A stretch of 64,000 nucleotides of DNA from Curvibacter delicatus NBRC 14919 (lineage in GTDB: Bacteria; Pseudomonadota; Gammaproteobacteria; Burkholderiales; Burkholderiaceae_C): contig NZ_BCWP01000021.1 of NCBI RefSeq assembly GCF_001592265.1, positions 1 through 64,000 on the forward strand, given 5' to 3'. Made by a program: the position numbers and the translations under genes. A model generated the notes under the pieces. That model ran no database searches. It was not told where the DNA came from and was given only the letters and a program-made list of their open reading frames with translations. This document shows positions 1 through 64,000 of this stretch, piece by piece. How positions within the stretch are numbered: position 1 is the first letter of the stretch; the number at the start of each line of letters is the position of its first letter.

Positions 1-2502
1 AGTGGCGGCGTGGCCACCGGCACCGCCAACGGGCGCAAGGCGGGTAGCGTCGCCTTGAGTGGCGCGGGTGTCACGACAGCTGCCATCACGGCCAGTGGCA
101 GCAACGCCAGCACGCTGGGTGCGGGTGGCAATGGCGGCACGGTGAGCGTCAGCTCCAGCGGCGCACTCAACGTTGCCGGCGCCATCAGTGCCATCGGCGG
201 CAACGGCGTGGGTCAACCCGCCGGCACGGGCGGTGCGATTGCGCTGACGGCGGGCAACGGGTTCACGTTGGCAAACAATGTGACGACGACCAACAACACC
301 GTGGCGCTGGATGCCGGCACCGGCACCTACGCACAAAACGCCAACATCGACGTGACCGCCGGCAGCGGCAACATCACGGTGACGGCGGATGCCGTGGCCA
401 TTGGCACCAACACCGGCAACAACGCGCTGAGCACCAGCGGTACGCTGACGATCAAGACCAAGTCGACCGCCCAGGCCATGTCGCTGGGGGGCAGTTCGGC
501 CTTTGACATTTCCACCACCGAGCTGACGGCCATCGGCACGGGCGCGACTGGCCCTCTCGTCATCGGAGACACGGCCAGTACCGGTGTGCTGACCATCGGG
601 TCGGCCATCAACCTCGCGGGCAAGACCTTGACGCTCAATGCCGGCGCCATCACCGACAGCGGCGTGCAGACCATCACCGCCACCAACGTGACGCTCAATG
701 CGAACGGCCAGATCGGCAGCAACAGCAGCAACGGCATCGACGTGGCGGCGACCAACCTGAGCGTCAACACCACAGGCAACGGCAACGCCTTCGTGCGCAC
801 CGGTGCCATCAACCTGGGCGTGGGCAGCAGCGGCTCCAACCTGGGTGGCGGCACGCTGGATCTGGTGGCCACGGGCAACGTCACCCAGACCGCCAGTACC
901 GGCAACATCACGGCCGGTACGCTGAAAGTCAAGACCGTTTCGGCCAGCACGGCGGGCATCACGCTGAGCAACAGCGGCAACGACGTGGCCAGCGTGGACC
1001 TGCGCGCACGCAATGCCGGCGACACGGCCAACGCAGCGGGTGCGCTGCAATACACCGATACCAATGGCGTGGACATTGCTGCGCTGGCCACTACCGGCAA
1101 TGCCACGCTGGCAGCCGGTGGTGCGGTCACGCAAAGCGGCGCGATCGCAGCCAATGGTCTGGCTCTCACTGGCACCGGTGGCGCCTACACCCTGCGTCAT
1201 TCCGGCAATGCGGTGAACACGCTGGCTGCTTCCACCGGCAGCGTGGACTACAGCCAGTCGGGCGCGCTGACGGTCGGTACGGTAGGCGTGACTGGCGTCA
1301 CGACCAGCGGCAGCGCCCGCATCGAGACCACAGGCCCGGCATCCAACCTGACGCTCAACGCCGCCGTAACAGCGGCTGGCAGCGGTGACGCGGTGGTACT
1401 CAAGGCCGGCAGCTCCAACGCGGCTGGAACGGCCAGTGGTGGGCAGCTGATCAACAACGTTGGTGCGAATGGCATCCAGGCCACGGCGGGACGTTATCTG
1501 GTGTACAGCGGTGACCCAAGTCTTACGCTGGAGGGCGTCAGCGGTTACAGCAAACGCTACAACAGCGACGCCAACCACCTGCCCGGTGGAAGCGGCAACA
1601 TGTTCCTCTACCGCGTGGCACCTACGCTGACCATTACAACGGACAACACGACGCGGGTTTACGGTCAGGCCAACCCGGTGTTCAGCGGCACGGCCAGCGG
1701 CTTCATCGACGGCGATACCGAGGCCAGCGTGGGCGTGACGCGCAGCACCACGGCCGTGTACAACACGTCGGTGGGGGATGTGGCGGTGACGGCCGCCGCT
1801 GCCAACAAGGAAAACTACACCCTGGTGCTCAACCACGGCACCATGAAAATCACGCCGGCCACCATCAGTGAGGTGAGCGGCATCACGGCCAACAACAAGC
1901 CGGTGGACGGCACCACCAGCGCCACGCTCAACCCTGCAGGCGCCACCTTCAGCGGCATCGTGGCCGGTGACGTGCTGAGCGTGGCCAGTGCGACCGGCAA
2001 CTTTGACACTCCCTCGGTGGGCGCCAACAAGATCGTGACCATCTCCGACATCACCCTCGGCGGCGCGGCGGCGGGCAACTACATCCTGGCCAAGCGCACG
2101 GCCACGACGCGCGCCAGCATCACCGACCTGTCCTCCGTCGCCAGCAAGCAGCCGTTGCCGACAGATACATTCACCGCCGCCATGGCGGTGCCGGTCGCCA
2201 GCACTGCGACCACCGGCGGGCCGCTGGTGGCCATCGTGCGCGGGGGCGACGGCGACTGGGGTGTGGCCTCGGCAGCCACAACGCCGGCCGGGAACGAGGA
2301 CGCCACACTGGGCCTGGGCTTCTGGCCGTTGTCGTTGTTCGATCTGTCAGCCCTGCCGGCGACGGCCGCCGGTGCGCGCCGGTCACTGGCGCCGGCCGGT
2401 CCGGGCGCTGACGCGGGTGCGTTGCCCTTGCGTCCGAATGCTGAACAGGAGGATGCCCGGCCGGCCAGCAGCCATCAAAGCAACAAACGCCCGCTTCTGT
2501 GA
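1..2502 (+). CDS. Filamentous-haemagglutinin-type adhesin, C-terminal part (5' end outside window)
   Basis: The reading frame is open from base 1, so this is the 3' end of a much larger gene. About 830 residues are visible, very rich in Gly, Ala, Ser, Thr and Asn and almost free of Cys. Most of it is degenerate beta-helix-like repeats with recurring NxTxxAG and TxxxGNxT patterns, as in two-partner-secretion exoproteins. Near residues 540-620 there is an MBG-like module (VYGQANPVFSG, then GFIDGDT). It is followed by a YDG-like module near residues 625-700 (DGTTSATL, then GIVAGD, then GNYIL). The last ~120 residues are low-complexity and Ala/Pro-rich, with no autotransporter beta-barrel and no LPXTG sorting signal. 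I infer a surface or secreted adhesin exported by a TpsB partner, not visible here. The family call is firm and the ligand unknown. Confidence 0.8.
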   Translation, partial: SGGVATGTANGRKAGSVALSGAGVTTAAITASGSNASTLGAGGNGGTVSVSSSGALNVAGAISAIGGNGVGQPAGTGGAIALTAGNGFTLANNVTTTNNTVALDAGTGTYAQNANIDVTAGSGNITVTADAVAIGTNTGNNALSTSGTLTIKTKSTAQAMSLGGSSAFDISTTELTAIGTGATGPLVIGDTASTGVLTIGSAINLAGKTLTLNAGAITDSGVQTITATNVTLNANGQIGSNSSNGIDVAATNLSVNTTGNGNAFVRTGAINLGVGSSGSNLGGGTLDLVATGNVTQTASTGNITAGTLKVKTVSASTAGITLSNSGNDVASVDLRARNAGDTANAAGALQYTDTNGVDIAALATTGNATLAAGGAVTQSGAIAANGLALTGTGGAYTLRHSGNAVNTLAASTGSVDYSQSGALTVGTVGVTGVTTSGSARIETTGPASNLTLNAAVTAAGSGDAVVLKAGSSNAAGTASGGQLINNVGANGIQATAGRYLVYSGDPSLTLEGVSGYSKRYNSDANHLPGGSGNMFLYRVAPTLTITTDNTTRVYGQANPVFSGTASGFIDGDTEASVGVTRSTTAVYNTSVGDVAVTAAAANKENYTLVLNHGTMKITPATISEVSGITANNKPVDGTTSATLNPAGATFSGIVAGDVLSVASATGNFDTPSVGANKIVTISDITLGGAAAGNYILAKRTATTRASITDLSSVASKQPLPTDTFTAAMAVPVASTATTGGPLVAIVRGGDGDWGVASAATTPAGNEDATLGLGFWPLSLFDLSALPATAAGARRSLAPAGPGADAGALPLRPNAEQEDARPASSHQSNKRPLL

Positions 2503-2550
2503 TACCTTCTCCGGGACTCAGAAGCGCATCTTCAACAGGCCCGACTTGAA

Positions 2551-2567
2551 CTGAACGCCTTGTTCAG
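2551..2567 (-). terminator. Small hairpin downstream of murU
   Basis: A perfect 6-bp inverted repeat (CTGAAC / GTTCAG, loop of 5) lies just past the murU stop and between two convergent genes. There is no long T-run, so it is at best a weak terminator. Confidence 0.25.
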
Positions 2568-2574
2568 CCTCGTT

Positions 2575-3336
2575 TCAAGCGGCGTTGAGTTCGGCCAGAC
2601 GCTCGGGCGTGCCGACGTCGGTCCAGGCGCCGGTATAGAGCTCGGCACTGACGCGACCGGTTTCCATGGCCCGGCGCAGCAGCGGCGCCAGCGCGGTTTT
2701 CACGCCTTGCGGGTTGCCGACCGGCACCTCGCACCATGGCAATTCGAACAATTCGCGCCGGTACAAGCCGATGGTGCTGTAGGTGTATTTCACCTCGGCC
2801 TGGTTCAGCGCCAATTGCCGGCCCGGGTGGTCCGGGTCGGGCGCCAGCCCGAAGTCGCCTTTCGGGTTATGGGCCGGATTCGGCACCAGCCAGAGGTGGG
2901 CCAGTTTATTGCTGGCAGCAAAGCGCTGCACGGCGTCCGGCGAAAAGACGAAGTCGGGTGCGAACACATCCCCCGCCAGGACCCAGAACACATCGCTCAG
3001 CAGCGGCAGCGCACGCACGATGCCGCCGGCCGTTTCCAGCGCGCTACCGAAGTCCCGTCCTTCATGCGAGTATGAAATTGATAGCGGCTGGCGCATATCT
3101 GACAAGGGCTGCGGGCCGAAATGACTTGGAATCTGCTCACCCAGCCAGGCGGTGTTGATGACGATGTTGGTAAAGCCGTCGCGCGCCAGCGCATCCACAT
3201 GCCACTGCAGCAGTGGTTTGCCGCGGACGGGCAGCAGGGGTTTGGGTGTGGTGTCGGTCAGGGGGCGCATGCGCTCGCCGCGGCCCGCAGCCAGCACCAT
3301 GGCGTGGATGGAAGTGGGGTGTTGCACAGGCCGCAC
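2575..3336 (-). CDS. murU: MurU-like N-acetylmuramate-1-phosphate uridylyltransferase (sugar nucleotidyltransferase)
   Basis: Cytoplasmic nucleotidyltransferase of the MurU/RmlA-like family. In the peptidoglycan recycling shunt MurU makes UDP-MurNAc from MurNAc-1-phosphate and UTP. The N-terminal signature LAAGRGERMRPLTDTTPKPLLPV (quoted in two parts: LAAGRGERMRP and LTDTTPKPLLPV) is the UTP-binding loop. ETAGGI near residue 101 and LAGDVF near 120 are further active-site motifs, and TGAWTDVGTPERL ends the protein as in MurU. The start is uncertain: GTG at 3336 is used here, but GTG at 3327 or ATG at 3300 are possible and none has a clear ribosome binding site. Residues ~73-90 (PQPLSDMRQPLSIS) are encoded by a dispersed genomic repeat, so the loop before ETAGGI is unusual. 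The usual partner amgK is not adjacent. Divergent from tkt. Confidence 0.8.
   Translation of the reverse strand: MRPVQHPTSIHAMVLAAGRGERMRPLTDTTPKPLLPVRGKPLLQWHVDALARDGFTNIVINTAWLGEQIPSHFGPQPLSDMRQPLSISYSHEGRDFGSALETAGGIVRALPLLSDVFWVLAGDVFAPDFVFSPDAVQRFAASNKLAHLWLVPNPAHNPKGDFGLAPDPDHPGRQLALNQAEVKYTYSTIGLYRRELFELPWCEVPVGNPQGVKTALAPLLRRAMETGRVSAELYTGAWTDVGTPERLAELNAA
3069..3120 (+). repeat. Dispersed short repeat, copy 1 (inside murU)
   Basis: Reads TTGATAGCGGCTGGCGCAT then ACAAGGGCTGCGGGCC. It matches the other four copies in the window in the core blocks ATAGC, GGCGC, ACAAGGGCT and GGCC. It lies wholly inside the murU coding region and is translated on the opposite strand. Confidence 0.7.
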
Positions 3337-3360
3337 TTTAGACGATTGCCGCCGTGCAGT

Positions 3361-3377
3361 GACCCCGGGCCGGGGTC
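3361..3377. promoter_or_regulatory. 17-bp inverted repeat between murU and tkt
   Basis: GACCCCGG-G-CCGGGGTC is a perfect 8-bp inverted repeat around one central base, in the 104-bp divergent gap. It could be an operator for tkt and/or murU or a leader hairpin for tkt. No regulator for it can be named from sequence. Confidence 0.3.
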
Positions 3378-3440
3378 CGGTGAAAGGCCCCGGTAAAATA
3401 ACGGGTTTCCCCTGATACCTCTTCCGGAGCGGTCCCCTTC

Positions 3441-5453
3441 ATGGCAAATACCCAACAAATGGCCAACGCGATTCGCGCGCTGGCAATGGATGCAGTGCAA
3501 CAAGCCAACTCCGGACACCCCGGCGCCCCCATGGGCATGGCCGACATGGCGGTGGCGCTGTGGGGCGAGCACCTGCGCCACAACCCGGCCAACCCGCACT
3601 GGGCCGACCGCGACCGCTTTGTGCTCTCCAACGGTCACGGCTCCATGCTGCTGTACGCGCTGCTGCACCTCACCGGCTACCCGCTGCCGATGAAGGAGCT
3701 GCAGAACTTCCGCCAGCTGCACAGCAAGACCGCCGGCCACCCCGAAGTGGGCCTGACCCCGGGCGTGGAAACCACCACCGGCCCGCTGGGCCAGGGCGTG
3801 ACCAACGCCGTCGGCATGGCGCTGGCCGAGAAGCTGCTGGCCAAGGAATTCAACCGCGACGGCCATACCGTGGTTGACCATCGCACCTATGTGTTCCTGG
3901 GTGACGGTTGCATGATGGAAGGCATCAGCCACGAAGCGGCGTCCTTGGCCGCCGCCTGGAAGCTCAACAAGCTGATCGCCCTGTACGACGACAACGGCAT
4001 CTCGATCGATGGCCAGGTCACGCCCTGGTTCACCGACAACACGGCGCTGCGTTTTGTCGCCTATGGCTGGAACGTGATCGGCCCGGTCGACGGCCACGAT
4101 GCCGCCGCCGTCTCGCGCGCCATTGCTGATGCCAAGAACTCGGCCGAGAAGCCGACACTGATCATCTGCAAGACCTCTATCGGCAAGGGCAGCCCGAACC
4201 GCGCCGACACCGCCAAGGCCCACGGCGAGCCGCTCGGTGCCGAAGAAATCAAACTCACGCGCGAAGCGCTGGGCTGGGAGCACCCGCCCTTTGTCATTCC
4301 GCAAGCCGTGTACGACGACTGGAACGCCAAGACCCGCGGCCTGTCGCAGGAAGCCGCCTGGGACGCCAAGTTCGCCGCCTACAAGGCCGCCTACCCCGAG
4401 CTGGCCGCCGAGTTCAAGCGCCGCATGGCCGGCGAGCTGCCCAAGCAGTTTGCCCAGGTGGCCGTGGATGCGGCGATTGCTGCCCATACCAAGGCCGAGA
4501 CCGTGGCCTCGCGCAAAGCCTCGCAGCTGGCGCTGGAAGCCTTCACCGCCGCCTTGCCTGAGATGCTGGGCGGCTCGGCCGACCTGACCGGCTCCAACCT
4601 CACCAACACCAGCCACACGCCCAACCTGCGCTTCAACCAGGCGGGCGAGTCCAATGGCGGGCGCCACATCAACTACGGCGTGCGCGAGTTCGGCATGGCC
4701 ACCATCATGAACGGCATTGCGCTGCATGGCGGTTTCATTCCCTATGGCGGCACTTTCCTGACCTTCAGCGACTACAGCCGCAATGCCATCCGCATGGCCG
4801 CGCTGATGAAACAGCGTGTGGTGCACGTGTTCACACACGACTCCATCGGCTTGGGCGAAGACGGTCCGACGCACCAGTCGGTCGAGCACGCCGCCAGCCT
4901 GCGCCTGATCCCCAACCTCGATGTCTGGCGCCCGGCCGACACCGCCGAAACCACCGTGGCCTGGGCCGTGGCGCTGCAGAACGCAACCAAGCCGACCGCG
5001 CTGCTGCTGAGCCGCCAGAATCTGCCCTACGCGCCCAAGAAGGACCTGGGCGACATCAGCGGCGGCGCCTATGTGCTGTCCGAGCCGACTGACGTGGGCC
5101 TGAAGGCCAAGGCGCGCGCCGTCATCATCGCCACCGGCTCCGAAGTGCAGCTGGCGTTGAAGGCGCAGGAGCTGCTGGCGGCCAAGAAGATCGCCGTGCG
5201 CGTGGTTTCCATGCCCAGCACCACCACGTTTGACAAGCAGACCGCGGCCTATAAGACGGCTGTGCTGCCCGCCAATCTGCCGCGCATCGCGGTCGAGATG
5301 GGCGTGACCGAAGGCTGGTGGAAATACGGCTGTGCCGCCGTGGTCGGCATCGACAGCTACGGCGAGTCGGCCCCGGCGCCGGTGCTGTTCAAGCACTTCG
5401 GCTTCACGCCCGAGAACGTCGCGGAAACCGTGCAGGCGGTGCTGGCGAAGTAA
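3441..5453 (+). CDS. tkt: Transketolase
   Basis: Thiamine-diphosphate enzyme moving two-carbon units between sugar phosphates in the pentose phosphate pathway. It is 670 residues, the usual length. Visible motifs are [15 protein letters not shown] near residue 20, [15 protein letters not shown] near 65, [15 protein letters not shown] near 113, the ThDP/Mg motif GDGCMMEG near 154 followed by [10 protein letters not shown], and the pyrimidine-binding part with [16 protein letters not shown] near 473. ATG at 3441 gives the canonical N-terminus. No terminator is visible in the 49 bp before gapA, so the two genes are probably cotranscribed and join the pentose pathway to lower glycolysis or gluconeogenesis. 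Confidence 0.97.
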
Positions 5454-5481
5454 TGAATTTGGAACCAGGTTTGTTTTTTAA

Positions 5482-6501
<1,020 letters not shown>

Positions 6502-6522
6502 GCTCTTCGCTGACCGCTCACG

Positions 6523-6547
6523 AAAAACGCGCCTTCGGGCGCGTTTT
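6523..6547. terminator. Bidirectional rho-independent terminator between gapA and the DUF3883 gene
   Basis: AAAAACGCGCC-TTCG-GGCGCGTTTTTT forms an 8-bp or longer GC stem on a UUCG-type tetraloop. A T-run follows in one direction and an A-run precedes, so it should work on both strands. Its T-run abuts the TAA stop of the convergent gene. Confidence 0.88.
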
Positions 6548-7393
6548 TTACTTGGGGGCGGCGAGGAAGGTCGCAGCCGACAACCTACACGTGTGGCCGA
6601 TAGCGCCGGGCAAGGTGTAAAGCCTTGGCGCTTGCCGGAATGCGAACAAGCGGTAGAGCTGGTACTGCGAGGCGTGGCGCTCCGAGGTAGCAACTTCATT
6701 GCGCGTTACGAAGAAAGGTGTGTCCACGCCGTACTTCGTCGTCTTCACCTCGATCAGGCGCTCGACACCCGAATCTTCGAACGAAAGAATGTCGTAGCCG
6801 GCGTGGTCGCCGTGCACCTTGGCCGTGTGTTCGATCTTCGCGGCCAGGTTTTCTTTGCCTGCGTGGATCAGGCGGGCGCGCTCGAAGTTCAGCACAAACA
6901 ACTCGCCAGCATTGCCCAAGGAGCGGTTCCGTGCTTCGCGCTCAATGTAATTGGTGGGCAATCGAATGATGGGAACAGAGGGCTCGGAGATTTTGTGTGG
7001 CGCTGGGCGAGGTTGGGGCCGCTCGGTCAGGGCTGCGAGGATATCCTCGACTTCCGGCACAACGATGGGACGGTCGACGTCGGTGGCAGCCAGCGTGAGC
7101 AAGTCAGGCGTTTTATCGAGCCGTTCAGCCAAGACCTCGGCCAGGAGTGACTGATAGTTGGGAAGAGGTTTGTAGCCATTGATATAGGGAAAGCCGGCAT
7201 CCAGCAGTGCAGCGCTGATGTTTGCGTGCTTGAACTCGATGGAAGAGTCCGAGCGACCTTGCAACAAAGGCTTGAGCGCCCGTCGATGTGCCGTCTTGTT
7301 GTACGGCGTGCCGGCAAGCTCTGAGGCCAACATCGACAGGTAGTCAGCGACGATGACCTCGACCTCGACCCGGCTCCAGTCAGTGCTGCTCAT
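6548..7393 (-). CDS. DUF3883 (NO VEIN-like) domain protein, nuclease-fold
   Basis: 281 residues from ATG at 7393. The C-terminal third carries the DUF3883 pattern: GNAGELFVLNFERARL near residue 160, HGDHAGYDILSFE near 190, and RLIEVKTTKYG near 212 followed by FFVTRNEVATSERH and YQLYRLFAFR. The E...D...ExK arrangement is that of PD-(D/E)XK nuclease-like folds, and such domains occur in restriction and defence proteins. The N-terminal ~120 residues are not recognised; the phrase KPLLQGRSDSSIEFKHANIS suggests a small helical domain seen in related proteins. It stands alone, convergent to gapA, with slyD upstream and 17 bp away. No methylase or helicase partner is in the window, so a role in defence or nucleic-acid metabolism is inference only. 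Confidence 0.75.
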   Translation of the reverse strand: MSSTDWSRVEVEVIVADYLSMLASELAGTPYNKTAHRRALKPLLQGRSDSSIEFKHANISAALLDAGFPYINGYKPLPNYQSLLAEVLAERLDKTPDLLTLAATDVDRPIVVPEVEDILAALTERPQPRPAPHKISEPSVPIIRLPTNYIEREARNRSLGNAGELFVLNFERARLIHAGKENLAAKIEHTAKVHGDHAGYDILSFEDSGVERLIEVKTTKYGVDTPFFVTRNEVATSERHASQYQLYRLFAFRQAPRLYTLPGAIGHTCRLSAATFLAAPK

Positions 7394-7410
7394 GACGGCC
7401 GGGGTCTGGC

Positions 7411-7881
7411 TTAGTGATGATGCCCGTGCGCCCCATGCGCATGGCCATGGGTCACTTCTTCCGGCGTGGCAGCACGCACCTCCAGCACCTTGAGCGCGAA
7501 GCGCAGCACCTTGCCAGCGTGCGGGTGGTTGCCGTCGAGCAGCACCTGCGGGCCCTTGATCTTGACCACGTTGAACACCTGCTCGCGGCCGTCGTCGGTC
7601 ATGCCGCGCAGCTGGCCGCCAACCTTCACGCCGGGCGGGAACTCGCTCTTCGGGATGGTGCGCACCAGGCCTTCGTCGCGCACACCGAAGGCTTCTTCGG
7701 GTTGCAGCACGAGGTTGGTGCTGTAGCCGGCGGCCTGCCCTTCCAGGGCGGCTTCCAGCTTGGGGAAGGTGTTGCCGTAGCCGCCGTGCAGGTAGGCCTG
7801 CTCACCCGATTCGAGCGGTTTGCCTTGTGCGTCGGCGACGCTGTAGCGGATGGTGACGACGGAGTTTTTGCTGATCTGCAT
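7411..7881 (-). CDS. slyD: SlyD-type FKBP peptidyl-prolyl cis-trans isomerase
   Basis: Cytoplasmic folding helper that isomerises X-Pro bonds; SlyD relatives also bind nickel and serve metalloenzyme maturation. 156 residues from the ATG at 7881. A TTG five codons earlier is less likely. The FKBP part shows VTIRYSVADAQGKPLES and GNTFPKLEAALEGQAAG, the insert-in-flap region LVRTIPKSEFPPG, then the core strand VLLDGNHPHAGKVLRFALKVLEV. The last ~12 residues are a His-rich tail (HGHAHGAHGHHH) typical of SlyD metal-binding ends. It is shorter than E. coli SlyD. Confidence 0.9.
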   Translation of the reverse strand: MQISKNSVVTIRYSVADAQGKPLESGEQAYLHGGYGNTFPKLEAALEGQAAGYSTNLVLQPEEAFGVRDEGLVRTIPKSEFPPGVKVGGQLRGMTDDGREQVFNVVKIKGPQVLLDGNHPHAGKVLRFALKVLEVRAATPEEVTHGHAHGAHGHHH

Positions 7882-7904
7882 AAAAATATGAATCAAATAG
7901 GGGT

Positions 7905-7955
7905 GTAGCCCTCGTTAAAAAAGCGCCTGTAGCTATGATTTTGATAGCTATCCAA
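7905..7955 (-). repeat. Dispersed short repeat, copy 2 (slyD/topB gap, supplies topB stop)
   Basis: Read on the minus strand: AATCATAGCTACAGGCGC, then AACGAGGGCTACACCCC. It carries the same block order as the other copies. The upstream half contains an extra GATAGCTATC palindrome. The TAG stop of topB (7948-7950) falls inside the repeat. Confidence 0.7.
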
Positions 7956-10866
7956 GATGCTTGCCGACGATGCCGGCCAGCTCGAACATGGTGACCTGCG
8001 GTTTGCCGAACACCGGCAACAGCTTGGCGTCGGCATTGATGGCGCGCTTGTTGGTCGCGTCCTGCAGGCCATTGGCCTTGATGTAGTCCCACAGCTTCTT
8101 GACCACCTCGGTGCGCGCCACTGGCTCGTTGCCGATGACGGCGGCCAGTGCGGCGCTCGGGGCCTTGCCGGCGGCCGGTTTGCGTGGTGCCTTTGGGGCC
8201 GCGCTCTTGGCCGGTGCTTTCTTCGCAGCCGCTTTTTTCGCCGGCGCCTTTTTGGCGGCCGGGGCGGCTTTGGCGCTGGTCTTGGCCGAGGGCTTGCGCG
8301 GCGGGAATTTGCTGGGTGCGAACTCGAAGTTCACCTTGCCGGCCTCGGCGTCCCAGGCCAGCATGGCCTTGAAGGGGCGGCGTGTGCGCATGGAGACGAA
8401 CTTGTCGAGCAGGTCGGTCTTGCCGGTGGCCAGCAGCTTGGTCATCTGCTCGCGCTCGATGGGTTGCTGCAGGATGATCTGGCCGCTCTTGAAGTCGCAG
8501 CTGGGCGTGGCCTGCGCCAGGGTCGGCACCGATTTTTCACAGACGTAGTTCTTGCCGTGCTCGTACACCGCGCCGCCGCACTTGGGGCAGGTGCCGAGCG
8601 ATTCCTTGGCCGAGAAATCCACCAGTTCGCCGGTTTCGGACTCGTCTTCGTTGCCGAAGTCGAACTCCAGCTTCCAGTTCTTCTCGTCCTCGTTGTACTT
8701 GAGCGCGATCTCGGCCGTGAAGGGCCAGCCGGCCTTGGAGCGGAAGCCGTCCAGCGGGCCGATGCGCTTGTCGCGCAGGAACTGCTCCACCTCCGCCACC
8801 TCGAAGGTGCGGCCGGCGGGTGTCTTGCCGAAGGAGAAGCCGCAGCCTTCGCTGTTGCCGTCCTGTCCGGTGCAGGCGTAACGGCGGTAGTTTTCCTTCA
8901 CCACGCCGCCGCAGTTCGGGCACGGTGTCGTGAGCGTGGCGTAGTCGCCCGGCACGGTGTCGCGGTCGTATTCCTTGGCCTTCTTGACGATGTGCTCGGT
9001 CATCTCGGCGATCTCGCGCATGAATTCGTCGCGCGAGAGGCGGCCATGCTCCATCTCGGCCAGTTTGTACTCCCACTCGCCGGTCAGCTCGGGCTTGGAG
9101 AGTTCTTCCACACCCAAGCCGCGCAGCAGCGTCATGAGCTGGAAGGCCTTGGCGGTGGGAATCAGTTCGCGCCCTTCGCGCAGCATGTATTTCTCGGCGA
9201 TCAGCCCTTCGATGATGCTGGAGCGGGTGGCTGGCGTGCCCAGGCCTTTTTCCTGCATGGCTTCGCGCAGCTCGTCGTCTTCCACCAGCTTGCCGGCGCC
9301 TTCCATGGCACCCAGCAGCGTGGCTTCGGAGTAGCGTGCCGGCGGTCGCGTCTTCAGGCCCTTCGGCTCGACCTGTTCGGTCTGCACGCGCTCGCCCGGC
9401 TGCACGGCCACCAGGGTCTTGCCGCTGTCTTCGCCCTCTTTCGTTTCGTCCTGGGCTTCCTTGCCGTAGATGGCCAGCCAGCCCGGCTTGACCAGCACCT
9501 TGCCCTCGCTCTTAAAGGCGTGGTTGGCGGCCGTGGTGATGCGGGTGGTCACCTGGTACTCGGCGCTGGGGAAGAACACCGCCATGAAACGGCGCACCAC
9601 CAGGTCGTACAGCTTCTGCTCGGCATCACTCAGGCCGCTGGGCGCCTGCAGCGTCGGGATGATGGCAAAGTGGTCGCTGACCTTGGCGTTGTCAAAGATG
9701 CGCTTGCTGGGCTTGATGTAGTTGTTGTTCAGCGCCGTGAGCGCGTGCGGTGCCAGGTGTTTCATGCCGGAGTCGGCCAGCATGCCGAAAGTGTCCTTCA
9801 CCACGGGCAGGTAGTCCTCGGGCAGGTGGCGCGAATCGGTACGCGGGTAGGTGAGTGCCTTGTGGCGCTCGTACAGGCTTTGTGCCAGCGACAGCGTGGT
9901 CTTGGCGGAAAAGCCGAACTTGCCGTTGGCCTCGCGCTGCAGGCTGGTCAGGTCAAACAGCGCCGGCGAGGCCTGGGTGGTGGGTTTGCTTTCCTCGCTG
10001 ACGGTGGCGCTTTGGCCACGTACGGCATCGGCAATGGCCTGCGCCTCCCGGGCAGACCAGACGCGGTCGGCCTTCTGTTCGGCGTCGGGCTCTGTGCCTT
10101 CCACGGCGGCCGGTTTTTTCCATTTCGGGTCGAACCACTTGCCGGCGTATTCGCCCGCCTGTGCGCCGAAGGTGGCGTGCACTTCCCAGTAGTCGCGGCT
10201 GACGAACTTGCGGATTTTTTCTTCGCGTTCCACCACCACGGCCAGCGTGGGCGTCTGCACCCGGCCGACGGTGGTGAGGAAAAAGCCGCCGTCGCGCGAG
10301 TTGAAGGCGGTCATGGCGCGCGTGCCGTTGATGCCGACCAGCCAGTCGGCCTCGGAGCGGCTGCGCGCGGCGTCGGCCAGCGGCTGCATCTGCTTGTCTG
10401 TGCGCAGGGCATTGAAGCCGTCGCGGATGGCCTGCGGCGTCATGCTCTGCAGCCACAGGCGGCTGACCGGCTTGCCCAGCGGTTTGCTGCCGCCGGCGTA
10501 CTGCTCGATCAGGCGGAAGATCAGCTCCCCCTCGCGGCCCGCGTCGCAGGCATTCACGATCTTGTCGACGTCTTTGCGCTTGGCCAGTTTCACCACGGCG
10601 TTCAGGCGCGTCTTGGTCTTGTCCACCGGCTTGAGGTCGAAGTGCGGCGGAATCACCGGCAGGTGGGCAAAGCTCCACTTGCCACGCTTGACGTCGTACT
10701 GCTCTGGCGCCTGGATCTCCACCAGGTGGCCCACGGCGCTGGAGACGACGTAGCTGTCGCTCTCGAAATACTCGTCGTGCTTCTCGAACTTGCCTGCCAC
10801 CGGCGTGAGGGCACGCACGATGTCTTGGGCGACGGAAGGTTTCTCGGCAATGACCAGTGTTTTCAT
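7948..10866 (-). CDS. topB: DNA topoisomerase III with C-terminal SWIB domain
   Basis: Type IA topoisomerase that passes single strands and decatenates DNA. From ATG at 10866 the protein is 972 residues, far longer than E. coli TopB (653). The Toprim domain is at the N-terminus (MKTLVIAEKPSVAQDI, then NACDAGREGELI). The catalytic Tyr is Tyr340 in TYPRTDSRHLP. After the core come two zinc-ribbon segments (CPNCGG...CTGQDGNSEGCGF and CPKCGG...CEKS...CDF). Next is a histone-H1-like Lys/Ala/Pro linker of about 60 residues (AAPAAKKAPAKKAAAKKAP). Last comes a SWIB/MDM2-type domain of about 80 residues (VVKKLWDYIKANGLQD, INADAKLLPVFGK, MFELAGIVGKHL). A long frame opening upstream to 11001 would give a non-homologous N-terminus and is rejected. 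It is divergent from the SET gene. Confidence 0.95.
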   Translation of the reverse strand: MKTLVIAEKPSVAQDIVRALTPVAGKFEKHDEYFESDSYVVSSAVGHLVEIQAPEQYDVKRGKWSFAHLPVIPPHFDLKPVDKTKTRLNAVVKLAKRKDVDKIVNACDAGREGELIFRLIEQYAGGSKPLGKPVSRLWLQSMTPQAIRDGFNALRTDKQMQPLADAARSRSEADWLVGINGTRAMTAFNSRDGGFFLTTVGRVQTPTLAVVVEREEKIRKFVSRDYWEVHATFGAQAGEYAGKWFDPKWKKPAAVEGTEPDAEQKADRVWSAREAQAIADAVRGQSATVSEESKPTTQASPALFDLTSLQREANGKFGFSAKTTLSLAQSLYERHKALTYPRTDSRHLPEDYLPVVKDTFGMLADSGMKHLAPHALTALNNNYIKPSKRIFDNAKVSDHFAIIPTLQAPSGLSDAEQKLYDLVVRRFMAVFFPSAEYQVTTRITTAANHAFKSEGKVLVKPGWLAIYGKEAQDETKEGEDSGKTLVAVQPGERVQTEQVEPKGLKTRPPARYSEATLLGAMEGAGKLVEDDELREAMQEKGLGTPATRSSIIEGLIAEKYMLREGRELIPTAKAFQLMTLLRGLGVEELSKPELTGEWEYKLAEMEHGRLSRDEFMREIAEMTEHIVKKAKEYDRDTVPGDYATLTTPCPNCGGVVKENYRRYACTGQDGNSEGCGFSFGKTPAGRTFEVAEVEQFLRDKRIGPLDGFRSKAGWPFTAEIALKYNEDEKNWKLEFDFGNEDESETGELVDFSAKESLGTCPKCGGAVYEHGKNYVCEKSVPTLAQATPSCDFKSGQIILQQPIEREQMTKLLATGKTDLLDKFVSMRTRRPFKAMLAWDAEAGKVNFEFAPSKFPPRKPSAKTSAKAAPAAKKAPAKKAAAKKAPAKSAAPKAPRKPAAGKAPSAALAAVIGNEPVARTEVVKKLWDYIKANGLQDATNKRAINADAKLLPVFGKPQVTMFELAGIVGKHLG

Positions 10867-10885
10867 CTGACTACAATCCAGTTCT

Positions 10886-10930
10886 CGCGTGCGCGTACGC
10901 GCATGCACGTGAGCGCGCACACGCGCGCGC
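10886..10930. other. Alternating purine-pyrimidine tract (Z-DNA-prone) between topB and the SET gene
   Basis: Bases 10886-10911 alternate pyrimidine-purine without a break (mostly CG, with TG, TA and CA steps). After one out-of-phase base at 10912 the pattern resumes at 10913 and runs to 10930. This is about 45 bp of almost perfect alternation, lying entirely in the divergent intergenic gap (10867-10963). Confidence 0.75.
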
Positions 10931-10963
10931 CCATACGGATTCACCTTACCAAATTTTTCAGCC

Positions 10964-11560
10964 GTGTCCAAACAAGCCCCCGCAAATCCCAGCCGCCGCA
11001 TTCAGACCCGCCGTTCCGGCGTCCATGGCAAGGGAGTGTTTGCCGTGCAGGACCTCGCCGAAGGCGAGACCATCATCGAGTACGTGGGCGAGGTGATTTC
11101 CTGGGACGAGGCACAGCGCCGCCATCCGCACGACCCGAAGGACCCGAACCACACCTTCTACTTCCATGTGGACGAAGACCATGTGATCGATGCCAAGCAT
11201 GGCGGCAACTCCTCGCGCTGGATCAACCACTCCTGCGATCCGAACTGCGAGGCCGACGAAGTGGAGGGGCGCGTCTTCATCAAGGCACTGCGCAACATCA
11301 AGGCTGGCGAGGAACTGAACTACGACTACGGCCTGATCATTGACGAGCCCTACACCAAGAAGCTCAAGGCCGAATACCCCTGCTGGTGCGGCAGCAAGAA
11401 CTGCCGCGGCACCCTGCTGGCGCCGAAGGACGACGAGGTGAAGAAGTCCAAGAAGAAAGACAAGAAAAAGAAGGACAAGGCGAAAAAAGACAAAGTGGGC
11501 AAGGTCAAGGCCGAAAAGGGCCAGGCCAAGAAATCCAAAGCCAAGGGCGACAAGCGCTGA
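10964..11560 (+). CDS. SET-domain protein-lysine methyltransferase with Lys-rich tail
   Basis: 198 residues from GTG at 10964; no good ribosome binding site is visible. The SET domain fills residues ~10-125: VHGKGVFAVQDLAEGETIIEYVGEVI, quoted here as GKGVFAV and EYVGEVI, then the SAM-binding and pseudoknot motif RWINHSCDPNCE (85-96) and GEELNYDYG (115-123). A post-SET Cys cluster CWCGSKNCRG sits at 140-149. The last ~45 residues are almost all Lys, Asp, Ala and Gly (KKSKKKDKKKKDKAKKDK), like a histone tail or DNA-binding tail. Bacterial SET proteins methylate lysines on histone-like or ribosomal proteins; the substrate here is unknown. Divergent from topB and followed by birA after 31 bp. Confidence 0.9.
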   Translation: MSKQAPANPSRRIQTRRSGVHGKGVFAVQDLAEGETIIEYVGEVISWDEAQRRHPHDPKDPNHTFYFHVDEDHVIDAKHGGNSSRWINHSCDPNCEADEVEGRVFIKALRNIKAGEELNYDYGLIIDEPYTKKLKAEYPCWCGSKNCRGTLLAPKDDEVKKSKKKDKKKKDKAKKDKVGKVKAEKGQAKKSKAKGDKR

Positions 11561-11591
11561 AGGCCACAAGCATGGCGACAAGGCGGGTGCG

Positions 11592-12374
11592 ATGAAATCC
11601 AGCGGACGTGTCTTGCAGTGGCCGGCCGAGGCGATCTGGGAAGCCGTGGCGCCCACCCTGCCCGGCTTCACGGTCGAGGTGCTGCCGAGCATCGATTCCA
11701 CCAACACCGAGCTGATGCGCCGTGCCCGTGCCGGACAGACCGAGCCGGTGCTGCTGGTGGCCGAGACCCAGAGCGCCGGTCGCGGTCGTCTGGGGCGAGC
11801 CTGGCAGGGCGCCACGCCCGCCGATGTCGGCGCTACCCTGACCTTTTCCCTGGGCCTGCCGCTGCAGATGGCGGACTGGTCCGGCTTGTCGCTGGCCGTG
11901 GGCGTGAGCGTGGCCCAGAGCCTGCACCCTGGTCTGCAGCTCAAATGGCCCAACGACGTCTGGCTGCACGACCGTAAGCTGGCCGGCATCCTGATCGAGA
12001 CCGCGAACAATGCCGCCACGCGCTACGCCGTGATTGGCATCGGCATCAACGTGGCGCCGCGCGCGGCCACGGGTCTGGCTACGCCGCCGGCCTGGCTGCA
12101 GGAACTGGAGCCCGGCATTGATGCCCCAGCCGCACTGCTGCGGGTGGCGGCCCCGCTGGTGCAGGCGGTCCGGCGTTTTGAGGTACAGGGTTTTGCGCCG
12201 TTCCGGGAGGCCTTTCTGCGGCGCGATGCGCTGGCCAATCGCACCGTGAGCCTGAGTGACGGCACCCAAGGGGTGGCGCAAGGGGTGGACGGCACGGGCG
12301 CCTTGCTGGTGCATACTTCGGCGGGACTGGTCCGGGTCAACAGCTCCGAGGTCAGCGTCCGTCCTGCCACCTGA
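11592..12374 (+). CDS. birA: Biotin-[acetyl-CoA-carboxylase] ligase, catalytic type without HTH
   Basis: Attaches biotin to the acceptor lysine of biotin carboxyl carrier protein through biotinyl-AMP. Shows STNTELMRRAR, the biotin-AMP loop ETQSAGRGRLGRAW near residue 60, LKWPNDVWLHDRKLAGILIE near 117 and VIGIGINVA near 145. The C-terminal SH3-like domain includes GVDGTGALLVHT. The protein begins almost directly with the catalytic domain, so it lacks the winged-helix repressor domain of E. coli BirA and should not repress biotin genes. It is 15 bp upstream of the SPOR gene and probably cotranscribed with it. Confidence 0.93.
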   Translation: MKSSGRVLQWPAEAIWEAVAPTLPGFTVEVLPSIDSTNTELMRRARAGQTEPVLLVAETQSAGRGRLGRAWQGATPADVGATLTFSLGLPLQMADWSGLSLAVGVSVAQSLHPGLQLKWPNDVWLHDRKLAGILIETANNAATRYAVIGIGINVAPRAATGLATPPAWLQELEPGIDAPAALLRVAAPLVQAVRRFEVQGFAPFREAFLRRDALANRTVSLSDGTQGVAQGVDGTGALLVHTSAGLVRVNSSEVSVRPAT

Positions 12375-12389
12375 ATCCTGTTCGAACGC

Positions 12390-13046
12390 ATGCGACTTCT
12401 TGTCCTGGTGCTGGTGCTGCTCAACAGCCTCTACTACGCCTGGTCCCATGACCTGCTGCGCGACTACGGGTTTGCGCCGGCCCGGCAATCGGAACCGCAG
12501 CGCCTGGCGCAGCAGATCCGCCCCGAGGCCATCCGCATCCTGTCGCCCGACGAGGTGCGCCGCGCCGAGCCGGCGGCCTCTGCGGCAGCCAAGGCGCCGG
12601 AATGTCTGCAGGCGGGCTTGTTTGACGAGGCGCAGGTGCTGGCCTTGCGCAAAGCACTGGAAGGCACCCTGCCGCCGGGCTCCTGGCTGCTGGATGCGGC
12701 GGTCGAGCCGGCGCGCTGGATCGTCTACATGGGCCGTTACCCAAATGCCGAGATCCTGGCCCGCAAGCGTGCGGAGCTGGCCAATCTCAATCTGCGCTTC
12801 GAGCCGCTGACCAATCCCGAACTGGAGCCTGGCCTGTCGCTCGGTGGTTTCACGACGCAGGCCGCGGCCAACGAGGAGCTGACCGCATTGAGCCGGCGCG
12901 GCGTGCGCACGGCGCGCGTGGTGCAGGAGCGCGCCGAGGTCCGCGGCAGCCTGCTTAAGATACCGGCGGCCGACGAGGCTCTGCGTGCGCGGCTGGACGA
13001 GGTCAAGCCCGCCTTGGCCGGCAAGCCGCTGCGCAGCTGCAAGTGA
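12390..13046 (+). CDS. Membrane-anchored SPOR-domain protein
   Basis: 218 residues. One N-terminal hydrophobic segment (MRLLVLVLVLLNSLYYAW) anchors the protein, with the rest likely periplasmic. The region from about residue 110 to 180 fits a SPOR fold (WIVYMGRYPNAEILARKRAELA, then LGGFTTQAAANEELTAL, then VRTARVV). SPOR domains bind denuded septal peptidoglycan, so a cell-envelope or division role is likely but not proven. Follows birA by 15 bp. Its stop lies 3 bp from the stop of the convergent histidine kinase. Confidence 0.75.
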   Translation: MRLLVLVLVLLNSLYYAWSHDLLRDYGFAPARQSEPQRLAQQIRPEAIRILSPDEVRRAEPAASAAAKAPECLQAGLFDEAQVLALRKALEGTLPPGSWLLDAAVEPARWIVYMGRYPNAEILARKRAELANLNLRFEPLTNPELEPGLSLGGFTTQAAANEELTALSRRGVRTARVVQERAEVRGSLLKIPAADEALRARLDEVKPALAGKPLRSCK

Positions 13047-13049
13047 GTC

Positions 13050-14507
13050 TCAGGCGCCCTGCTCCTGCAGCGGGTCGCCGAGGTTGAAGCGCACGTTGAA
13101 GCGTGCGCCCGGCGGCACCTGGCCGGGCCGCGTCTCTTCCACGGTGATGGTGGCGCGGTGCTGGTGGGCGATCTCCTGCGCAATCGGCAGGCCCAGGCCC
13201 GAGCCATCGGCTTCCACGCCCAGCGCGCGGTAGAAGGGCTGGAACACCAGTTCGCGTTCCGCCTGCGGGATGCCGGGGCCGGAGTCCTCCACCTGCAGCA
13301 GGGCCACCTTGCCGAAAGGGTCGGCCAGCACGCGTGCCGTGATGACGCCGGGCTTCTCGGGGCTGGAGGGCGTGTAGTTGATGGCGTTGTCCAGCAGGTT
13401 GCGCACCAGTTCCTTGAGCAGGGTCGGGTTGCCCTCCAGCGTGATGCCGGGCGTGCCGGGCTGCGCGCCTTCAAAGCCGAGGTCGATGTGCTTGTCCATG
13501 GCGCGCGGCACGCAGTCGCGCACCACGTCCATGGTGAGGCGTGCCAGATCGCAGGGCTGGCGGTGGGTGGTGGCATTGCCGCCCTCGGCGCGGGCCAGGG
13601 CCAGCAGCTGGTTGACGGTGTGGGTGGCGCGGATGCTGGCGCGGCCGATCTGCCGCAGCGACTGCTTCAACTCGTCGGTGCTGGTGCTCTCGCGCTGCGC
13701 CAGGTCGGCCTGCATGCGCAGGCCGGCCAGCGGCGTCTTGAGCTGGTGAGCGGCATCGGCCAGGAAGCGCTTTTGCGTGGCGATCGAGTCCTTCAGCCGC
13801 AGCAGCAGGTCGTTGACGGAGGCCACCAGCGGCGCTACCTCCAGCGGCACGGTCTGGGCGTCCAGCGGGCTGAGGTCGTCCGGCTTGCGGGCGCGGATGC
13901 GTTCTTCCAGCCGGTGCAGCGGCTTGATGGCCTGCACCAGCGCCAGCCAGACCAGCAGCACCGCCAGCGGCAGGGTGACGAACTGCGGCAGCATGACGCC
14001 CTTGATGATCTCGAGCGCCAGCACCGAGCGCTTGTCCAGTGTCTCGGCCACCTGCACCAGGGCCATCTTGTTGCCCGGCAGGTTGAGCGGCACCCACATG
14101 TAGGCGACCTTGATGTCCAGGCCGTGGAACTCGTCGTCGCGCAGGCGGACTTCGCCCGGCGCCACCGGTTCGTCCTCCGGCGGCAGCGGGAAGTCGCGTT
14201 CGCCGCTGAGGTATTCGCCACGGGTGCCGAGCACCTGGTAGTAGACGGTGTCGGCATCGTCGGCCCGCAGCAACTCGCGCGCCGGCAGTGGCAGGTTGAA
14301 CTGCACGTGCTGCTGCTTGACCGTGATCAGCTGGGCCAGGGCGTTGACGTTGTACTCCAGCGCACGATCGAACGGCTTGCCGGCGATGCTCTGCGCCACC
14401 AGCCAGGTCAGCACCAGGCTGATTGGCCACAGCAGCAGCAGCGGCGTGAGCATCCAGTCGAGGATTTCGCCAAACAGCGAGCGCTGCTCGCGCTGGAAAA
14501 GTTTCAC
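13050..14507 (-). CDS. TctE/QseC-like sensor histidine kinase
   Basis: 485-residue inner-membrane kinase. A first membrane segment lies at about residues 20-40 (LTPLLLLWPISLVLTWLVAQ), followed by a periplasmic sensor of the 2CSK_N type. A second membrane segment near 165-190 leads into a HAMP-like linker. The phosphoacceptor is His254 in LADAAHQLKTPLAGLRMQ. The ATPase part has N-box LLDNAINYTP, G1 VEDSGPGIP, F-box VFQPFYRA and G2 GSGLGLPIAQ. It is encoded 39 bp after its response regulator on the same strand. The TctE subfamily often senses tricarboxylates, but no transporter is adjacent, so the signal is unknown. Confidence 0.92.
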   Translation of the reverse strand: MKLFQREQRSLFGEILDWMLTPLLLLWPISLVLTWLVAQSIAGKPFDRALEYNVNALAQLITVKQQHVQFNLPLPARELLRADDADTVYYQVLGTRGEYLSGERDFPLPPEDEPVAPGEVRLRDDEFHGLDIKVAYMWVPLNLPGNKMALVQVAETLDKRSVLALEIIKGVMLPQFVTLPLAVLLVWLALVQAIKPLHRLEERIRARKPDDLSPLDAQTVPLEVAPLVASVNDLLLRLKDSIATQKRFLADAAHQLKTPLAGLRMQADLAQRESTSTDELKQSLRQIGRASIRATHTVNQLLALARAEGGNATTHRQPCDLARLTMDVVRDCVPRAMDKHIDLGFEGAQPGTPGITLEGNPTLLKELVRNLLDNAINYTPSSPEKPGVITARVLADPFGKVALLQVEDSGPGIPQAERELVFQPFYRALGVEADGSGLGLPIAQEIAHQHRATITVEETRPGQVPPGARFNVRFNLGDPLQEQGA

Positions 14508-14546
14508 GTTGAAGGCGTCAGGTTGGGGCGGGCGTCGCCTGAATGC

Positions 14547-15224
14547 TCAGGCGTTTGGAATCTTCTCAAGACAGTAGCCGAGGCCGCGCACGGTGGCGAT
14601 GCGGATCGGTCCTTTCTCGATCTTCTTGCGCAGGCGGTGGATGTAGACCTCGATGGCGTTGTTGCTCACCTCTTCACCCCACTCGCACAGGCGCTCCACC
14701 AGCTGGTCCTTGCTGACCAGGCGGCCGGTGCGCTGCAGCAGCACTTCGAGCAGGCCGAGTTCGCGTGCCGACAGCTCGACCATCTTGCCGTCGATGGTGG
14801 CGACGCGGCCGGCCTGGTCGTAGACCAGCGGGCCGTGCTTGATGCTGCTGCTGGCGCCGCCCATGCCGCGGCGCACCAGGGCGCGTACGCGTGCTTCCAG
14901 TTCCTGCAGGCTGAAGGGCTTGGCCATGTAGTCGTCGGCACCGTAGTCCAGGCCCTTGACGCGTTCTTCCACGCTGTCGGCGGCGGTCAGGATCAGTACC
15001 GGCAGTGCGGAGCCGCGGGCGCGCAGTTTTTTCAGCACCTCCAGGCCATGCATCTTGGGCAGGCCCAGATCCAGGATCAGCAGGTCGAATTCAGTGTTGG
15101 TCATGAGGGCGGCATCGGCCTCGGTGCCACTGGCGACATGGTTGACGGCGGCACCGGAACTGCGCAGGGTGCGCAGCAGGCCATCGGCCAACACCTGGTC
15201 GTCCTCGGCAATCAGAATTCGCAT
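14547..15224 (-). CDS. OmpR-family response regulator (TctD/QseB-like)
   Basis: 225 residues from ATG at 15224, preceded by a GAGAAGGAGA ribosome binding site; longer in-frame openings upstream lack one. Receiver domain: acidic pair EDD at 7-9, phosphorylated Asp52 in LILDLGLPKMHG, and switch Lys in MAKPFSLQELEARV. The C-terminal winged helix has LSARELGLLEVLLQ and VYIHRLRKKIEKGPIRIATVRGLGY. Forms a pair with the downstream kinase. Confidence 0.93.
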   Translation of the reverse strand: MRILIAEDDQVLADGLLRTLRSSGAAVNHVASGTEADAALMTNTEFDLLILDLGLPKMHGLEVLKKLRARGSALPVLILTAADSVEERVKGLDYGADDYMAKPFSLQELEARVRALVRRGMGGASSSIKHGPLVYDQAGRVATIDGKMVELSARELGLLEVLLQRTGRLVSKDQLVERLCEWGEEVSNNAIEVYIHRLRKKIEKGPIRIATVRGLGYCLEKIPNA

Positions 15225-15302
15225 GCGTGTCTCCTTCTCGACGGTTGACGTGAGCGGTCTCCGTCTTTGTGGCAATTTTAGGCGCTGACGTGTGGACCTG
15301 CC

Positions 15303-15788
15303 TCAGGCGGCGTAGGCTTCCAGGCCGAGCGCGATCACGGCGGCCACTTCTTCGCCCACCGTCTGCTTGAGTTCGGCCTCTGCCTGCACCACGGCCTGCT
15401 CGAAGGCGGAGAGCCAGGCCAGGCCGGCGGCGGTGAAGCACACCCGCTTGGCGCGGCCGTCGCGCGCATCGGTGGTGCGGGTCACCAGGCCCCAGGCTTC
15501 GCACTGGTCGACCAGCTTGCCCATGGCCTGCTTGCTCATGCCGGCCAGCTCGGCCAGCTCACTCAGGCGCGAGCCTTCCAGTGCCAAGTGACGCGTGATG
15601 TGGATGTGGGCGGCGCTCACCTGGCCGCGCGCCGCCAGGTTGGAGAGGGCCAGCGGCACCTCGGCGTTGTGCGCCATCAGGTGCAGCACGCGGGCATCAA
15701 AACGGCGCATGGCGTGGCCCAGCAGCCGCCCCAGATGGGTCTGGCGCCAACCGGCGTCAGCGGCTTGGTGCGGGAGGTTTTGGGTCAT
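15303..15788 (-). CDS. MarR-family transcriptional regulator
   Basis: About 161 residues from ATG at 15788; a TTG start at 15806 is the alternative. The winged-helix core is LSNLAARGQVSAAHIHITRHLALEGSRLSELAELAGMSKQAMGKLVDQ, quoted here as SRLSELAELAGMSKQAMGKLVDQ in two parts: SRLSELAELAG and MSKQAMGKLVDQ. The wing follows as GLVTRTTDARDGRAKRVCFT. Probably a dimeric DNA-binding repressor whose own promoter region shows the imperfect repeat TAGTAAACCAAGATGACTA at about 15797-15815. It is divergent from recA with a 140-bp gap. Targets and ligand are unknown. Confidence 0.88.
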   Translation of the reverse strand: MTQNLPHQAADAGWRQTHLGRLLGHAMRRFDARVLHLMAHNAEVPLALSNLAARGQVSAAHIHITRHLALEGSRLSELAELAGMSKQAMGKLVDQCEAWGLVTRTTDARDGRAKRVCFTAAGLAWLSAFEQAVVQAEAELKQTVGEEVAAVIALGLEAYAA

Positions 15789-15853
15789 CGGCAAATAGTA
15801 AACCAAGATGACTAAAAAACCTATTTACTCGCAAGTATGTGCCCCTTAAACTA

Positions 15854-15869
15854 CTGTTCAAGCATCCAG
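15854..15869. promoter_or_regulatory. Candidate LexA (SOS) box upstream of recA
   Basis: CTGTTCAAGCATCCAG fits CTGT-N8-ACAG with one mismatch (CCAG). It lies 60 bp before the recA start codon, the place expected for an SOS operator. Confidence 0.45.
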
Positions 15870-15928
15870 CCTGTAATTAAAACCACTGGATGAAACGAAC
15901 CCAGTCACCGAACCTCAAGGAGATTTTC

Positions 15929-16987
15929 ATGGATGCAACTCTCGTCAAGGGCACACGCGCCGATGCCGCCAACAGCGAAAAAGCCAAGGCCCTGCAAGCC
16001 GCATTGGCCCAGATCGAAAAGCAGTTCGGCAAGGGCACCATCATGCGCCTGGGCGAAGGTGAGTCGATCGAGGACATCCAGGTGGTTTCCACCGGTTCGC
16101 TGGGGCTGGACATCGCGCTGGGCGTCGGCGGCCTGCCGCGCGGCCGCGTGATCGAGATTTACGGCCCGGAGTCGTCCGGCAAGACCACGCTGACGCTGCA
16201 GGTCATCGCCGAGATGCAGAAGCTGGGCGGCACCTGCGCCTTCGTGGACGCCGAGCACGCGCTCGACGTTCAGTACGCGCAGAAGCTGGGTGTGAACCTG
16301 CCTGATCTGTTGATCAGCCAGCCCGATACCGGCGAGCAGGCGCTGGAGATCGTCGACAGCCTGGTGCGTTCCGGCGCGGTCGATCTGGTGGTGGTGGACT
16401 CGGTGGCGGCACTCACCCCGAAGGCGGAAATCGAAGGCGAGATGGGCGACAGCCTGCCTGGCCTGCAGGCTCGACTGATGAGCCAGGCGCTACGCAAGCT
16501 CACCGCCACCATCAAGAAGACCAACTGCACGGTGATTTTCATCAACCAGATCCGCATGAAGATCGGCGTGATGTTCGGTTCGCCCGAAACCACCACCGGT
16601 GGCAACGCGCTCAAGTTCTACGCCTCGGTGCGTCTGGACATCCGTCGCACCGGCACCATCAAGAAGGGCGATGAGGCCATCGGCAACGAAACCAAGGTCA
16701 AGGTGGTGAAGAACAAGGTCTCGCCCCCGTTCAAGACCGCCGAGTTCGACATCCTGTTCGGCGAGGGCATCAGCCGCCACGGCGAGATCATCGACATGGG
16801 CGTGAACGCGCGCATCATCGAGAAGTCCGGCGCCTGGTATGCCTACAACGGCGAGAAGATCGGCCAGGGCCGCGACAACGCGCGCGAGTTCCTGCGCGAG
16901 AACCCGGAGCTGGCGCACGAGATCGAGAACAAGGTGCGCGAATCGCTGGGCATTCCCCTGATCAACGAGGCGGCCGAGGCCGAATAA
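15929..16987 (+). CDS. recA: Recombinase RecA
   Basis: DNA strand-exchange ATPase and co-protease for LexA. 352 residues from ATG at 15929, with AAGGAG about 7 bp upstream; the longer opening at 15890 is rejected. Walker A is GPESSGKTT (79-87), Walker [22 protein letters not shown]. The DNA-binding loops are in [22 protein letters not shown] and [24 protein letters not shown]. The C-terminus is acidic (EAAEAE). recX follows 21 bp later. Confidence 0.98.
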
Positions 16988-17008
16988 GCGCAGGATGCGT
17001 CAAAGGCC

Positions 17009-17467
17009 ATGGCATTTGAGCAACCCTCGCTCAAGGGGCGGGCGCTGCGGCTGTTGAGCACCCGCGAGCATTCGCGGGTGGAGCTGGAGCGCAAACTGGC
17101 CCGGTTCGAGCAGGCGCCGGGCGAGTTGACGCAGGCGCTCGATGAGCTGCAGGCCAAGGGCTTCATCAGCGAGCAGCGTGTGGTGGAGTCGGTGCTGCAC
17201 CGGCGCGCCGCCAAGCTGGGCACCTCGCGCATCCGCCAGGAACTACAGGACAAGGGGCTGGACCGGGCCTTGGTCGAGCAGGCGCTGGCCGGGCTCAAGG
17301 ACAGCGAGTTGGCGCGTGCGCGCGAGGTCTGGCGCCGCAAGTACAACGCAGCTCCCGCCAGTCCGGCCGAGCGGGCGCGACAGCAGCGCTTTTTGCTGAC
17401 GCGCGGCTTTTCCGCCGAGGTGGTGCGCCGGGTGCTGCTGGGCGCAGGCGCGCCAGATGATGAGTGA
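17009..17467 (+). CDS. recX: Regulatory protein RecX
   Basis: Caps RecA filaments and limits recombination. 152 residues with the three-helix repeats of RecX: ALRLLSTREHSRVELERKLA, LDELQAKGFISEQRVVES, then GTSRIRQELQDKGLDRALVEQAL and RFLLTRGFSAEVVRRVL. Directly downstream of recA on the same strand, the usual order. Confidence 0.95.
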   Translation: MAFEQPSLKGRALRLLSTREHSRVELERKLARFEQAPGELTQALDELQAKGFISEQRVVESVLHRRAAKLGTSRIRQELQDKGLDRALVEQALAGLKDSELARAREVWRRKYNAAPASPAERARQQRFLLTRGFSAEVVRRVLLGAGAPDDE

Positions 17468-17473
17468 AAATGG

Positions 17474-17522
17474 CCGTTGGCGCCGTCAAATAGGCGCCAA
17501 CAGCTATTAAAAAGATAGCATT
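17474..17522 (-). repeat. Dispersed short repeat, copy 3 (recX/argC gap)
   Basis: Minus strand reads AATAGCTGTTGGCGCCTAT, then GACGGCGCCAACGGCC, with the flanking palindrome-like AGCTAT/ATAGCA. It fills the gap between two convergent genes almost completely, so it could also act as a transcript-end hairpin. Confidence 0.65.
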
Positions 17523-17528
17523 CCGGGG

Positions 17529-18467
17529 TTACAACCCGAGCATCAGCTTGAGGTTCTGCACGGCAGCGCCACTGGCGCCCTTGCCCAGGTTGTCCAGCCG
17601 CGCCACCAGCACCGCATGGTGGAAGCCGTCGTCGGCACCGTGGTTGGCAAACACGCGCAACTCCATCTTGTTGGTATCGGCCAAGGCCACGGCATCGAGC
17701 TTGCCATCGGCCGTGGCGGGCTCCACCGTCACCCATTCGCTGCCGGCGTAGTGGCGTGCCAGCGCGTCATGCAGGTCCTGTGCGCTCGGCTTGCCCGGCA
17801 GCAGGTCCAGGTGCAGTGGCAGCTGCACCAGCATGCCCTGGCGAAAGTTGGCCACCGAGGGGATGAACAGCGGGCGACGTGTCAGCCCGGTGTACTTCAT
17901 GATCTCGGGCAGGTGCTTGTGCTTCAGGCTCAGGGCATACAGCTCGAAGGGGGGGGCGCTGCCGGCTTCGTAGGCCTCGATCATGCTGCGTCCACCGCCG
18001 GAATAGCCGCTGACCGAGGGCAGTGCGAGCGGGAAGTCTTTCGGGATCAGGCCGGCATCGACCAGCGGACGGATCAGGGCAATGGCGCCGGTGGCGTAGC
18101 AGCCGGGGTTGGCGACACGGCGGGCCTGCACCACGGCCTCGCGCTGGCCGGCGGCCAGTTCGGGAAAACCAAAGACCCAATCGGGGTGGGTGCGGTGGGC
18201 GGTGGAGGCATCGATCACTTTCGGGCCGGGCTGGCCGCTGGCCGCCAGGCTGTCGATCATGGCGACCGACTCGATGGCGGCATCGTCGTGCAGGCACAGT
18301 ACCACCAGATCCACCTGGGCCATCAGGGCGCGCTTGGCGGCCGGATCCTTGCGCAGCTCGGGGGCGATGCTGACGAGTTCGATCTCGGGCATGGCCTGGA
18401 GCCGTTCGCGGATCTGCAGGCCGGTGGTGCCGGCCTCGCCATCAATGAAAACCTTGTGTTGGGCCAT
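17529..18467 (-). CDS. argC: N-acetyl-gamma-glutamyl-phosphate reductase (short type)
   Basis: Third step of arginine synthesis: NADPH-dependent reduction of N-acetylglutamyl phosphate to the semialdehyde. 312 residues, matching the type 2 ArgC family rather than the ~345-residue type 1. N-terminus [20 protein letters not shown] is the nucleotide-binding part. The catalytic Cys is in [20 protein letters not shown] (near 134). [12 protein letters not shown] near 172 and HKHLPEI near 200 are also family motifs. Divergent from sucC across 151 bp. Confidence 0.95.
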
Positions 18468-18618
18468 GGTAGATAGGGGGTGGGGTATGCGTCAGCAACT
18501 GTAAGTTTTTGTGCGTAGCAACATGATACATTCCAAGGCTGTGCTGAATCCAGCACCCGATGCGGAATAAACCAGTTCAGCAGCGGGATAGAAACTTTCA
18601 TTTCCTGAGAGAGCCCTC

Positions 18619-19779
<1,161 letters not shown>

Positions 19780-19794
19780 GCCCGGAGAACAAGC

Positions 19795-20688
19795 ATGTCG
19801 ATCTACATCAACAAAGACACCAAAGTCATCACCCAGGGCATTACCGGCAAGACCGGCCAGTTCCACACGGAGAAGTGCCAGGAGTACGCCAACGGCAAGA
19901 ACTGTTTCGTCGCCGGCGTGAACCCCAAGAAGGCGGGTGAATCGATCTTCAACATCCCGATCTATGCCTCCGTCAAGGAAGCCGCCAAGCAGACCGGCGC
20001 CACCGTGAGCGTGATCTACGTGCCGCCGGCTGGTGCTGCCGACGCTATCTGGGAAGCCGTCGAGGCCGACCTTGATCTGGCGATCTGCATTACCGAAGGC
20101 ATTCCGGTGCGTGACATGCTGATGGTGCGCAACAAGATGAAGGCCAAGGAAGCGGCCGGCGGCAAGAAGACGCTGCTGCTGGGCCCCAACTGCCCTGGCC
20201 TGATCACGCCCGACGAGATCAAGATCGGCATCATGCCCGGTCACATCCACCGCAAGGGCCGCATCGGTGTGGTGAGCCGCTCCGGCACGCTGACCTATGA
20301 AGCCGTGGCCATGCTGACCGAAGTGGGTCTGGGCCAGTCGACCGCCGTCGGTATTGGCGGCGACCCGATCAACGGCCTCAAGCACATCGACGTCATGAAG
20401 GCCTTCAACGACGATCCGGACACCGATGCCGTGATCATGATCGGCGAAATTGGCGGTCCCGACGAGGCTGAAGCCGCGCGCTGGTGCAAGGCCAACATGA
20501 AGAAGCCGGTGGTCGGTTTCATCGCCGGCGTGACGGCACCTGCAGGCAAGCGCATGGGCCACGCTGGCGCCCTGATTGCCGGCGGTGCCGACACGGCGGA
20601 TGCCAAGCTGGCCATCATGGAAGAGTGCGGCTTCATCGTGACGCGCAATCCGTCCGAGCTGGGCAAATTGCTCAAAGCACAGCTGTAA
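19795..20688 (+). CDS. sucD: Succinyl-CoA ligase [ADP-forming] subunit alpha
   Basis: Partner of SucC; carries the CoA site and the active-site phosphohistidine. 297 residues. Motifs: [16 protein letters not shown] at the N-terminus, [10 protein letters not shown] near 130, and the catalytic His in [21 protein letters not shown] near 245. Same operon as sucC; a hairpin 65 bp downstream probably ends the transcript. Confidence 0.98.
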
Positions 20689-20750
20689 GCAAAACTACGA
20701 ATCTGCGAGGATGGCCATCAACCGCTAAACTCGCACAGTTCGGAACTCTG

Positions 20751-20785
20751 GGAGCGCTCCAGGCGAATTGTCTGGGGCGCTTCTT
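20751..20785 (+). terminator. Hairpin after sucCD
   Basis: GAGCGCTCCAG and CTGGGGCGCTTC pair over about 11 bp (one G-U) around a 9-base loop, followed by a short T-rich stretch (TTCTTTCAT). A probable but not strong intrinsic terminator, or attenuator ahead of terC. Confidence 0.55.
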
Positions 20786-20817
20786 TCATATTACAGATAC
20801 AACACAGGAGAACTCGG

Positions 20818-21507
20818 ATGGAAATGCTTCAGGATGTCAATTTCTGGATAGGTCTGATGAAGATCATCTGGATCAACATCATTCTTTCCGGTGACAACGC
20901 CGTGGTGATTGCGCTGGCGGCCCGTTCGCTGCCGCCGCACCAGCAGAAGAAAGCCATCTTGTTCGGCTCCGGCGCGGCCGTGGTGCTGCGGATTGTCCTG
21001 ACCATCGTGGCAGCCAAGCTGTTGCAGCTGTCTTTCCTGCAGGTGGTGGGTGGCATGCTGCTGCTGTGGATCGGTATCCAGTTGCTCAGCGAGGAAGAAG
21101 ACGAAGAAGGCGAAGCCAAACAGAGCGGCGGCCTGATGGCGGCGGTGCGCACGATTCTCATTGCCGACCTGGTGATGAGCCTGGACAACGTGATTGCCGT
21201 GGCCGCTGCGGCCAAGGGCAACGATGTTCTGTTGCTGCTGGGCTTGGCCATCAGCATTCCGCTGGTGATTTTCGGCAGCACGCTGATGATCAAGCTGATG
21301 GAGCGCTTTCCCATCATCGTCACGCTGGGTGCTGGCCTGATCGGCTGGGTGGGCGGCGAGACCATTGTCAGCGATGTGGCGCTCAAAGAGGTGGCTGCGA
21401 CCTACCCTTGGCTGCATTACGCCGCCGCCGCCGCTGGCGCTGCCTTTGTCGTGCTGGTCGGCCGAGCGCTGCAAAAGCGTCATGCGATGCAGCACCAGGC
21501 GGAATAG
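20818..21507 (+). CDS. TerC-family integral membrane protein (first paralogue)
   Basis: 229-residue protein with about seven membrane segments. It shows the TerC acidic signatures WINIILSGDNAVVIALAARSLP near residue 20 (quoted in two parts: WINIILSGDN and AVVIALAARSLP) and ADLVMSLDNVIAVAAAA near 117. The Asp/Asn pairs are thought to bind metal. TerC relatives such as Alx and YceF-type proteins export Mn2+ or help metalate exported enzymes. An acidic loop (EEEDEEGEAKQ) separates the halves. Unlike the second terC in this window, no yybP-ykoY riboswitch is seen upstream. Ends in a strong terminator. Confidence 0.9.
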   Translation: MEMLQDVNFWIGLMKIIWINIILSGDNAVVIALAARSLPPHQQKKAILFGSGAAVVLRIVLTIVAAKLLQLSFLQVVGGMLLLWIGIQLLSEEEDEEGEAKQSGGLMAAVRTILIADLVMSLDNVIAVAAAAKGNDVLLLLGLAISIPLVIFGSTLMIKLMERFPIIVTLGAGLIGWVGGETIVSDVALKEVAATYPWLHYAAAAAGAAFVVLVGRALQKRHAMQHQAE

Positions 21508-21553
21508 TCTTTGCTGATGCACCGCCCGAAAGGGCCGGTGTCTTGTAAGCTAG

Positions 21554-21586
21554 AGGGCAGATGCTGAGCAGCGATCTGCCCTTTTC
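21554..21586 (+). terminator. Rho-independent terminator after first terC
   Basis: AGGGCAGAT and ATCTGCCCT form a perfect 9-bp stem around an 11-base loop, followed by TTTC. Confidence 0.8.
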
Positions 21587-21667
21587 TATTGGCACGGACG
21601 CATTGGCAGCTTCGCCCCTTCCGGGTGATCGCCTCGGCCTGACGATGCGGATGACGGGCCCAGAACA

Positions 21668-22450
21668 ATGATTTACAAGTTTTGCAGTGAGACCGACACG
21701 GGGCTGACCCGCGCAAATAACGAAGATTCGGCCGCTTTTGATGAGGCCGCTGGCGTGGCGGTCCTGGCAGATGGCATGGGAGGCTACAACGCGGGCGAGG
21801 TCGCCAGTGGCATGGCGACTTCGCTGATCAAGGACGGGTTAGGCCACTGGCTGGCCGAGACCCAGGGGCAGGCCAAGCCGCGCGACATTTTGCGCGCCAT
21901 TGAAATATGTGTCGATAATGCAAACAAGGCCATTTTTAATGCAGCCCGAAGCCATGCCGAGTACGCCGGGATGGGAACCACCTTGGTGGTGGGCGTGTTT
22001 CAAGGCCGTCATTTGCTGTTGGGGCACATCGGCGACTCCCGGTGCTACCGGTTGCGCTGTGGCGAGCTGGTGCAGATGACCCGGGATCATTCGCTGCTGC
22101 AGGAGCAGATTGATGCAGGGTTGCTGACCCCACAGCAAGCCGCGACGTCCTTGAACAGGAACCTGGTCACGCGGGCCTTGGGCGTTGAGGAGGTCGCGCT
22201 GCTCGAGCTCACGGAGTGCGAAGTGGACGCGGGTGATCTGTACCTCATGTGTTCTGACGGGCTGTCAGACATGGTGAGCGATGCGCGCATTGCGGAGCTG
22301 CTTGCTCAGAAGACGCCATTGCCTCAGCGGGCGCAAGATCTGGTTCGCGTGGCGAATGAACAGGGTGGGCGAGACAATATCACGGTGCTGCTGGCCCAGG
22401 CGACAGTGCCGGAAACGCGGGGGATCGTCTCCCGATTGCTGGGAAAATAA
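21668..22450 (+). CDS. PP2C-family serine/threonine phosphatase (Stp1/PrpC-like)
   Basis: Metal-dependent phosphatase that removes phosphate from Ser/Thr. 260 residues with all PP2C metal motifs: TRANNEDSAAF near residue 16, VLADGMGGYNAGEVAS near 37, GHIGDSRCYRL near 121, LMCSDGLSDMV near 198 and GGRDNITVLLAQ near 235. No Ser/Thr kinase is found in the window. It heads a run with an FHA protein 38 bp downstream and a GAF-PilB ATPase beyond, which suggests phospho-Thr signalling acting on a pilus or secretion motor. That link is inference from order. Confidence 0.93.
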   Translation: MIYKFCSETDTGLTRANNEDSAAFDEAAGVAVLADGMGGYNAGEVASGMATSLIKDGLGHWLAETQGQAKPRDILRAIEICVDNANKAIFNAARSHAEYAGMGTTLVVGVFQGRHLLLGHIGDSRCYRLRCGELVQMTRDHSLLQEQIDAGLLTPQQAATSLNRNLVTRALGVEEVALLELTECEVDAGDLYLMCSDGLSDMVSDARIAELLAQKTPLPQRAQDLVRVANEQGGRDNITVLLAQATVPETRGIVSRLLGK

Positions 22451-22488
22451 CCGGGTTGACAGATGATGCGTAACAGGAGGAGTCAGAC

Positions 22489-23133
22489 ATGCCGAAAATG
22501 ATCGTTTCGATCGACGGTGTTGTCATCAAGGAAGTCCAAATCACCAAGGAGCGTACGACCTTGGGCCGGCGCCCCTACAACGACGTCGTGATTGACAACC
22601 TGGCGGTGAGTGGTGAGCATGCCGCCGTGCAAATGACCGGCGATGAGGTTTTTCTGGAAGATCTCAACAGCACCAATGGCACCTATGTGAATGGCAAGGC
22701 GGTCAAGCGACAGCAGCTTTTCAACGGCGACACCATTGAAGTCGGCAAGTACAAGATTCAGTTCGTGAGTGAACCCGAGGGCGAGCGCTTCGACAAGACC
22801 ATGGTGTTCAAGCCGGGTATGACAATGCCGGCTGCTGCAGCGGCACCCGTCGAGCGCGCCGCAGGGGGCGAGTTGCAAGGCAGCATCAGGGTCTTGTCGG
22901 GCGCAGCCTCGGGGCGCGAGGTGCCGCTGACCAAGGTGGTGACCACCGTGGGCAAACCAGGCGTGGCAGTGGCTGCCATCACCCGGCGGCAGCATGGTTT
23001 TGTGGTCGCCCGAGTGGAAGGCGCCAACAATCCGTTGCTCAATGGCACGCCGATCGGGAATGAGCCGCTGGCGCTCAAGAGCGGCGACCTGATTGAACTG
23101 GCCGGCACCCAAATGCAGTTTATCCAGACCTGA
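22489..23133 (+). CDS. FHA-domain protein, probably two FHA modules
   Basis: 214 residues; start backed by AGGAGG 8 bp upstream. The first FHA domain (residues ~1-95) has the phospho-Thr-binding pattern LGRRPYNDVVIDNLAVSGEHA (quoted in parts: LGRRPYNDVV, NLAVSGEHA) and DLNSTNGTYVNGKAV. After an Ala-rich linker, residues ~120-212 look like a second, degenerate FHA domain: GSIRVLSGAASGREVPLTK, ITRRQHGFVVARVEG, NPLLNGTPIG and LKSGDLIELAGTQMQF. The usual GR and SxxH residues are altered there. Lies between the phosphatase and the GAF-ATPase, spaced 38 and 42 bp. Confidence 0.9.
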   Translation: MPKMIVSIDGVVIKEVQITKERTTLGRRPYNDVVIDNLAVSGEHAAVQMTGDEVFLEDLNSTNGTYVNGKAVKRQQLFNGDTIEVGKYKIQFVSEPEGERFDKTMVFKPGMTMPAAAAAPVERAAGGELQGSIRVLSGAASGREVPLTKVVTTVGKPGVAVAAITRRQHGFVVARVEGANNPLLNGTPIGNEPLALKSGDLIELAGTQMQFIQT

Positions 23134-23175
23134 AAGTCTGTTTCCCGGCCTCGTGCAGTGGCAGGAGTTTGATTT

Positions 23176-25596
23176 ATGAGTGCAGTCATGAGACCTTCCG
23201 CATCGGACAAGACATCCGAGCAGGCTTTCTTCGAGTCGCAGAAACTGCCACCCGACAAGCGCGGCGTCACGTTTGAAGTGCTGTTCTACCGCCAGCTGCA
23301 GCAGGTCACGGCCCGCATTCATGAAACCGAAAACATCGAGCAGATCATGCTGGAGGTCAGCCAGGACATCTGCAAACTGCTCAATGCCGATCGGTTGACG
23401 CTTTATGCAGTCAACGAAGATCAGAGCGCCATCGTCTCCAAGCTCAAGACCGGGCTCAGCACCAGCCGCGAGCTCAAGCTGCCCATCAGCCCGCAAAGTC
23501 TGGCAGGGTACGTGGCCTACAGCCGCAAGATGCTCAATCTGGCCGATGTCTATGACGACGAGGCTCTCAAGCAGATTCACCCGGCGCTGACCTTTCTGAA
23601 GGAGGTCGACAAGCGCTCCGGCTACCGGACCAAGCAGATGCTGGTGGCGCCGATCATGGAAGGGGCCTCTCTGCACGGTGTGCTGCAGGTCATCAACAAC
23701 AAGAGCGATCAGACGTTTGGTGAGCTGGAGGTCGAGGGGGTCGCCCAGTTGTGCAAGACACTGGGCACCGCGATTCGCCAGCGGATGCAGAAGTCCGATG
23801 AGGGCCAGCGTCGCAAGACAACCAAGTACGATGGCCTGGTCGCAGACGGCGTGCTGACCGATGAGGAGTTGCGTCAGTGCATCCAGGAGGCACGCGAGCA
23901 AGGCGTATCGGTCGAACATCTGCTGACGGCCAAGTATCAGATCCAGCCGGCGCAGATCGGGCCGTCGCTGGCCAAGTTCTTTGGTGTTCCTTACGAACCC
24001 TTCAATGCCGGGCGCATCCGTTCCGAGATGTTGCATGGCCCGCTCAAGCGGGAATTTGCCGAAGGACAGGGCTGGATCCCGCTGGAGGAGTCTCCGGAGG
24101 GGCTGGTCATCATGTGCCTGGATCCCGAGGCCACGCGCGGCGCCCGGGTGGTGCCGCAGGTGTTTCCGCGTATCACCAAGTTTGCTTATCGGGTGACGAC
24201 GCAAACCGAGTTTGCTGAAACGCTGAACCAGGTGTTCGGCAGTGTGGACACCACGTCCATTGATCAGATGCTGGCCGACCTGTCGTCCGCACCGCTGGAC
24301 GACGAAGGCAGCAATGACGACTCGCTGGAGTCGGCGGCGGCCGACAACGAGCTGGTCAAGTTCGTCAATAAGGTGATCATCGACGCCTATCACCAGAAAG
24401 CATCGGACATCCACATCGAACCGATGCCGGGCAAGCTCAAGACCGGCATCCGCTTCCGCATTGATGGCACGTTGATGCCTTACATCGAGGTGCCGGCGCA
24501 TTTCCGCCAGGCCATGGTGACGCGCCTGAAGATCATGTGCGATCTCGACATTTCCGAGCGCCGCAAGCCGCAGGACGGCAAGATCAAGTTCAAGAAATAC
24601 GGCCCGTTGGACATCGAGCTTCGAGTGGCCACCATCCCGTCGGCTGGCGGGGTCGAAGACGTCGTCATGCGTATTCTGGCTGCGGGTGAGCCCATTCCGC
24701 TGGAAAAGCTCGGCCTGACACCGCATAACCGGGAGCGGGTGGAGCAGACCGTCAGCAAGCCGTATGGCCTGTTCTACGTGTGTGGGCCGACCGGTTCCGG
24801 CAAGACCACCACCTTGCATTCCATTCTCAAGTTCCTCAACACACCCGAAGCCAAGATCTGGACTGCCGAGGACCCGGTGGAAATCACACAGAAAGGTCTG
24901 CGCCAGGTGCAGATCAACCGCAAGGCCGGCATCGACTTCGCGCTGATCATGCGTGCGTTTCTGCGTGCCGACCCCGACATCATCATGGTCGGTGAGTCGC
25001 GCGACAAGGAAACCGTGGCCATGGGTGTGGAGGCCTCACTGACCGGCCACCTGGTGTTCTCCACCCTGCACACCAACTCGGCGCCCGAGTCCATCACCCG
25101 CCTGCTTGACATGGGCATGGACCCGTTCAACTTTGCCGATGCGCTTCTGGGCATCCTGGCGCAGCGTCTGGCCAAGAAGCTGTGCGATTGCAAGGAGGCG
25201 TATTACCCGAACACCTCTGAGATCAACAGTTTCATTGCCGAATACGCTGAAGAGTTGCGCAATACGCCGGCCTGGAAGGCCGACTTCAGCGGCGAGGCCC
25301 AGAAGCTGTTCGAGGACTGGGTGGAGCGTTATGGTGAGAATGGCAAGCTGCGCTTTTACAAAGCCGTTGGATGCGACAAGTGCAACAAGACCGGCTACAA
25401 GGGGCGCCTGGGCCTGCACGAACTGCTGATTGCCGACGACCGCATCAAGAAGCTGGTGCAGGAACGAGCGCGGGTGGCTGAAATCTTTGCGGCAGCGGTG
25501 GAGAATGGTATGCGTACCCTGAAAATGGATGGCATGGAGAAGATCCTGCTGGGGCTGACGGATCTCAAGCAGGTTCGCTCGGTCTGCATCAAGTGA
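23176..25596 (+). CDS. GAF-domain-fused PilB/GspE secretion ATPase
   Basis: 806 residues, about 240 longer than ordinary PilB. Residues ~30-205 form a GAF sensor domain (VTARIHETENIEQIMLEVSQ, LNADRLTLYAV, MLVAPIMEGASLHGVLQVINN). Residues ~215-350 match the MshEN/GspE N-terminal domain. The motor domain has Walker A GPTGSGKTTT (537-546), an Asp box (TAEDPVEITQKGLRQVQ), Walker B RADPDIIMVGESRDKET and a His box GHLVFSTLHTNSAPESI. The CDC...CDKC zinc site is typical of PilB. All catalytic parts look intact. Probably an ATPase driving type IV pilus extension or a related secretion system, gated by a small molecule or phospho-signal. The pilin follows. Confidence 0.9.
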   Translation: MSAVMRPSASDKTSEQAFFESQKLPPDKRGVTFEVLFYRQLQQVTARIHETENIEQIMLEVSQDICKLLNADRLTLYAVNEDQSAIVSKLKTGLSTSRELKLPISPQSLAGYVAYSRKMLNLADVYDDEALKQIHPALTFLKEVDKRSGYRTKQMLVAPIMEGASLHGVLQVINNKSDQTFGELEVEGVAQLCKTLGTAIRQRMQKSDEGQRRKTTKYDGLVADGVLTDEELRQCIQEAREQGVSVEHLLTAKYQIQPAQIGPSLAKFFGVPYEPFNAGRIRSEMLHGPLKREFAEGQGWIPLEESPEGLVIMCLDPEATRGARVVPQVFPRITKFAYRVTTQTEFAETLNQVFGSVDTTSIDQMLADLSSAPLDDEGSNDDSLESAAADNELVKFVNKVIIDAYHQKASDIHIEPMPGKLKTGIRFRIDGTLMPYIEVPAHFRQAMVTRLKIMCDLDISERRKPQDGKIKFKKYGPLDIELRVATIPSAGGVEDVVMRILAAGEPIPLEKLGLTPHNRERVEQTVSKPYGLFYVCGPTGSGKTTTLHSILKFLNTPEAKIWTAEDPVEITQKGLRQVQINRKAGIDFALIMRAFLRADPDIIMVGESRDKETVAMGVEASLTGHLVFSTLHTNSAPESITRLLDMGMDPFNFADALLGILAQRLAKKLCDCKEAYYPNTSEINSFIAEYAEELRNTPAWKADFSGEAQKLFEDWVERYGENGKLRFYKAVGCDKCNKTGYKGRLGLHELLIADDRIKKLVQERARVAEIFAAAVENGMRTLKMDGMEKILLGLTDLKQVRSVCIK

Positions 25597-25606
25597 CAGG
25601 AATAGG

Positions 25607-25655
25607 ATGACATTTTTGTCAGCTCATTTGGCGATATGACATTCTTGCCAAATGA
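25607..25655. promoter_or_regulatory. Cluster of TGTCAT half-sites and inverted repeat upstream of pilA
   Basis: ATGACA occurs at 25607 and 25636, and TTGTCA at 25616, giving TGACA-TTTT-TGTCA (25608-25621). A perfect 9-bp inverted repeat TCATTTGGC/GCCAAATGA spans 25624-25655. They lie 60-110 bp before the sigma-54-like promoter, where an enhancer-binding protein such as PilR would bind. Confidence 0.4.
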
Positions 25656-25713
25656 ATTCTGCAGCACTGATAAAAACAGCAACAAAAATCAGCAAAGCAA
25701 GGCATTTGAGGCT

Positions 25714-25728
25714 TGGCATGAAATCTGC
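25714..25728 (+). promoter_or_regulatory. Sigma-54-type promoter of the pilin gene
   Basis: TGGCATG-AAAT-CTGC matches the -24/-12 consensus TGGCACG-N4-TTGC with two mismatches and keeps the GG and GC at the exact spacing. It predicts a transcript start about 40 bp before the pilin ATG. RpoN control of major pilins is well established in other proteobacteria. Confidence 0.65.
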
Positions 25729-25781
25729 GGCATGCAGAGTTCAATGATTTTGTTGTCATGCTTTTCAGCAAGGAGTTTTAC

Positions 25782-26267
25782 ATGAAGCGTTCTATGCAAA
25801 AGGGTTTTACCCTGATCGAATTGATGATCGTAGTGGCGATCATCGGTATTCTGGCAGCCGTTGCGTTGCCAGCTTATCAAGACTACACGGTACGTGCACG
25901 TATGTCCGAAGTGATCTTGGCTGGTTCGCAGTGCCGCACCAGTGTTACTGAGGCGGTTCAGTCTTCTGCAAATACTTCTGCTTTCCAAGCAGGTGGTTGG
26001 GGCTGTGAGTCGTCGACGTCGACAACCCAGTATGTCTCGCGGATTCAGACGAGTGCCGCTGGTGCAATTAAAGTGACCAGTCAGGTCCCCAATGCAACCG
26101 GTGCAATTATTTTGGCACCTAATGGTGCAATTACAGCCGGCGGAACCATTTCCGGTTGGCTCTGTGGCCCCGATTCTTCGACCCCGGTTCCTACCAAGTA
26201 CCTGCCGGGTTCTTGCCGTGATACCACTGTGGCGACAACCTACGGTTCTGGCACCTTCGCGCCGTGA
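25782..26267 (+). CDS. pilA: Type IV major pilin (PilA-like)
   Basis: 161-residue prepilin from ATG at 25782 with AAGGAG 7 bp upstream. Leader MKRSMQKG is cut by PilD before the methylated Phe of [33 protein letters not shown] (quoted in parts: [33 protein letters not shown]); Glu5 is present. The globular part holds four Cys (QCRT, GCES, LCGP, SCRD), allowing two disulfides, the last enclosing a D-region of about 14 residues. It is rich in Ser and Thr, fitting O-glycosylation by the enzymes encoded next. Codon use is more A/T-rich than in flanking genes. Confidence 0.95.
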
Positions 26268-26284
26268 AGGCTTGATCTAGACTG

Positions 26285-26314
26285 AAAACAGGGCCGTACG
26301 GCCCTGTTTTTTTT
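26285..26314 (+). terminator. Strong rho-independent terminator after pilA
   Basis: ACAGGGCCGTACGGCCCTGT is a perfect 20-bp palindrome followed by eight T and preceded by four A. The next gene starts only 4 bp after the T-run. Confidence 0.92.
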
Positions 26315-26318
26315 CCGC

Positions 26319-27971
26319 ATGCATTATTCTTTGCCGCTGGCCGCATGGCTGCTTTGTTTCTTGATGCCGGAGCACTTTCCTCCGTGGACGGCTTACCACA
26401 CCGAGGTGCCGGCATTCGTCGCTGGTGTGGCGGCGCTGGCTGTGTGCTGGCGACATGCGGCGCGGCGCGTTGCGATGACTGGTGTGATGCTGCCCATTGT
26501 CTTGCTGCTGATCAGCATCGTGTTGCAGTGGGCCTTGGGCTTGCTCCAGTATGGTGGTGACGGGTTGGTGGCAACGGCATATCTGTTGCTTTTCGGAGCT
26601 GCTTGTTGGTGGGGAATGCTTTGGGCCGACGAGTCCGGGGCAGATGGACTGGGCATGGCGTTGAGCGGATTTTTAGTGGCGGCGGGGCTGTTGCTGTCGT
26701 TTCAAATGTTGGCGCAGTGGTTGCAGGTGGAAGGAGGTTTTGGCGGCTGGATCATTGATAGGCCAGTACACGGGCGACCTTACGGCAATCTTGGGCAGCC
26801 TAATCAGGCCGGCACCTTACTAACGATGGCCAGTGTTGCAGGGCTTGTCTTGGCTGAGCGAGGGAAGTTGAGGACCTGTATCACCTGGATTCTGCTGGTG
26901 TGGCTTGCTTGGTCTATTGCATTGACGCAATCACGTACAGCTTTGCTCTCATCGACTCTGGTCGTCGGCGTCATCTGGCTCACGGCTACTCCGCGTTTGA
27001 AGCGGAACGCCTTGACATGGCTGTTGATCATCTATGGCTCGACGTGGCTGTTTCACAACCTTGACTGGGGCGTGGCTAGACCTGCAGTTGGCAACATGGT
27101 TGCGGCTGGTTTGCGACCTTTGATGTGGAGGCAACTGCTTGAGGCTATGGTTCAGCATCCTTGGCAGGGCTGGGGCTGGCTACAGATTTCCACAGCGCAG
27201 CAAGCAGGGGCACTCCAAGTCGCAGGGTTGGAGCAGACCAACTTTGCACATAACGCCATCCTAGATTTGTTCTTGATGATTGGGCTGCCTGCTGGCCTGG
27301 CATTGCTTGCTTGGATTGCCGGGGTGAGTTGGCGGCGTGCGCAACGTACGCTTGCAGATCGGGGCACCAGATCTCTGCTCTATATCCTGATTCCCCTGCT
27401 GACACACGCAATGCTGGAATTTCCACATGCTTACGCCTACTATGTGGTGCTGGCAGGCGTGATGCTGGGGGCTATCGAATCCTCCACCCGTGCGCCGGTG
27501 GCTGTGCTGGTTCAGATGCCACGGGCACTGCTCGGAATAGTGACGATTGTACTGGCGACCCTGTATTTGGGTCTGGCCGTTGAATACGCCCAAGTCGAAG
27601 AAGATTTCAGGGTGAACCGGTTCGAGAATCGGCGCTTGGGTACAACGCCGATGGGATATCAACCGCCGCAGCCTGTACTGCTAACGCAATTCGGTGAATT
27701 ACTCGCGGCCATGCGGCTGCGTGCGGTGCCTGGCATGCGTGCCGATGATCTGGCGTTGCTGCAGAGAGTATCCAGAAGATTTTCTTGGGCACCCATCCAG
27801 TTTCGCGCGGCACTAGCGTTGGGTCTCAACGGACAAGACGAAGCCGCGCAGGCACAGCTGCGTATCCTCAAAGCCATGTTCCCGGCAGAAATTTATGAAG
27901 AGGCGCGAGACAACTGGCTGCGAATGAGCGAAGATCAATATCCACAACTGGCCAGCGTGGTGTTGCCATGA
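26319..27971 (+). CDS. PglL/Wzy-family O-oligosaccharyltransferase, first of two
   Basis: 550-residue membrane protein with about a dozen hydrophobic segments and a soluble C-terminal part of about 130 residues. The motif GRPYGNLGQPNQAGTLLTMAS near residue 150 (quoted in parts: GRPYGNLGQPNQ, AGTLLTMAS) is the NxxQxNxxxT signature of PglL-type O-oligosaccharyltransferases. GWGWLQIST near 285 and the conserved His in NFAHNAILDLFLMIGLPAG near 310 fit the Wzy_C catalytic loop. Such enzymes move lipid-linked glycan to pilin Ser/Thr in the periplasm. Its ATG follows the pilA terminator by 4 bp with no ribosome binding site, so expression must come from read-through or the true start is further in. 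The 3' end overlaps the next gene by 4 bp. Confidence 0.82.
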   Translation: MHYSLPLAAWLLCFLMPEHFPPWTAYHTEVPAFVAGVAALAVCWRHAARRVAMTGVMLPIVLLLISIVLQWALGLLQYGGDGLVATAYLLLFGAACWWGMLWADESGADGLGMALSGFLVAAGLLLSFQMLAQWLQVEGGFGGWIIDRPVHGRPYGNLGQPNQAGTLLTMASVAGLVLAERGKLRTCITWILLVWLAWSIALTQSRTALLSSTLVVGVIWLTATPRLKRNALTWLLIIYGSTWLFHNLDWGVARPAVGNMVAAGLRPLMWRQLLEAMVQHPWQGWGWLQISTAQQAGALQVAGLEQTNFAHNAILDLFLMIGLPAGLALLAWIAGVSWRRAQRTLADRGTRSLLYILIPLLTHAMLEFPHAYAYYVVLAGVMLGAIESSTRAPVAVLVQMPRALLGIVTIVLATLYLGLAVEYAQVEEDFRVNRFENRRLGTTPMGYQPPQPVLLTQFGELLAAMRLRAVPGMRADDLALLQRVSRRFSWAPIQFRAALALGLNGQDEAAQAQLRILKAMFPAEIYEEARDNWLRMSEDQYPQLASVVLP

Positions 27972-29467
27972 GTTCCACATACCAGGTGCACTCGACGCGA
28001 GCCCGAATGACGAGTTGGGCAACGGTTGGCATACTGGTATTTCCCTGGATCAATCCTTTGGCGATGGGGCCTGCATACAGCGTCATATCGATCATTGGGG
28101 CATTGCTAGCTGGTGCGCTGCTGTTGTTGGTTTGGCAGGAAAACCGACCACAGGATATGGCCACGGCTTGGTTGCTCGCCGCATTGCTCAGTGTCCTGAT
28201 CGGCTTGTGCCAGTACTTCAGAGTGGAGCAGAGCTTCCAACCATGGATGAGTCTGTCTGCACAGGGGGATGCCTTTGCCAATTTGAGACAGCGCAATCAG
28301 TTTGCAACCTTGACTAACATAGGAATGGTGACGGTGCTGTGGTGGTTGACAGTCCATCCTTTGACCTCATACCGAAACTGGAAATGGGCTGGTCTGTGCT
28401 TGGCGGCCATCGTGCTGGCAGTGGGCAATGCCGCCTCTGCTTCGCGTACGGGTCTGGTTCAACTGCTGGTCGTGGCGGGATTCGCTCTATACGGGCGAAG
28501 AAAATTGCAACACGGGCAACTGCCCGTATTATTGTTAGCACTCGTCATCTACGCTGTTGCTGCGATCATGCTGCCCCGATTGGCCGGCTATGCGCCAGGC
28601 GGCAACAACAGCATCATCTCCCGCTTTCAAGATACGAGTCTCATGTGCACCAGTCGTCTGACCTTGTGGCGCAACATGCTCGATCTGATCAGCCAGCGCC
28701 CCTTGCTAGGTTGGGGGTGGGGTGAACTGGGCTATGCCCACTTCATGACAACGTACGAAGGACAGCGGTTTTGCGAACTACTGGATAATGCGCACAACTT
28801 ACCATTGCATTTGGCAGTGGAGTTCGGCCTCCCACTGGCACTTCTGTTGTGTGGTGCCGTGATGGGGTGGGTCTGGCGCTTCCGACCCTGGCGTGAACCG
28901 AATCCAACGCGCCAGTTGGCATGGGGTGTACTCCTGTTGATTGGTCTGCACAGCCTGCTGGAGTATCCGCTTTGGTATGGCCCATTTCAACTTGCCGTCG
29001 CCCTGTGTCTGGTTTTGCTGTTGAGTCGCTCGCAGACTGAAGCGGGGTTATCCGTTTTTGGTTTTTCGAGGCTTAGGCCATGGGTAGCAACTGTGCTGTT
29101 GGGTGTTGTGGCCTATGTTGCATGGGACTACTACCGCATCAGTCAAATCTACTTGCCAGTCGAGCAGCGCTCAAGCATTTACCGTGAGCATACGTTGGAG
29201 ATTATTCGTGGCTCTTGGTTGTTTCGCAATCAGGTTCGGTTTGCCGACTTCACTCTGATGACATTGACTCGAGACAACGCAGCCGAAATTTATGCGATGG
29301 GACACGAACTACTGCATTTCTCTCCCGAGCCACGTGTGGTGGAAAAACTGATCGAAAGCGCCATTTTGTTGGGACGCGATAACGAAGCCCGTTTCTTCAT
29401 GACGCGCTACCGCGCAGCTTATCCGCAAGCTTATGAGCGTTGGCAGAAGGAGGGCCGTGGGAAATGA
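27968..29467 (+). CDS. PglL/Wzy-family O-oligosaccharyltransferase, second of two
   Basis: 499-residue polytopic membrane protein, start ATG overlapping the previous stop (ATGA), so translationally coupled. Carries the PglL signature FANLRQRNQFATLTNIGMV near residue 100, an arginine-rich variant of the motif in its neighbour. It also has LLGWGWGELGYAHFMT near 240, and the catalytic-loop His in LDNAHNLPLHLAVEFGLP near 275. It is a diverged paralogue of the upstream protein. Two side by side suggests two acceptors, two donor glycans, or one ligase plus one polymerase. Visibly A/T-richer than housekeeping genes here. Confidence 0.82.
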   Translation: MSSTYQVHSTRARMTSWATVGILVFPWINPLAMGPAYSVISIIGALLAGALLLLVWQENRPQDMATAWLLAALLSVLIGLCQYFRVEQSFQPWMSLSAQGDAFANLRQRNQFATLTNIGMVTVLWWLTVHPLTSYRNWKWAGLCLAAIVLAVGNAASASRTGLVQLLVVAGFALYGRRKLQHGQLPVLLLALVIYAVAAIMLPRLAGYAPGGNNSIISRFQDTSLMCTSRLTLWRNMLDLISQRPLLGWGWGELGYAHFMTTYEGQRFCELLDNAHNLPLHLAVEFGLPLALLLCGAVMGWVWRFRPWREPNPTRQLAWGVLLLIGLHSLLEYPLWYGPFQLAVALCLVLLLSRSQTEAGLSVFGFSRLRPWVATVLLGVVAYVAWDYYRISQIYLPVEQRSSIYREHTLEIIRGSWLFRNQVRFADFTLMTLTRDNAAEIYAMGHELLHFSPEPRVVEKLIESAILLGRDNEARFFMTRYRAAYPQAYERWQKEGRGK

Positions 29468-29481
29468 GGTGAAGGGAGCAC

Positions 29482-29970
29482 TTATCGTGCGACGAAGCTG
29501 CCGGACTTGCCACCATGCTTTTCCATCAACTTGATGTCGGTGATTGTCATACTGCGGTCCACTGCCTTGCACATGTCGTAGATGGTGAGCAATGCGACTT
29601 GCAAGGCTGTCAGTGCTTCCATTTCAACCCCTGTGGGTCCTACGGTTTCCACCGTCGCTGTGCAGGTGACATGGCTGGATTGGCTGGCTGTGGCGTGATG
29701 AGAGGAGAATTCGAGAGCTACGCGAGTGAGTGCCAAAGGATGGCACAAGGGAATCAGGTCGCTAGTCTTCTTGGCGGCCTGTATGCCTGCAATGCGGGCA
29801 ACGCCCAGCACATCTCCCTTCTTGGCCGTACCTGATTCGATAATTGCAAGCGTGGTAGGTAGCATTTCGATGTTGCCGCGGGCAATGGCAATGCGATGGG
29901 TACTGGCCTTGGCGGCGACATCCACCATATGGGCTTGGCCGTGCTCGTCAAAATGGGTCAGAGAACTCAT
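29482..29970 (-). CDS. moaC: Cyclic pyranopterin monophosphate synthase
   Basis: Molybdenum cofactor step converting the MoaA product to cPMP. 162 residues with [17 protein letters not shown] near the start, [15 protein letters not shown] near 70, [30 protein letters not shown] (quoted in parts: [22 protein letters not shown]) and the closing KHGGKSGSF. All active-site residues of the family appear present. No other moa or moe gene is adjacent; it sits convergent to the glycosyltransferases and divergent from the pilin accessory gene, so it interrupts the pilus cluster. Confidence 0.96.
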
Positions 29971-30019
29971 GGGGTGACAACTTTACGAAACATTCACGAT
30001 TTTCTAGCATCATACGATT

Positions 30020-30787
30020 ATGTTCAGTGTCTTCATTTGGAAAGATCGCCTGCGTGCCAGCGGCATTCACTTGGCGATCAGCCTGGGTATGGCGGCCTTG
30101 GCGGCGATGCTGGTGTTTGCTGTCTGGTATCCCTATCCCTATCGCGAAATTTCAGGCGGGCGGGAACTGTTTCTCATCGTGGTTACGGTGGATGTGATTC
30201 TCGGTCCTCTGATCACCCTGGCAGTGTTCAATCGCACGAAGCCAAAAGCTGAACTGCATCGCGATCTGGTCGTTGTTGCGCTAATTCAATTGAGTGCACT
30301 GGCCTATGGCCTGTGGACCATGGCGGTTGCTCGGCCGGTGCATCTTGTTTTTGAGTATGACCGCTTTCGTGTGGTGCATGCGGTGGATGTGCCGTCTGAA
30401 TTGATGGGCCGTTTGCCACCGGAAGTAGAAGCATTTCCACTTGGAGGGCCGACACTGTTGGCACTGCGCCCATTCCTCGATGAGAATGAGCAGATTCAAG
30501 CCACCTTGGCAGCTTTGGAGGGGGTGCAGCTCAGTTCTAGGCCAGATTTATGGCAACCCTATCCATTGGCACGCCAGCGCGTATTGGCCGCAGCTAAGCC
30601 TGTGGTGTCGCTCAAGCAACGTTTTGCAGATCGTGTGGGCGAGATTGATGCCGTAGTGGCGCGTATTGGTCGTCAGCCCGATACGTTGGTCTATTTGCCA
30701 ATGGCAGGTCGAAATTCCTTTTGGACGGTATTTCTGGATCCGAACTCCGCTGAAGTGTTGGCTTTCATGCCATTGGATTCGTTTTAA
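30020..30787 (+). CDS. TfpX/TfpZ-family type IV pilin accessory protein
   Basis: 255 residues, three to four membrane segments in the N-terminal 110 (SGIHLAISLGMAALAAMLVF, WYPYPYREISGGRELFLIVVTVDVILGPLITLAVF quoted as WYPYPYREISGGREL and VDVILGPLITLAVF). A soluble C-terminal part ends in LVYLPMAGRNSFWTVFLDP. The WYPxPYxxxxGGxxLF and VDVxLGPLxTLxxF patterns are those of TfpX/TfpZ proteins, which are linked to particular pilin alleles and needed for proper pilin surface assembly. The paired pilin is presumably the one at 25782, now separated by moaC. Confidence 0.85.
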   Translation: MFSVFIWKDRLRASGIHLAISLGMAALAAMLVFAVWYPYPYREISGGRELFLIVVTVDVILGPLITLAVFNRTKPKAELHRDLVVVALIQLSALAYGLWTMAVARPVHLVFEYDRFRVVHAVDVPSELMGRLPPEVEAFPLGGPTLLALRPFLDENEQIQATLAALEGVQLSSRPDLWQPYPLARQRVLAAAKPVVSLKQRFADRVGEIDAVVARIGRQPDTLVYLPMAGRNSFWTVFLDPNSAEVLAFMPLDSF

Positions 30788-30789
30788 AC

Positions 30790-32319
30790 GTGAAAGCAAA
30801 ATCACATCGATCTTTCCCGCTCGTTGGGCGCGCGTGGATTGCTATATTTATAGTAGCATTCCAGGCTTTTCTGGTGCCAATTTCGCACGCCCAACTACCG
30901 GCACTCGGCGACGGTGCGGAAATGAGCACCAGCGCCGAGCGTCGTCTGGGTGATCGCATTGCGCGCTCACTCTACCGCGACCCGGATTACATTGATGACC
31001 CGGTGCTGGGCGAGTACGTGCAGGGCATCTGGCAGCGTTTGCTGCAAGCTGCCCGCCAGCGCGGGGAGCTTTTGCCCGAACTGGAAACCGCGTTTGCCTG
31101 GGATGTGGCGCTCGGGCGTGATCGCAGCGTCAATGCCTTTGCCTTGCCGGGGGGCTATCTCGGCGTGCATCTTGGCCTGATCGCTGTCGTCAACAGCGAG
31201 GACGAACTGGCCTCTGTGCTGGCACACGAACTCAGCCACGTCACGCAACGGCATATTGCACGCACGGTGGGACGTCAGAGTGCGCAGGGGCCTTGGGTGA
31301 TCGCTGCCATGATCCTGGGGGCGCTGGCGGCGAGCTCCAATCCGCAGGCTGCGAGTGCCATGATTGCTGGCGGTCAGGCTGTGGCCGTTCAGGGACAACT
31401 CAACTTCTCGCGCGACATGGAGCGCGAAGCCGACCGCGTGGGCTACGGTGTCATGACGGAAGCCGGGTTCGAGCCGCAGGGTTTCGTGAGCATGTTTGAA
31501 AAGCTACAGCAGGCCAATCGATTCAACGACAGCGGCGCCTTTCCCTATCTCAGAAGCCATCCTCTGACGACCGAGCGTATTGCCGACATGCAGGTGCGGC
31601 AACAGCTTCTGCCGCAAGCCCCCCCCGTGCAGCTGACGGTGACGCATGCGTTGCTGGCCGCACGGGCTCGCGTGCTGAGCAACGGGGATGTGGAGAGTCT
31701 GCGCGCGGCGGTGGCCGAGGCCTCGGGGGACCAGTTTGGCAAGCTTGCGCCGGCCCGGCAGGCCGGGGTGCTGTATGCCGCAGCATTGGCGGCGGCCAGC
31801 CAGAGGGACTTTGCCCAGGCCGCCCGCCTGCACACGCGCTTGCAGACGATGGTTCAGGGGCCGACACAGGCCCAGCGTCTGGTGCAGTTGCTGGGCGCAG
31901 AACTGTGGCTGGCGGCGGATGACCCCAAGCGGGCGGGCGAATTGCTGGGGGGTGCCGCAGCGACGCCTGCCAAGCGGTCCGAACTGTTCCTGTGGGCGCG
32001 GGCCATGACGCAAGTCGGCCAAGCCGCGTCCGCAAGCCAGCAACTGCGGCCCTGGGTGACAGAGCACCCGCGCGATGCGCAAGCCTGGCAACTGCTCTCA
32101 GCAGCGTACATGGCACAAGGCCAGACCTTGAGTGGGGTGCGGGCCGAGGCGGAGGCCTATGCGGCCCGGTTTGACTATGAGGCAGCGCTGAACCGGTTCA
32201 AGGCTGCCCAGGACGTGGCGCGCCAGGGCGGAAAAATCGATCACATCGAGGCATCGATCATCGACACCCGGACGCGTCAGCTGGAGTCATTGGTAAGGGA
32301 ACAGGCGCTCGAGCGCTGA
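30790..32319 (+). CDS. BepA/LoiP-like M48 periplasmic metalloprotease with TPR region
   Basis: 509 residues from GTG at 30790, only 2 bp after the TfpZ stop. N-terminal signal peptide (WIAIFIVAFQAFLVPISHA). The M48 zinc site is HELSHVTQRH (His146-Glu-Leu-Ser-His150) with the third ligand in MEREADRVG near 218. LPGGYLGVHLGLI before the zinc site is also family-typical. The C-terminal half is Ala/Leu/Gln-rich and helical, like the TPR part of BepA, which assembles or degrades outer-membrane proteins such as LptD. Likely periplasmic chaperone-protease; a link to pilus proteins is not shown. Confidence 0.9.
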   Translation: MKAKSHRSFPLVGRAWIAIFIVAFQAFLVPISHAQLPALGDGAEMSTSAERRLGDRIARSLYRDPDYIDDPVLGEYVQGIWQRLLQAARQRGELLPELETAFAWDVALGRDRSVNAFALPGGYLGVHLGLIAVVNSEDELASVLAHELSHVTQRHIARTVGRQSAQGPWVIAAMILGALAASSNPQAASAMIAGGQAVAVQGQLNFSRDMEREADRVGYGVMTEAGFEPQGFVSMFEKLQQANRFNDSGAFPYLRSHPLTTERIADMQVRQQLLPQAPPVQLTVTHALLAARARVLSNGDVESLRAAVAEASGDQFGKLAPARQAGVLYAAALAAASQRDFAQAARLHTRLQTMVQGPTQAQRLVQLLGAELWLAADDPKRAGELLGGAAATPAKRSELFLWARAMTQVGQAASASQQLRPWVTEHPRDAQAWQLLSAAYMAQGQTLSGVRAEAEAYAARFDYEAALNRFKAAQDVARQGGKIDHIEASIIDTRTRQLESLVREQALER

Positions 32320-32640
32320 ATCGATCAGCAGTCCAAATGCCGAGTAGATCAGTGAGCCGAGCAAGGCGGCCGCAAAACCTTGGACGTGGAAGCCATCAAG
32401 CACGCTGGCGGCAGCCCAGAACAGGACGGCGTTGATGATGAACAGGAACAGTCCCAGCGTCACCATGGTGACGGGCAGCGTCAGCACGATCAGAACCGGC
32501 CGCAGGATGACATTGAACAGCCCGATGACAAGGGCCGCCACCAGCGCGCTGCCAAAGCTTTGCACTTCCACGCCGCTGTAAAGCGAGGCAACCGCCAGCA
32601 GGGCGGTTGCGCTGAGCAACCATTTGACGATGAGCTTCAT
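32287..32640 (-). CDS. Phage-holin-family (YvlD-like) small membrane protein
   Basis: 117 residues from ATG at 32640; an upstream in-frame start would add six. Four hydrophobic segments with the family phrases LFNVILRPVLIVLTLPVTMVTLGLFLFIINA, quoted as NVILRPVLIVLTLPVTMVTL and GLFLFIINAVLFW. Despite the name these are chromosomal membrane proteins of unknown role, not lysis proteins. Its 3' end overlaps the 3' end of the metalloprotease gene by 33 bp, tail to tail. Confidence 0.8.
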   Translation of the reverse strand: MKLIVKWLLSATALLAVASLYSGVEVQSFGSALVAALVIGLFNVILRPVLIVLTLPVTMVTLGLFLFIINAVLFWAAASVLDGFHVQGFAAALLGSLIYSAFGLLIDSALERLFPYQ

Positions 32641-32690
32641 GGCGGGCAAGCATAACACCCGACCATGAAGTCTGTCTTGACGGTTGCGAT

Positions 32691-33149
32691 TTACTCGGCT
32701 GCCAGGACCAAGGCCGCCCCCATGCCGACGATCGCGCCGGGCACAGTCCAGCGTGCTTCGCTGCTGGCGGGTTGGTCGGCGGTGACGGGTGGCATGTCCT
32801 GGCCGAACTTCGGGCGGCGGGCATCAAGGACACGCGCCACACCCTGCTGCTTCAGCAGCTCCTGTGTCAGTTCAACCAAGGGGCCGTTGGCCAAGACGGT
32901 GGTGACTTTGTCACCCTGGGCCTGCAGTTCCGGCATGATCAGGGAGAACAGTTTCTCGGCCCACTTGTTGCGCCAGTTCTGACGCGCGGTATGGTTGACC
33001 CACTTGCTGATATGGCGCGTCATGCGTGGTGGGCACGCCACCAGAATCCAGTGCGTTCCCTGCTGGTTTCCTGAGGCGCCGTTTTTCATGGGCATGAGTT
33101 GATGCCGTGCAAATTCCGCATCGTCCAGGTACACAATGATTTTGTCCAT
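32691..33149 (-). CDS. Conserved hypothetical protein, unknown function
   Basis: 152 residues from ATG at 33149 with AAGGA upstream. Not assigned to a named family. Residues 1-115 look globular and soluble, with two Trp-rich stretches (THWILVACP, ARQNWRNKWAEKLFSL) and the strand/helix phrase DKVTTVLANGPLVELTQELLKQQGVARVLDARRP, quoted as KVTTVLANGPLVELTQELL and GVARVLDARRP. The C-terminal end has a short hydrophobic helix (VPGAIVGMGAALVLAAE). Lies 50 bp after terC on the same strand, so perhaps in its riboswitch-controlled transcript. Confidence 0.7.
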   Translation of the reverse strand: MDKIIVYLDDAEFARHQLMPMKNGASGNQQGTHWILVACPPRMTRHISKWVNHTARQNWRNKWAEKLFSLIMPELQAQGDKVTTVLANGPLVELTQELLKQQGVARVLDARRPKFGQDMPPVTADQPASSEARWTVPGAIVGMGAALVLAAE

Positions 33150-33199
33150 GATGAAATCCTTCTAAGTTGAGGACAGGGAGGGGAAACCTTGAGCCGGGA

Positions 33200-33913
33200 T
33201 CAAACGGCGTGGCCGGATTGGCTGTTGCGCTCGTTTGGCTGGCGCCGCGTGGCCCACCAGCCGCCGGCCAGCACGCCGACGACCGCGACCGCATAGGTCG
33301 TCCAGCGGGCCGCGATATTCAGCGGTTCCGGCGAATCGAACACGGCATCGAGCAAGGGCTCATTGACAATCATCTTGGCAGCCGTGAAGGCCAAGACGGC
33401 GGCGCCGAGCTGGATGATGATGGGGAAGCGTTCGACCAGCTTGAGCACCACGGAGCTGCCGAACACCACGATCGGCACACTGACCAACAGGCCAATGACC
33501 ACGAGGTCGAAAGAGCCATGGGCCGCGCCGGCGACGCCCAGTACGTTGTCCACGCCCATCAGGGCGTCCGCCACGATAATGGTTTTCATGGCGCCCCAGA
33601 AGGTGTTGGCCACCGGGCCGTCGTGTTCGTCGCCTTCCTGGTCGGCCAGCAGCTTGTAGGCAATCCAGACCAGGCCCAGACCGCCCACCAGCATCAGGCC
33701 CGGAATCTTCAGCAGCCAGACCACGCCTACTGTCATCAGCGAGCGGACCACGATGGCTCCGATGGTGCCCCAGACAATGGCTTTCTGTCGAAGCTGAGGG
33801 GGGAGGCTGCGAGCGGCCAGCGCGATCACGATGGCGTTGTCGCCAGCGAGCACAAGGTCGATCAGGATGATGGCCAGCAACGCCGACCACCAGGGGGCGG
33901 ATAAAAACTCCAT
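33200..33913 (-). CDS. TerC-family membrane protein under Mn2+ riboswitch (second paralogue)
   Basis: 237 residues, about seven membrane segments. Shows both TerC acidic motifs: IILIDLVLAGDNAIVIALAARSLP near residue 16 (quoted as IILIDLVLAGDN and AIVIALAARSLP) and IVADALMGVDNVLGVAGAA near 122. It is about half identical by eye to the first terC. The 5' leader carries a yybP-ykoY element, whose known ligand is Mn2+ and whose known targets include TerC/Alx and MntP exporters, so a Mn2+-linked function is the best guess. Confidence 0.92.
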   Translation of the reverse strand: MEFLSAPWWSALLAIILIDLVLAGDNAIVIALAARSLPPQLRQKAIVWGTIGAIVVRSLMTVGVVWLLKIPGLMLVGGLGLVWIAYKLLADQEGDEHDGPVANTFWGAMKTIIVADALMGVDNVLGVAGAAHGSFDLVVIGLLVSVPIVVFGSSVVLKLVERFPIIIQLGAAVLAFTAAKMIVNEPLLDAVFDSPEPLNIAARWTTYAVAVVGVLAGGWWATRRQPNERNSQSGHAV

Positions 33914-33998
33914 GACAAATACTCCGAGTTGTTTCGATTAACAACCTGGACGGGTAACGTCAATGGAGGCAATGGCTGAGAAAGAGCCACGGACGCGC

Positions 33999-34031
33999 TT
34001 CGACGAAACCTGACACAGGTCCCAATCGAAG
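33999..34031 (-). promoter_or_regulatory. Expression-platform helix of the terC riboswitch
   Basis: On the minus strand CTTCGA (34031-34026) and TCGAAG (34004-33999) pair perfectly around the inner hairpin ACCTG-TGT-CAGGT. The 5' arm overlaps the 3' strand of aptamer helix P1, so the two pairings exclude each other. Confidence 0.6.
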
Positions 34032-34178
34032 GTCTTGCTCGGCATGGAGTCATGCAGATTTTTGCCCAGCAAGCCGGAAGTAATACTTCGTAATGACGAC
34101 TTGCCGATATTTGTTGCAACGATGCCTGTTTTTGTGGCACCTCCCTGTGTCGCAACAAATGGGAGCTACTCCCCTTCG
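34027..34178 (-). promoter_or_regulatory. yybP-ykoY (manganese) riboswitch aptamer upstream of terC
   Basis: On the minus strand the element opens with CGAAGGGGAGTAGCTCCC, holding the conserved GGGGAGUAGCU. It ends with GACTCCATGCCGAGCAAGACC then TTCG (quoted in parts: GACTCC, GCAAGACC), the conserved 3' side. P1 forms from CGAAGG (34178-34173) and CCTTCG (34032-34027), closing about 152 nt. The family senses Mn2+. The aptamer ends about 110 nt before the terC start codon, enough for an expression platform. Confidence 0.85.
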
Positions 34179-34299
34179 TGAAGCGGATTGAACCACAGTC
34201 GTCATCAACCATGTGCACTGTGGGGATTTGATGAGGGGCAATTCTCCGAACGGCCTAGGCGAGGGCGCTATCATCCGTCTCCCCTTTGCAATGCATCCC

Positions 34300-34749
34300 A
34301 TGGCAGGAATCCACATCACCGACATTGAAGCGGCCATCAACTACTGGCGCGAGAAGAAGCCGTCGCCGGACGGTATCACCTTGGCGCCGGAGGTGCGAGC
34401 CCTGGCGGAGGTCTATGCCTTGATGGTGTTCTACCGGGAATCCGAGGCGGACGAGTTTTCCATGCCGCAATCCGCGTTGCAGGCCTGGCTGGCCTGGTAT
34501 GAGAGCACGCCGGACACACCCTGCATTGCCATCTGTTCCACTAGCCAGGGTGATGAGGAATGCAAGGGCTGCGGCCGCAGCTTCGACGAGGTGCAGCTCT
34601 GGACCGAGATGCGGCCAGCGCAGAAGCGCCAGACCTGGCGCCGCATCACGCTGTCGGGACAAGCCTGGCGCTTTAACCGCTACGCCGAGCGGGCGGGAGC
34701 TTGTGCCAGTGAGGTGCCACTGGTTCAGGCCCAGGGCGAGCCGGCTTGA
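34300..34749 (+). CDS. DUF3717-DUF1289 fusion protein
   Basis: 149 residues from ATG at 34300 (MAGIHITDIE); ATG at 34291 is also possible. Residues ~1-70 match DUF3717, a Burkholderiales domain (ITDIEAAINYWREKKPSPDG, PEVRALAEVYALMVFYR). Residues ~75-130 match DUF1289 with its four Cys (TPCIAICSTSQGDEECKGCGRSFDEV), quoted as TPCIAICST and EECKGCGRSFDEV, then W-x-EM. The Cys set probably binds a metal ion. Function unknown. Transcribed away from the riboswitch. Confidence 0.82.
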   Translation: MAGIHITDIEAAINYWREKKPSPDGITLAPEVRALAEVYALMVFYRESEADEFSMPQSALQAWLAWYESTPDTPCIAICSTSQGDEECKGCGRSFDEVQLWTEMRPAQKRQTWRRITLSGQAWRFNRYAERAGACASEVPLVQAQGEPA

Positions 34750-34777
34750 GCGCCTGAGCAAGCCGCCGGTTGGACGT

Positions 34778-35338
34778 CTATTTCCAGCGGACCGGTTCGA
34801 TCGTCACCGTCTGGTTGCCGTTGCTGAGCATCAGAGCACCTTCCTGAATGGTGGCTTGCAGTTGCATGCTGCGCTCGGCCAAGCCGGCCAGTGCCTGTGA
34901 CGCTTCCGTCGGCATGCGCCAGACTTCCAGTCGGTCCAGCCGTGTGAGCTTGCTTTCGATGCCACGCCACCAGACCTCGGCCGCATGGTGAAACGCATAA
35001 ACCAGCACCGTATCGGCCTTGTTGCAGGCTTTGGCCAGCGGTTTGTCCTCGGGTTGGCCGACCTCGATCCACAGACGGGTCTGGCCGGTGAAGTCGCGCA
35101 GCCAGACATCGGGCTCGTCCGGGTCGGACAGGCCGGCACCGAAGGCCAGCGTGCCGTCGCCCTGGCACACCGTTTGCAGCCGATGGGCCTGCAGCGCCAG
35201 GGCTGCCAGCCGGATCATCATGCGCTCGTCGGTTTCGCTCGGATGGCGCGCCAGTGTCAGTGCATGGTCGGCGTAGTAGCCGTGGTCGATGTCGGCGACG
35301 GCCAGGTTGGCCTTGTAGATGGTGGATTTGAGGGCCAT
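34778..35338 (-). CDS. yaeQ: YaeQ-family protein
   Basis: 186 residues from ATG at 35338; further upstream in-frame sequence lies in the repeat-rich gap and is rejected. Family phrases MALKSTIYKANLAVADIDHGYY, quoted as ALKSTIYKANLAVADID, then HALTLARHPSETDERMMIRL, LWIEVGQPEDKPLAKACNKAD and WW near the end. YaeQ proteins have a PD-(D/E)XK nuclease-like fold, and E. coli YaeQ can compensate loss of RfaH; the activity is not established. Lies 105 bp downstream of purB on the same strand. Confidence 0.92.
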   Translation of the reverse strand: MALKSTIYKANLAVADIDHGYYADHALTLARHPSETDERMMIRLAALALQAHRLQTVCQGDGTLAFGAGLSDPDEPDVWLRDFTGQTRLWIEVGQPEDKPLAKACNKADTVLVYAFHHAAEVWWRGIESKLTRLDRLEVWRMPTEASQALAGLAERSMQLQATIQEGALMLSNGNQTVTIEPVRWK

Positions 35339-35369
35339 GAAAACGCAGGGGGGAATGTTGCGGGGAACG

Positions 35370-35442
35370 CCGTGGAACCGGCTTTGCCGGGCCACTGGCG
35401 TTGTCCCCCTTGCAGGGGGAAGCGGCGTCAGCCGCTCAGGGG
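35370..35442. repeat. Comamonad-type C/G-run repeat between purB and yaeQ
   Basis: CCGTGGAACCGGCTTTGCCGG, quoted as CCGTGGAACCGGCTTTGCC, is followed by TTGTCCCCCTTGCAGGGGGA, AGCGGCGTCAGCCGCT and CAGGGGG. Contains three nested inverted repeats (CCCCCTTGCAGGGGG, AGCGGCgtcaGCCGCT, CCGGctttgCCGG). It ends within a few bases of the purB stop and may serve as its transcript end. Confidence 0.6.
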
Positions 35443-35443
35443 G

Positions 35444-37534
<2,091 letters not shown>

Positions 37535-37622
37535 GGCAGCGTCGCAAGCCGGCGGTCGGCCGGCACTGTCAAGCCCTTGTCACAGAGGCCGGCTAATCTG
37601 GCCAGTCGCCGTGACACATGCC

Positions 37623-38480
37623 ATGCTTTACCCGGAACTGTTCAAACAACTGGAAGCGGTCCGCTGGGACATGGAGCGCGACATTCCCTGGCATCAATAC
37701 AAGGCCAGCAGCTTGAGCGATGAGCAGGCCCAGACCATCAAGATGAATGCCATCACGGAATGGGCGGCGCTGCCGGCCACCGAGATGTTCTTGCGCGACA
37801 ACCGGGACGACAGCGATTTCTCGGCCTTCATGTCGATCTGGTTTTTCGAAGAACAGAAGCATGCCTTGGTGTTGATGGAATACCTGCGGCGCTTCCGTCC
37901 GGACCTTGTTCCGACCGAGCAGGAGCTGCATGCCATCCGCTTCGAATTTGATCCCGCGCCAGCATTGGAAACCTTGATGCTGCACTTCTGCGGCGAAATC
38001 CGGCTCAACCACTGGTATCGCCGTGCCGCCGAGTGGCATACCGAGCCGGTGATCAAGCAGATCTACACCACCCTGAGTCAGGACGAAGCCCGCCATGGCG
38101 GGGCTTATCTCCGATACATGCGGCGTGCCATCGCCAGATTCGGCGCCGAAGCCCAGGCGGCTTTTGCCAAGGTCGGTGTGCTCATGGCCAGCGCGCGCCG
38201 GACGGCGCAGGCCTTGCATCCGACCAATCTGCACGTCAACAAGACGCTTTTCCCGCGCGACACCATCCAGAGTCGTTTGCCCGATCCGGAATGGCTGGAA
38301 CACTGGCTGGACACGCAGATCAATTTTGATGCGGTGTGGGAAAACAAGGTGGTTGATCGCATTCTGCACAACATGAGCCTGCTCATGGGGCAGAGTTTCC
38401 AGACCGTGCAGGAACTGAACCGCTATCGCAAGGGACTCGCGGCGACGCGGGTGCCGGGGGTCTTACCAGAGGCGGTCTGA
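37623..38480 (+). CDS. Ferritin-like diiron protein (acyl-desaturase/oxygenase-like)
   Basis: 285 residues from ATG at 37623; a GTG four codons upstream is the alternative, and the long open frame before it overlaps the GST gene and is rejected. Two ExxH-type iron motifs are visible: FFEEQKHALVLMEY near residue 80 and SQDEARHGGAYLRY near 150. A further Glu lies in HFCGEIRLNHWY near 122, as in the four-helix diiron bundles of stearoyl-ACP desaturase and related oxygenases. Reaction unknown. Overlaps the next gene tail to tail by 18 bp. Confidence 0.75.
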   Translation: MLYPELFKQLEAVRWDMERDIPWHQYKASSLSDEQAQTIKMNAITEWAALPATEMFLRDNRDDSDFSAFMSIWFFEEQKHALVLMEYLRRFRPDLVPTEQELHAIRFEFDPAPALETLMLHFCGEIRLNHWYRRAAEWHTEPVIKQIYTTLSQDEARHGGAYLRYMRRAIARFGAEAQAAFAKVGVLMASARRTAQALHPTNLHVNKTLFPRDTIQSRLPDPEWLEHWLDTQINFDAVWENKVVDRILHNMSLLMGQSFQTVQELNRYRKGLAATRVPGVLPEAV

Positions 38481-39683
38481 GGCAGCGGTCAGTGGCAGCA
38501 GCCGTTGCAGATTGATCTGCACCTTGACATCGCGGTGGGGCACGCTGGCTACGATGCGGTAGTCGCGCAGGGCCGTGTCGCGGACGATGGGCTCACCCGT
38601 CGGGATGCCGTCGCGGTTGATCAGCACCGCGACCTTGGGCGTGGTGGTGTTGATGCCGCGCTGGATCACGATGGCCACCTCGTTGGTGCTCAGGCGGACG
38701 AAAGAGCCCGGCGAGTAAATGCCCACCGCCTTGATGAGGGCGGCGCCAGCCTCATCGACCTGGCGGTTTTCATCAAAATAACTGGCTTGCATCGCGGCGG
38801 CCGGCGAGGTCGGCACCCGCGAGGCACGTGGCGCCAGCCGCGCACCAAACATGTCGGCGCGCTGGATCAGGCGGGCCATGCGCAAACCCTCAGACATGCT
38901 GGCCAGTGGGCCGGGTGACACCTTGTGGTGGTTGCGGACCGCTTCCAGCCAGACTTGGTCGGTGACGCCCAATTCGGTGAGCAGCTGAGCCGAGCGCGAG
39001 GCATGCAGATCGATCTGCTTGCGCTGTTCGGATGTCGGCGCGGCGATCTGCATGGCCAGCCGGTCCTGCAAGTCGGTCATGCCGATGTTCATGGTGAGCG
39101 CGGCCCGGCACAGGGTCGACTCCTGCTCACGGCTCCAGTTCAGGACTTCCCGCGCGGCCAGACCGCACATGACGCTGACCAGCATGGCATGGGTGGCGCT
39201 GTAGAGCCGGATTTCGCTGGCCGAGAGGTGGAACAGGGCAAACAGCGTGCCGTTGGGGTTGCGTTGCGCATGCCGCCGCAGCTGGTGGTTCAGCCGGTCG
39301 AGCCGCTGCAGGAAATTGGGCGAACTGGTGTCGCGCAGCAAGGCATTGACCTGCACTTGCAGATCCAGCCAGTCGGCAGGGCCATCGTCGACTTCCACGC
39401 GCGTGGGATCCACGCCGGGCACCACCTTGGTCTTGGCAATCGTACCCAGCGACTTGTTTTCAGTCACCATGTGGTGCAGCCGATTGACATAGGAGCGGTG
39501 GTGTTCTGCATCGACAATGTCGACGAAGATCTCGAACCCCTTGCCGATCATCTTTTCCAGTTCGGCCTTGTTGTCGATGACATAGCCTTTGTTGGCCAGC
39601 AGCGTGCCCGTGGCATCCCGAAGGGCATAAGGCAGCGGCTCGCCCAGGCGAATCGAATCAAGACTGACGGAGATCAGGCGCAT
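38463..39683 (-). CDS. HD-GYP-related protein with degenerate metal site
   Basis: 406 residues from ATG at 39683; the open frame upstream to 39944 is not homologous. The N-terminal ~130 residues resemble the DUF3391-like domain often put before HD-GYP (SIRLGEPLPYALRDATGTLL). The following helical region aligns with HD-GYP but the HD pair is replaced (AALTMNIGMTDLQ where HDIGK is expected). The GYP segment reads EAVRNHHKVSPGP. His in ATHAMLVS and NHH remain. I infer loss of c-di-GMP hydrolysis, perhaps retaining ligand binding. C-terminal ~100 residues are beta-rich (FVRLSTNEVAIVIQRG). Confidence 0.75.
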   Translation of the reverse strand: MRLISVSLDSIRLGEPLPYALRDATGTLLANKGYVIDNKAELEKMIGKGFEIFVDIVDAEHHRSYVNRLHHMVTENKSLGTIAKTKVVPGVDPTRVEVDDGPADWLDLQVQVNALLRDTSSPNFLQRLDRLNHQLRRHAQRNPNGTLFALFHLSASEIRLYSATHAMLVSVMCGLAAREVLNWSREQESTLCRAALTMNIGMTDLQDRLAMQIAAPTSEQRKQIDLHASRSAQLLTELGVTDQVWLEAVRNHHKVSPGPLASMSEGLRMARLIQRADMFGARLAPRASRVPTSPAAAMQASYFDENRQVDEAGAALIKAVGIYSPGSFVRLSTNEVAIVIQRGINTTTPKVAVLINRDGIPTGEPIVRDTALRDYRIVASVPHRDVKVQINLQRLLPLTAASDRLW

Positions 39684-39816
39684 AAGTATGGAATTATGCC
39701 GCGACAAGCACGTCTGGATGAGGCGGAATATGGGGCGAATTGCCCGTGTTTTTGCGCTTAGGCCGGGCCTGGTTGGGCAGGTCCGATGCCGTGGAGGCCC
39801 TGTTAGGATGCCGCCT

Positions 39817-40320
39817 ATGACAGACCGTTCCGTTGCAGATCTTCCCGAGTTCCTCAACAAACTGTGCCCGCGCGAGGCGTTGCCGGCGCGTCTGGCGACT
39901 TTGCCCCGGCCGTTGGTGTTCACCAATGGCGTGTTCGATGTCATGCACCGCGGCCATGCGATCTACCTGGCACAAGCCCGGGCCCTGGGTGCCAGCCTGG
40001 TCGTGGCCCTCAATACCGACGCCTCGGCGCGGCGTTTGGGCAAGGGGCCCGATCGTCCGCTGAATAACGAGCAGGATCGTGCCATTCTGGTGGCAGCGCT
40101 GGGGGCCGTTGATCTGGTGACCTGGTTCGAGGAGGACACGCCGGAACAGCTGATTGCCGCCATCCGCCCGGACATCCTGGTCAAGGGCGGCGATTACGAC
40201 ATGCGCAAATTGCCGGAGACCGCGCTGGTGGCGTCCTGGGGCGGTCAGGCACTGGCCCTGCCGTTTGTCGAGGGTTATTCCACCACGGCGCTGGTGCGCC
40301 GAATCCGCAGCGCGTCCTGA
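39817..40320 (+). CDS. rfaE2: D-glycero-beta-D-manno-heptose 1-phosphate adenylyltransferase
   Basis: Makes ADP-heptose for LPS inner core. 167 residues from ATG at 39817 with AGGA 9 bp upstream. Corresponds to the C-terminal domain of bifunctional HldE; the kinase domain is not adjacent. Nucleotidyltransferase motif TNGVFDVMHRGHAIYLAQAR near residue 37 with HxGH-type histidines. Also LGKGPDRPLNNEQDRAIL near 75, VKGGDYDMRKLPE near 123 and the end phrase GYSTTALVRRIR. Confidence 0.95.
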   Translation: MTDRSVADLPEFLNKLCPREALPARLATLPRPLVFTNGVFDVMHRGHAIYLAQARALGASLVVALNTDASARRLGKGPDRPLNNEQDRAILVAALGAVDLVTWFEEDTPEQLIAAIRPDILVKGGDYDMRKLPETALVASWGGQALALPFVEGYSTTALVRRIRSAS

Positions 40321-40336
40321 AGCGGGCGAGTCAGCC

Positions 40337-43105
40337 TCAGGGCGTGCCGAAGACGGCTGCCCACAAGGCCAGGACCGCGTCACGTTCGTTCGCCAGTTCT
40401 TGCGGGTCGACCTCGGTCGGCTCTTCATTGAGACGTGCCCGGTGCTGTACCCGCCGCAGTTCGCGATAGGCGTCGGCCGCAGCATCGCCGATGCCGGCGG
40501 GCAGCAAGCCGCAGGCCTGTGCCGTCTGCAGCAGGGCAATATTGCCCGCATTGGCGGCCAGTGCCGGGTAGCGGGCAGCCTGTGACAGCACCAGGTACTG
40601 CACGGCAAATTCCGCATCAACCATGCCGCCAGGGCTGTGCTTGACGTCGAACTGCATGCCGTGTGCCGGATGCGCGGCGCGCACCTTCTCCCGCATGGCG
40701 ACGATCTCCTGCCGCAGGGCCTGGGCATCGCGCGGGGCGCAGATCACGGCCTGCCGTACGGCATCGAAGCGCTGGCGCAGATCATCACTGCCGAGCACGA
40801 AACGCGCGCGCGTCATGGCCTGGTGTTCCCAGGTCCAGGCCGTGTTGCTGCCGCGCTGCTGCTGGTAGTTGGCGTAGGCCTCGAAAGTCGTGATCAGCAG
40901 GCCGGAGTTGCCATTCGGGCGCAGTGCGGTGTCGATCTCGTACAGATCCCCTTCGCCGGTCTTGACCGTCAGCCAGTTGATCAACTTGCGGACCAGGGTG
41001 GCATAGACCTCGGGTGCCTGTTCATCGTCGTCTTCGTAGACGAATACGATGTCCAGGTCGCTGCCATAACCCAGTTCCTTGCCGCCCAGTTTGCCGTAGC
41101 CGATGATGGCGAACTGATGCTGTTCGCGGTGCTTCTTCTTCAGCCGTTCCCAGCACCAGCGCGTGGTGATGCGCAGAATGACGTCGGCCAGTGCGCTGAG
41201 GTCATCGGCCACCTGTTCAACGGTGAGGGCTGCTTCGATGTCGCGCGTCAGGGTGCGGAACACCTCGGCATGGTGGGCGCGGCGCAAGAGGTTGAGCAAA
41301 GACTCTTCATCGTCATCACCCGCAGCCTGTAGCGCCTGGCGTCGCATGTCCAGTTCGGCCTCGAAAGCCACGGCATCAAAGCGATCGCTCAGGATGGTGC
41401 GGCTGGCCAGCTCATCAATCACGCCCGGGTGCAGCAGCAGGTAACGCGCCGGCCAGCGGGCGGCACCCAGCAGACGCACCAGGCGCTCGTGCACGGCGGG
41501 CCGCTCCAGCAGCATGGCCAGGTAGCTTTCGCGTCGCAGCAGCGGCTCCATCCAGTCGATGAGTCGAACCGCCGCTTCCTCACTGGCGCGTCCTTCACGC
41601 AGCCACTCGGCGGTGCGGCTGATCAGCCTTACCAGCCGGGCGCGCGACTCTTCGCGCAGCGCCAGCACACGCGGGTGGTTGCGCCAGGCCGCAACGCGTT
41701 CGCGCAGCAGAGGTGGCAACTGTTCCAGCAGTTCGTCGAAATCAGGAGCAAGGGCACCGCCGGCTTGTTCGCCCTTGCCGTTGTTGCAGCCTTTGCACGT
41801 CTTGTTGCCTTGACCGCCCAGCAAGGTGTCGAACTCCTGTGCCACGATCTCCCGGTGGGTGTCGAGCTGGGTCAGGAATGGACCGGTTCCTTCATAGCCC
41901 ATGGTGCGCGCGATCCAGAGCAGGTCGTCATCACGCGTTGGCAGCACATGGGTCTGCTGGTCGTCGAGGTACTGGATGCGGTGCTCCACCCGGCGCAGGA
42001 ACAGATAGGCCTGCGACAAGGCGTCGGCCGTGGCCTGCGGCATGAGCCCGGCGCGCACCAGACGCTGCAGCGCATCAAGCGTGGGTCGCGTGCGCAGTTC
42101 GGGGAACTGGCCGCCGCGCACCACCTGCAGCAGCTGGACCGTGAATTCGATTTCGCGGATGCCGCCGCGGGAGAGCTTGACGTCGTTGCTGCGTTCCGGG
42201 CGGCCGGCGCTGCGGCGTGCCGAGTGCTCCCGGATCTGCCGGTGCAGTACCCGCAGGGAGTCGAAGACGTTGTAGTCCAGATAGCGCCGGAACACGAACG
42301 GAAGCACCATGCTGCGCAGTCCCTGGCCGGAGCCGTCGTGCATGTTGCGGCGCGGCGCAACGATGCGACTCTTGAGCCAGGCGAAACGCTCCCATTCACG
42401 TCCCTGCGCATGGAAATACTGCTCCAGGGCGCCGAGCGAGACCGCGGGCGGGCCGGAATTGCCATTCGGGCGCAGTGCCAGGTCAACGCGAAAGACAAAA
42501 CCGTGCTCGGTGGTGTCGCCGATCAGGCTATAGATGGCGCGCACCGCCTTGGCAAAGTATTCGTGGTTGGAGATGCGTCCGCGTCCTTCCGGGGTGCCGG
42601 CCGTTTCGCCGTCCTGGTCGTAGACATAGATCAGGTCGATGTCGCTGGAGACATTGAGTTCGCGCGCACCCAGCTTGCCCATGCCGACGATCCACATCAG
42701 CGCCCGTCCGCCTTGCGGTGTGGTCGGCATGCCATGGACTTCGTCCAGCGCTTGCAGCGTCTGGGTGGTCGCAATATCCAGGGCGAACTCCGCCAGATCG
42801 GTCATGGCGCGGGTGATGTCATGCAGCTCGGCTTGCTGGTCGCAGTCCAGCGTGACCAGGCGTTCCATGACCAGATGGCGCGTGGTGCGCAAGGCGGTGG
42901 CGACATCGGCGCCGCCTTGCTGCAGTGCCTCGAACACCTGCTGCATGCGGTCCTGATCGGGGCGGCCCGGCGGCAGCAGGTGCAGCAGGGACTCATAACG
43001 TCGGCGCACGCGCTGGGCGAAGCGGGAGTGGTCCGACAGGGGCGCGGTGCTGAATGGCACCGAAACGTCACCTTGCGTCAAGTCGTTCGCACCGTTGCGG
43101 GTCAT
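40337..43105 (-). CDS. glnE: Bifunctional glutamine synthetase adenylyltransferase/deadenylase
   Basis: Adds or removes AMP on glutamine synthetase in response to PII signals. 922 residues from ATG at 43105, the normal size; an upstream opening to 43348 overlaps yhdP and is rejected. Two nucleotidyltransferase halves are seen. The deadenylase half has GMGKLGARELNVSSDIDLIYVY near residue 145 (quoted as GMGKLGARELN, SSDIDLIYVY). The adenylylase half has GYGKLGGKELGYGSDLDIVFVYED near 660 (quoted as GYGKLGGKELGYGSDLD). Each has a following LRPNGNSG motif. A short KTCKGCNNGKGEQ insertion between the halves is unusual. Divergent from yhdP across 19 bp. Confidence 0.96.
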   Translation of the reverse strand: MTRNGANDLTQGDVSVPFSTAPLSDHSRFAQRVRRRYESLLHLLPPGRPDQDRMQQVFEALQQGGADVATALRTTRHLVMERLVTLDCDQQAELHDITRAMTDLAEFALDIATTQTLQALDEVHGMPTTPQGGRALMWIVGMGKLGARELNVSSDIDLIYVYDQDGETAGTPEGRGRISNHEYFAKAVRAIYSLIGDTTEHGFVFRVDLALRPNGNSGPPAVSLGALEQYFHAQGREWERFAWLKSRIVAPRRNMHDGSGQGLRSMVLPFVFRRYLDYNVFDSLRVLHRQIREHSARRSAGRPERSNDVKLSRGGIREIEFTVQLLQVVRGGQFPELRTRPTLDALQRLVRAGLMPQATADALSQAYLFLRRVEHRIQYLDDQQTHVLPTRDDDLLWIARTMGYEGTGPFLTQLDTHREIVAQEFDTLLGGQGNKTCKGCNNGKGEQAGGALAPDFDELLEQLPPLLRERVAAWRNHPRVLALREESRARLVRLISRTAEWLREGRASEEAAVRLIDWMEPLLRRESYLAMLLERPAVHERLVRLLGAARWPARYLLLHPGVIDELASRTILSDRFDAVAFEAELDMRRQALQAAGDDDEESLLNLLRRAHHAEVFRTLTRDIEAALTVEQVADDLSALADVILRITTRWCWERLKKKHREQHQFAIIGYGKLGGKELGYGSDLDIVFVYEDDDEQAPEVYATLVRKLINWLTVKTGEGDLYEIDTALRPNGNSGLLITTFEAYANYQQQRGSNTAWTWEHQAMTRARFVLGSDDLRQRFDAVRQAVICAPRDAQALRQEIVAMREKVRAAHPAHGMQFDVKHSPGGMVDAEFAVQYLVLSQAARYPALAANAGNIALLQTAQACGLLPAGIGDAAADAYRELRRVQHRARLNEEPTEVDPQELANERDAVLALWAAVFGTP

Positions 43106-43124
43106 AATTCCTGTCACGTTTCCG

Positions 43125-46100
43125 ATGTACAAAATGGATGACCTGCCGAGCCGACCTTCGTCATTGCTGAAAATTCTGGCAATTGCCACGCGCGTGGCGC
43201 TTTGGCTGTTGCTGGGGGGCTGGCTGGTCATGATCAGCGCCTGGGGGGCGCTGCACCTTTTCATTGTGCCGCGAATTGGCGAACTGCGTCCGCAGCTGGA
43301 AACCCGGGCCAGCCAGCTGCTGGGGGTGACCGTGCGCATCGGCGCCATCGAGGCCCGGCCGGATGGCTTGATTCCCTCATTCGAACTGAGCCAGGTGCGC
43401 CTGATTGATCCGGCGGGGCATGAGGCCTTGCAGCTGCCGCGGGTGCTGGCGGCCCTGTCGCCGCGCTCGCTCTGGAACTTCGGTTTTGAGCAGATCTATA
43501 TCGAGAGCCCGCAACTGGACATCCGGCGTGGCGCCGATGGCCGCATCTTCGTGGCCGGTCTGGATCTCTCGAAAGACCAGGGTGCCGACAACCAGGCGCT
43601 GGATTGGTTTTTCTCCCAGACCGAGTTCGTCATTCGCGGTGGAACCTTGCAGTGGCGCGATGAGTTGCGCGATATTCCGGCGCTGACGCTGGAACAGGTC
43701 GACTTCGTCGTGCGCAATACCGCCCGCAGCCACGCTTTTCGGGTGGATGCGACACCGCCGTCCGCATGGGGGCAGCGCTTCACACTGATGGCCAATTTCC
43801 GCCAGCCCTTGTTGTCAGGAAAGGCCGGCGAGTGGCGCAAGTGGGATGGGCAGGTTTTTGCCCAGTTTGACCATGTCGACCTTTCGCAGCTGCGCCGTTA
43901 TGCCGATCTGGGCACGGATGTGGCCCAGGGCAGCGGCGCGCTCAGGGCCTGGGTGGATGTCAGCCGCAGCCAGGTGACCGGGGCGACGGCCGATGTGGCC
44001 CTGTCCAACGTGCAGGCGACCTTGACGCCGAAGCTGGGGGCCTTGTCCCTTCCCTTGCTGACCGGCCGCTTGGGTGGCCGCTTGCTGCAAGGCGGTTTCG
44101 AGTTTTCGACCCAGGACCTGCAGTTCGAACTGGACGATGGCTTGCGCTGGCCGGGCGGCAATGTGCGCGTGGTGCATGTGGCGGCCGAAGGCCGTGCGCC
44201 GGCACGTGGTGAGCTGCAGGCGGATCGCCTGGATCTGGCGGCTTTGACCCGGATTGCCGATCGCCTGCCCCTGGATGACGCCATGCATGCGGCAGTGACG
44301 GCCTATGCGCCCAAGGGTCTGGTCGAGCGGATCCAGGCCAACTGGCAGGGCCCGCTGGAGGCGCCCACCCGCTTTGACGCCAAAGGACGGGTGGTGCGGC
44401 TGGAAGTGGCCGCCGGCTCGCCGGCCCCGGCGGATCGCGGCGGGGTGGGTTCGCCCGGCGTGCGTGGTGCGACCATCGATTTCGATGTGAACCAGTCGGG
44501 CGGACGGGCCACACTGGCTTTGCAGGACGGCCAGCTGGAGCTGCCCGGCGTGTTCGAGGTGCCGACGCTGGAATTCACCCAGTTGGCGACCGACCTGCAG
44601 TGGCAGATCGATGGCCAGCGCATCAGCCTGCAGCTGCCCAATCTGAAATTCAGCAATGCCGATGCACAGGGCGAGGCGCAGATCAAGTGGCAGACCAGCG
44701 AGCCCGTGGCGGCCCGCGGGCTCGGCCGTTTCCCCGGTGTGCTGGACCTGCAGGGCAGCATGAGCCGGGCGGACATCTCCCGGGTGCACCGTTATCTGCC
44801 GCTGGAGGTGGAGCGTGACGTGCGCGACTACCTGCGTGACGCCCTGGCGCAGGGACGCGCCAGCGGTGTGCGTTACCGCGTCAAGGGGGACTTGAACAAC
44901 TTCCCGTTTGCCGACCCGAAGCAGGGCGAGTTCCGTGTTTCGGCCAGTGTGCGTGATGCGACCTATGTTTATGTGCCGCGCAGCCTGCAGCCGGCAGGTG
45001 CCCTGCCCTGGCCGGCACTGACCCAGGTGGAAGGCGAGTTTCTGATGGAGCACGCCAGTTTGCAGCTCAAGAACGTGAGCGCCCGACTGGCCGGCGCACC
45101 GGGGGTGCGCATCAGCCGGACTGATGCGCAGATCCCGAACCTGCTGCACGGTGCGACGGTCGATGTCAGTGCCGAGGCCAAGGGGCCGCTGGGCGAAGTG
45201 TTGAGTGTCCTGGTGAATGGCTCGCCGCTGGGCGAAATGACCGGTCATGCGCTCAAGCAGGCCAGCGCCAGCGGCAGCGCCGATTTGCAGCTCAAGCTCA
45301 AGCTGCCGGTGATGGATGTGAACAAGACCGGTGTGCAGGGCAAGATCACGCTGGCTGGCAACGATCTGCAGATTGCGCCGGACATTCCCCGCCTGAGCCG
45401 CACCCGCGGCGTGGTGCATTTCAGCGAGACAGGTTTTGCCATCAGCGGCGGCCAGGCACGCGCGCTGGGCGGAGAGCTGCGCGCCGAAGGCGGCACCATC
45501 CCCGTGCCGGGTGCGGCGACGCGCAGCGGGCCAGCCGTGCTGCGCGTGCAGGGCAATGCGACTGCCGAGGGTCTGCGCCAGGCGCGTGAACTCGGCGCCG
45601 TGGCCCGGCTGGCGCAGAAGGCCACGGGCAGCACGAACTATGTGCTTGTGCTGGGCATTCGCCGAGGCGTGCCCGAACTGCAGATCACGAGCAGCCTGCA
45701 GGGACTGGCATTGAACCTGCCGGTGCCGCTCAACAAAAGTGCCGAGGCGCCGCTGCCGCTGCGGCTGGAAACGGTGCTCACGCGCGAATCGCAGCAAGCA
45801 GGCGCCAACGCGCCTTTGCAGGACCAGTTGACGCTGGAGCTTGGCCGCATCGCTTCGGCGGTTTATGTGCGGGACGTGTCGGGGGCCGAAGCGCGTGTCC
45901 TGCGCGGAGCTGTGGGGGTCGGGCTGGCGTCGGGTGAACAGGTGCCCTTGCCGGCTGACGGGGTGGTGGCCAATCTCAACCTGCAAAGCGTGGACGTGGA
46001 CGCCTGGAATGCAGCCCTGTCCACCCCGGCGTCGCCCACGGCCGGGACTGTCGGCCGTGCGGCCGATGCGGGCCTGGTCAGCATTTACATGCCGACCCGG

Positions 46101-47258
46101 ATGGCGGTGCGTGCCCAAGAGCTGATCGCCACCGGACGCAAACTCAACCAGGTGGTGGCGGGCGGTTCCCGCGATGGCCAGACCTGGCGCGCCAATCTGG
46201 ATGCCCAGGAACTCAGTGGCTACCTGGAATACCGACAGCCGGTGGGCAACGCCGCCGGCCGGCTGTACGCGCGTCTGGCCCGGCTGGCGCTGGCGCAGTC
46301 TTCTGCCAAGGATGTGGAAACGCTGCTCGATGAGCAGCCGGTCAGCATCCCGGCACTGGACATCGTGGTCGATGACATGGAGTTGCGCGGCAAGAAACTC
46401 GGCCGGGTCGAAATCGAAGCCGTCAATCGCGGTGTCGGCGCCGTGCCCCGCGATGGCGGTTCGCGCGAGTGGCGACTCAACCGGTTCAACATCATCATGC
46501 CGGAAGCGGTCTTCACCGCCACCGGCAATTGGGCCTTGCTCAACGAGCCGGCGGGCCGGCCGGCACCGGGCCGCGCGCAACCCGAGCGACGACGCACGGT
46601 GATGAACTTCAAGTTCGAGATAACCGATGCCGGCGAATTGCTGGGCCGTTTCGGCATGAAGGGCGTGATCCGTCGCGGCAAGGGCCGGATGGAAGGCCAG
46701 ATTGCCTGGGCCGGTTCGCCGCTGGCGCTGGATTACCCGACGCTGGGCGGCGCCTTCAATGTCAATGTGGAAAGCGGCCAGTTCCTCAAGGCCGACCCGG
46801 GCATTGCCAAGCTGCTGGGCGTGCTGAGCCTGCAGTCCTTGCCGCGGCGACTGAGCTTGGATTTCCGCGATGTGTTCAGCGAGGGCTTTGCCTTTGACTT
46901 CGTGCGCGGCGACATCCGCATCGAGCAGGGCATTGCCAGCACCAACAACCTGCAGATGAAGGGCGTGAATGCGGCCGTGCTGATGGATGGACGCGCTGAC
47001 ATCGCACGCGAGACGCAGGACATCAAGGTCGTCGTCGTGCCGGAGATCAATGCCGGCACGGCCTCGCTCATTGCCGGCTGGATCAACCCGGCGGTGGGCC
47101 TGGGCTCCTTCCTGGCCCAACTGGTGCTGCGCCGGCCACTGATCGACTCCGCGACCGAGGAGTTCCAGATCACCGGCAGCTGGACCGACCCCAAGATCAC
47201 CCGCACCGATGCACCGGCGGCCGGCAAGGGCGACAGCAAAAGCGAGGCCGGGCGATGA
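43125..47258 (+). CDS. yhdP: YhdP-family AsmA-like inner-membrane protein
   Basis: About 1377 residues from ATG at 43125 (ATG at 43134 is equally possible). One N-terminal membrane anchor (VALWLLLGGWLVMISAWGAL), then a huge periplasmic beta-rich body of the DUF3971/AsmA2 type. YhdP and relatives are thought to form a lipid-conducting groove carrying phospholipids to the outer membrane. Phrases such as LYARLARLALAQ and FNVNVESGQFLKADPGIAKLLGVLSLQSLPRRLSLDFRDVFSEGFAFD (quoted as GQFLKADPGIAKLLGVLSLQ) are typical of the C-terminus. Start of a tightly packed run, with its stop overlapping the next start (ATGA). Confidence 0.93.
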   Translation: MYKMDDLPSRPSSLLKILAIATRVALWLLLGGWLVMISAWGALHLFIVPRIGELRPQLETRASQLLGVTVRIGAIEARPDGLIPSFELSQVRLIDPAGHEALQLPRVLAALSPRSLWNFGFEQIYIESPQLDIRRGADGRIFVAGLDLSKDQGADNQALDWFFSQTEFVIRGGTLQWRDELRDIPALTLEQVDFVVRNTARSHAFRVDATPPSAWGQRFTLMANFRQPLLSGKAGEWRKWDGQVFAQFDHVDLSQLRRYADLGTDVAQGSGALRAWVDVSRSQVTGATADVALSNVQATLTPKLGALSLPLLTGRLGGRLLQGGFEFSTQDLQFELDDGLRWPGGNVRVVHVAAEGRAPARGELQADRLDLAALTRIADRLPLDDAMHAAVTAYAPKGLVERIQANWQGPLEAPTRFDAKGRVVRLEVAAGSPAPADRGGVGSPGVRGATIDFDVNQSGGRATLALQDGQLELPGVFEVPTLEFTQLATDLQWQIDGQRISLQLPNLKFSNADAQGEAQIKWQTSEPVAARGLGRFPGVLDLQGSMSRADISRVHRYLPLEVERDVRDYLRDALAQGRASGVRYRVKGDLNNFPFADPKQGEFRVSASVRDATYVYVPRSLQPAGALPWPALTQVEGEFLMEHASLQLKNVSARLAGAPGVRISRTDAQIPNLLHGATVDVSAEAKGPLGEVLSVLVNGSPLGEMTGHALKQASASGSADLQLKLKLPVMDVNKTGVQGKITLAGNDLQIAPDIPRLSRTRGVVHFSETGFAISGGQARALGGELRAEGGTIPVPGAATRSGPAVLRVQGNATAEGLRQARELGAVARLAQKATGSTNYVLVLGIRRGVPELQITSSLQGLALNLPVPLNKSAEAPLPLRLETVLTRESQQAGANAPLQDQLTLELGRIASAVYVRDVSGAEARVLRGAVGVGLASGEQVPLPADGVVANLNLQSVDVDAWNAALSTPASPTAGTVGRAADAGLVSIYMPTRMAVRAQELIATGRKLNQVVAGGSRDGQTWRANLDAQELSGYLEYRQPVGNAAGRLYARLARLALAQSSAKDVETLLDEQPVSIPALDIVVDDMELRGKKLGRVEIEAVNRGVGAVPRDGGSREWRLNRFNIIMPEAVFTATGNWALLNEPAGRPAPGRAQPERRRTVMNFKFEITDAGELLGRFGMKGVIRRGKGRMEGQIAWAGSPLALDYPTLGGAFNVNVESGQFLKADPGIAKLLGVLSLQSLPRRLSLDFRDVFSEGFAFDFVRGDIRIEQGIASTNNLQMKGVNAAVLMDGRADIARETQDIKVVVVPEINAGTASLIAGWINPAVGLGSFLAQLVLRRPLIDSATEEFQITGSWTDPKITRTDAPAAGKGDSKSEAGR

Positions 47259-48088
47259 AGGTGGCGGCAATCCAGATGGTCTCGGGTACGCAATGGCAGG
47301 CCAACCTGCGGCGCGCCCAGGCGCTGATGCAACAGGCGGCCGACGACGGGGCCGAACTCGTGGTCTTGCCCGAGTATTTCTGCCTGCTCGGGGCACAGGA
47401 CACCGACAAGCTGGCCATCCAGGAAGTGCCGGGAGACGGGCCCATCCAGCGGTTTCTGGCCGAGTCGGCGCATGCGCTGGGCCTGTGGATCGTGGGCGGT
47501 ACCCTGCCCCTGTCGGTATCGCCGGATGCGCCGGCGGAGGCGGCAGGCCGCGTCTACAACAGCACGCTGGTCTATTCGCCGCAGGGTGATTGCGTGGCGC
47601 GTTACGACAAGATCCACCTGTTCTGTTTCGACAATGGCCGCGAACGCTACGACGAGTCACGCGTCCTGCTCAGTGGTACGCAGCCCGTCACCTTCGACCT
47701 GCCGTCGCGCGACGGCCATCGCTGGCGCCTGGGGCTGAGTGTCTGCTACGACCTGCGCTTTCCCGAGCTCTACCGTGCTTACGCCCAGGCCGGTGCCGAT
47801 CTGCTGCTGGTGCCGAGTGCCTTCACGCACACCACAGGCCAGGCGCACTGGGAGGTGCTGCTGCGTTCGCGGGCGGTGGAAAACCTGGCCTTCGTGCTGG
47901 CCGCCGCACAAGGCGGTTTGCATGACAACGGCCGCCGCACCTGGGGCCACTCGATGCTGGTTGATCCCTGGGGACAGGTGCTGGCCGAACGGGCCGAGGG
48001 CGAGGCCGTGGTGCTGGCTGACTTGCTGCCCGAGTTGCTGCAGCAACGCCGCCTGCAGCTGCCGGCGCTGGAGCACCGCGTCCTGTGA
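47255..48088 (+). CDS. Carbon-nitrogen hydrolase (deaminated-glutathione amidase / omega-amidase-like)
   Basis: 277-residue nitrilase-superfamily enzyme. Catalytic triad visible: Glu40 in VVLPEYFC, Lys119 in RYDKIHLF and Cys164 in LGLSVCYDLRFPELYR. The FDNGRERYDES phrase after the Lys and SAFTHTTGQAHWEVLLRSRAVEN near 190 match the Nit1/YbeM branch, which repairs deaminated glutathione. Start overlaps yhdP stop; stop overlaps the kinase start (GTGA). Linkage to yhdP is common in betaproteobacteria. Confidence 0.92.
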   Translation: MKVAAIQMVSGTQWQANLRRAQALMQQAADDGAELVVLPEYFCLLGAQDTDKLAIQEVPGDGPIQRFLAESAHALGLWIVGGTLPLSVSPDAPAEAAGRVYNSTLVYSPQGDCVARYDKIHLFCFDNGRERYDESRVLLSGTQPVTFDLPSRDGHRWRLGLSVCYDLRFPELYRAYAQAGADLLLVPSAFTHTTGQAHWEVLLRSRAVENLAFVLAAAQGGLHDNGRRTWGHSMLVDPWGQVLAERAEGEAVVLADLLPELLQQRRLQLPALEHRVL

Positions 48089-50076
48089 GTGCTGAACGCG
48101 TGGAAACGGACCGTCTGCCTGCCTGGCGCCGGCGGACCCTGTGGTCGGCGCTGACGGCCCTGGTCGTGGCCCTGCTGGTTACGCTGGTCTGGCTGGCCGG
48201 ACGCTACGAGGCCAGCCAGGTGCAAAGCCGCCTCGAGCGCGATACCGCGGATGCGGTGGGTGACATCCGCGCGGCGCTGTCGCACAACGTGCAGAGCCTG
48301 CAGGCCCTGCAGTTCAACGATCCGACGCCAGCGGCCTGGTCCATGGCGGCCGCGGCGCTGTTGCGGGAGCACCGCGAACTGGTGCGCATCGAGTGGCGCG
48401 ACAGCAACCACAGGACCCGCTTGTTTGCCGACACGCCATACCGTCCGGCCTTGTTCGACCGCCTGGGCCGCGACAGCGTTCAGACCGAGGTCCGCCAGAC
48501 CTGCACGACCGCGCGCCGGCTGAGTGCGCCGGCCTATTCCAGCAGTTACTTCGTGCCCTTGACCGACGGCCTGGGCATCGAGGTCATGGAACTGTGCATG
48601 CCGCTGTTGACCACCGGTGTGGTGATGGGCTATCTGGTGGCCACCTATTCGCTGCAGGACGTGCTGGATGACCTGGTGGGGCGGCAGCTCACGCGCAGCC
48701 AGGAGGTGTCGTTCACCGAGGGCGATGGCACCCGCCTGGCGGTGCGTGGCACGGCGCGGCGCGCCAACCGCGTCTTCACCGCCCACCACCTGCTCGACCT
48801 GCCCGGTACCACCCTGGTGCTGCGCATGGACAGCTGGCGCGGCGCGCCCGACCTGTTCCCCAATGTGCTGACCGCGCTGGTGACGGCGATGTCGATCGCC
48901 CTGGTTTCGATCCTGGTGCTGCTCAGCAAGGACATGCGCCGGCGGCTGAAGGCCGAACGTGACCTGGCCGACGCCTTGGCCTTTCGCAAGGCGATGGAGG
49001 ATTCGCTGGTGACCGGGCTGCGCGCGCGTGACCTGCACGGGCGCATCACCTACGTGAACCCGGCCTTTTGCCAGATGGTCGGCTTCACGGCGGACGAACT
49101 GCTGGGCCAGAGCGTTCATGCGCCCTACTGGCCGCCGGAGCTGGCCGACGAGTACATGAAACGCCAGGCCATCCGGCTGGCCGGTACATCGCCGCCGCGG
49201 GAGGGGTTCGAGTCGGTGTTCATGCACAAGGACGGCACGCGCTTTCCGGTGCTCATCATCGAAGCGCCGCTGATCAATGCGCAGGGCGCGCAGACCGGCT
49301 GGATGAGCGCCTTCCTCGACATCCGTGAGCAGCGTCGCGTCGAGGAGCTGTCACGCGCCAGCCAGGAGCGGCTGCAGGCCACGGCGCGCCTGGCCATGGT
49401 GGGTGAGATGGCCTCGCTGCTCAGCCACGAACTCAACCAGCCCTTGGCCGCCATGTCCAGCTACGCCACCGGCTCGCTCAACCTGCTGCGTGCCGGCATG
49501 CACACGCCGGCCGACATCGAGCTGGCGATGCACCGCATTGCCCAGCAGGCCGAACGTGCCGGCAAGATCATCAAGAGCGTGCACGACTTCGTGCGTCGGC
49601 GCGACCAGGCGCGTGAAATGGTGCCGCCGCAGGCCCTGGTCGATGCCATCCTGCCGCTGATCAACCTGCAGGCGCGCAAGCTCGGGGTTCAGGTGCAGAT
49701 CCAGCTGGCACCGGGTCTGCCCAAGGTGCTGTGCGACCGCACCATGGTCGAGCAGGTGCTGCTCAACCTGGCGCGCAACGGCATGCAGGCCATGGACCGG
49801 CCGGACATCCGCCAGCGTGTGCTGACGCTGGCGGTGCGGCAGGAGCGCGGCGATGAGCGCTGGCTGGTGTTTTCCGTGACGGACGTCGGCCCCGGCATCG
49901 CGCCGGAAGTCGAGCAGCAGCTGTTCACGCCCTTCTTCACCACCAAGGCCGAAGGCATGGGACTGGGCCTGAGCCTGTGCCGCACCGTGATCGAACAGCA
50001 TGGTGGCATGCTGGCCTTCGAACCCCATCAGCCTCAGGGGACAGTGTTCAGCTTCACCCTGCCGGCGGGCAACTGA
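48085..50076 (+). CDS. PAS-domain sensor histidine kinase (DctB/FixL-like)
   Basis: 663 residues from GTG at 48085. Two membrane segments at about 20-40 and 265-290 bracket a periplasmic sensor of about 220 residues (CHASE/DctB type). A cytoplasmic PAS domain follows at about 315-430 (GRITYVNPAFCQMVGFTADELLGQ, quoted as ITYVNPAFCQMVGFTADELL). The phosphoacceptor is His448 in LLSHELNQPLAAMSSYA, followed by the ATPase with LLNLARNGMQAM, TDVGPGIAPE, LFTPFFTTKAEGMGLGLSLCR (quoted as FTPFFTTKAEGMGLGLSLCR). The ELNQPL H-box groups it with C4-dicarboxylate and oxygen sensors. Partner is the frameshifted FixJ-like gene 14 bp downstream. Confidence 0.92.
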   Translation: MSAERVETDRLPAWRRRTLWSALTALVVALLVTLVWLAGRYEASQVQSRLERDTADAVGDIRAALSHNVQSLQALQFNDPTPAAWSMAAAALLREHRELVRIEWRDSNHRTRLFADTPYRPALFDRLGRDSVQTEVRQTCTTARRLSAPAYSSSYFVPLTDGLGIEVMELCMPLLTTGVVMGYLVATYSLQDVLDDLVGRQLTRSQEVSFTEGDGTRLAVRGTARRANRVFTAHHLLDLPGTTLVLRMDSWRGAPDLFPNVLTALVTAMSIALVSILVLLSKDMRRRLKAERDLADALAFRKAMEDSLVTGLRARDLHGRITYVNPAFCQMVGFTADELLGQSVHAPYWPPELADEYMKRQAIRLAGTSPPREGFESVFMHKDGTRFPVLIIEAPLINAQGAQTGWMSAFLDIREQRRVEELSRASQERLQATARLAMVGEMASLLSHELNQPLAAMSSYATGSLNLLRAGMHTPADIELAMHRIAQQAERAGKIIKSVHDFVRRRDQAREMVPPQALVDAILPLINLQARKLGVQVQIQLAPGLPKVLCDRTMVEQVLLNLARNGMQAMDRPDIRQRVLTLAVRQERGDERWLVFSVTDVGPGIAPEVEQQLFTPFFTTKAEGMGLGLSLCRTVIEQHGGMLAFEPHQPQGTVFSFTLPAGN

Positions 50077-50090
50077 CATACCATCACGCC

Positions 50091-50727
50091 ATGCAACCCA
50101 TGATTGATGTTTCCGTTTTCATCGTCGACGACGATGCCAGCGTGCGTGAGGCGCTGGCCTGGCTGCTGCGCTCGCGCCGTCTGCCCAGCCAGGCTTTCGA
50201 GAGCGCTGATGCTTTCTGGCAGATGGTGGAGGGTGGCTGGGAACCCGCGCAGGCTTGTTGTCTGCTGCTCGATGTGCGCATGCCCGGCCTGAGCGGGCTG
50301 GCCCTGTTCGAGCGCTTGATCGAGCGCGGACTGCACCAGACCATGGCCGGTGATCTTCCTCACCGGCCATGGTGATGTGCCGACTGCTGTCGACGCCGTG
50401 AAACGGGGCGCTTTCGATTTCTGTGAGAAACCGTTTTCAGACAACGCCTTGGTCGACCGCATTGAGCAGGCGCTGGTGCAGTCAGCGACCTTTGTGCAGG
50501 CGCGCCGGGAAGTGGCGCAGCTGCGTCAGCGCCTGGGCGAGTTGACCGAGCGCGAACGCGATGTGATGCGTCTGGTGGTCGATGGCCTGCCCAACAAGCG
50601 CATTGCCGATCAGCTGGAGATCAGCGTGCGCACGGTGGAAGTGCACCGTGCGCGCGTGTTCGACAAGATGGAGGTCAAGTCCGCGGTGGAGTTGGCCAAT
50701 CTGCTGCGCGATCTGCAGGGCGGCTGA
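50091..50727 (+). pseudogene. FixJ-family response regulator, broken by a +1 frameshift
   Basis: Receiver domain starts at ATG 50091 (FIVDDDASVREALAWLL; phosphorylated Asp61 in LLLDVRMPGLSG) and runs out of frame after HQTM at about 50345, stopping at 50375. The rest continues in the next frame from about 50347: PVIFLTGHGDVPTAVDAVKRG, the switch Lys in FCEKPF, then the LuxR-type HTH LTERERDVMRLVVDGLPNKRIADQL (quoted as LTERERDVMRLVVDG). Removing one G at 50345-50346 restores a 211-residue FixJ-like protein. The C-terminal part has its own possible GTG start at 50350, so a free DNA-binding domain could still be made. Sequencing error cannot be excluded. Confidence 0.85.
50340..50373. repeat. 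Perfect 14-bp inverted repeat at the frameshift site
   Basis: Arms ACCATGGCCGGTGA and TCACCGGCCATGGT with a 6-base loop (TCTTCC). Without the extra G the left arm would read ACCATGCCGGTGA and the repeat would be imperfect. Confidence 0.9.
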
Positions 50728-50729
50728 AT

Positions 50730-50882
50730 TCAATCCTTCCGGTCGGGAGGCGTCTTGTCGGGCTCGTCAGCGCGGGGCTGCTCCGGCAGTTCGCCGTTCT
50801 TGCGGCCGGAAAACATGGTCCACCAGACGATCAGCACCAGCAGCGCCAGGGCGCCGAAGGCTTCAAGCAAAATCAGACTCAT
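50730..50882 (-). CDS. 50-residue membrane protein
   Basis: From ATG at 50882. One strongly hydrophobic helix (LILLEAFGALALLVLIVWW) is followed by a hydrophilic acidic and Pro-rich tail (GRKNGELPEQPRADEPDK). The layout is that of a small single-span membrane protein; function unknown. Its start codon overlaps the divergent mltA start codon by two bases (CATG at 50880-50883). Stop lies 2 bp from the stop of the regulator gene. Confidence 0.65.
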   Translation of the reverse strand: MSLILLEAFGALALLVLIVWWTMFSGRKNGELPEQPRADEPDKTPPDRKD

Positions 50883-52014
50883 GAACCGACTCCTGAACTG
50901 GGTAACGACAATCGTGATTGTAGGAACGCTGGCCGGCTGCGCCAGCGCACCCTGGCCGCCGGCAGGCCGTGCCCCTGACAGCCGCGCACGGACACCGACC
51001 ACCGACAGCGCCATGGGCCCGGCCGTGCTGCAGGCCCGCAGCCGCTGGACGCCGGTGGCGTGGAGTGACTTGCCAGGCCTGCAGGAGGACCCGCTGCATG
51101 AGGCCTGGAACGCCTGGCTCAAGAGCTGCGAGCGCCCCGGCCCGGTGTTCGCACCGCTGTGCAACGAGGTGCGCCTGCTCAGCATCAGCAGTGTGGAGGA
51201 GCAGCGTGCCTGGATGATGGCGCGCCTGCAGCCTTACCGCGTGGAGGCGCTGCAAGGTGGCGATGAGGGCCTGCTGACGGGCTACTACGAGCCCGTGTTG
51301 GAGGCGAGCCGCCAGCCCACGGCCGGCTTCAGCGTGCCGCTGTACCAGCCGCCACCCACCTTGGGCCAGCGCAAACCCTGGTACAGCCGGCAGGAGATCG
51401 ATACCCTGCCCGAAGTACAGGCCTTGCTGCGCGGGCGGACCATCGCCTACCTGGCCGACCCCATTGATGCCCTGACGCTGCAGATCCAGGGCTCGGGCCG
51501 TATCCGCATCAGCGAGGCCGATGGCACGCAGCGCCTGGTGCGGCTGGCTTTTGCCGGCTCCAACGACCAGCCCTACCGCAGCGTCGGCCGCTGGCTGCTC
51601 GACCAGGGCGCGGTGCGCGACGCTTCCTGGCCCGGCATCAAGGCCTGGCTGGCGGCCAACCCGACGCGCGTCAACGAGCTGCTGTGGAGCAACCCGCGTG
51701 TGGTGTTCTTCCGCGAGGAAGCGCTGCCCGAGCTCGACGCCGCCTTCGGCCCGCGCGGTGCGCAGGGCGTGCCGCTGACGCCAGGGCGCTCGATCGCCGT
51801 CGACCCCGGCAGCATTCCCTATGGCACGCCGGTCTGGCTCGCCTCCAGCGGCCCGCAGGTGCAGCTGCAAAAGCTGGTGCTGGCGCAGGACACCGGCAGC
51901 GCCATCACCGGCGCGGTGCGCGCCGACTACTTTGCTGGCTGGGGCAGTGGCGCGGCGGAGTTGGCCGGGCGCCTCAAACAGCCGCTGCGCCTGTGGGTGC
52001 TGTGGCCGAAATGA
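50881..52014 (+). CDS. mltA: Membrane-bound lytic murein transglycosylase A
   Basis: Outer-membrane lipoprotein that cleaves glycan strands of peptidoglycan to 1,6-anhydroMurNAc ends. 377 residues from ATG at 50881. Lipobox TLAGCAS puts the lipidated Cys at about residue 20. MltA domain: LLTGYYEPVLEASRQPT near 135, LQIQGSGRIRI near 200, then the 3D domain with SIAVDPGSIPYGTPVWL near 300 and the catalytic Asp in LVLAQDTGSAITGAVRADYFAGWG (quoted as AQDTGSAITGAVRADYF). Confidence 0.94.
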   Translation: MNRLLNWVTTIVIVGTLAGCASAPWPPAGRAPDSRARTPTTDSAMGPAVLQARSRWTPVAWSDLPGLQEDPLHEAWNAWLKSCERPGPVFAPLCNEVRLLSISSVEEQRAWMMARLQPYRVEALQGGDEGLLTGYYEPVLEASRQPTAGFSVPLYQPPPTLGQRKPWYSRQEIDTLPEVQALLRGRTIAYLADPIDALTLQIQGSGRIRISEADGTQRLVRLAFAGSNDQPYRSVGRWLLDQGAVRDASWPGIKAWLAANPTRVNELLWSNPRVVFFREEALPELDAAFGPRGAQGVPLTPGRSIAVDPGSIPYGTPVWLASSGPQVQLQKLVLAQDTGSAITGAVRADYFAGWGSGAAELAGRLKQPLRLWVLWPK

Positions 52015-52041
52015 CGGTGGGTGTTGTGGCGGGCAGGGCCT

Positions 52042-52716
52042 TCAGCGCAGGCTGATGCGCACCTGCACGCGCAACTGCGACTGGCTGGCGTCGCGCGCGC
52101 TGTTGCTCAAGCCGCTTTGCTGGCTGTCCTGCGACTGATCGCTTTCGGCAATCGTCATCCATTCATCCAATGGCAGCACGATGGCTGTGCTGGCGCTGGC
52201 CGCCTCACCGGCCAAAGGGTTGCGCCCCTGCAGGGTGCTGATCTCCAATTCCACCGCGTCGCCGCCGTCCCAGCGCGGCGTGGCGGCGAAGCCGGTGCCT
52301 GCTTGCAGCCAGACCGTGCCCGGCACACTGATCCACCGACCTTGCCGCTGGAACGATTGCAGCAGCCGTAGCGCCACCGTGTTGCGCAGCACGATGGTGG
52401 CACGCCGGCCGTTGAGCACCAGCACCTGCTGCTGGGTGTTGCCGCTGCGGCCGGATTGGCTGCTCTGGGCATCCAGCGTGATGGCGGCGCTGGAGTTACC
52501 CGGCTGTAAGCGCGCCGTTGTGCTCGCATCAAGACGCTCGCGCGTGCTGCTGTTCTGCTCGACCTGTCGCACTTCGATCTGCAGATTGCGCAACGGCAGG
52601 CTGCCGGCAGCGCCGTCGTTGCGCCAATCTGCTCCTGAATTGATAGCTGGTTGCGCATGAACGACAAGGGCCAGGGCCGAAAAACATGCCAAGGTCAGGG
52701 TGCGGATGCGGTTCAT
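52042..52716 (-). CDS. Secreted hypothetical protein coupled to an Lrp regulator
   Basis: 224 residues from ATG at 52716, which overlaps the Lrp stop (ATGA), so translation is coupled. The signal peptide runs MNRIRTLTLACFSALALVVHA with cleavage before QPAINS. The mature part is beta-rich and Gln/Ser-rich: LPLRNLQIEVRQVEQ, QQQVLVLNGRRATIVLRNTVAL (quoted as VLVLNGRRATIVLRNTVAL), SVPGTVWLQAGTGFAATPRW and DAVELEIS. It is a conserved unknown as far as I can tell, perhaps an outer-membrane-associated factor. Unusually, residues ~13-29, covering the hydrophobic core and cleavage site of the signal peptide, are encoded by dispersed repeat copy 4. Confidence 0.75.
   Translation of the reverse strand: MNRIRTLTLACFSALALVVHAQPAINSGADWRNDGAAGSLPLRNLQIEVRQVEQNSSTRERLDASTTARLQPGNSSAAITLDAQSSQSGRSGNTQQQVLVLNGRRATIVLRNTVALRLLQSFQRQGRWISVPGTVWLQAGTGFAATPRWDGGDAVELEISTLQGRNPLAGEAASASTAIVLPLDEWMTIAESDQSQDSQQSGLSNSARDASQSQLRVQVRISLR
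52632..52680 (+). repeat. Dispersed short repeat, copy 4 (inside the secreted-protein gene)
   Basis: TGAATTGATAGCTGGTTGCGC, quoted as AATTGATAGCTGGTTGCGC, then ACGACAAGGGCCAGGGCCG. Same block order and orientation relative to the host gene as copy 1, but translated in a different frame. Confidence 0.72.
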
Positions 52717-53249
52717 CGTTTGCTCCGGGTGCTGGGGCGTGACGGGGGTGGCGCGATGGCCTTGGGGGCGCTTTGTGCCTGCAGATGCCCGAGTGGCAAG
52801 GTGCTGCTGGCCTTGACTTCGCCGAGCGAGAAGCTGGTGTGCAGGTCCTTCACGTTGGGCAGGTTGATCAGGCTCTGCAGCGCAAAGCGCGAGAAGCTGT
52901 CGAGGTCCTGCGCCACCACCTGCAGCTCGAAGGTGCCGGTGCCGCTGATGTAGTGGCAGGAGATGACTTCCGGCAGTTTCTTGATGGCTTCTTCCAGCAC
53001 ACGGGTGGCGTCGCCGGTGTTGCGCTCGGCATCCAGCCGCACGAAGGCCAGCACACCGAGGCCGATCTTCTGGCGGTCGATCTCGGCCCGGTAACCCTTG
53101 ATGAAACCGTTGGTTTCCAGCGCGCGCACGCGGCGCCAGCACGGCGCGGCTGACAGGCCCACGCGCGTGGCCAGTTCGGCATTCGTCAGGCGCGCATCGG
53201 CTTGCAGTTCGTTCAGGATGGCCAGGTCGAATTTGTCGAGTGTTTCCAT
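52713..53249 (-). CDS. Lrp/AsnC-family transcriptional regulator
   Basis: 178 residues. N-terminal HTH: KFDLAILNELQADARLTNAELATRVGLSAAPCWRRVRALE, quoted as DLAILNELQADARLTNAELA and GLSAAPCWRRVRALE. C-terminal RAM/ligand domain: EVISCHYISGTGTFELQVVAQDL (quoted as VISCHYISGTGTFELQVV) and LPNVKDLHTSFSLGEVK. A ~20-residue basic tail is extra. It is divergent from the indolepyruvate oxidoreductase gene with a 182-bp gap holding a palindrome, and such Lrp proteins usually control the neighbouring amino-acid catabolic gene in response to an amino acid. Confidence 0.92.
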   Translation of the reverse strand: METLDKFDLAILNELQADARLTNAELATRVGLSAAPCWRRVRALETNGFIKGYRAEIDRQKIGLGVLAFVRLDAERNTGDATRVLEEAIKKLPEVISCHYISGTGTFELQVVAQDLDSFSRFALQSLINLPNVKDLHTSFSLGEVKASSTLPLGHLQAQSAPKAIAPPPSRPSTRSKR

Positions 53250-53268
53250 TTATGCCTGTATTGAGCAA

Positions 53269-53285
53269 TATCCTTTCTTAGGATA
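53269..53285. promoter_or_regulatory. Candidate Lrp operator between lrp and the oxidoreductase gene
   Basis: TATCCT-TTCTT-AGGATA is a perfect 6-bp inverted repeat with A/T-rich centre, 20 bp upstream of the lrp start codon. Size and composition fit Lrp/AsnC sites. Confidence 0.45.
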
Positions 53286-53431
53286 GCCTAAATTGGGCAA
53301 AGAAAGCAAAGACTTATCCGGGCTGTCGGCATACACTTTCCTCGCAGAAAAACATTGCCCCTGTCTGTTTCCCGGCCTGTCGGCAGGCCACAGCAGGAGG
53401 CTGAACCCAGAATTTCCGGAGACATCCCGCC

Positions 53432-56400
53432 ATGAATGCCCCTTTGCCTGAATCGATTCGCAAAGCGCTCGAAACCGTCACCCTCGACGACAAGTATTCG
53501 CTGGACCACGGCAGCGCCTTCATGAGCGGCGTGCAGGCGCTGGTCAAGCTGCCCATGCTGCAGCGCCTGCGCGACCAGCTGCAGGGCAAGAACACCGCCG
53601 GTTTCATCAGCGGCTACCGCGGCTCGCCGCTGGGCAATTACGACCAGACGCTGCAGAAGGCGAGCCCCTACCTGAAGGCGCAGAACATCGTGTTCCAGCC
53701 CGGTGTCAACGAGGAGCTGGCCGCCACGGCCTTGTGGGGCACGCAGCAGCTCGGTTTTGCACCACCCGGCAGCAACCGCTTCGACGGCGTGTTCGGCATC
53801 TGGTACGGCAAGGGACCGGGCGTGGACCGCTGCGCCGATGTCTTCAAGCACGCCAACATGGCCGGCACCACGCCCTGGGGTGGTGTGCTGGCGGTGGCCG
53901 GTGACGACCACGTGGCCAAGAGCAGCACGGCGGCACACCAGAGCGACCACATCTTCAAGGCCTGCGGCCTGCCGGTGTTTTTCCCGGCCTCGGTGCAGGA
54001 AATCCTGGACCTGGGCATCCATGCCCTGGCCCTGAGCCGTTATGCCGGCGTCTGGTCCAGCATGAAAACGATCCAGGAGATCGTCGAGTCCAGCGCCACG
54101 GCCATCATCGACCCCGAGCGCGTGCAGATCCAGCTGCCGACCGATTTCGAGATGCCCGCCGGCGGCCTGCACATTCGCTGGCCCGACCACGCGCTGGAGC
54201 AGGAGGCCCGCCTGTTCCACCACAAGTGGTATGCCGCGCTGGCCTACATCCGCGCCAACCGCCTGAATTACAACGCCATCGAAGGTCCGAATGACAGGTT
54301 CGGCCTGATCGCCAGCGGCAAGGCCTACAACGACACGCGCCAGGCGCTGCGCGACCTCGGCCTGGATGACGCCACCTGCCGCGCCCTGGGCATCCGCCTG
54401 CACAAGGTCGGTGTGGTCTGGCCCTTGGAGGCGCAAAGCGCGCGTGACTTCGCCACCGGCCTGCAGGAAGTGCTGGTCGTGGAGGAAAAGCGCCAGATCA
54501 TCGAGTACCAGCTCAAGGAAGAGCTCTACAACTGGCGCGACGACGTGCGCCCGAACATCCTGGGCAAGTTCAACGAGGGCGACCAGGCCGGCGGCGAATG
54601 GTCGCAGGCCAACCCGTCGAGCAACGAGCTGCTGCGCGCCAACGCCGACCTGACACCGGCCCTGATTGCGCGCGCCATTGCCGGCCGTCTGAAGAAGCTT
54701 GGCATCGTGCCGCCGGGCAGCGACATCGCGGCGCGCGTCGAAGCGCAGCTCACGGTGCTGGAAGCCAAGGAACGCGCCATGCAGGTGCTCAACGCCGGCA
54801 CACCTGCTGCCGACCGCATGCCCTGGTTCTGCTCCGGCTGTCCGCACAACACCAGCACCCGCGTGCCCGAGGGTTCGCGTGCCATGGCCGGCATCGGCTG
54901 CCACTTCATGGCGACCTGGATGGACCGCAGCACCATCGGCTTCACGCAGATGGGCGGCGAGGGCGTGCCCTGGGTCGGCCAGCAGCCGTTCAGCACCGAA
55001 CAGCACGTCTTCGCCAACCTGGGCGACGGTACCTACTTCCACAGCGGCATCCTGGCCATCCGCCAGAGCATCGCCGCCGGCGTCAACATCACCTACAAGA
55101 TCCTCTACAACGACGCCGTGGCCATGACCGGCGGCCAGCAGGTCGGTGAGCGGCCCGAAGGCCACAGCGTGGTCCAGATCGCGCAGAGCATGCGCGCCGA
55201 AGGGGCGCAGAAGATCACCATCGTCACCGACGAGCCTGAGAAATACGACAGCGTGCAGGGTCTGCCGGCCGGCATCGCCATCCAGCACCGCGACACGCTT
55301 GACGCCGTGCAGCGCGAGTTCCGCGAGATCAAGGGCTGCACCGTCATCATCTACGACCAGACCTGCGCCACCGAGAAGCGCCGCCGCCGCAAGCGCGGCA
55401 CCCTGGTCGATCCGGCCAAGCGCGTGGTCATCAACGAACTGGTGTGCGAAGGCTGCGGCGACTGCGGCGTGCAGTCCAACTGCCTGTCGGTCGAGCCGCT
55501 CGAAACCGAGTTCGGCCGCAAGCGCACCATCAATCAGAGCAGCTGCAACAAGGACTACTCCTGCCTCAAGGGCTTCTGCCCGAGCTTCGTCACGGTCGAA
55601 GGCGGCCAGCTGAAGAAGAAGGCCAAGGGCCAGGCCGCATCACCCTACGAGCTGGGCGTGCTGCCCGAGCCGGCCCTGCCATCGGCGGCCACCGCCTATG
55701 GCATCGTGGTGGCCGGCGTCGGCGGCACCGGCGTCATCACCATCGGCCAGTTGCTGGGCATGGCGGCGCACATCGAGGGCAAGGGCATCGTCACGCAGGA
55801 TGCGGCCGGCCTGGCGCAAAAGGGCGGCGCCACCTGGAGCCATGTGCTGATCGCCGACACACAAAACGAAATCCGCACCACGCGTGTCGGCATGGCGGCA
55901 GCCGACCTGATTCTGGGTTGTGACCCGATCGTGACGACTGCCAAGGAGACCACGCTGCGCATGCGCGAAGGCCGCACGCGCGTGGCGCTCAACAGCCACA
56001 GCACGCCGACCGCGGCATTCGTGAAGAACGCCAACTGGCAGAACCCGGCGGACCAATGTGTGGCCGACATCGCGCGCGCTGTTGGTGCCGCCGGCATGGG
56101 CGTGTTCGACGCCGATGCAGTGGCCGCCAAGCTGATGGGCGACACCATCTTCGTCAACCCCATGCTGCTGGGTTATGGCTGGCAAAAGGGCTGGATCCCG
56201 TTGCGCCGCGAATCGCTGTTGCGCGCCATTGAGCTCAATGCCGTGGCGGTGGAGGCCAACAAGGCCGCCTTCGAGTGGGGCCGCCAGGCCGCGCACGACT
56301 GGGCGCGTGTGCAGGCGCTGCTGAGCCCGACGCAGGTGATCGATTTCAAGCCACGCGAAACCCTGGAGAGCCTGGTGGCACGCCGCGTCGAGTTCCTGAC

Positions 56401-57007
56401 CGGCTACCAGAACGCTGCTTATGCCGAAACCTACAAGGCCTTCGTGGCCCGGGTGCAGGCGGCCGAAAGCCCGCTGGGCAGAACGACCTTGAGCGAGGCG
56501 GTGGCGCGTTACCTGTTCAAGCTCATGGCCTACAAGGACGAGTACGAAGTGGCGCGCCTGCACACCGATGCGGCCTTCCTCGGCCGCGTCAACGCCATGT
56601 TCGAAGGCGATTTCAAGCTGCACTACCACCTGGCGCCGCCCCTGCTGGCCAAGAAGAACGCCAAGGGCGAGCTGGTCAAGCAGTCCTACGGCCCAGCCAT
56701 GCTGACCGGCTTTAGGCTGCTGGCGCGCCTCAAGGGTCTGCGTGGCACGGTGCTGGACGTGTTCGGCCGCAGCGAAGAGCGGCGTACCGAGCGCGCGCTG
56801 ATCGGCGAGTACCGGGCCTGCATCGAGGAGTTGCTGGCCGGCCTGAATGCCGGCAACCATGCGGCGGCAGTGGAGATCGCGCGCCTGCCCGAGCAGATCC
56901 GCGGTTACGGCCACGTCAAGGCGCGCCACCTGGCCGCGGCGCGCCAGCAATGGGCGGCGCTCATGGCGAACTGGCGCCGTGGCGGCACGGCGCAGCAGGC
57001 GGCCTGA
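53432..57007 (+). CDS. Indolepyruvate ferredoxin oxidoreductase, fused subunits
   Basis: 1191 residues; start ATG with CCGGAG upstream. Oxidatively decarboxylates aryl- or branched 2-oxo acids to acyl-CoA, passing electrons to ferredoxin. N-terminal pyrimidine-binding part has ISGYRGSPLGNYDQ near 54. The ThDP part includes CSGCPHNTSTRVPEG near 470 and LGDGTYFHSGILAI near 530. An Fe-S region near 670-715 shows CEGCGDCGVQSNC and CNKDYSCLKGFCPSF. The gamma-type domain follows with AGVGGTGVITIGQLLGMAAHIEGKGI, quoted as VAGVGGTGVITIGQLLGMAA. The C-terminal ~200 residues match the DUF6537-type extension of aerobic fused enzymes. Probably under the divergent Lrp regulator. Confidence 0.93.
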   Translation: MNAPLPESIRKALETVTLDDKYSLDHGSAFMSGVQALVKLPMLQRLRDQLQGKNTAGFISGYRGSPLGNYDQTLQKASPYLKAQNIVFQPGVNEELAATALWGTQQLGFAPPGSNRFDGVFGIWYGKGPGVDRCADVFKHANMAGTTPWGGVLAVAGDDHVAKSSTAAHQSDHIFKACGLPVFFPASVQEILDLGIHALALSRYAGVWSSMKTIQEIVESSATAIIDPERVQIQLPTDFEMPAGGLHIRWPDHALEQEARLFHHKWYAALAYIRANRLNYNAIEGPNDRFGLIASGKAYNDTRQALRDLGLDDATCRALGIRLHKVGVVWPLEAQSARDFATGLQEVLVVEEKRQIIEYQLKEELYNWRDDVRPNILGKFNEGDQAGGEWSQANPSSNELLRANADLTPALIARAIAGRLKKLGIVPPGSDIAARVEAQLTVLEAKERAMQVLNAGTPAADRMPWFCSGCPHNTSTRVPEGSRAMAGIGCHFMATWMDRSTIGFTQMGGEGVPWVGQQPFSTEQHVFANLGDGTYFHSGILAIRQSIAAGVNITYKILYNDAVAMTGGQQVGERPEGHSVVQIAQSMRAEGAQKITIVTDEPEKYDSVQGLPAGIAIQHRDTLDAVQREFREIKGCTVIIYDQTCATEKRRRRKRGTLVDPAKRVVINELVCEGCGDCGVQSNCLSVEPLETEFGRKRTINQSSCNKDYSCLKGFCPSFVTVEGGQLKKKAKGQAASPYELGVLPEPALPSAATAYGIVVAGVGGTGVITIGQLLGMAAHIEGKGIVTQDAAGLAQKGGATWSHVLIADTQNEIRTTRVGMAAADLILGCDPIVTTAKETTLRMREGRTRVALNSHSTPTAAFVKNANWQNPADQCVADIARAVGAAGMGVFDADAVAAKLMGDTIFVNPMLLGYGWQKGWIPLRRESLLRAIELNAVAVEANKAAFEWGRQAAHDWARVQALLSPTQVIDFKPRETLESLVARRVEFLTGYQNAAYAETYKAFVARVQAAESPLGRTTLSEAVARYLFKLMAYKDEYEVARLHTDAAFLGRVNAMFEGDFKLHYHLAPPLLAKKNAKGELVKQSYGPAMLTGFRLLARLKGLRGTVLDVFGRSEERRTERALIGEYRACIEELLAGLNAGNHAAAVEIARLPEQIRGYGHVKARHLAAARQQWAALMANWRRGGTAQQAA

Positions 57008-57021
57008 ATTCCAAGGGAAAT

Positions 57022-57080
57022 CAGGCATTAGCCTTTGCCATATAAGCGCCAATAGCTCCTGAATTCATAGCAATTCAGGA
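57022..57080 (-). repeat. Dispersed short repeat, copy 5 (upstream of yajC)
   Basis: Minus strand: AGGAGCTATTGGCGCTTATA, then GGCAAAGGCTAATGCCTG, with the extra inverted repeat CCTGAATTcatagcAATTCAGG (57048-57069). Most degenerate of the five copies. Confidence 0.6.
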
Positions 57081-57272
57081 CGTTTGGCGGGCCGGTGCGT
57101 GCCGAGCCCACCGTTCGGCGGCGGGTGTGGGGCTTTGGTCAGGCAGCCCATGGGATGCCAAGCCAGCCGCATACAATGGCCAACTGCCCGTTTCGCCCCG
57201 CTTGTCGGGCGTTTCGTGCCGCCGCCTGGAGCGGCATCCCCTGTTTTTTGAACCTCTGACCTGGAGTTGCCT

Positions 57273-57605
57273 GTGTTCATTTCTTCCGCTTTTGCCCAAA
57301 CCGCACCCGCCGCTGCCGCTGGTGGCAGCATGCAGGACTCGCTCATGAGCATGCTGCCCCTGGTGCTGATGTTCGTGGTGCTGTACTTCGTGATGATCCG
57401 CCCCCAGATGAAGAAGCAGAAAGAGCACCGCGCCATGGTGGACGCCCTGGCCAAGGGTGACGAAGTGGTGACGGCCGGCGGCCTGCTCGGCCGTGTCAGC
57501 AAGATGGGCGACAACTACATCGGCGTCGAGATCGCCAATGGCGTCGAGATCCAGGTCCAGCGCAGTGCCGTGGTGCAAGTGCTGCCCAAGGGCACCATCA
57601 AGTAA
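57273..57605 (+). CDS. yajC: Sec translocon accessory subunit YajC
   Basis: 110 residues from GTG at 57273, 6 bp after CTGGAG; a TTG two codons earlier is less likely. Short N-terminus (FISSAFAQTAPAAAAGG), one membrane helix (MLPLVLMFVVLYFVMIRPQMKKQKEH, quoted as LPLVLMFVVLYFVMIRPQMK), then the small domain VVTAGGLLGRVSKMGDNYIGVEI. First gene of the yajC-secD-secF operon. Confidence 0.96.
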   Translation: MFISSAFAQTAPAAAAGGSMQDSLMSMLPLVLMFVVLYFVMIRPQMKKQKEHRAMVDALAKGDEVVTAGGLLGRVSKMGDNYIGVEIANGVEIQVQRSAVVQVLPKGTIK

Positions 57606-57640
57606 GAAGAATCCGAGCGACTGACAGCCTGAGTGCGATC

Positions 57641-59521
57641 ATGAACCGTTACCCGGTGTGGAAATACGCGATCATCGTGATCGCATTGCTGGTGGGCTTT
57701 CTGTACACCCTGCCCAACTTCTTTGGCGAGGCGCCTGCGGTGCAGGTCTCGGCCGCCAAGGCCAGCCAGAAAGTGGACAGCGGCACGCAGGCCCGTGTTG
57801 AAGAAGCGTTGAAGATGGCCGGCCTCACGGCCGACGCCATCAGCCTGGAAGCCGGCTCGGTGCGTGCCCGGTTCGCCTCCACCGACGACCAGCTCAAGGC
57901 CAAGGATGCGATCCAGAAGGCGCTGGTGCCCGATGCGGCCGACCCGTCGTATGTGGTGGCGCTCAACCTGCTGTCGCGTTCGCCGTCCTGGCTGTCGGCC
58001 TTGCATGCCGCGCCGATGTACCTCGGTCTGGACCTGCGCGGCGGCGTGCACTTCATGCTGCAGGTGGACATGCCGGCGGCATTGACGAAAAAAGCCGAAT
58101 CGCTGGCCGGTGACTTGCGCACCGTGTTGCGCGAAAAGAACGTGCGCCATGGCGGCATCAGCCGCAATGGCCAGAGTATCGAGCTGCGTTTGCGCGACAG
58201 CGCCACGCTGGAAGCCGCCAAGCGCGTGCTGGCCGACCAGTTTGCCGAGTTGCAGACGGTTGAGGTGCAGGAAGGCGGCGACTACAAGCTCACCGCCAGC
58301 ATCAAGCCGCAGGCTGCGCGTACCGTGCAGGACCAGGCGCTGAAACAGAACATCACCACCCTGCACAACCGCATCAACGAACTCGGCGTGGCCGAGCCGG
58401 TGATCCAGCAGCAGGGGCTGGACCGCATCGTGGTGCAGCTGCCCGGTGTGCAGGACACCGCCAAGGCCAAGGACATCCTGGGCCGCACCGCCACGCTGGA
58501 AGTGCGCCTGGTGGAAGAAAGCACCGAGGCGCGCGCCGCTGAAACCGGTACCGGCCCGGTGCCCTTCGGCACCGAGCGTTATCTGGAGCGCAGCGGCCAA
58601 CCGGTGATCGTCAAGAAGCAGGTGGTGCTGACCGGCGACAACCTGACCGATGCGCAACCCGGTTTCGACAGCCAGACCCAGGAGCCGACCGTCAACCTGA
58701 CGCTCGACGCCAAGGGCTCGCGCATCTTCAAGGACGTGACACGTGAAAACGTCGGCAAGCGCATGGCCATCATCCTGTTCGAAAAGGGCAAGGGTGAAGT
58801 GGTCACCGCGCCGGTGATCCGCTCCGAGATCGGTGGCGGCCGTGTGCAGATCTCCGGCCGCATGACGACGGTGGAAGCCAATGACACCGCGCTGCTGCTG
58901 CGTGCCGGCTCGCTGGCCGCGCCGATGGAGATCATCGAGGAACGCACCATCGGCCCGAGCCTGGGTGCCGAGAACATCGCCAAGGGTTTCCACAGCGTGA
59001 CCTGGGGCTTTGTGGCGGTGGCGATTTTCATGTGCGTCTACTACATGCTGTTTGGCCTGTTCTCCAGCATCGCGCTGGCGGTCAACCTGCTGCTGCTGGT
59101 AGCCGTGCTGTCCATGCTGCAGGCCACGCTCACGCTGCCGGGCATGGCGGCCATGGCGCTGGTGCTGGGCATGGCGATTGACGCCAACGTGCTGATCAAC
59201 GAACGCGTGCGCGAGGAGCTGCGTAACGGCGCCTCGCCGCAGGCGGCCATCCACGCCGGCTACGACCGCGCCTGGGCCACCATCCTGGACTCCAACGTCA
59301 CGACGCTGATCGCCGGCCTGGCGCTGCTGGCCTTCGGTTCCGGGCCGGTGCGCGGCTTTGCCGTCGTGCACTGCTTGGGCATCCTGACCAGCATGTTCTC
59401 CGCCGTGTTCTTCTCGCGCGGCCTGGTCAACCTCTGGTACGGCCGGCAGAAGAAGCTCAAGAGCGTATCAATTGGAACGGTCTGGCGTCCCGCAGGTGAT
59501 GTCCCGGCCAAAGCAGACTGA
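57641..59521 (+). CDS. secD: Protein translocase subunit SecD
   Basis: 626 residues. Inner-membrane RND-type protein that uses the proton gradient to pull exported proteins into the periplasm with SecF. First membrane segment YAIIVIALLVGFLYTLPNFF, then YLGLDLRGGVHFMLQVDM near 127 and the P1 head domain. Five C-terminal membrane segments include ALVLGMAIDANVLINERVREEL near 510 (quoted as GMAIDANVLINERVREEL), with the proton-relay Asp, and TTLIAGLALLAFGSGPVRGFA. 12 bp before secF. Confidence 0.98.
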   Translation: MNRYPVWKYAIIVIALLVGFLYTLPNFFGEAPAVQVSAAKASQKVDSGTQARVEEALKMAGLTADAISLEAGSVRARFASTDDQLKAKDAIQKALVPDAADPSYVVALNLLSRSPSWLSALHAAPMYLGLDLRGGVHFMLQVDMPAALTKKAESLAGDLRTVLREKNVRHGGISRNGQSIELRLRDSATLEAAKRVLADQFAELQTVEVQEGGDYKLTASIKPQAARTVQDQALKQNITTLHNRINELGVAEPVIQQQGLDRIVVQLPGVQDTAKAKDILGRTATLEVRLVEESTEARAAETGTGPVPFGTERYLERSGQPVIVKKQVVLTGDNLTDAQPGFDSQTQEPTVNLTLDAKGSRIFKDVTRENVGKRMAIILFEKGKGEVVTAPVIRSEIGGGRVQISGRMTTVEANDTALLLRAGSLAAPMEIIEERTIGPSLGAENIAKGFHSVTWGFVAVAIFMCVYYMLFGLFSSIALAVNLLLLVAVLSMLQATLTLPGMAAMALVLGMAIDANVLINERVREELRNGASPQAAIHAGYDRAWATILDSNVTTLIAGLALLAFGSGPVRGFAVVHCLGILTSMFSAVFFSRGLVNLWYGRQKKLKSVSIGTVWRPAGDVPAKAD

Positions 59522-59533
59522 AGCGAGACTGCC

Positions 59534-60493
59534 ATGGAATTCTTCAAAATCCGCCGCGACATTCCGTTCATGCGGCATGCGCTGGTGTTCAATGTCGTGT
59601 CGTTCCTGACCTTCGCAGCAGCAGTGTTTTTCCTGTTCTCGCGCGGCCTGCATCTGTCAGTCGAGTTCACCGGCGGCACGTTGATGGAAGTCAGCTACTC
59701 GCAGCCGGCCGACCTCGGTGCGGTGCGTGGCGCCATCGCCAAACTCGGCTACCAGGACGTGCAGGTGCAGAACTTCGGCACCGCGCGTGACGTGCTGATC
59801 CGCATGCCGGCGGTCAAGGGCGTGAGTTCGGCACAGCAGAGCGACAAGGTGATGGCCACGCTGAAGGAGGCCGATGCCGGGGCCAGCCTGCGCCGCACCG
59901 AGTTCGTCGGTCCGCAGGTGGGCGACGAGCTGGCGGCCGATGGCCTGAAGGCGCTGGCCTTCGTGGTGGTCGGCATCATGATCTACCTGGCGTTCCGCTT
60001 CGAATGGAAGTTCGCGGTGGCAGCCATCATCGCCAACCTGCACGACGTGGTCATCATCCTTGGTTTCTTCGCCTTCTTCCAGTGGGAATTCTCGCTGCCG
60101 GTGCTGGCGGCGGTGCTGGCGGTGCTGGGTTACTCGGTCAACGAGTCGGTGGTGATCTTCGACCGGATCCGCGAGAACTTCCGCCGCTACCGCAAGATGG
60201 ACACGGTGGCCGTCATTGACAACGCCATCACCTCCACCATCAGCCGCACCATCATCACCCACGGCAGCACCCAGCTGATGGTGTTGTCCATGCTGCTGTT
60301 CGGTGGCGCCACGCTGCACTACTTCGCCCTGGCGCTGACCATTGGCATCCTGTTCGGCATCTACTCTTCCGTGTTCGTGGCGGCGGCCATCGCCATGTGG
60401 CTGGGCATCCGGCGCGAAGACCTGGTGAAGGCCGGCGGCGGGGCGCGCAAGGAAGACGACCCCAACGATCCCAACGCAGGGGCCGTGGTCTAA
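59534..60493 (+). CDS. secF: Protein translocase subunit SecF
   Basis: 319 residues. N-terminal membrane segment (LVFNVVSFLTFAAAVFFLF), periplasmic part with LSVEFTGGTLMEVSYS near 45, then RTEFVGPQVGDEL near 118. Five membrane segments follow with LAVLGYSVNESVVIFDRIRENFR near 197 (quoted as LGYSVNESVVIFDRIRENFR) and the Arg/Thr-rich SRTIITHGSTQLMVL. Partner of SecD in the same operon. Confidence 0.98.
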   Translation: MEFFKIRRDIPFMRHALVFNVVSFLTFAAAVFFLFSRGLHLSVEFTGGTLMEVSYSQPADLGAVRGAIAKLGYQDVQVQNFGTARDVLIRMPAVKGVSSAQQSDKVMATLKEADAGASLRRTEFVGPQVGDELAADGLKALAFVVVGIMIYLAFRFEWKFAVAAIIANLHDVVIILGFFAFFQWEFSLPVLAAVLAVLGYSVNESVVIFDRIRENFRRYRKMDTVAVIDNAITSTISRTIITHGSTQLMVLSMLLFGGATLHYFALALTIGILFGIYSSVFVAAAIAMWLGIRREDLVKAGGGARKEDDPNDPNAGAVV

Positions 60494-60523
60494 GGCCTCA
60501 CCGCCCTCTCAGGGTTTTCAGAC

Positions 60524-63023
60524 ATGGCAGCCCCGCAGTCCTTTTCGCAACGCATCGAGTTGGCGGAAAAGACGCGCGGGCTGTTTGTTGCCGAAGCTGG
60601 CCGTGTGCTGCCAGAACTGGGGGCCACCGTAGGGGAGCGCCTGACAGCGCTCATGAACGAAACCGGGACCTCGCGCGAGATGCAGAGCCGGCGTGATGCC
60701 TGGCTGCAGTACCAGCAAACCCAGCCGGCCTGGCTGGAGGGCACCCGGCGTGCCTGGCAGGCAGCATGCCAGCCAGCGGCGGGCAAGATGGGCGGGCTCA
60801 GACTGGAGCAGGCTGGTGACAGTCTGTCGCTGGTGGGCACCGACGAGGTCGAAAACAAGATTCTGGTGTCCCGGCTGGTGTTGGGCGTGACCGAGAAGAT
60901 CAGCAGCCAGCTCGATGACCTCCGTCTGCGCATCCGTTTCCTCGAGGGGCGTGACGAACTGGCGGCGCACGACATCCTGCGCCCGGACGTGCTGCTCCTG
61001 TCGCTGGTCACGCAGTGGGGTGACAGCGGCATGTCGCGCGAGGCCTGGCCTTGGATCCACGACGCGGTGCAACGGCTGTTGGCCGAACGCCTGCAGACGG
61101 CCTACGCCCATTGCAACCAGTTCCTGGTCGAGCAGGGTGTGATGCCGACGATCGACTTCAAGGACCGGGTCAAACGCGTTCCGATTGCTGCCGCGGTATC
61201 TGCGCCGGCGGCCCCGGCCGCAGTGCTGTCGGACCCGGCCAAGCCCGCCCCGTTGACGCAGCCGGCACCCGGCGCAGGGCCAGGCGGCGTGCAGTCCGGC
61301 GGTGCGGCGCCCAGTTTTTCTCCAGCGCTTGATGCCGGTGGCGCGGTCCGCGGTCACGCGACGACCGGCGGCATGGCCCCGGCGCCGGGTTTGCCGGCGG
61401 GTGTACCTGCCCGCCGCGCCGGTTTGTTCGGCGGGCGTCTGGGCTGGGGGGGGCGAGGGCGCGTCGGCGTCGGCACAGGCCTCCCTGCACGGCGGGCCAC
61501 AGGAAGAGACCCGGCTGATGACACAAGACACGCCGCTGGCGCGGGCCCAGGGCCGGGCGCAGGGGGTGGCGGGGCAGTTGCGTCGCCTGCTGGGTTCGAC
61601 GGGGGGCGCTGGTTTTGACGCCACCGTGTCGCAGGGGCCCTCGCCGGCGCTGGCGGCGGCCATCGCCGATCGCCCTGCGGTGGGCGCCTATCTGGGCGGC
61701 GCACTGGTCGACGATGACAGCCCCGCAGGCGTAGCTCGGGTGGCGGTGGCGCTGCGCGAACAGAGCAGCGAACTCAAGAAGAAAGCAGGCACCCAGAGCG
61801 AAAAAGCCACCATCGAGGTGGTGGCACTGATGTTCCAGTCCATCCTGACCGAGGAGCGTATCCCGCCGGCCATGCGTGTCTGGTTTGCCCGGCTGCAGAT
61901 GCCGGTGCTGCGCGTGGCATTGGCCGAGCCGGCGTTCTTCGGCTCGCTCGATCACCCGGCGCGCCAGCTGATCGACCGCATGGGCTCCTGCATCATGGGT
62001 TTTAATGCCGGCGATGTGGGCGGCAGCGCGCTGGAAGCAGAGATCAAGCGCATCGTGCAGGTGATCGAGCAGTACCCCGAGACCGGTCGGCAGGTGTTCG
62101 AGGTGGTGTACGGCGAGTTCCAGCAGTTCCTGACCCGGTTCCTGACCGGCAAGGAAGCCACCCAGAAGGTCGTGAGCGTGGCGCAACAGGTGGAGCAGAA
62201 GGAAACGCTCACCATCCAATACACCATCGAGATGCGCAAGCTGCTCAAGGACATGCCGGTGCGCGACGAGATCCGCAGCTTTCTGTTCAAGGTCTGGGCC
62301 GAGGTGCTGGCGGTGGCAGCGGTGCGCCAGGGGCTGCAGCATGCGGAAACCGTGACGCTGCGTAAAACGGCGGCCGATCTGATCTGGGCGGCGAGCGCCA
62401 AACCCAACCGCAGCGACCGCACCCGCGTCATCCAGGATCTGCCGCAGCTGCTGCAGCGCCTGCGTGCGGGCATGACGCTATTGGGTTTGTCGGTGGCGGA
62501 TCAGGATATCCACATCAAGACCGTCAGCGACACATTGGCCGACGCCTTTCTGGCCAAGACCCAGCCGATTGCGCCAGCGCAGATCGAAACCCTGGCCCGG
62601 CATCTGACCGAACTGGAGTGCTCGGTCCATGACGATGGCCTGGGCGACCTGCCGCTGGATGTCGACAGCGTCGAGCTGTTGCTGGGGATCGAAGCCTCGG
62701 ATCTGGAAGTGGTGGCCAATGGCGGCTCGAAGCCGACACCCGCCATGCTGGCCTGGGCGCGGGAGTTGCAGCCCGGTGCCTGGTTCACGCTGGACCACAA
62801 CGGCCGGCTCGCCCGCGTCCAGTTCGTCTGGCGCAGCGAGCGCAAGCAGCTCAATCTGTTTGCCTCGAACGAGGGTCGCAGCTACCTGATCCAGGCCGGT
62901 CGTCTAGCGGCTTACCTGCAGGCGGGCTTGTTGCTGCCGCAGGAAGAAGAGCCGTTGACCGTGCGTGCGACGCGTGATGCGCTGACCAAACTCGAAGCCA
63001 ATCCCGAGCGTCTGCTTGGGTGA
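60524..63023 (+). pseudogene. DUF1631 protein, frameshifted at a poly-G tract
   Basis: Two overlapping reading frames together make one DUF1631 protein of about 832 residues. The 5' frame (from ATG 60524, MAAPQSFSQRIELAEKTR) covers the N-terminal ~300 residues: ENKILVSRLVLGVTEKISSQLDDLRLRI (quoted as ENKILVSRLVLGVTEKISSQ) and PEDxL-type HDILRPDVLL. It then runs into unrelated sequence in an Ala/Pro/Gly-rich linker. The 3' frame carries the rest (VVALMFQSILTEERIPPAMR, VWFARLQMPVLRVALAEPAFF (quoted as FARLQMPVLRVALAEPAFF), DHPARQLIDRMG) to the stop at 63023. One base too many in the G8 run at 61446-61453 explains the break. Function of DUF1631 is unknown; it follows secF by 30 bp. Confidence 0.82.
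61446..61453 (+). repeat. Eight-G homopolymer at the DUF1631 frameshift
   Basis: Eight consecutive G in a Gly/Arg-coding linker (CTGGGCT before, CGAGGGC after). Loss of one G joins the two reading frames. Confidence 0.9.
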
Positions 63024-63032
63024 GCCGCGTGC

Positions 63033-63530
63033 TCAGTGCGCGACGCGCTCCAGCGTGTCGTCACACAACTCGTCGAGAATGAGCGCGTCGGGTTCCTCGC
63101 CGAAACTCCAGTAGACCATCAGCACGATGATCTTGAGGTCGTCGAGCGTGAGCTCTTCGGCCGGCACCGCCATGGCGCGGTCGATGACGATCTCGCGCAT
63201 CGGTGAAGGCAAGACCCCTGAGGATTCGAGGAAGCTGATGAAACCCAGGCACTCGGCGCCCAAGTGGTCCTGTTCGGCCACCGAATAGACACGCATGCTG
63301 TGCGGTGACTGCAATCGGGTCGGGGTGTCGCTGTGCGCAGCGGCAGTGAGGCCGGGCAACCAGTGCGTGCACCGGGTCGCCAGATTCAAGCCGGTCAGCC
63401 AGTCAAGGGCCTCGCGGATTTCATCGGCCTCGAAGCCAACGGCATTGAGCTTGCGTTGCAGTTGGTCTGGTTCGGGACAAGCGTCGCCGCGCCAGTAGTT
63501 TTCGTAAACGTACACGAGCACTTCAAACAT
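63033..63530 (-). CDS. smg: Smg (DUF494) family protein
   Basis: 165 residues from ATG at 63530. Family N-terminus MFEVLVYVYENYWRGDACPEPDQLQRKL, quoted as MFEVLVYVYENYW, then LNAVGFEADEIREALDWLTGL near 35, DHLGAECLGFISFLESSGVL near 95 and REIVIDRAMAVPAEELTLDDLKIIVLMVYW (quoted as IDRAMAVPAEELTLDDLKII) near 122. Smg lies next to dprA in many proteobacteria; exact role unknown. 70 bp downstream of dprA, same strand. Confidence 0.94.
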   Translation of the reverse strand: MFEVLVYVYENYWRGDACPEPDQLQRKLNAVGFEADEIREALDWLTGLNLATRCTHWLPGLTAAAHSDTPTRLQSPHSMRVYSVAEQDHLGAECLGFISFLESSGVLPSPMREIVIDRAMAVPAEELTLDDLKIIVLMVYWSFGEEPDALILDELCDDTLERVAH

Positions 63531-63600
63531 GCGCCCAATATATCGCATCCCGTTGCGGGTGATCCGCGCATTTTGAGGGGCTTATCGGGTCAATTCAAAA

Positions 63601-64000
63601 TCAAGTGGTGGCGATGCGTTGGAACAGCCCACCGGGCAGGCGCGCCACTTGGCCGTCAAGTTCCAGCGTCATGAGACGGGCCTGCAAAGGTGCTGTGGCA
63701 AGCCCGGTGCGGGCTTGCAGCGCATCCAGGCTCACGGGGTCGAAACCAAGCGCTTGCAGCAGGCTGTCTTCAGTCTCCATGCCGGCTGGCGCGGGTGTCG
63801 GCACCCGGTCGGCAATGGCCATCCCTGGCAGATCTTCCAGTACATCCTGCGCTGACTCCACCAGCTTGGCACCCTGACGGATCAGCGCATGGCAACCATG
63901 CGATTGCGTGGCATGGATGGAGCCTGGAATCGCAAACACGTCCTTGCCCTGTTCGGCAGCCAGGCGGGCGGTGATGAGTGAGCCCGATTGCAGGGCCGCC
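63601..64000 (-). CDS. dprA: DNA-processing protein DprA, C-terminal part (5' end outside window)
   Basis: The frame is open to the window edge. Visible sequence begins AALQSGSLITARLAAEQGKD, then VFAIPGSIHATQSHGCHALIRQGAKLVESAQDVLEDL (quoted as VFAIPGSIHATQSHGCHALI). This is the end of the Rossmann-like DprA domain that loads RecA onto incoming single-stranded DNA in transformation. The last ~60 residues form the winged-helix C-terminal domain (DALQARTGLATAPLQARLMTLELDGQVARLPGG, quoted as TGLATAPLQARLMTLELDG). Followed by smg. Confidence 0.95.
   Translation of the reverse strand, partial: AALQSGSLITARLAAEQGKDVFAIPGSIHATQSHGCHALIRQGAKLVESAQDVLEDLPGMAIADRVPTPAPAGMETEDSLLQALGFDPVSLDALQARTGLATAPLQARLMTLELDGQVARLPGGLFQRIATT

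Follow-up and report, generated by a model that had tools for sequence, protein, structure and literature searches.

Our analysis revealed that the intergenic region shared by the divergent topB and SET genes of Curvibacter delicatus contains a long tract of alternating purines and pyrimidines, which among related bacteria appears to be conserved as alternation, with its letters free to drift. We put at about even the chance that this tract is a supercoiling-sensing Z-DNA switch that couples topB and SET to the winding of the chromosome. The SWIB-tailed TopB family was already known; the alternating tract in the shared promoter region is the new part. The main features lie as follows in the window (the whole 64-kb stretch of DNA analyzed).

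7948..10866, minus strand: topB, DNA topoisomerase III, 972 aa with a C-terminal SWIB domain (PRK14724 profile match)
10867..10963, no strand: common intergenic of topB and SET, 97 bp
10886..10911, no strand: alternating purine-pyrimidine run of 26 nt, the longest in the 64-kb window
10913..10930, no strand: second alternating run of 18 nt, the sole other run of at least 17 nt in the window
10964..11560, plus strand: SET-domain protein, 198 aa, GTG start (PF00856 match)

Among 127 distinct topB-SET intergenics, the longest alternating run had a median of 23 nt and reached at least 18 nt in 96, counts that ignore kinship, related topB-SET loci being non-independent samples. Runs extended up to 52 nt without a fixed motif; 31 of the 127 intergenics had no run of 18 nt, and five had none of 14 nt. 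Dinucleotide shuffles of these intergenics gave a run of at least 18 nt in 0.9%. Within the same loci, 119 such runs were found in 35,014 bp of topB-SET intergenics versus 7 in 1,571,034 bp elsewhere, and 0 of 312 other non-coding gaps contained one. The tract thus shows long alternation beyond chance, one of the marks of a Z-DNA-forming regulatory element. Across 48 disjoint pairs, transitions made up 119 of 146 substitutions (82%) in the tract versus 261 of 682 (38%) in the flanks. In other families, the longest alternating run was 11 nt upstream of topB (23 loci); upstream of SET it was 13 nt in 43 loci, distant SETs among them. We propose that the tract is kept for its alternation and not for its letters because it is a superhelicity-dependent DNA element.

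The physiological range of supercoiling (|sigma| <= 0.05) served as the criterion for a flip. Thresholds were computed with a two-state energy model, an assumed 5-kb domain and B-Z transition energies from the literature (PMC3024258). The tract is predicted by this model to flip to Z-DNA at physiological supercoiling: the median threshold |sigma| was 0.045, and it was at most 0.05 in 122 of 127 intergenics (96%). No flip at |sigma| <= 0.05 was predicted in control windows (0/1016) or in other non-coding gaps (0/312, lowest 0.051). The topB/SET intergenic tile ranked first of 659 tiles in the window for predicted Z-propensity, and the threshold of the window tract shifted from 0.053 to 0.037 for assumed domains of 2 to 20 kb. 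CG was the commonest dinucleotide step in the tract and TA the rarest, which is the Z-favored order; the flanks lean likewise. The steps were also strand-biased on the SET strand (CA 414 vs TG 182), and such a bias is not demanded by Z-DNA alone.

The initial annotation had pointed to one promoter region between the two genes and made no mention of an alternating tract. We infer that two predicted promoters face one another across the tract.

10850-10855, plus strand: predicted -35 element of SET, weak, ATGACC
10872..10877, plus strand: predicted -10 element of SET, TACAAT; 121 of 127 distinct intergenics have it upstream of the tract
10943..10951, minus strand: predicted extended -10 element of topB, TGGTAAGGT; 99 of 127 intergenics show the pattern TGnTAnnnT

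TACAAT was found in 121 of 127 intergenics; the opposite strand carried TGnTAnnnT in 99, a pattern with a frequency of 0.058 in mononucleotide shuffles. Both patterns occurred in 96 of 127, at a median inner distance of 62; the tract lay in between in 96/96, a count that is partly by construction because the right-hand site was sought beyond the tract. The -35 elements were weak, with at least four of six positions matched in 35 of 121.

In the proposed mechanism, the -10 elements of topB and SET would face each other at a distance of about 60 bp, and each transcript would start by running through the alternating tract between the facing promoters. Physiological negative supercoiling would flip the tract from B- to Z-form; the flip would absorb twist beside both -10 elements and hinder early elongation, and a topoisomerase and a protein-lysine methyltransferase would respond jointly to how tightly the chromosome is wound. 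Most probably, topB and SET would both be off above a winding threshold, the sign being a guess. In well-studied bacteria, relaxation is not known to depend mainly on topoisomerase III, which counts against the supercoil-switch reading. The wider proposal holds that the tract is a natural Z-DNA supercoil sensor whose shape is conserved in many species of one bacterial family. A single flip between the facing promoters would then control a topoisomerase together with a histone-type methyltransferase and link winding to nucleoid-protein methylation; as a whole, this is possible but doubtful.

Alternation without fixed letters also yields many flexible pyrimidine-purine steps. The tract could therefore be a binding or cleavage site of a protein that favors such steps (gyrase, a topoisomerase or a nucleoid protein) and not a Z switch, which we regard as fairly unlikely. 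The strand bias of the steps (CA 414, TG 182) would suit a directional protein, and gyrase recruitment has been reported at a mycobacterial topoisomerase promoter (PMC4770202). However, a binding site would be expected to be shorter than these runs of up to 52 nt, which lack a fixed motif, and the step order, CG commonest and TA rarest, is the Z-favored one, though it is shared by the flanks.

A constraint at the RNA level is less probable still. The predicted starts, if right, would give an antisense overlap of the leaders across the tract, and these complementary 5' leaders of topB and SET might regulate one another, or fold. However, alternation is not required for antisense pairing, and a hairpin in the leader was rejected, since the sequences fold no more strongly than their unit shuffles do (n=80, mean z -0.09, sem 0.09). 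Among the five Rfam matches listed for positions 10700-11150 of the window, all far under their thresholds, the best scored 17.5 bits versus a threshold of 85, and a tRNA search of six loci found none. CG and CA steps are capable of expansion, but a neutral product of dinucleotide slippage without function is very unlikely, given that topB-SET intergenics contain 119 long runs and the surrounding 1.57 Mb or so only 7, and given the transition bias of the tract substitutions.

Two loci bear on the gene to which the putative Z-DNA switch belongs. The SET-loss locus L217, a single case, had no tract. At L218, where SET has relocated to a site about 8 kb distant, topB retains an interrupted tract with a modeled threshold of 0.048, and SET (0.059) has no tract; the alternating element may belong to topB alone because topB there retains a Z-prone tract without an adjoining SET.

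Whether Z-DNA plays any physiological role in bacteria is an old question, mostly studied with artificial inserts. Here, alternation appears to be retained while letters drift, at one place, before a topoisomerase gene, the position expected of a supercoil sensor. If the Z-switch reading is true, DNA winding would be tied to nucleoid-protein methylation via one left-handed flip. The Halobacterium bop promoter has an alternating RY box near its start and depends on supercoiling, and Z-DNA blocks transcription in E. coli plasmids. Both resemble the present case in alternating purine-pyrimidine DNA near a start and in the supercoiling dependence that is predicted here; they are single loci, whereas the tract is common to many species. 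The supercoiling-sensitive topoisomerase promoters of E. coli and of mycobacterial topoI share a topoisomerase gene answering to supercoiling, which is presumed here. In mycobacterial topoI, sub-optimal -35/-10 spacing was proposed as the sensor (PMC4770202), whereas here it would be a predicted Z-prone tract between facing promoters.

The divergent pair, proposed in the initial annotation as a nucleoid-modifying module, is not confined to this genome: TopB lies upstream of SET on the opposite strand in 78 of 80 named loci, and in the other two, where no TopB was found, the contig-side end is no more than 220 nt from SET. The same divergent SET stands beside a SWIB-less TopB in 35 fetched family loci, and SWIB is therefore not what holds the pair together. 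Thus, the pairing proved widespread in the family, and SWIB was rejected as its core. At locus L229, SET is present and the nearest 5.6 kb or so contain no TopB; TopB is retained in all six SET-less family genomes examined. A further neighbor is conserved beyond SET.

11592..12374, plus strand: birA-like biotin ligase

A bacterial SET enzyme is thereby placed in a genomic setting conserved among many environmental bacteria, and we argue from this topB-side setting that such enzymes can hold a native job inside the bacterium.

11027..11332, plus strand: SET domain; the residues of its core motifs do not vary among 32 aligned near relatives
11426..11557, plus strand: tail of the SET protein, lysine-rich, not conserved among relatives

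The neighbor of TopB is an MLL-type SET protein, an assignment that is sequence-based because its structure model was poor (mean pLDDT 44.7). It matched PF00856 at 91.8 bits and is the sole SET match in its own genome at E 0.001. The residues of NHxC, GxEL-x-YDY and post-SET CxC-x4-C, which we take to be MLL/SET1-type motifs, were invariant in 32/32 aligned near relatives, and the top PDB sequence matches, among the best 60 of 130, were MLL1/SET1-type histone lysine methyltransferases. The SET protein most probably works inside the cell as an active methyltransferase whose substrates are basic nucleoid proteins, the first candidates being TopB tails and the AKP-rich SWIB proteins.

According to one report (PMC3980110), BtSET of B. 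thailandensis is a type III effector. A secreted effector of this kind acting on host histones would share with BtSET and LegAS4 a histone-methyltransferase-type SET domain, and the SET protein weakly matched the LegAS4/AnkI model NF043024 (44.4 bits, below the cut-off of 550). We give this reading very little credence: unlike these reported effectors, SET is present in 114 of 120 family genomes, of which only 14 have a type III secretin above cut-off (238.45) and 106 do not, the own genome included (best 142 bits), and its position beside topB is conserved. Methylation of a small molecule, as by the SET enzyme BurB, which produces S-methylmethionine (PMC12542666) from methionine, is just as improbable, since the PDB matches are headed by MLL1/SET1-type enzymes and the post-SET cysteines were invariant in 32 relatives; the PDB comparison covered the best 60 of 130 matches, BurB not among them.

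The protein's own lysine tail is disfavored as a methylation substrate. Its last approximately 45 residues are Lys/Asp/Ala-rich, as first noticed, but the tail is not conserved: at least 10 lysines occurred in 35 and at most 4 in 40 of 79 named relatives, and in 11 and 8, respectively, of 19 own-genus proteins (window included). For the TopB tail, 94 of 98 TopB genomes were fetched, two incomplete tails were removed and the own family was excluded; the median was 12 lysines with a close SET orthologue versus 7 without (n=29 and 57; Mann-Whitney p 0.003), and permutation within families, of which five were informative, gave only p 0.048 (genome size uncontrolled). Counter-examples to this tail as the substrate are family f6, where SET adjoins a TopB with only 1 tail lysine, and SET-less genomes, five of six in the family retaining a lysine-rich tail (read by eye). 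Most other fetched SET loci had no topB, gyrB/parE or gyrA/parC within about 6 kb. SET adjoins gyrB in f6 (G023, G116) and f32 (G049, G093, G333, G388; 3/30 loci of one f32 set, plus others from a second set), which was rejected as proof of a topoisomerase link because topB, SET and gyrB sometimes cluster near the record start, and shared position may account for the adjacency in some genomes.

A profile search found Toprim, Topoisom_bac, two Toprim_Crpt repeats and SWIB in TopB, which also has a Lys/Ala/Pro linker.

8656..8847, minus strand: Toprim_Crpt repeat, the better of two in TopB, aa 674-737 (profile match)
8176..8307, minus strand: TopB linker, Lys/Ala/Pro-rich, H1-like, about aa 854-897, low model confidence
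7954..8160, minus strand: SWIB/MDM2 domain, TopB aa 903-971 (profile, sequence and structure-model matches)

The SWIB tail and the linker described initially were both borne out. PF02201 scored 83.7 bits (cut-off 25), UAF30 matched in sequence at E 8.8e-12, and structure prediction recovered the SWIB fold, with a block-mean pLDDT of 84-93 and SWIB/MDM2 structures as top Foldseek matches. Judged by its profile match, TopB is a member of an already curated NCBIfam family, PRK14724 (NF011313), which covers aa 1-971, SWIB tail included, at 1975.7 bits (curated cut-off 1088); no difference from the model was found, and its description makes no mention of SET or a promoter. In chlamydiae, too, one genome encodes a SWIB-tailed topoisomerase alongside a stand-alone SWIB protein and a SET enzyme, for which a chromatin complex was proposed (PMC6426960), and the SWIB C-terminus of TopA has been described as unique to Chlamydia (PMC12445093). 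The topoisomerase there is I and here III, the topoisomerase I/SWI fusion model PRK06319 scoring 194.6 bits against TopB, below its cut-off of 868. Across the order, SWIB occurred in 40 of 50 SET genomes versus 33 of 150 others, and a SWIB-tailed TopB accompanied close SET orthologues in 35 of 37 genomes versus 63 of 163 others.

The 97-bp intergenic region between topB, which encodes a DNA topoisomerase III (TopB), and a divergent gene for an MLL-type SET protein contains the only alternating purine-pyrimidine runs of at least 17 nt in the 64-kb window.

7948-10866, minus strand: TopB, 972 aa
TopB residues 903-971: SWIB domain, 83.7 bits
10886-10911: alternating run 1, in the 97-bp topB/SET intergenic region
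10913-10930: alternating run 2, in the same 97-bp region
10964-11560, plus strand, divergent from topB: SET protein, 198 aa

The initial annotation described both proteins as the window sequence has them, and its SWIB fold at the TopB C-terminus was borne out by structure prediction: the C-terminal third was modelled with high local confidence and matched SWIB/MDM2 structures. UAF30 was the nearest among solved sequences to this SWIB domain, and MLL1/SET1-type histone lysine methyltransferases were the nearest by sequence to the SET protein (E 2e-26). The SWIB-tailed TopB is already known and not new, because NCBIfam PRK14724 spans it end to end. The protein at 6548-7393 (minus strand), next but one to topB, carries a NO VEIN C-terminal domain (PF13020).

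The divergent pairing extends well beyond this genome and is widespread in the family. TopB lay upstream of SET on the opposite strand in 78 of 80 named loci, which are the best 80 of 546 matches and biased to near relatives; their record titles include Ramlibacter, Polaromonas, Limnohabitans, Variovorax, Curvibacter and Hydrogenophaga. TopB was not found at L047 and L086, where little sequence is available before SET. SWIB was present on all 68 TopB proteins with a complete C-terminus in these loci (45 via pattern, 23 by eye). An even sample of 120 family genomes contained SET in 114 and SWIB in 120, and 24 of the 26 SWIB matches in frames of at least 974 aa, among the matches listed, sit 3.1–3.8 kb from SET; the two exceptions are G279 (11 kb from SET) and G237 (SET absent). 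Forty further family stretches were fetched, mostly chosen for a single SWIB match in their genomes, and 35 of them carried divergent topB/SET with a SWIB-less TopB and a match to the biotin-ligase-like birA beyond SET. Thus, the pairing is independent of the SWIB fusion, and the fusion as a condition of the pair was not upheld. L223 has the pair with SWIB; L218 (G279) has SWIB with topB and SET about 8 kb apart; L217 (G237) has TopB-SWIB and lacks SET; at L229, SET (55% identity) lacks a TopB neighbour out to about 5.6 kb; and L235 has a SWIB frame and lacks TopB. Many family genomes have 2–4 SET matches among the matches listed, the extra ones often at about 66–77 bits and away from the best.

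The alternating tract recurs with the pair. When both genes and an alignment of the TopB start were required, 136 divergent pairs remained, including the window's own; these gave 129 distinct intergenic regions, 127 of them 30–800 bp long; seven loci were left out (four with an unaligned TopB start, three not divergent). The longest alternating run per region had a median of 23 nt (n = 127) and reached at least 18 nt in 96 of 127, compared with 0.9% of dinucleotide shuffles. There were 119 such runs in the intergenic regions (35,014 bp) versus 7 elsewhere in the same loci (1,571,034 bp), and none of 312 other non-coding gaps of 60–400 nt reached 18 nt (longest run, 15).

Transitions, which preserve alternation, dominate the changes in the tract: they account for 119 of 146 substitutions there versus 261 of 682 in the flanks (48 disjoint pairs); over 1663 overlapping ordered pairs, their share is 0.75 versus 0.39. 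The alternating shape is conserved and the letters are not. RNA folding of the tract was not above that of shuffles of two-base units. With the B-Z energies tabulated in PMC3024258 (Table 1), an assumed 5-kb domain and the last 250 nt of longer regions, the intergenic regions were predicted to flip from B to Z at |sigma| 0.042–0.049 (5th–95th percentile), absolute thresholds that vary with the assumed domain size. None of 1016 control windows and none of the 312 gaps was predicted to flip at |sigma| of 0.05 or below. CA steps outnumber TG steps on the SET strand of the tracts (414 vs 182), a bias that Z-DNA alone does not explain and that counts against a pure Z-DNA reading.

The tract lies between predicted promoters. 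Of the 127 regions, 121 have TACAAT 5' of the tract on the SET strand (median gap, 9 nt), and none has this motif on the opposite strand. Unsupervised motif discovery in 94 diverse sequences yielded a block resembling TTTGgTAnnnTGAA right of the tract on the topB strand, and the extended -10 pattern TGnTAnnnT occurs on that strand in 99 of 127 regions versus a fraction of 0.058 of shuffles. Both motifs are present in 96 regions, with the tract between them and a median inner distance of 62 bp. In a simple promoter scan of the window, the SET site scored 9 of 12 (expected number, 0.1); the topB strand gave no site, and a -35 element was not evident there. The genes are divergent, yet their predicted promoters face each other, so that both transcripts would start with the tract.

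Judged from twist values, a Z flip of about 40 bp would absorb several negative turns beside both -10 elements, and a Z-form tract could hinder RNA polymerase just after the start. Such hindrance of newly started polymerase by Z-DNA is known from plasmid work. From this twist uptake and hindrance, we propose a threshold switch by which chromosome winding would set topB and SET together.

In other families, the longest run 5' of topB was 11 nt (20 fetched loci and three loci of family f6), and that 5' of SET was 13 nt (43 loci, distant SETs included). Two natural rearrangements bear on which gene the tract belongs to: the tract is absent upstream of topB in L217, where SET is lost, while in L218, where SET has moved, an interrupted and predicted Z-prone tract (0.048) stays at topB and the region upstream of SET has none (0.059 in the model). 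At 13 loci, including L035, L092, L071 and L031, topB is separated from the tract by a redoxin-like gene (WxSWC motif) that shares its strand, and the tract remains at the divergent border near SET. These results indicate that the tract travels with the divergently arranged genes; L218, as one case, tends to favour topB as the gene it belongs to.

Separately from the switch, the invariant SET core and post-SET residues, together with the absence of a type III secretin over the cut-off from 106 of 120 family genomes, argue for the SET protein acting as an internal protein methyltransferase. The nearest precedent for its methylating a protein is cpnSET, which methylates chlamydial Hc1, although NUE did not, according to PMC3980110. 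We found no publication describing the topB/SET pair or the tract among the best matches in titles and abstract openings of open-licence literature with few subscription papers (topics covered: SWIB and topoisomerase III in proteobacteria; SWIB, SET and topoisomerase in bacteria; SET together with either topoisomerase III or Comamonadaceae; Z-DNA at promoters of bacteria or of topoisomerase genes).

As a rule, the free SWIB protein combines an AKP-rich arm of variable length with SWIB, a layout equal to that of the TopB tail. A tree built from 24 fused and 21 free domains placed the fused group on one side of a branch (support 92/98, in 94% of bootstrap trees; few columns), in keeping with a single fusion event. 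The TopB-SWIB fusion was seen only in the window's own family in a sample of 200 genomes of the order, which had SET in 50, SWIB in 73 and this TopB in 98. SWIB occurred in 40 of 50 SET genomes versus 33 of 150 others (Fisher p 3e-13, kinship ignored), and TopB in 35 of 37 genomes with a close SET orthologue versus 63 of 163 others (p 1e-10, kinship ignored). A SET-SWIB link in bacteria is already published (PMC6426960, citing Aravind 2011).

Outside the family, SET lies about 4–17 kb from topB in seven genomes (G114, G149, G151, G211, G049, G093, G076), 34 kb in G168 and 88 kb in G135; in others it is remote or on a different contig. SET lies between gyrB and topB in f6 (G023, G116; the G073 contig begins at SET) and adjoins gyrB in part of family f32. 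It is immediately 3' of gyrB on the same strand at L111 and L123 (f6) and at L114, L135, L170 and L186 (f32), and the two f6 loci have it squeezed between gyrB and a convergent SWIB-less topB. At L269, L273 and L283 (family f44) and L326 (family f23), TopB has an extra C-terminal segment in, or replacing, the lysine-rich tail, which we take to resemble the GRYGPYV-type topoisomerase C-terminal repeat.
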